A stretch of 19,817 nucleotides of DNA, taken from contig DBXZ01000047.1 in the NCBI GenBank assembly GCA_002309795.1, forward strand, positions 1 through 19,817, in the 5' to 3' direction. Below, in pieces: positions 1 through 19,817 of this stretch (its first letter is position 1; each line of letters opens with the position of its first letter). Under the pieces are notes generated by a model. The model made no database searches, was not told where the DNA came from, and worked only from the letters and a program-made list of their open reading frames with translations. Source of the stretch: Bacteroidales bacterium UBA1199. Lineage in GTDB: Bacteria > Bacteroidota > Bacteroidia > Bacteroidales > UBA932. A program made the translations under genes and the position numbers.

Positions 1-710
1 CCTTCACCACCACCCATCGGGTGATCCACAGGGTTCATGACGACACCACGGTTGTGCGGGCGGCGTCCGAGCCAGCGGCGGCGACCAGCCTTACCATGAG
101 ACTCGAGGTTGTGGTCGGTGTTCGACACGACACCGACGGTTGCGCGGCAGCTGACGAGCACCATGCGGGTTTCACCCGAAGGGAGGCGAAGAACGGCGTG
201 GTTGCCTTCGCGAGCCGTAAGCTGTGCGTATGCGCCGGCGCTGCGTGCCATCACGGCACCTGCACCCGGACGCAGTTCGATGTTGTGAACGAGGGTACCG
301 AGCGGAATTTCTGCAAGAGGAAGCGCGTTGCCCACTTCGGGAGCGACGCCGCTGCCGGAAGCGATCACCTGACCGACCTTAAGGCCGTTCGGGGCGATGA
401 TATAACGCTTCTCACCGTCAGCGTAAACAACGAGAGCGATGCGTGCGCTGCGGTTCGGGTCGTATTCGATCGTCTTGACCACGGCGGTGTACTGATCCTT
501 GTCGCGGAGGAAGTCGATCACACGGTACATCTTCTTGTGGCCGCCGCCGATGTAGCGGACGGTCATCTTGCCCTGGTTGTTGCGTCCACCGCTGCGGCGG
601 CGGGGTTCGAGCAACGACTTCTCAGGGGTGGTGCAGGTAATCTCTTCAAAGGTGCTGATGACCTTATTGCGGGAACCGGGAGTTACCGGTTTGAATTTAC
701 GTACTGCCAT
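1..710 (-). CDS. rplB: 50S ribosomal protein L2 (3' end outside window)
   Basis: Universal ribosomal protein of the large subunit, an early 23S rRNA binder needed for peptidyl-transferase activity and subunit joining. The reading frame starts at the ATG at 708-710 ([16 protein letters not shown]) and stays open to the window edge, giving about 236 of the usual ~274 residues. Family hallmarks are visible: [33 protein letters not shown], the [14 protein letters not shown] segment, and [13 protein letters not shown] at the window edge, which holds the conserved histidine near the peptidyl-transferase centre (His229 in E. coli). It follows rplW with a 5-bp gap and belongs to the rplC-rplD-rplW-rplB unit. 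The C-terminal ~40 residues lie outside the window. Confidence 0.98.
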
Positions 711-715
711 AGTCC

Positions 716-1006
716 TTAGATGTTGCTATAGAAATCAATCTTATCATCACCGGCCAGCGTCACGAACGCCTTCTTGTAGTTGTTCGTGCGGCCTGTCAAC
801 ATACCGGCTTTCGTGTAGCGGCTTTTGCGCTTGCCGTGGTAGTTTACGGTATTGACGTCCTGGACGGACACACCGTACATCTGCTCGACTGCCTTCTTGA
901 TCTCGATCTTGTTGGCGTTTTTGTCGACGATGAAACCGTAACGGTTCAACTTATCGCCTTGAACCGTCATTTTCTCAGTTACGATTGGCTTAATTAAAAT
1001 TCCCAT
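716..1006 (-). CDS. rplW: 50S ribosomal protein L23
   Basis: Large-subunit protein at the rim of the exit tunnel, where it binds 23S rRNA and docks trigger factor and SRP. The 96-residue product ([17 protein letters not shown]...) has the normal L23 size. It shows the family's N-terminal PIVTEK motif, the helix [22 protein letters not shown], and the basic loop [23 protein letters not shown] that enters the rRNA. It sits between rplD (11-bp gap) and rplB (5-bp gap), the conserved S10-operon order. No Shine-Dalgarno sequence precedes the ATG, as usual for Bacteroidetes. Confidence 0.98.
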
Positions 1007-1017
1007 TGCGGTGCGTG

Positions 1018-1644
1018 TTATTTGCGTCTGTCAGCAAGAATGTCCTGGACACCGTCGACCATCACCAGGTGGTTTGCGTGGAGCAAAACGTAGGTGTTGA
1101 TCTCGTCAACGGTAATCACCTTGGCTTCCGGCAGGTTGCGAGACGATAAGTAAATATTCTTGGAATTTGCGGGAAGGATGACGAGGGTCTTGCGGCCGTT
1201 GACCTTGAGTGCGTCGAGGATCTTGATGAAATCCTTGGTGCAAGGCTTCTCCATGGAGAAGGGCTCTACCATCGTGATGGCGCCGTCTTTTGCCTTATAG
1301 GTAAGGGCGGAGAAGCGGGCCAGCTGTTTCACCTTCTTGTTGAGTTTGAAGTCGTAATCGCGCGGGCGCGGACCGTGTGCGGTACCGCCGCCTACATAGA
1401 TATTGGACTTGATGGAACCGTGGCGTGCGCCGCCGCCGCCTTTCTGGCGACCCATCTTCTTGGTGGAGTAAGCGACTTCGCTGCGGTCTTTGGTCTTGTG
1501 GGTTCCCTGACGCTGAGCAGCAAGATACTGCTTCACATCCAGGTAGATAGCGTTGTCATTCGGTTCGATGGCAAAGATGTCATCTGCGAGCTCGGCCTGC
1601 TTGCCGGCTGCGGTACCGTCGATTTTGTAAACGTCGAGTTTCAT
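1018..1644 (-). CDS. rplD: 50S ribosomal protein L4
   Basis: Large-subunit protein lining the exit-tunnel constriction; in E. coli L4 also represses its own S10 operon. The 208-residue product carries the long basic tunnel loop (KKMGRQKGGGGARHGSIKSN followed by IYVGGGTAHGPRPRDYDFKLNKK) at about residues 63-108. The C-terminal Rossmann-like half follows (KTLVILPANSKNIYLSSRNL, then TYVLLHANHLVMV). It lies 5 bp after rplC and 11 bp before rplW in the standard order. A GGAGG string 9 bp upstream of the ATG is simply the last coding codons of rplC, so it need not be a functional ribosome-binding site. Whether autogenous control by L4 exists here cannot be read from the sequence. Confidence 0.97.
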   Translation of the reverse strand: MKLDVYKIDGTAAGKQAELADDIFAIEPNDNAIYLDVKQYLAAQRQGTHKTKDRSEVAYSTKKMGRQKGGGGARHGSIKSNIYVGGGTAHGPRPRDYDFKLNKKVKQLARFSALTYKAKDGAITMVEPFSMEKPCTKDFIKILDALKVNGRKTLVILPANSKNIYLSSRNLPEAKVITVDEINTYVLLHANHLVMVDGVQDILADRRK

Positions 1645-1649
1645 AACGC

Positions 1650-2273
1650 TTAGTCCTCCACAATTACATAAGAACCTTTGGCTCCGGGGATGGAACCCTT
1701 GACAATAACGAGATTGTTTTCAGGGATGACCTTGATGACCTGCAGGTTGAAAACCTTGACGCGGTCGCCGCCCATGTGGCCGGCCATACGCATACCCTTG
1801 AAAACGCGGGAAGGCCAGGAGGATGCGCCCATGGAACCGGGGTGACGAAGTCTGTCGTCCTGACCGTGGGTCTGTCCGCCTACACCCTGGAATCCGTGGC
1901 GCTTCACGACGCCCTGGAAACCTTTACCCTTGGAAATTCCGGTGACATCGACCCACTGCACACCTTCGGAAAGGTCTGCGAGGGTGATCACCTGGCCGAC
2001 TTTCAGCTCTGCAGGGAAATCATTCTTGAATTCCACGAGCTTACGCTTCGGCGTGGTTTCTGCCTTTTTGAAGTGGCCCTGAAGGGGCTTGCTGGCGTGT
2101 TTTTCCTTGATATCGTCATAGGCAAGCTGTACAGCGGCATAACCATCTTTCTCAACTGTACGGATTTGCGTAACAACACACGGACCAGCCTCAATAACGG
2201 TGCACGGAAGATTTTTTCCGGCGGCATCGAAAACGGAAGTCATTCCGATTTTTTTTCCAATTAATCCAGGCAT
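1650..2273 (-). CDS. rplC: 50S ribosomal protein L3
   Basis: Early-assembly large-subunit protein whose central extension reaches the peptidyl-transferase centre. The 207-residue product has the family start [15 protein letters not shown], the central [13 protein letters not shown] segment, then [18 protein letters not shown], and the motif [17 protein letters not shown]. The stretch between PGSMG and RVFKG reads ASSWPS, so the NQTPG surroundings of the glutamine that PrmB methylates in E. coli are absent. It is the first gene of this ribosomal unit. Its own Bacteroidetes-type promoter lies about 60 bp upstream, with no rpsJ before it, which departs from the usual rpsJ-rplC order. Confidence 0.98.
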
Positions 2274-2312
2274 TGGGTTGTTAATTTGGTATAAATAAAT
2301 TAGTTAACTATA

Positions 2313-2331
2313 CCCCGCACTTTTTGCGGGG
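2313..2331 (-). promoter_or_regulatory. 5' leader hairpin of the rplC operon
   Basis: On the minus strand the leader can fold into a 7-bp stem, CCCCGCA/TGCGGGG, with a 5-base loop. It begins 3 bp after the -7 element, so it lies at or very near the predicted 5' end of the mRNA, about 40 nt before the rplC ATG. No U-tract follows, so it does not look like a terminator. It could protect the 5' end or act as a protein-binding site; the function is inference. Confidence 0.5.
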
Positions 2332-2334
2332 CTG

Positions 2335-2366
2335 CAAAGATACGCTTTAATTTCCAACTGGCCAAA
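2335..2366 (-). promoter_or_regulatory. Bacteroidetes-type promoter for rplC-rplD-rplW-rplB
   Basis: On the minus strand the -7 element TATCTTTG (2342-2335) matches TAnnTTTG exactly. The -33 element TTTG (2366-2363) lies 20 bp upstream. Transcription should start near 2328-2331, giving a leader of about 55 nt. This is the best-formed promoter in the window and explains how the ribosomal unit can run without an upstream rpsJ. Confidence 0.8.
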
Positions 2367-2405
2367 TATTTCCGCGATTCTTAAGGAATGATTACATCGT
2401 TCCCT

Positions 2406-2553
2406 TTTCGCCAAACTCACGCATGCCGAAATGTCCTGTAACGCCCAGCATCGCCGGTGACCGTGCTCGACTGCCCCAAATCGGACTCTCGAGCAACCCG
2501 ATATGCCCTACAGAGCCCCAGAACGCGGGTGAGCGTGCGTGACTTTGGCGAAA
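2406..2553. repeat. 148-bp intergenic element with inverted ends and an internal direct repeat
   Basis: The ends form an 18-bp inverted repeat, TTTCGCCAAACTCACGCA at 2406-2423 against TGCGTGACTTTGGCGAAA at 2536-2553, with one mismatch and 112 bp between the arms. Inside, 2425-2471 and 2497-2543 form a direct repeat with a 72-bp step; by eye 34 of 47 positions match. A short minus-strand frame crosses it, but it has no start context or recognisable product, so I treat the element as noncoding. It lies between the J-domain gene and the rplC promoter. It could be a dispersed REP/MITE-like repeat, a scar or a structured RNA region. Confidence 0.6.
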
Positions 2554-2601
2554 CCCCGTCTGGCGAAATACAGTTTACTGAAATCCGGCGGGAAGTGGCC
2601 A

Positions 2602-3384
2602 CTAATTCAGGCCGCGGTCGCGCTTGATGGTTTCGTAGGCTTCCTGGATCTGGCGGAATTTGTCGGCGGCGGCTTTCTGGACGTCGGGGCCCAGGGAAGC
2701 GACTTTGTCTGGATGGTTCTTCATGGCCATCCGGCGGTAGGCGGCCTTGACCTCGGCGTCGGAGGCGTCAGGACTGATTTCCAGGACGTCATAGGCGGAG
2801 CGGGTGTCCTTGTAGAACATTGCGATCACGGAATTCATGTCCTCCGCCGAAATACCGATGGAAACCGCAATCGACTCGAGCACCGCCTTTTCCGAGGCGC
2901 TGAACTCTCCGTCCGCCGCCGCCAGCTGCGCCAGATAGTGGAAGAGCTGCAGCCGCTGGGAGTAGTTCATGTTCCCGGCAATCTGCGCGCCCACCGACCG
3001 GATATCGACCTCCTTTCGGTTGAGCTCCTCCATGATGCGCATGGCCTCGTCCACCGCGTTGGCGCCGAAGTTCTGCAGCACGAACCCACGTACGTAGTCC
3101 AGTTCGGAGCGCAGCGTCTTTCCGTCGGCGCGGATAACGGCCGAGGAAAGCACGAGCAGGCTCACCAGGAAGCTGTTGCGCTGCTCCTGGGCGGAATATC
3201 CCCGCCCGGCAGAAGCCGACCCGGCACCCGTACCGGTGTAACCCCGCCCCGTCGAATCCGAATCTGCACCCCTTGCTTCGTCGATATTTTCAAACGTGGC
3301 GCCCAGAAAGTATCCAATCAATCCCCCGATGGGCCCGCCCAGGGCCCATCCCAGCACCCCGAAAAGCCATTTTCGCGATCCCAT
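2602..3384 (-). CDS. TerB/J-domain co-chaperone, DjlA-like
   Basis: Predicted 260-residue membrane-anchored J-domain protein. Residues 6-29 form a Gly-rich hydrophobic hairpin or anchor (LFGVLGWALGGPIGGLIGYF). A Gly/Ser-rich linker runs to about 66, a TerB-like all-helical domain covers about 70-190 with paired acidic motifs RADGKTLRSE and AADGEFSASE, and a C-terminal J domain covers about 195-258. The J domain keeps the HPD motif (224-226) that stimulates DnaK ATPase. This anchor-TerB-J order is that of DjlA-type proteins, which help DnaK in envelope stress responses; the client here is unknown. It is the last gene of the five-gene unit, 18 bp after rmuC. No convincing intrinsic terminator follows. 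Confidence 0.9.
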   Translation of the reverse strand: MGSRKWLFGVLGWALGGPIGGLIGYFLGATFENIDEARGADSDSTGRGYTGTGAGSASAGRGYSAQEQRNSFLVSLLVLSSAVIRADGKTLRSELDYVRGFVLQNFGANAVDEAMRIMEELNRKEVDIRSVGAQIAGNMNYSQRLQLFHYLAQLAAADGEFSASEKAVLESIAVSIGISAEDMNSVIAMFYKDTRSAYDVLEISPDASDAEVKAAYRRMAMKNHPDKVASLGPDVQKAAADKFRQIQEAYETIKRDRGLN

Positions 3385-3402
3385 AGCCGTCGGTTCAGCG
3401 TT

Positions 3403-4719
3403 TTACTCTTCCACCTCCGGCAGCGGATCCACCTCCGGCAACGGGGCCTTTTTGGGATTGAGCTTGAGGTTGCCGAGACGTTCCACCTCGCGGGCGGCGC
3501 GGATGATGCTCTGGCCACCCTCCTGAAGCTTGCGCGTGCCGGCCTCGTGGGCTTCCAGCGCGTCGTGCAGCCGTTTGCCCACCTCGGTGTGGGCGGCAAA
3601 GTAATCCTGCACGCGCTCCACCATCTGCGAAGCCGCCTTGACAATCTTTTCCTGGTTGCGGATCTGGTCCACGTTCACCCAGGCGGTGTGCAGGACCCGG
3701 AGGAAGGGCATGATGGTCTCCTCCGTGGTAATCAGCACGTTCTGGCGGAAGGCGTCGTTCACGATGTTCGGTTCCAGGGTGCGGGCCAGCGCCAGCGCGC
3801 CGTAGTTGGCCACGTACATGATCACGTAATTCAACGTCTTGTGGCCGTCCTGGACGTACTCCGAATAGCGTTTGCCGGCGAGCGACGCTACCTGCGCCCG
3901 GACGGCGGCCAGGTTGCGTTTCGCAAACTCGGTGCGGTCTGCCTCGTTGTCGGCGTTATACCAGTCCACGAAGGCGTCCAGGTTCATTTTTGCGTCGATC
4001 AGGATATCGGTATTGTCCGGGAAGTGCAGCACGTAGTCGGGGCGCATCTTCCGCCCGGAATCCTCGTTGCGCAGAATCTCGCCGCCTTCATCGCGCAGAT
4101 AGACTTCGCGGTGGTAGTCGCGGCCCTCCACGAGGCCTTCCTGCACGAAGATATTGTTCAGTTTCTGTTCGCCCCAGTTGCCCTGCATCTTGTTGTCGCC
4201 CCGCAGCGCGCTGGCCAGATGCTCGGCGGTGTCGCCCAGCGACCGGCTCTGCTCCGCGAAGTTCTTCACGGCCTCGTCCACCTTGGTTTTGAGGGCCGCG
4301 GATTCTTCCGTGTGCTGCTTTTTCTGGGCCTCGAAGGCCTCGGTCATTGTGGTGATGCGCTGGGCCAGGCCGCCGGTGATGCCCTCCATCATCTCGCTGG
4401 CCGTCTTCCTGAGGTTCTCTTCCCGCTCGCGAAGCGCCTTCTCGCTGGCGAGCGCCAACTCTTTTTTCGTGGCCTCGAGGGCCTGTGCCTGCGTCTCTTT
4501 CAGCTCCGCCAGCGACCGTTCGTAGTCCTTCCGCGCATCTTCCAGCCGCTCCGCGGCGACGGCGGATTCATTGGCGCGCAGGGCCTTTTCGGTCTCGAGC
4601 GCAGCACGGGCGGCGGTCAGCTCCCGGTCATACCGGGCCCGCAGCGCGAGCCGCGTCAGCAGCCACGCCAACAGCCCCGCCACCGCAGCGGTGGCAATGA
4701 TGATAACTATCTGCACCAT
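3403..4719 (-). CDS. rmuC: DNA recombination protein RmuC
   Basis: RmuC limits inversions and recombination at inverted repeats, and its core is related to PD-(D/E)XK nucleases. The 438-residue product has an N-terminal membrane helix (about 3-24) and a long Glu/Lys/Ala-rich coiled coil (about 28-170). The RmuC core follows: GNWGEQKL at 180-187, then RPDYVLHFPD and ILIDAKMNLDAF (226-250) with a D-x-K pair that fits the nuclease-like active site. Next come the helical motifs YVANYGALALARTLEPNI and NVLITTEETIMPFLRVL. The start codon lies 13 bp inside the end of the upstream S9 peptidase gene, suggesting translational coupling. The C-terminus ends in a repeated acidic/proline tail (PLPEVDPLPEVEE). 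Confidence 0.95.
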   Translation of the reverse strand: MVQIVIIIATAAVAGLLAWLLTRLALRARYDRELTAARAALETEKALRANESAVAAERLEDARKDYERSLAELKETQAQALEATKKELALASEKALREREENLRKTASEMMEGITGGLAQRITTMTEAFEAQKKQHTEESAALKTKVDEAVKNFAEQSRSLGDTAEHLASALRGDNKMQGNWGEQKLNNIFVQEGLVEGRDYHREVYLRDEGGEILRNEDSGRKMRPDYVLHFPDNTDILIDAKMNLDAFVDWYNADNEADRTEFAKRNLAAVRAQVASLAGKRYSEYVQDGHKTLNYVIMYVANYGALALARTLEPNIVNDAFRQNVLITTEETIMPFLRVLHTAWVNVDQIRNQEKIVKAASQMVERVQDYFAAHTEVGKRLHDALEAHEAGTRKLQEGGQSIIRAAREVERLGNLKLNPKKAPLPEVDPLPEVEE

Positions 4720-6797
4720 TGATCGATCCAGCCAAAGAACTCGCGGTGCCAGTGCACGGAGTTCTGCGGTTTCAGAATCCAGTGGTTCTCATCCGGGAAG
4801 AGCACCATCTTGGAGGGGACGCCCATCATCTGGGCGGTATTGAAGGCTGCCATGCCCTGGTCCACCGGCACGCGGTAGTCCAGTTCGCCGTGCATCACGA
4901 GAATCGGGGTGTTCCAGTTCTTCGCGAGCTTGTGGGCGGAGTTGGCGTAGTGGCGGACGGCTGCGGGAGTCTTGCTCCACGGCGAGCCGGCCATATAGGT
5001 CTTCGGATCCTTGCATCCGCCGTTGTCCCAGTTGGGGAACCACATCTCCTCGGTCTCCATGAACATGTGTTCCTGGTTGTAGATGCCCGCATGGGCGATC
5101 AGGGCCGAGAAGCGGTTCTGGTGGATGCCGGCCAGGTAATAGACGGAATAGCCGCCGTAGCTGGCACCCGCCGCGCACATCTTGCCTACGTAAGGCTCGG
5201 CGAGCAGGGCGTCGGCTGCAGCCAGGTAATCCTTCATGTTCTGGCCGATATAGTCACCGGAAATCTGTTCGCACCAATCCTGACCGAACGCGGTGGTTCC
5301 GCGACGGTTCGGCAGGACCACGATATAGCCCTGCGATGCCATCAGACGGTAGTTCCAGCGGGTGGACCAGCCCTGCGTGATGGCGCCCTGCGGACCGCCC
5401 AGGCAGATCAGGACGGACGGATAGACTTTGGCCGGGTCGAACTGCGGCGGATAGACCACCCAGGTCAGCATCTTCTTACCGTCGGTGGTGCGGATCCAGC
5501 GCTGCTCCATCGTAACGGGAGCGAGCTGCTCGAGAATCCAGTCGTTTTCGTGCGTCAGCGGCGCCCAGCTGCCGTCTGCCAGCGAGACCCTGACGATCTC
5601 CGCGGGACGCAGCATCGAGCAGTTGGTGGCCAGCAGCGTACCCTCTTCGAAGAGGCTGATGCTGTTGAAATCCACCCAGTCGCCGCGCGTCACCTTGGTG
5701 CAGTTTCCGGCAGCGAGGTCTGCGAAGCAGATCTCCTTGAGGCCTTCCATTTCCGAGGTGAACCAGAGGCCGGTGGATTCGGCATTCCAGAGCAGGCCGC
5801 CGGCATTGTACTTGAAGGCTGCCGTCAGCTCGCGCTTGCCGCTGCCGTCGGCGTTCATCACGAAGAGGCGCACCTTGTCGGCCTCATAGCCGTCGCGCTC
5901 CATGCTCAGCCAGGCAATCTTGCTGCCGTCGGGCGAGAAGAGCGGATCGGTGTCGTAGCCCATCATTCCCTCGGTCAGGTTGCGGCATTCGCCGGTGGCA
6001 ATCTCGTAGAGGAAGATGTCGGTATTGGTGGAGAAGGCGTATTCGCGGCCCGTCAGCTTGCGGCACGAATAGGCGATATAGCGGCCGTCCGGGCTGAAAT
6101 CGAGCTGTTCGATCCCGCTGAACGGTTCGGTGGGCAGTTCAAAGGGCTCGCCGCCGAGCAGGTCCTTCCCCTCGCCCAGCTTGTTGCCGTCGAAGGAGGC
6201 CAGCCAGGTATGCTGGATGTTCTCCACGAAATGGTCCCAGTGGCGGTACATCATCCCCGTGATGGTGCGGGCCGTGGACTTCGGGATGTCCGGATAGATG
6301 TCGGCAGCTTTGGGCGCAACCTTGAAGTCGCTCACATAGAGCACGCTCTTCTCGTCAGGCGAGAGCTTGAATTCGCCGATTCCGTCGGGAACGTCGCTCA
6401 CCTGGCGCGCACCGCGGCCCTCGGCGTCGGCAACCCAGATCTGGCCTTTATGCAGGTAGGCGATCTTCTTGCCGCCGTCTATCCAGCGGGCGTTGGACTT
6501 GCTGCCTGCGGAACGGGTAATCTGGTGGTTGTCTGTGCCGTCCGCATTCATCACGAAGAGTTCGCGGTTGCCCTTGTTCTCTTCGATGGAGGTGTAGGTT
6601 ACTCCGTAGAGAATCTTGCCGGTTGCTTCGCAGTACTGCGGGTCACCCACCTTGCCCAGCTGGTGCATGATTTCCGGGGTGAACTGACCGTCCACCACGG
6701 GAATGTCGTGTTTCTCAATCAAAACGGGAGTTTCGGCTTTCGGGGCGCAGGAAAAAGTTGCTGCCATAGCCATAAAAAATGCTGCTATTCTTTTCAT
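4707..6797 (-). CDS. Secreted S9 family serine peptidase, DPP5/acylaminoacyl-peptidase-like (696 aa)
   Basis: Alpha/beta-hydrolase peptidase of the prolyl oligopeptidase clan, likely releasing dipeptides or acylated N-termini from peptides in the periplasm. The N-terminus has a short basic/hydrophobic signal ending in ATFSCAPK, so it may be a lipoprotein anchored at Cys17, though the lipobox is weak. A beta-propeller with repeated FSPDG-type blades (LSPDEKS, FSPDGRYIA, FSPDGSKIA) fills about 40-420. The C-terminal catalytic domain holds Ser546 in GASYGGYS, Asp640 in HGELDYRVP and His672 in DENHW, a complete triad. The order and spacing resemble Porphyromonas DPP5-type enzymes. Its ATG overlaps the TGA of the upstream S9 gene (ATGA), and it overlaps rmuC by 13 bp. 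Confidence 0.93.
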   Translation of the reverse strand: MKRIAAFFMAMAATFSCAPKAETPVLIEKHDIPVVDGQFTPEIMHQLGKVGDPQYCEATGKILYGVTYTSIEENKGNRELFVMNADGTDNHQITRSAGSKSNARWIDGGKKIAYLHKGQIWVADAEGRGARQVSDVPDGIGEFKLSPDEKSVLYVSDFKVAPKAADIYPDIPKSTARTITGMMYRHWDHFVENIQHTWLASFDGNKLGEGKDLLGGEPFELPTEPFSGIEQLDFSPDGRYIAYSCRKLTGREYAFSTNTDIFLYEIATGECRNLTEGMMGYDTDPLFSPDGSKIAWLSMERDGYEADKVRLFVMNADGSGKRELTAAFKYNAGGLLWNAESTGLWFTSEMEGLKEICFADLAAGNCTKVTRGDWVDFNSISLFEEGTLLATNCSMLRPAEIVRVSLADGSWAPLTHENDWILEQLAPVTMEQRWIRTTDGKKMLTWVVYPPQFDPAKVYPSVLICLGGPQGAITQGWSTRWNYRLMASQGYIVVLPNRRGTTAFGQDWCEQISGDYIGQNMKDYLAAADALLAEPYVGKMCAAGASYGGYSVYYLAGIHQNRFSALIAHAGIYNQEHMFMETEEMWFPNWDNGGCKDPKTYMAGSPWSKTPAAVRHYANSAHKLAKNWNTPILVMHGELDYRVPVDQGMAAFNTAQMMGVPSKMVLFPDENHWILKPQNSVHWHREFFGWIDQWCR

Positions 6798-9652
6798 AAT
6801 GATTCGTTATCGTCAAATCCAAAACCGTAATCGATACCCTTGTGGGTTGCGGGCACGCCGCGGGACATCCAGACGGGCATCGGGGCGCCCTTCAGGAAGT
6901 GGTCGAAGAACTGCTGCAGGCGGACGCTGAGGTCCTTGCGGTTGCGGCGTTCCTTGAGGTTGTGGGCCTCGTCGTTGTACTGGAGCATCCACGCCTGCTT
7001 GCCGCAGCGGCGCAGCGCGTTGAAGAATTCGATACCCTGCCACCACGGCACCGCGCCGTCCTGGTCGTTGTGCATGATCAGCACCGGGGTGGTGACGTTC
7101 GGCACGAAGAAGAGCGGGGAGTTCTCCACATAGAGGTCGAAGCCCTCCCAGAGGTCCTTGCCGATCCGGCTCTGTCCCTTTTCGTACTGTGCCGTGCGGG
7201 CCATGCCGCTCTCCCAGCGGATGCCGCCGTAAGCGGAGGTCATGTTGCTGACCGGTGCGCCGGCGCCCGCCGCTGCGAAACGGTTCGTCTGGGTAATCAG
7301 GTAAGCGGTCTGGTAGCCGCCCCAGCTCTGGCCCTGGATGCCGATATGGTCGCCGTCCACCCACGGGTACTCGCAGAGCATGTCCACGCCCGGCATCAGG
7401 AAGTTCATACAGCTCTTGCCCGGATGGCCGTCCTTGTAGCGCAGATCCGGCACGAATACGATGTAGCCGTTGCTCACGAAGAACGGAATATTGACCGTGG
7501 AGGCCGACGGAGACGGGATACGGGGAGAGTAAAGCGTCTCGGAGTAGCGTTCGTAGAAGTAGCAGATCACCGGGTATTTCTTTGCGGGATTGAAATCCTC
7601 CGGCTTGTAGAGCAGGCCTTCCGCCGGGGTGCCGTCCCAGGCCGTCCATTTGACCAGCTCCACGGTGCCCCAGTTATAGGCTTTCAGCTGCTCGCCGGTA
7701 TTGGTGAGCTTCTCCTGTTTCTTGAAGTTGTCGCGGGCAATCCAGATGTCGCTGCCCTCCTCGAAGTTGCCGCGGATGAACACTGCCGCCGGCTTGCGGC
7801 CGGTGCTGACAGCCAGGGACTGGTAGACGTAGGGGCCTTTGGCGAGGTTCTCCACCTTGGCCTTGCGGCGGGTAATATCGAGCCGGGCGATGCCGTTCTC
7901 CTTGGTCACTTCGTCGAAGGTGGTGAACCAGACCGGACGGTCGGTGAAGATCATGCCGCCGCGCGGCACGCGGATGTCGGTGCGGTTGTAGGGCATGGTC
8001 ACGCTGTAGGTGAGACGGTTCTCGCGGCCGAAGGTCTTGCGGACGGGAGCGGCGGCTCCGGTCGGGTCGATCTGCCACCAGTCGTACCGGTCGCGGATCC
8101 AGAAATACTTGCTGTCTTCGCTCCAGACGGCGCCTGCGTAAGCCCCCGGGAATGCCGGATGGTCATCCTCTTCATCGTAGAAAGCGTTGCCGATCGTGGA
8201 AGAGACTTCGCGGATCGTTCCCGCAGCGATATCGATCACATACCAGTTGCCGTCCTTTTCGTTGAAGCTGGCGGCATAGGCTCCGTCGGGAGATTCCTGG
8301 GCATAGGAGAGCGGAGATTCCTTCTCAATCAGCGTGCGTTTGCCGTTGCGCAGGTCAATCTGGTAAATATCGGAGCAGGCAGAATAATCCCACTGCCGCT
8401 GGATGCGGTACGGTTTGTCGTCGGCCACCATCACATAGTCGCCCTTGTATCCTTCGGGAATTTCCACGCTCTGCATTATCTCGTCTGCGAGCTGCACGAA
8501 GCTTTTGCCGTCATAACCGATCTTGGCCAGGTAGGTGCGGCCCTTTTCGTGGGAGAGGCGGTTGTTCTGGATGGTCTGGATATAATCCTCGTTCCAGACC
8601 CAGATGTCGAGTTTCGCCTGCTCGAAGTCCACCAGCGTGGTGTCTTTCTCGGGCGGAACCGGACGTGTGCCGAGCGTCAGATAGCCGTCGTAGAAGCGGA
8701 TGTCCGCACTCTGACCCAGTTCCCAGCCCCGGGCAAGGACGGATGCCTTGTGGGTCAGCAGCAAGGTGGGCTCGCCCCCGTTGTAGAGGTAGAGATCCTG
8801 CTGCTTGGCGGCATCTTTGGCGGTGTCGAGCGAAGCGTAGAACGCAATCCGGCCGCCCTCTTTTTCAAAGAAGAAATTGCCGAAGGAGGCCTTCTTCTCA
8901 CCGGTCAGCACCGGGGTGGAGGTCCTGGTGGCGGGATCGTACACGAAGAGGCCGCGCACGGTCACGGAATCCTTCTTGTCCGGTTTGGTGACGTACGCCA
9001 GGCGGTTGCCGGCGTGGTCGAACTTGAACGAATCCACACTCTTCAGCGTATCGATCACCATCGTCCTGATGTTGAGGACATAGAGGTTGTTCTTTACGGA
9101 AGGCTTCTCGGGTTTCTTGTCCCCGTTTTCGGGTTTTTCACCTTTCTCGGGCTTCTCGCCGTTCTTCCCCGGCTTAGCGGGAGCGGCTTTCACCTCTTCT
9201 TCCTTGAAGGCGATCCATTCGCCCAGATTCTCACCGCTCTTGAAGTTGGTGACGTTGGCGAACTCCCTGGCCTCACCGGTCTTGAGGTCCATCACGGCAA
9301 TCGAGCCTTTGGGACGCTCGTCAGGTTTCTTCTTGTCGATCTTGGCCTGGCGGGTCTCCTTGAAAGGCGGGGTGATGCGGTACACGGCCTTGGTTCCGTC
9401 GGCGCTGATCATGGCGCGGGAGGCGCGCTCAGCCGTGAAGGTCTTGCCGGTCTTTACATTATAAAGATACAGCATGCCGTCGCCCTCCTGGGGAGAGACG
9501 GCATAGACTGCCCATTCGCTGCCCTCCTGGATCACGGGGCGGTTGACGGATTTCCAACCGTCGTAGACGGAGTGGTCCAGTGCGGGCTTCTGGGCCCACA
9601 GAACCGCCGTGCTCAGCAGCAGCGTCAGGCAAAGGAGAAAGGAACGTTTCAT
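6794..9652 (-). CDS. Large secreted S9 family prolyl oligopeptidase (952 aa)
   Basis: Second S9 peptidase of the operon, larger than its neighbour and of a different subfamily. The chosen start gives a clear type I signal peptide (MKRSFLLCLTLLLSTAVLWA, cleavage before Gln21). An ATG 24 bp upstream at 9676 would add eight residues and sits 2 bp after the exporter's stop; either could be used. A propeller-type region fills about 30-670, interrupted at 156-184 by a Lys/Glu/Pro-rich linker. The catalytic domain has Ser776 in GQSWGGYQ, Asp865 in HNDQDGAVPW and His897 in NDEAHNL. The frame stays open upstream through the exporter gene in another register, but only the signal-peptide start makes sense. 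Periplasmic peptide hydrolysis is likely; substrate unknown. Confidence 0.92.
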   Translation of the reverse strand: MKRSFLLCLTLLLSTAVLWAQKPALDHSVYDGWKSVNRPVIQEGSEWAVYAVSPQEGDGMLYLYNVKTGKTFTAERASRAMISADGTKAVYRITPPFKETRQAKIDKKKPDERPKGSIAVMDLKTGEAREFANVTNFKSGENLGEWIAFKEEEVKAAPAKPGKNGEKPEKGEKPENGDKKPEKPSVKNNLYVLNIRTMVIDTLKSVDSFKFDHAGNRLAYVTKPDKKDSVTVRGLFVYDPATRTSTPVLTGEKKASFGNFFFEKEGGRIAFYASLDTAKDAAKQQDLYLYNGGEPTLLLTHKASVLARGWELGQSADIRFYDGYLTLGTRPVPPEKDTTLVDFEQAKLDIWVWNEDYIQTIQNNRLSHEKGRTYLAKIGYDGKSFVQLADEIMQSVEIPEGYKGDYVMVADDKPYRIQRQWDYSACSDIYQIDLRNGKRTLIEKESPLSYAQESPDGAYAASFNEKDGNWYVIDIAAGTIREVSSTIGNAFYDEEDDHPAFPGAYAGAVWSEDSKYFWIRDRYDWWQIDPTGAAAPVRKTFGRENRLTYSVTMPYNRTDIRVPRGGMIFTDRPVWFTTFDEVTKENGIARLDITRRKAKVENLAKGPYVYQSLAVSTGRKPAAVFIRGNFEEGSDIWIARDNFKKQEKLTNTGEQLKAYNWGTVELVKWTAWDGTPAEGLLYKPEDFNPAKKYPVICYFYERYSETLYSPRIPSPSASTVNIPFFVSNGYIVFVPDLRYKDGHPGKSCMNFLMPGVDMLCEYPWVDGDHIGIQGQSWGGYQTAYLITQTNRFAAAGAGAPVSNMTSAYGGIRWESGMARTAQYEKGQSRIGKDLWEGFDLYVENSPLFFVPNVTTPVLIMHNDQDGAVPWWQGIEFFNALRRCGKQAWMLQYNDEAHNLKERRNRKDLSVRLQQFFDHFLKGAPMPVWMSRGVPATHKGIDYGFGFDDNESL

Positions 9653-9678
9653 AGGAAAAGGGTGCTTGTTTTTCATTT

Positions 9679-10926
9679 TTAAGCGTGGTGGTGCAGGCGG
9701 GTCTTGCGTTTCCGGAAATACCAGGTGACGAGGATCATGCCCAGCACGATGGCGATGGCCACCTTGATGGCGGTGTACCAGGCCGTGAGAGCCGGGTGCA
9801 GCTGTTCGGTGAGCGTGTAGTAGGTGCTCCAGAAGATGCCGCCACCCGGAATCAGCGGGAAATTGCCGCAGACCAGGAAGATAGTGCTCGGGCACTTCAG
9901 CCGGATGGCCAGCACGATCGAGAGCAGCGCCACGACGAAAGCCCCGAAGAAGGTGGCTGCGCCGACTCCCAGCTGCGCATAGCGGTAGATCACCAGGTAC
10001 GTGATCCAACCCAGCATACCCACGACGCCGGCACTCAGGTAGTAGCGGCGCGGTACGCTGAAAAGGATGGCGAAGGCCACCGTGCCCATCAGGGCGGCAA
10101 GTGCCTGCAGGGGCAGGCCGGACGTCTGTGCGGAGGCGAAGGTGCCGTTCAACTGGATGATGCCGCCAATGAAGTAACTGTGTATCACAAAGGCCAGGCA
10201 GGTGCCCAGCGCAATGCAGAAGAACATCATCAGCGCATCCAGCAGCCGGGTGACGCCGGAGAGGTAATCCTCGTTGGCGAGGTCCCGGATGCCGTTGGTG
10301 AAGGCAACTCCCGGCACCAGCAGGATCAGGGTGCCGGCAATCATGTTGCCCAGATGCTCCCCGAATCCGAGATGGTGGAAGATGGCGCACAGTCCCGTCC
10401 CGACCAGACCGCCGAATATATTGCCCAGCATCTTCGAGAGATACGGCACGCTGACCGTCAGTACGAAGGTCCAGAGCAGGATGCCGGCCACGACGGCGGC
10501 CGCGCAGTCGAAGAGGCTTCCGCCGAAAACCGCGCAGAATCCGCCGGTGCCCAGTGCCGCGCCGATCAGCTGTTCCCAGACGGGTTTGCCGGGCAGCTTG
10601 CGGATATCGGCGACGCGTTTGCGTGCGTCGTCGAAGGTGCAGCCGGCGTTCTGGATGTCCCAGGAGAGCTGGTTGACGGCTATGATTTTGTCGAACCGCG
10701 CTCCCTTGATGGGCACGTACTTCACCCCGGCGTAGGAGTCGCCGGTGGTGATGATGCCGTTGCCCATCGTGAAGAAATTCTCTGAATTCTCGCCGTAGTT
10801 GGCGGCGATGCGCTTCATCGTTTCATCCACACGGGAGATCTCGGAGCCGTTTTCCAACAGGATGTGGCCGGCTTCCGAGGCGAGTTCCAGCACCTGGCTG
10901 GAGCGGGTAGGATCGGAGGTTTCCAT
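9679..10926 (-). CDS. Threonine/serine exporter family protein (ThrE-like, fused two-domain form)
   Basis: Inner-membrane exporter of the ThrE family; characterised members export threonine and serine by proton antiport. The 415-residue product has a soluble N-terminal region (about 1-115, including ENGSEISRVDETMKRIAANYG) typical of the family. About ten hydrophobic segments follow. The signature PGVAFTNGIRDL lies at 205-216. A second membrane block contains PLIPGGG at 357-363, matching the small ThrE_2-type domain, so both halves are fused in one chain. The protein ends in a basic/His tail. It is the first gene of the unit leading into two secreted peptidases. Its promoter is only weakly visible. 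Confidence 0.92.
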   Translation of the reverse strand: METSDPTRSSQVLELASEAGHILLENGSEISRVDETMKRIAANYGENSENFFTMGNGIITTGDSYAGVKYVPIKGARFDKIIAVNQLSWDIQNAGCTFDDARKRVADIRKLPGKPVWEQLIGAALGTGGFCAVFGGSLFDCAAAVVAGILLWTFVLTVSVPYLSKMLGNIFGGLVGTGLCAIFHHLGFGEHLGNMIAGTLILLVPGVAFTNGIRDLANEDYLSGVTRLLDALMMFFCIALGTCLAFVIHSYFIGGIIQLNGTFASAQTSGLPLQALAALMGTVAFAILFSVPRRYYLSAGVVGMLGWITYLVIYRYAQLGVGAATFFGAFVVALLSIVLAIRLKCPSTIFLVCGNFPLIPGGGIFWSTYYTLTEQLHPALTAWYTAIKVAIAIVLGMILVTWYFRKRKTRLHHHA

Positions 10927-10947
10927 TGAGGAATAGTTTCTCTGCTA

Positions 10948-10955
10948 CAAAGTTC
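10948..10955 (-). promoter_or_regulatory. Weak candidate -7 element for the exporter-peptidase operon
   Basis: GAACTTTG on the minus strand matches TAnnTTTG except for its first base and lies about 21 bp before the exporter ATG. No -33 TTTG is visible at the right distance. It is the best candidate in the divergent 154-bp gap, but weak. Confidence 0.3.
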
Positions 10956-10994
10956 GCAATAATTCTGAGCTTTCCTTCTTTTTGTGGAAAAATC

Positions 10995-11012
10995 ATACAT
11001 AGAATTATGTAT
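10995..11012 (+). promoter_or_regulatory. Palindromic operator ATACATA-N4-TATGTAT (site 1)
   Basis: A perfect 7-bp inverted repeat, ATACATA GAAT TATGTAT, is directly joined to the -33 region of the plus-strand promoter. It ends 22 bp before the -7 element. The same arms, spacer length and distance recur upstream of the sensor-kinase gene at 16051-16068. The position suits an activator touching RNA polymerase. The LuxR-type regulator encoded nearby is the obvious candidate, by inference. Confidence 0.7.
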
Positions 11013-11042
11013 TGTCCGCCCTTGTCGGAGGAGGTAACTTTG
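11011..11042 (+). promoter_or_regulatory. Bacteroidetes-type promoter for the peptide-lipoprotein operon
   Basis: The -7 element TAACTTTG (11035-11042) matches TAnnTTTG. ATTG (11011-11014), a near match to TTTG, lies 20 bp upstream and overlaps the end of the palindrome. The predicted start is near 11048, giving a leader of about 35-40 nt before the small gene. Confidence 0.7.
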
Positions 11043-11086
11043 CACAGCTGAAAAAATGCTTTGCAAATACCTAATTCTTAATGTAT

Positions 11087-11209
11087 ATGGAAAACAAAAA
11101 AGACTATGCAGCACCGATGATCAAACTGTTCGAGGTGCGGCCGCAACAGGTACTCTGCCTTTCCGCTCCGGACTTCAGAGACGGTGGTGATATCCCTTAC
11201 AACGACTAG
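11087..11209 (+). CDS. Small 40-aa protein of unknown function preceding a lipoprotein gene
   Basis: The frame encodes MENKKDYAAPMIKLFEVRPQ and continues QVLCLSAPDFRDGGDIPYND. An in-frame ATG at 11081 would add Met-Tyr. It resembles the many short Bacteroidales proteins I know of that begin with a basic stretch, a Y-x-AP motif and an amphipathic V/L segment, then L-C/A-x-S and a Gly/Asp-rich tail, and that often precede surface lipoprotein genes. No function is established. There is no signal peptide or membrane helix. It lies just downstream of a good promoter, and its stop codon is embedded in a strong Shine-Dalgarno sequence for the next gene, arguing for real translation and coupling. Confidence 0.7.
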   Translation: MENKKDYAAPMIKLFEVRPQQVLCLSAPDFRDGGDIPYND

Positions 11210-11213
11210 GAGG
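11208..11213 (+). promoter_or_regulatory. Strong Shine-Dalgarno sequence before the lipoprotein gene
   Basis: AGGAGG lies 8 bp before the ATG at 11222 and shares bases with the TAG stop of the small gene. Bacteroidetes rarely use such sites, and no other start in this window has one outside upstream coding sequence. It fixes the lipoprotein start and suggests coupled translation. Confidence 0.75.
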
Positions 11214-11221
11214 AAAAGACC

Positions 11222-13522
11222 ATGAAGAAAACCATTATCCTTTTGGCGGCCGTCGCCGCCCTTGCGCTTGTTTCCTGCCAGCCGAAAGAGCAATTCGGAG
11301 GTACCGGTTCTGAAAATCCCCAGGGCGTCCTGATGAGCCTCACGGCCAGCCTGGGTGACGCTACCCGTACGAATTATGAACTGGAAGGCAATGTCCTCAA
11401 ATGCACCTGGACCCTCGGCGACAGCGTCTCCGTCGTGTCGTTCAACGCAAACAGCAGCACGGCGACCGTTCGCAGCATCGACAACTTCGCCCTCAAGTCC
11501 GGTGACGGCTCCGCGAGCGGTGTGTTCGAAGGCTACTTCACCGGTGGGGATGCTGAACGTATCCTCGTGTTCTACCCGGTTCTCCAGCCGGTGGAAATGG
11601 ATCCGGACCTGGATATCCCGAATCCGGACGGTTACTGGGCATCCCGTCCCTTCAACGGTCGTACCGACCGCATCGACGTGGCCCGCGCCATCTATGGCGT
11701 CAAGAAAGGAACGGAGTATGTCCATTTTGACAATCAGCGTTATCCGTATGTAACCAGTAGCGGCGACCTGACTCCGGTCCGCGAGCGCAACGTCATCTTC
11801 GGAAACGCTCAGATTGTTGAGGTGAATGCGTACACGCATACCCTCAATGCCACGATGCAGAACCTTTATTCGGTCATCAAGCTGACGGCAGTCCTTCCTT
11901 CCGGCCTCACCGCTTCCGACGTGATCCAGAGAATTCGTCTGGAAACTTCTGCCGGCCTTTCTTTCGGTCCGAACGGCAACTGGGGATACCTGGCCGATCC
12001 TACGATGGTCCTCACCAAAAACACCGATTATCTGGATGTTTACTTCGGCAATATGAATCCGAGCGAGGGAACCTCCACCGGCATAAACCTTCCGGTCGAC
12101 CGCACGCTGGTCTGCTATATGGTCGCTTCCATCAAGGACCAGCCCGCTTCCACTACCTGGACGGTGACCGCTTATCATGAGAACGGCGATAAATATACGA
12201 AGACCATCACCCTGCCGTCGCTCACCTCTTTCGAGGCCGGCAAGATGTACCGCCTGACGGTCAACCTCGAGGGTACGGCTTCCCCCACGCCGCCCGCAGC
12301 TACCAACCTGAGCCCGATGAACCATACGGCCAACTGCTACGTGGTGGCTTCCGACACGCCGGGCATCTACAAGATCAAGAACTGCAAGGGAACCGATTTC
12401 AATTATCTGAACTCTACCGCCGTTTCAGCGGAGGTGCTCTGGGAGTCCCGGGCCAACGGCATGAATGTTCCTTCGGTTGGTGACATCATCGACGTTTCCG
12501 ACCCGGCCATCACGAACGGCATCGGCATCTACGACGACGGCTACGTCTATTTCAAGACCACCGGCGCCCGGGGCAATGCCCTGATCGCCGTCAAGGACGG
12601 CTCCGGGAACATCCTCTGGAGCTGGCATATCTGGTGCACGGGCGCTTCGTTCGACCCGACGACGGATTACCACGATGCAGACACCTACTACTTGATGAAA
12701 GTAAACCTCGGCGGCTTCAGCTACGATTACATGACCGGCGACAGCAACGGAGTGGGCAGCACGGAAACCGCAGGCCTGCTCTACCAGTTCGGCCGCAAGG
12801 ATCCGTTCCGCGGCGTCAAGAACCTCTATGCGGACAACGATCCGGTTCAGATTTACACCACCAATTCCGGCAACTGGAATTATGTCGAGAGCACCGTCGC
12901 GACCGGCACCGTGGCTTACGCGCACGCTCACCCGATGACCTACATCAAACCGAACCGCAACGGCGGCTATGGCAACATGGACTGGGTCTATACGGAAGGG
13001 GAAGAGCTGCAAGCCCGTGACCGCTGGAGCAGCAGCAATGACGATCCCTGCCCGTATGGATGGACCGTGATGGGCAGCTACAACGATATCCTTGGATGGG
13101 AAAAATCGGACTATATCCTGAATACCGACAAATATGCCGGCGTCAATTTCTTCCATGCAGATTTTCCTCACGGCAATGTTGACGCGTACTTCCCGTATGC
13201 CGGTTATATTGATGAGGATGGGAACGGTATTGTTCAGCAGTATTACGACTATCGTGGATATGGATACTACGATTACTTCCGTTACGCGGGCTTCTATTGG
13301 ACCACGAGCGGCGGAACCACCAAGTATCGCCAGTTTATGCGCATCCAGGACAGAAAGGCATACGACAACCCCTCCACGATGAACGAAGCAGATGACAACA
13401 AAGCTCCTATCGTCGAAATTATGCACACATACAATAGCGTCGATTGGGGTGTCTATATATGGGGACCGCAGATTGGTTGTGGCAATGCCATGTCGGTACG
13501 CTGCATGAAGATCAACAACTAA
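11222..13522 (+). CDS. Surface lipoprotein with fimbrillin-like N-terminus and FISUMP-type C-terminus (766 aa)
   Basis: Predicted outer-membrane lipoprotein: signal MKKTIILLAAVAALALVSC, with lipobox LVSC and Cys19 as the acylated residue. The next ~340 residues resemble Bacteroidales fimbrillin-family proteins (SLGDATRTNYELEGNVLKCT, WTLGDSVSVV, then LTSFEAGKMYRLTVNLEG). A Pro/Thr linker at about 350-360 leads to a FISUMP-like C-terminal half: NHTANCYVVASDTPGIYKIK, VLWES, GNALIAVKDGSGNILWSWHI, GLLYQFGRKDPFRG, DDPCPYGWTVMG and the terminal AMSVRCMKINN. A tyrosine-rich run at about 671-690 sits in the region before FYWTTSGG. No enzymatic motif was seen. Adhesion, glycan binding or self-assembly are possible. 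It is the second gene of the operon and ends at a strong terminator. Confidence 0.85.
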   Translation: MKKTIILLAAVAALALVSCQPKEQFGGTGSENPQGVLMSLTASLGDATRTNYELEGNVLKCTWTLGDSVSVVSFNANSSTATVRSIDNFALKSGDGSASGVFEGYFTGGDAERILVFYPVLQPVEMDPDLDIPNPDGYWASRPFNGRTDRIDVARAIYGVKKGTEYVHFDNQRYPYVTSSGDLTPVRERNVIFGNAQIVEVNAYTHTLNATMQNLYSVIKLTAVLPSGLTASDVIQRIRLETSAGLSFGPNGNWGYLADPTMVLTKNTDYLDVYFGNMNPSEGTSTGINLPVDRTLVCYMVASIKDQPASTTWTVTAYHENGDKYTKTITLPSLTSFEAGKMYRLTVNLEGTASPTPPAATNLSPMNHTANCYVVASDTPGIYKIKNCKGTDFNYLNSTAVSAEVLWESRANGMNVPSVGDIIDVSDPAITNGIGIYDDGYVYFKTTGARGNALIAVKDGSGNILWSWHIWCTGASFDPTTDYHDADTYYLMKVNLGGFSYDYMTGDSNGVGSTETAGLLYQFGRKDPFRGVKNLYADNDPVQIYTTNSGNWNYVESTVATGTVAYAHAHPMTYIKPNRNGGYGNMDWVYTEGEELQARDRWSSSNDDPCPYGWTVMGSYNDILGWEKSDYILNTDKYAGVNFFHADFPHGNVDAYFPYAGYIDEDGNGIVQQYYDYRGYGYYDYFRYAGFYWTTSGGTTKYRQFMRIQDRKAYDNPSTMNEADDNKAPIVEIMHTYNSVDWGVYIWGPQIGCGNAMSVRCMKINN

Positions 13523-13541
13523 TGCACTCCGCAGACAACAG

Positions 13542-13573
13542 GAAGGGCGACCGCAAGGCCGCCCTTCTTTTTT
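13542..13573 (+). terminator. Intrinsic terminator of the peptide-lipoprotein operon
   Basis: The arms GAAGGGCG-a-CC and GG-c-CGCCCTTC (11 positions, one mismatch) enclose a GCAA tetraloop and are followed by six Ts. It starts 19 bp after the lipoprotein stop. The minus-strand side has no T-run, so it should act mainly on plus-strand transcripts, although the response-regulator gene converges on it. Confidence 0.9.
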
Positions 13574-13589
13574 GCTTCACGCAATAAAA

Positions 13590-14234
13590 CTAAAGGGTGA
13601 TGAGTTCCTTCTTGATGGCGTAGAGCACCAGCTCCACCGTGTTGTTGATGCCGAGCTTGCGGAAGATATTGTTCTTGATGGTGACCACCGTCAGGTACTT
13701 GATGCCCAGCTGGCCGGCGATTTCCTTGTATTGCAGGCCCTTGCAGCTGAGGCGGATGACATCCAGCTCCCGCGGTGTGAAAAGGCTGTCGGAGGCCTTC
13801 TTGGCAAAACTGATGCGCTCGATGAGCCGGGCGATGTCGGTGCCGAAAAATTCATAGCCGGCGGCGACGCTGCGGATGGCGGATAGCATCGTCTGCTTGT
13901 CGCTGCCTTTGGAGAGAAAACCGTCGATGCCGATATTCAGCAGTGGCTCCAGCGTGGCCAGCGAAGTGTCGCTCGAAAGTACCAGAAGCGACACATCGGG
14001 CATCTCGGCCCGCATCCGCCGCGCCAGTTCGATACCGTCCATGCCGGGCATCATAATGTCGAGCAGCATGACATTCGGAAGGGGGTTCATGGAAGCGAGC
14101 ATGGCGAGCGCCTTGGCTCCGTCCGCCGCCGTCCCGACGATCTCGATGTCGGTCTGCCCTTCCAGCATGGCCCGGATACCCATCAGCATCAGCGGATGGT
14201 CGTCAACCAATAGGATGCGGATCGGATCAGCCAT
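13590..14234 (-). CDS. LuxR/NarL-family response regulator
   Basis: Two-component response regulator of 214 residues, with start MADPIRILLVDDHP. An in-frame ATG at 14252 is possible but would lie deeper inside the kinase gene. The receiver domain (about 4-120) has acidic residues Asp11/Asp12, phospho-acceptor Asp59 in MLLDIMMPGMDG, Ser87 and Lys109 in FLSKG. The output domain (about 150-210) is a LuxR-type helix-turn-helix (LFTPRELDVIRLSCKGLQYK, then EIAGQLGIKYLTVVTIKNNI), the class that binds short inverted repeats. Its start overlaps the kinase stop by 8 bp, so the pair is co-transcribed and probably coupled. The operator ATACATA-N4-TATGTAT before its own operon and before the peptide-lipoprotein operon is the likely target, by inference. 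Confidence 0.95.
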   Translation of the reverse strand: MADPIRILLVDDHPLMLMGIRAMLEGQTDIEIVGTAADGAKALAMLASMNPLPNVMLLDIMMPGMDGIELARRMRAEMPDVSLLVLSSDTSLATLEPLLNIGIDGFLSKGSDKQTMLSAIRSVAAGYEFFGTDIARLIERISFAKKASDSLFTPRELDVIRLSCKGLQYKEIAGQLGIKYLTVVTIKNNIFRKLGINNTVELVLYAIKKELITL

Positions 14235-16014
14235 TTTCAGGAGTGTTGACAATCAAGATGGTAAAGACGCTGCCGCTGCCCTCTCCGCTCTCCACGAGAA
14301 GTTTGCCGCCGCTCTCCTCAATCAGGTCGCGGCTGACCGCCAGCCCGAGTCCGTTGCTGGGCTCGCCGTCGGTGCCGGCGCGGCGCCAGGGGGAGTCTGA
14401 ACTGAAGATCTGGGGCAATTTGTCCTGCGGAATCCCGACGCCGTGATCAACCACTGAAACGGCGGCGCCCTCCGCGTTCGGCTCAATCCGAACCAGGACG
14501 TCACCGCCTCGATAGGAGAACTTGACGGCATTCGAAAGCAGGTTGCGCAGTACAAGCGCCAGATTATTGCGGTTGGTGCAGACGGAGACCTCTTTCGGGG
14601 ATTCCAGCGAGAGGTGGATCTCCTTGAGTTCGGCTGCACCGGCATATTGCGTAAGGGTTTCGCGGACCAGTTCGGGGAGAGAGAAACGCACGGATTCGGT
14701 GGCCCCGTTGCCCACTTTGCGTTTGGCCCAGCGAAGAACGTTTTCAATCAGTTCCACTTCGGATTCCGCCTGCCGCTCCAGCTGTAGGAAAACCTCGTTC
14801 ATCTGTTCGGGGGAGAGAGAGGCTACGCTTTCGCGGATCATCTGAATCCCGCGCAACTGCGCCACGGCCGGGGAGTGGATATCGTGGGAAATAACCTTCA
14901 GCAGGAAGTCTTTCTGGGCGTTGCTCTGTCGGAGACGCCGTTCGCTGCGGTGCTGCCTGACGGCGAAGATGACGGTGACGCAGGCGGCCGCAATCAGCAG
15001 CAGGAGAAGAATCAGAAGGATATCCCGTTGGAGCCGTTTTTGGGCGATATCTTCCTGCTGGGCGGCGATGGTTGCTTCCCTCCGGGCGGTTTCATACTCT
15101 ACATTGAACAGTTCGAGCGCATTGTTGCGTTTGCTGTCCGCGATTTCTTCCTGAAGACGGGCCGCCTCTTCCAGATAACCATAGGCTTCCGCCGGATGGC
15201 TCTCGCGCAGCGAAGCGGCCAGGCGGCTGCAGATCTTTTGCAGCAGCGGCTGGTCATTTAACGCCCGCGCGATGGAAGCTGCTTCTTGCAAATATTTCTG
15301 TTCCAGTGTCTTGGAGCCACCTTTCCGCCCATATTCCTGGGCCAGCTGGAAACAGACGATGGCGAGGGATTGCCGGGCGTCATTGTCCCGGAAAACATCC
15401 TCGGAAAAGCGGAGGTCAGCGAGCGCCGCCTCGTGCCGGCCTAATGCACTGAGCGGATAGGCCCGCTGGCTCCTCCGGATAGCTTGTCCAAGACGGTTGT
15501 TCTGTTGCTGTGCAATCGCTACGGCCCGGTCTGCGAAGTGAAGCGCGGTGCTGTCCGCCCCAAGGGCATGATAGACGTCGCAGGCCTTTCCGTAGGCCAT
15601 GGCCAGCTTGTCCGGGCGGTCCAGCAACTGCTCGTTGGCGATGGCCTCCAGGGCATAATCGAGCGCCAGTTCCGGCTCCCCGGCATAGACATACATCGAT
15701 GCCAGGTTGATTAGCGAAGAGGTCAATCCCTTCTGCTCGCCCTGCGCCTTGTCGTAGCGGTAGCAGCGGATCATATACTCCGCCGCCTTGTCGAAAGCCC
15801 CGAGCCGCGCGTAGCAGCTGCCCAGAATGGACCAGAACTCCACGGCCTGCTCCTCCGTGATGCCGCTCTGCGAAGCCCCCTCCTGCGCCACGCGGATGGC
15901 CTCCGGGTAACGGTTCGCGTAATAGAGCTCTTCCGCCTCGGCATACCAATCCCGTGCGGTGCTGTTCAAAGCGCCGGCAAGAAACATCAGGGTTATGACG
16001 AGAAACTTTCGCAT
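14227..16014 (-). CDS. Sensor histidine kinase with periplasmic TPR domain
   Basis: Membrane sensor kinase of 595 residues. The signal peptide MRKFLVITLMFLAGALNSTA leads into a periplasmic, mostly helical domain of tetratricopeptide-type repeats (about 22-300), then a coiled region, one membrane helix (about 332-352) and the cytoplasmic kinase. The H-box is FLLKVISHDIHSPAVAQL with phospho-acceptor His377. ATP-binding motifs are NLLSNAVKFS (491-500), DHGVGIP (523-529) and SNGLGLAV (553-560). An in-frame ATG at 16056 exists, but it falls inside the palindromic operator and upstream of the promoter -7 box, so 16014 is preferred. The -7 box ends 6 bp before this ATG, implying a nearly leaderless transcript. 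The ligand of the TPR domain is unknown. Confidence 0.93.
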   Translation of the reverse strand: MRKFLVITLMFLAGALNSTARDWYAEAEELYYANRYPEAIRVAQEGASQSGITEEQAVEFWSILGSCYARLGAFDKAAEYMIRCYRYDKAQGEQKGLTSSLINLASMYVYAGEPELALDYALEAIANEQLLDRPDKLAMAYGKACDVYHALGADSTALHFADRAVAIAQQQNNRLGQAIRRSQRAYPLSALGRHEAALADLRFSEDVFRDNDARQSLAIVCFQLAQEYGRKGGSKTLEQKYLQEAASIARALNDQPLLQKICSRLAASLRESHPAEAYGYLEEAARLQEEIADSKRNNALELFNVEYETARREATIAAQQEDIAQKRLQRDILLILLLLLIAAACVTVIFAVRQHRSERRLRQSNAQKDFLLKVISHDIHSPAVAQLRGIQMIRESVASLSPEQMNEVFLQLERQAESEVELIENVLRWAKRKVGNGATESVRFSLPELVRETLTQYAGAAELKEIHLSLESPKEVSVCTNRNNLALVLRNLLSNAVKFSYRGGDVLVRIEPNAEGAAVSVVDHGVGIPQDKLPQIFSSDSPWRRAGTDGEPSNGLGLAVSRDLIEESGGKLLVESGEGSGSVFTILIVNTPENG

Positions 16015-16020
16015 ACCCTG

Positions 16021-16028
16021 CAAAAATA
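16021..16028 (-). promoter_or_regulatory. Promoter -7 element of the two-component operon
   Basis: TATTTTTG on the minus strand matches TAnnTTTG and is followed by six bases and then the kinase ATG. The base quartet at the -33 position is ATCG, a poor match to TTTG, which fits a promoter that needs the activator bound at the adjoining palindrome. Confidence 0.65.
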
Positions 16029-16050
16029 CACAGAAAAACCCGGAAAGGCG

Positions 16051-16068
16051 ATACATAATAATATGTAT
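16051..16068 (-). promoter_or_regulatory. Palindromic operator ATACATA-N4-TATGTAT (site 2)
   Basis: The arms ATACATA and TATGTAT are separated by four bases and extend to 8 bp with the flanking G/C pair. The gap to the -7 element is 22 bp, identical to site 1 at 10995-11012. It suggests autoregulation of the kinase-regulator operon. It could in addition fold in the gcvP transcript, since it lies 13 bp past the gcvP stop. Confidence 0.7.
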
Positions 16069-16081
16069 CCGCCTCCCCCGC

Positions 16082-18898
<2,817 letters not shown>

Positions 18899-18951
18899 AT
18901 AGTGCAGTTTTTAATGATTGCTAAGAAAATCTTGCTATTAAAAATAATCTA

Positions 18952-18959
18952 CAAATATA
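18952..18959 (-). promoter_or_regulatory. Candidate -7 element of the gcvP promoter
   Basis: TATATTTG on the minus strand matches TAnnTTTG exactly and lies 53 bp before the gcvP ATG in an AT-rich stretch. No TTTG is seen at the -33 distance. Confidence 0.55.
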
Positions 18960-18982
18960 AGACTTTTGCCGACATCTTTTGC

Positions 18983-18990
18983 TAATTTTG
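18983..18990 (+). promoter_or_regulatory. Candidate -7 element of the smpB promoter
   Basis: TAATTTTG, followed by C, matches TAnnTTTG. The nearest TTTG (18965-18968) is only 14 bp upstream, too close for a standard -33 element. The leader to the smpB ATG would be about 80 nt. Confidence 0.55.
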
Positions 18991-19019
18991 CAGCCACAAT
19001 CCTGCAAATGCCGGTAGTT

Positions 19020-19054
19020 GCCCGGAGAGAGTCTCCGCCGCAGCGAAACCGGGC
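19020..19054 (+). promoter_or_regulatory. Possible stem-loop in the smpB leader
   Basis: GCCCGG (19020-19025) can pair with CCGGGC (19049-19054). An alternative inner hairpin, GGAGA-GAG-TCTCC (19024-19036), shares two bases with the outer stem. The structure would lie 21 bp before the ATG. Function is unknown. Confidence 0.3.
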
Positions 19055-19075
19055 GATTGCAGCGAATGGACATCG

Positions 19076-19525
19076 ATGGCAAAAACGAAGACGATAGAGA
19101 TCAAAAACCGCAGGGCCTCCTTCGAATACGAGTTTCTGGAGCGCTACACTGCCGGTATCGTGCTGAGCGGCTCGGAGATCAAAAGCATCCGCGCCGGCAA
19201 GGCGTCGCTCGTGGATGCCTGGTGTTATTTCACCCCCGCCGGCGAGCTCTTCGTCCGGGGGATGAATGTGGCCGAATACTGGTGGGCCTCCGCCTTCAGC
19301 CGCCACGATCCCGCCCGCGACCGCAAGCTGCTGCTCACCCGCCGCGAACTCCGCAAGCTCTCCCGCGCCGTCAAGGAGAAGGGTCTCACCGTGGTCGCCA
19401 CCCGCCTGTTCATCTCCGAAGGCGGCTACGCCAAGCTCGACATCGCCCTCGCCCGCGGCAAGCGCGAATTCGACAAGCGCGAATCCATCAAAGAAAAAGA
19501 CCTCCGCCGCGACCTCGCTGTGTAG
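19076..19525 (+). CDS. smpB: SsrA-binding protein SmpB
   Basis: SmpB binds tmRNA and brings it to stalled ribosomes for trans-translation. The 149-residue product starts MAKTKTIEIKNRRASFEYEF, followed by the family signature GIVLSGSEIKSIRAGKASLVD and FVRGMNVAEY. The basic core LLLTRRELRKLSRAVKEKGL and the C-terminal tail KREFDKRESIKEKDLRRDL match the helix that enters the empty mRNA channel. Length is normal. It is divergent from gcvP with 177 bp between them, holding separate candidate promoters. The ssrA gene itself is not in the window. GC-rich hairpins and tandem repeats follow the stop. Confidence 0.97.
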   Translation: MAKTKTIEIKNRRASFEYEFLERYTAGIVLSGSEIKSIRAGKASLVDAWCYFTPAGELFVRGMNVAEYWWASAFSRHDPARDRKLLLTRRELRKLSRAVKEKGLTVVATRLFISEGGYAKLDIALARGKREFDKRESIKEKDLRRDLAV

Positions 19526-19595
19526 ACTGGGGCAGGCCCCAGACCCCCCGCTCCGCTCTTGCTATCGCGCAGGCTTCCCCTGCCCGTTCTCCGCT

Positions 19596-19614
19596 AGCGC
19601 CTGCTGGCGCTTTT
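19596..19614 (+). terminator. Possible weak terminator after smpB
   Basis: AGCGCC-TGCT-GGCGCT forms a 6-bp stem followed by only three further Ts. Another hairpin, CTGGGG-CAGG-CCCCAG, lies at 19527-19542 right after the smpB stop but has no T-run. Neither is a convincing intrinsic terminator alone. Confidence 0.35.
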
Positions 19615-19622
19615 CGCCGCTG

Positions 19623-19767
19623 TCGCGGCCTTCGCTCCGCAGGCGGAAGGGCAGCTCCGCGCTGGCGGAACTCCGCTCGTCCGCTCTCGCGGCCTTCGCT
19701 CCGCAGGCGGAAGGGCAGCTCCGCGCTGGCGGAACTCCGCTCGTCCGCTCTCGCGGCCTTCGCTCCG
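19623..19767. repeat. 64-bp GC-rich tandem repeat
   Basis: Two complete, seemingly identical 64-bp units (19623-19686 and 19687-19750) and the first 17 bp of a third (19751-19767) start with TCGCGGCCTTCGCTCCG. Each unit holds short self-complementary pieces such as CCGC-AG-GCGG and CCGC-GCTG-GCGG. No coding assignment is supported. The rest of 19526-19817 is similarly GC-rich and without a recognisable gene. Confidence 0.9.
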
Positions 19768-19817
19768 GCCCTTCCCAGCGTCTCCTGCGTTATTTGGCCT
19801 TGGAAAGCGAGCTTTCC

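Follow-up and report, generated by a model that had tools for sequence, protein, structure and literature searches.

A nearly private promoter palindrome common to a FimS/FimR-like two-component system and a peptide-lipoprotein operon in uncultured Bacteroidales

The DNA analyzed here (hereafter the window) comprises positions 1 to 19,817 of contig DBXZ01000047.1 of Bacteroidales bacterium UBA1199 (GCA_002309795.1) and contains an operon of a small peptide and a lipoprotein whose neighbors are a regulator-kinase pair, ThrE, and GcvP (Table 1); no fimbriae assembly genes were seen beside the lipoprotein within the window. The genes of the kinase and the regulator adjoin with an 8-nt overlap. 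In the kinase, HATPase_c was matched above its Pfam cut-off (77.1 bits; cut-off 26.4) and TPR models each scored below their own cut-offs (best 28.3 bits), while the signal/anchor, the transmembrane stretch, and the SHDIHSP H-box were read from the sequence. The regulator shares the receiver and GerE domains of LuxR/NarL response regulators (Pfam; 90.7 bits with cut-off 30.2 and 49.2 bits with cut-off 23.5, respectively).

Table 1. Genes and putative regulatory elements of the locus (window coordinates).
Feature	Position	Strand	Description
Putative operator 1	10995..11012	.	ATACATA-GAAT-TATGTAT, upstream of the peptide-lipoprotein operon; pattern scan and relatives
TTG, -33-like element	11012..11014	+	20 bp before TAACTTTG; one base in common with operator 1
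-7 box TAACTTTG	11035..11042	+	22 bp after operator 1; TAnnTTTG consensus
Small peptide, 40 aa, MENKKDYAAPMIKLFEVRPQQVLCLSAPDFRDGGDIPYND	11087..11209	+	13 related genomes encode a similar peptide in this position
Lipoprotein, 766 aa	11222..13522	+	Signal peptide with LVSC; predicted N-terminal fimbrillin-type fold, residues about 34-354
Response regulator, 214 aa	13590..14234	-	Receiver domain with a LuxR/NarL-type (GerE) helix-turn-helix; KYLTVVTIKNNIFRKLGINN as recognition-helix region
Sensor histidine kinase, 595 aa	14227..16014	-	Signal/anchor, TPR sensor part, transmembrane stretch, H-box, HATPase
-7 box TATTTTTG	16021..16028	-	Follows operator 2 at 22 bp; kinase ATG 6 nt downstream
Putative operator 2	16051..16068	.	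ATACATA-ATAA-TATGTAT (+ strand reading), upstream of the kinase-regulator pair; pattern scan and relatives

The lipoprotein begins with the signal peptide MKKTIILLAAVAALALVSC, as read from the sequence, and its C19 is invariant across 23 aligned sequences. Its N-terminal part of about 320 residues is predicted to adopt the fimbrillin two-domain beta fold, which, like the lipoprotein signal peptide, would be common to it and the type V fimbrillins (FimA, Mfa1-4, BF1858/BF1861). Unlike these, however, the window protein is as long as 766 residues, has an extra C-terminal part, and matches no Pfam fimbrillin family, the only match being to SH3_6 below threshold; for the C-terminal part, PF09603 was matched just below cut-off in one orthologue. 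The small peptide, for which 11087 is the most likely start (a second in-frame ATG lies at 11081), has no Pfam or NCBIfam match up to E 0.1 in each. An alignment of 11 sequences shows an N-terminal half conserved like a leader and a variable tail, and the stop codon of the peptide overlaps the AGGAGG upstream of the lipoprotein gene.

The preliminary description had pointed out two palindromes with identical arms, a 4-bp spacer, and the same 22-bp gap to a -7 box, and had noted that no third full copy was seen and that such a pattern is expected well under once in DNA of this length. All of this was borne out: ATACATA-N4-TATGTAT has two exact copies in the window, each 22 bp upstream of a TAnnTTTG box (the -7 consensus as cited in excerpts of PMC7366714), compared to 0.07 expected by chance; none of 200 shuffles contained two copies, and a window scan allowing up to 3 mismatches returned no further one. 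The half-sites are 11 bp apart, about one turn of DNA. An accompanying claim of imperfect -33 boxes at both promoters stands for the peptide promoter and its TTG and fails for the kinase promoter, where none is present. The kinase most likely starts at 16014, and we set aside the ORF-list start at 16056, an ATG inside the palindrome; with its -7 box only 6 nt upstream of the ATG, the kinase mRNA is predicted to be near-leaderless.

Upstream of the kinase, 20 related loci are readable; the palindrome is exact in 15 of them and carries one mismatch in 2, counts that are not independent because there are close relatives among these loci (L011-L013; L008/L015; L001/window). It is absent from the most distant orthologue, L021, and not found directly upstream of the kinase in L007 and L020, where the nearest site of the latter has two mismatches. 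Across the loci compared, the arms are kept while spacers and flanks change, and the distance to the -7 box is 21-23 bp in all tabulated sites. By sequence comparison, the palindrome is a strong comparative footprint. The carrier bacteria are uncultured, and many come from ruminant guts. Their 21 genomes hold 25 exact copies (zero to two each, in 19 of 21), every one of them on the kinase-locus contig or upstream of a peptide-lipoprotein gene, and a control pattern read backward had 0 matches; a near relative of the window (kinase 98% identical) has exactly two. Scatter across the genome, which the preliminary description had named as refuting its reading, is thus not seen; the palindrome is very rare elsewhere in the carrier genomes and nearly private to this system. 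A search of the 21 genomes with the composite pattern and up to 3 mismatches gave 3-mismatch matches that made no clear sense, along with 3 matches of the control in 2 genomes, and sites with more than 2 mismatches were not used. Additional composite-pattern matches lie on G007:C79 (one mismatch) as well as G010:C57 and G021:C40 (two mismatches each).

The linkage to both sets of genes recurs in several gene orders. Of 21 related genomes, 13 have a site upstream of peptide-lipoprotein genes (with one mismatch in G009 and exact in the rest), and 8 loci have a single site between the kinase and the peptide-lipoprotein genes with -7 boxes 22 bp off on both sides, some of them degenerate. Six of the 14 peptide promoters have a degenerate -7 box (one mismatch in five, two in one). 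In six loci (L003, L005, L006, L007, L017, and L020), the site is found upstream of other genes, and the lipoprotein is therefore not an invariable member of the regulon. The earlier reading of autoregulation with co-control of peptide and lipoprotein is accordingly upheld by its recurrence in other gene orders and weakened by these six loci.

A survey of 299 genomes of the family found a kinase orthologue (E<1e-280) in 3, and these 3 alone also have a long lipoprotein match (E<1e-90), as judged by scoring the few best candidates of an initial pass over each genome (in the rows listed, at most 4 for one search and 3 for the other). An exact palindrome with a -7 box at 19-25 bp was present in all 3 of these and in 0 of the 296 others (hypergeometric value for co-occurrence, 2e-7); the 3 carriers were already known from the orthologue search, and what the survey adds is the absence in 296. 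The expectation of conservation in relatives carrying the system thereby holds in the family as well. Bare palindromes without a -7 box occurred in 5 of the 296 non-carriers, and the backward-read control in 4 of the 299 genomes. At 21 loci of paralogous FimS-like kinases (L058-L078), where start codons are uncertain, no comparable self-operator was seen: 2 had no kinase ORF by the rule applied, 4 of the remaining 19 had a TAnnTTTG box within the stretch examined (L058, L069, L077, and L078), and the only palindrome of the sought kind among these 19 was a poly-T/poly-A run in L058.

The recognition helix of the regulator follows the same distribution. LuxR/NarL-type regulators bind short inverted repeats, and the 7-4-7 ATACATA repeat as putative site sets the window regulator apart from others of this type. 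The window and the 19 orthologues with a readable helix all have LTVVTIKNNIFRKLGINN, whereas the helix differs in L021, which lacks the palindrome; it also differs in the 17 listed paralogue loci, where TVxxHKxxIF stands in place of TVVTIKNNIF. Matches from Halomonas/Vreelandella (L022-L025) are distant ATPase matches with 24-26% identity and were set aside as unrelated to the present question.

The best NCBIfam match of the window kinase is HK_Porph_FimS (227 bits), far below the cut-off of 600 bits, so that we regard the kinase as one that would work like FimS and do not identify it as FimS. FimR is a LuxR-type regulator, and a regulator gene of this type adjoins the kinase in the window, as in FimS/FimR. 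The preliminary description knew of no described system of this make-up, yet FimS/FimR of the gum bacterium Porphyromonas gingivalis, which controls the fimA and mfa1 fimbriae, is a precedent according to excerpts of PMC1974823 and PMC11053733. Common to both, as far as these excerpts go, is a TPR-containing periplasmic sensor kinase with a partner regulator controlling fimbrillin genes. FimR is described as acting directly on the mfa1 promoter and on fimA via the first gene of its cluster (PMC1974823, excerpts), and the putative operator upstream of the fimbrillin-fold lipoprotein would be consistent with such direct promoter control. In contrast to the fimX-pgmA-fimA-E target cluster, the window has an operon of a peptide and one large lipoprotein, and its system has a defined, nearly private putative operator that is also present at its own promoter. 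The open-access papers searched yielded no operator, binding site, or autoregulation of FimR and no fimbrillin described together with LuxR and TPR or with small peptides. A search for true FimS across the order (393 genomes, E<=1e-150) gave no match there or in the control genomes, and does not therefore speak for absence.

With a kinase-regulator pair and a target that have a rare site in common, the locus looks like a self-contained switch. From the computed site, placement, conservation, rarity, gene linkage, and helix pairing, we infer the remaining steps, namely regulator binding, phosphorylation, activation instead of repression, surface display, and a signal. It is very probable that this two-component system is FimS/FimR-like and autoregulated, with a regulator that recognizes the putative operator and activates the genes of the peptide and the fimbrillin-fold lipoprotein. 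The TPR domain of the kinase, outside the inner membrane, would sense a signal, the kinase would phosphorylate the LuxR/NarL-type regulator, and a regulator dimer would bind ATACATA-N4-TATGTAT next to the -33 element. With 22 bp between the palindrome and the -7 box, the dimer would sit at roughly -35 to -52 and may activate both its own promoter and that of the small peptide and fimbrillin-like surface lipoprotein. Without a -33 TTG, the system's own promoter should depend on an activator, while the peptide promoter with its TTG may have more basal activity.

The same regulator could also repress both promoters from the same sites until phosphorylation releases or remodels it, given that the site borders directly on the -33 region and overlaps the peptide-promoter TTG by one base, where a bound dimer could block polymerase. 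We consider this unlikely: none of the 18 kinase promoters has a TG at the -33 position, which fits dependence on an activator, and the site has the position of activators adjoining polymerase, with LuxR- and CRP-type activator sites lying near -42. Moreover, the nearest studied regulator, FimR, is an activator according to excerpts of PMC1974823.

It is considerably less probable still that the palindrome is the site of a different DNA-binding protein that jointly controls the two operons. If encoded elsewhere, such a protein would be limited to one or two exact sites, located at the locus or its targets, and would have to lose them along with the locus, as no promoter-placed exact site exists in the 296 genomes without a kinase orthologue; furthermore, it is the recognition helix of the regulator that tracks the palindrome. 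A reading of the palindrome as chance, or as a structural property of the DNA at AT-rich promoters with no regulatory role, could draw on the bare palindromes and control matches of the family survey, but is hardly credible considering the kept arms amid varying spacers and flanks, the narrow range of distances to the -7 box, and the low expected count in the window, and the carrier-genome and family-genome counts had already disfavored it.

If autoregulated activation is correct, a FimS/FimR-type system gains a precise putative operator and a small predicted regulon (each carrier genome has zero to two exact sites). What would be new is a defined operator that is nearly private, a peptide and a lipoprotein as its target, and the swapping of targets between sister lineages. 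A pair of small-peptide and lipoprotein genes, the peptide without family match, is recurrent in Bacteroidales. For FimS-type sensors, a polypeptide has been proposed as signal (PMC11053733, excerpts). In view of its leader-like N-terminal half and variable tail, we see a slim chance that the small peptide accompanying each fimbrillin-like lipoprotein is a signal or an export/processing companion, and that the copy under the nearly private operator could report production or assembly of the lipoprotein to the periplasmic TPR sensor in a self-sensing loop; if true, it would be the first candidate ligand for a FimS-type sensor. More broadly, the locus suggests how one sensor-regulator-operator unit may be kept while the genes that it controls change between lineages.

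Two exact copies of the palindrome ATACATA-N4-TATGTAT are present in the window (10995-11012 and 16051-16068), and 22 bp beyond each copy, in the orientation of the gene that it faces, stands TAnnTTTG, just as the preliminary description had claimed for the promoters of the peptide-lipoprotein pair and the kinase-regulator pair. Its statement that there is no third full copy held as well, and no further match was found in the window even with up to 3 mismatches. Chance would provide 0.07 matches in the window, and two copies appeared in 0 of 200 shuffles. PMC7366714 cites TAnnTTTG as the -7 consensus for the main sigma factor of the Bacteroidetes. The outer neighbours of the system are ThrE and GcvP.

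Genes of the system in the window
Feature	Positions	Strand	Remark
Small peptide, 40 aa	11087-11209	plus	
Lipoprotein, 766 aa	11222-13522	plus	
TPR histidine kinase	16014-14227	minus	overlaps regulator by 8 nt
Response regulator, receiver-GerE	14234-13590	minus	

Scanning the kinase alignment against one genome per species returned 25 loci, of which 4 were Halomonas-type noise and left out; the other 21 come from Bacteroidales-type MAGs. A ruminant host is named in 10 titles, and the RUG and RUI names denote rumen sets. The region upstream of the kinase is readable in 20 loci (L006 begins within the kinase gene), and the palindrome proved conserved in these relatives, being exact in 15 and carrying one mismatch in 2 (L004 and L005), though near-duplicates (L011-L013, L008/L015, and L001/window) make independent events fewer than rows. 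At L007 and L020, the site (exact and with two mismatches, respectively) precedes other genes on the same strand, with the kinase behind them, so the kinase may be under operon control. No site of this kind was found at L021 before the kinase or leading same-strand genes, and kinase identity over the best segment is 43% there compared to 50-98% in loci with the site. The arms are constant, while the spacer varies (ttat, tatt, taat, tttt, gtat, aatt, and aaaa).

We tabulated 45 promoter orientations, choosing the best box at 19-25 bp for each. All 18 kinase promoters have an exact -7 box, at 22 bp in 15 and at 21 bp in 3, and the best box of the peptide-lipoprotein promoters is at 22 bp in 14/14 (exact in 8, one mismatch in 5, two in 1); 13 other promoters, selected for having a box, show it at 22 bp (12) or 23 bp (1). 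Outside this table, boxes lie at 17 bp (L005 7114 plus; L006 5592 plus) and at 20 bp (L004 334 minus; L002 9947 minus). At the latter position, the kinase operator is also 20 bp from TATATTTG, ahead of a divergent gene that it may control and whose protein begins MRRREFLKLSAA, by eye a Tat-like start.

Placed 22 bp ahead of the -7 box, the palindrome would span about -35 to -52 and abut the -33 element, which is an activator's place as in LuxR- and CRP-type promoters. TG directly follows it in 0/18 kinase promoters, T in 14/14 peptide promoters (TG in 8, TT in 6), and TG in 9 of the 13 others; target promoters thus tend to bear at least part of the -33 element that kinase promoters lack. This activator-type position at a kinase promoter without a -33 TTG favours positive autoregulation of the kinase-regulator pair. 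In 17 of the 18 kinase promoters, 3-6 nt separate the -7 box from the start codon of the kinase (GTG in L009 and L014), and in L017 the distance is 12 nt, so the kinase mRNA should be nearly leaderless as a conserved, predicted feature (window 16012-16028). According to PMC7366714, leaders below 10 nt are the exception in B. thetaiotaomicron, at about 3.7%, and the examples include two-component kinases.

The recognition-helix region of the regulator reads LTVVTIKNNIFRKLGINN in the window and in all 19 orthologues with a readable helix (L014 is cut off there), whereas it reads QTVGTIKKNIFKKLGINN in L021, which lacks the palindrome, and TVxxHKxxIF in paralogues from the 17 loci with a listed regulator match (21 searched). 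Such pairing of helix and site is what one expects when a regulator acts at a site of its own. In L010, the regulator (2931-3566) has an in-frame stop directly ahead of this region, either an assembly error or decay.

Across the 21 carrier genomes, exact palindromes are not scattered: all 25 copies (zero in 2 genomes, one in 13, two in 6) lie on the kinase-locus contig or upstream of a peptide-lipoprotein gene, and a control pattern read backward gave 0 matches. Among 299 genomes of the window's family, 8 have an exact palindrome and 4 match the control. The kinase orthologue (E<1e-280) and lipoprotein matches at E<1e-90 are confined to G001, G002, and G016, which also have the palindrome; the lipoprotein match is full length in G002, covers positions 1-652 of 734 in G016, and is split across two contigs in G001. 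Kinase paralogues occur in 14 other genomes (best E 1e-62 to 1e-110) and shorter lipoprotein matches, down to 1e-40, in 24. An overlap of this kind has a chance probability of 1.3e-5 for the palindrome alone and of 2e-7 when the box is included; since these three carriers were already known from the kinase scan, what the sample itself adds is the absence from the remaining 296. The remaining 5 palindrome-bearing genomes hold 8 copies, none with TAnnTTTG at 19-25 bp among the copies printed (those with identical first 60 bases once). Four of the 8, in the non-carrier G293 (L047, L052, L053, L054), are close to contig ends and probably represent a repeat.

The small peptide (window 11087-11222; L136-L184) belongs to a multi-copy family: among 12 of the 21 carrier genomes that were tried, 11 contain 2-9 matches each, and 26 of 99 family genomes have matches at E<=1e-4. 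It matches 175 database proteins at E<=0.01, the best 120 of which are all named "hypothetical". A credible peptide is present in 26 of 29 loci examined, and in 25 of these another gene follows at no more than about 150 nt. By eye, each of the 25 downstream genes has a signal-like start with cysteine (20 by a stricter script rule), and peptide and lipoprotein look like a general gene pair. L015 (347-3678 minus) and L018 (5521-8939 minus) have two tandem modules behind one operator, with a separate peptide for each lipoprotein. Shine-Dalgarno sequences are reportedly missing in the Bacteroidetes phylum (excerpt of PMC6847099), yet the peptide stop codon overlaps an AGGAGG before the lipoprotein start (window 11201-11224), which makes translational coupling possible. 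GGAGG within 18 nt of this start also occurs in L027, L002, L036, L009, L015, L018, and L019, and is absent from that interval in L016.

The system shares with FimS/FimR of P. gingivalis a periplasmic TPR kinase, a partner regulator, and fimbrillin targets, which are predicted for the window. FimS of Porphyromonas is the top NCBIfam match of the window kinase, but at 227 bits this falls below the cut-off of 600, and the window, unlike P. gingivalis, has no fim cluster; judging from sequence, we therefore call it FimSR-like, a new variant, rather than FimSR. For P. gingivalis, direct binding of FimR is reported at the mfa1 promoter, and its effect on fimA runs via the cluster's first gene (PMC1974823); the signal of FimS is not known but perhaps a polypeptide (PMC11053733), and FimX is required for normal fimA transcription, yet no protein was detected (PMC3436787). 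We found no FimR operator in the open-access literature, subscription papers on FimR binding being outside this scope.

The claimed link of the site to both promoters recurs in several gene orders: it precedes the peptide-lipoprotein pair in 13 of 21 genomes besides the window (with one mismatch in G009; the G008 contig stops short of the target side). In 8 loci (L011-L016, L018, L019), just one palindrome occupies the region separating the kinase from a divergent peptide gene, and in the window, G001, G002, G004, G009, and G010 each of the two promoters has a site of its own. At L003, L005, and L006, the genes behind the sites encode a beta-flower protein (PF21785) or a member of the TMEM43 family (PF07787), with L003 and L005 covered by the Pfam run and L006 assigned by likeness. 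These operators of a sister lineage are at L003 10903, L005 4925 and 7114, and L006 3390 and 5592, with one mismatch at L005 7114 and L006 5592. Finally, sites at L007, L017, and L020 precede other secreted or lipoprotein-like genes. As read from these gene orders and site-led genes, sensor, regulator, and putative operator are kept together as a unit while their predicted outputs differ, which is target swapping.
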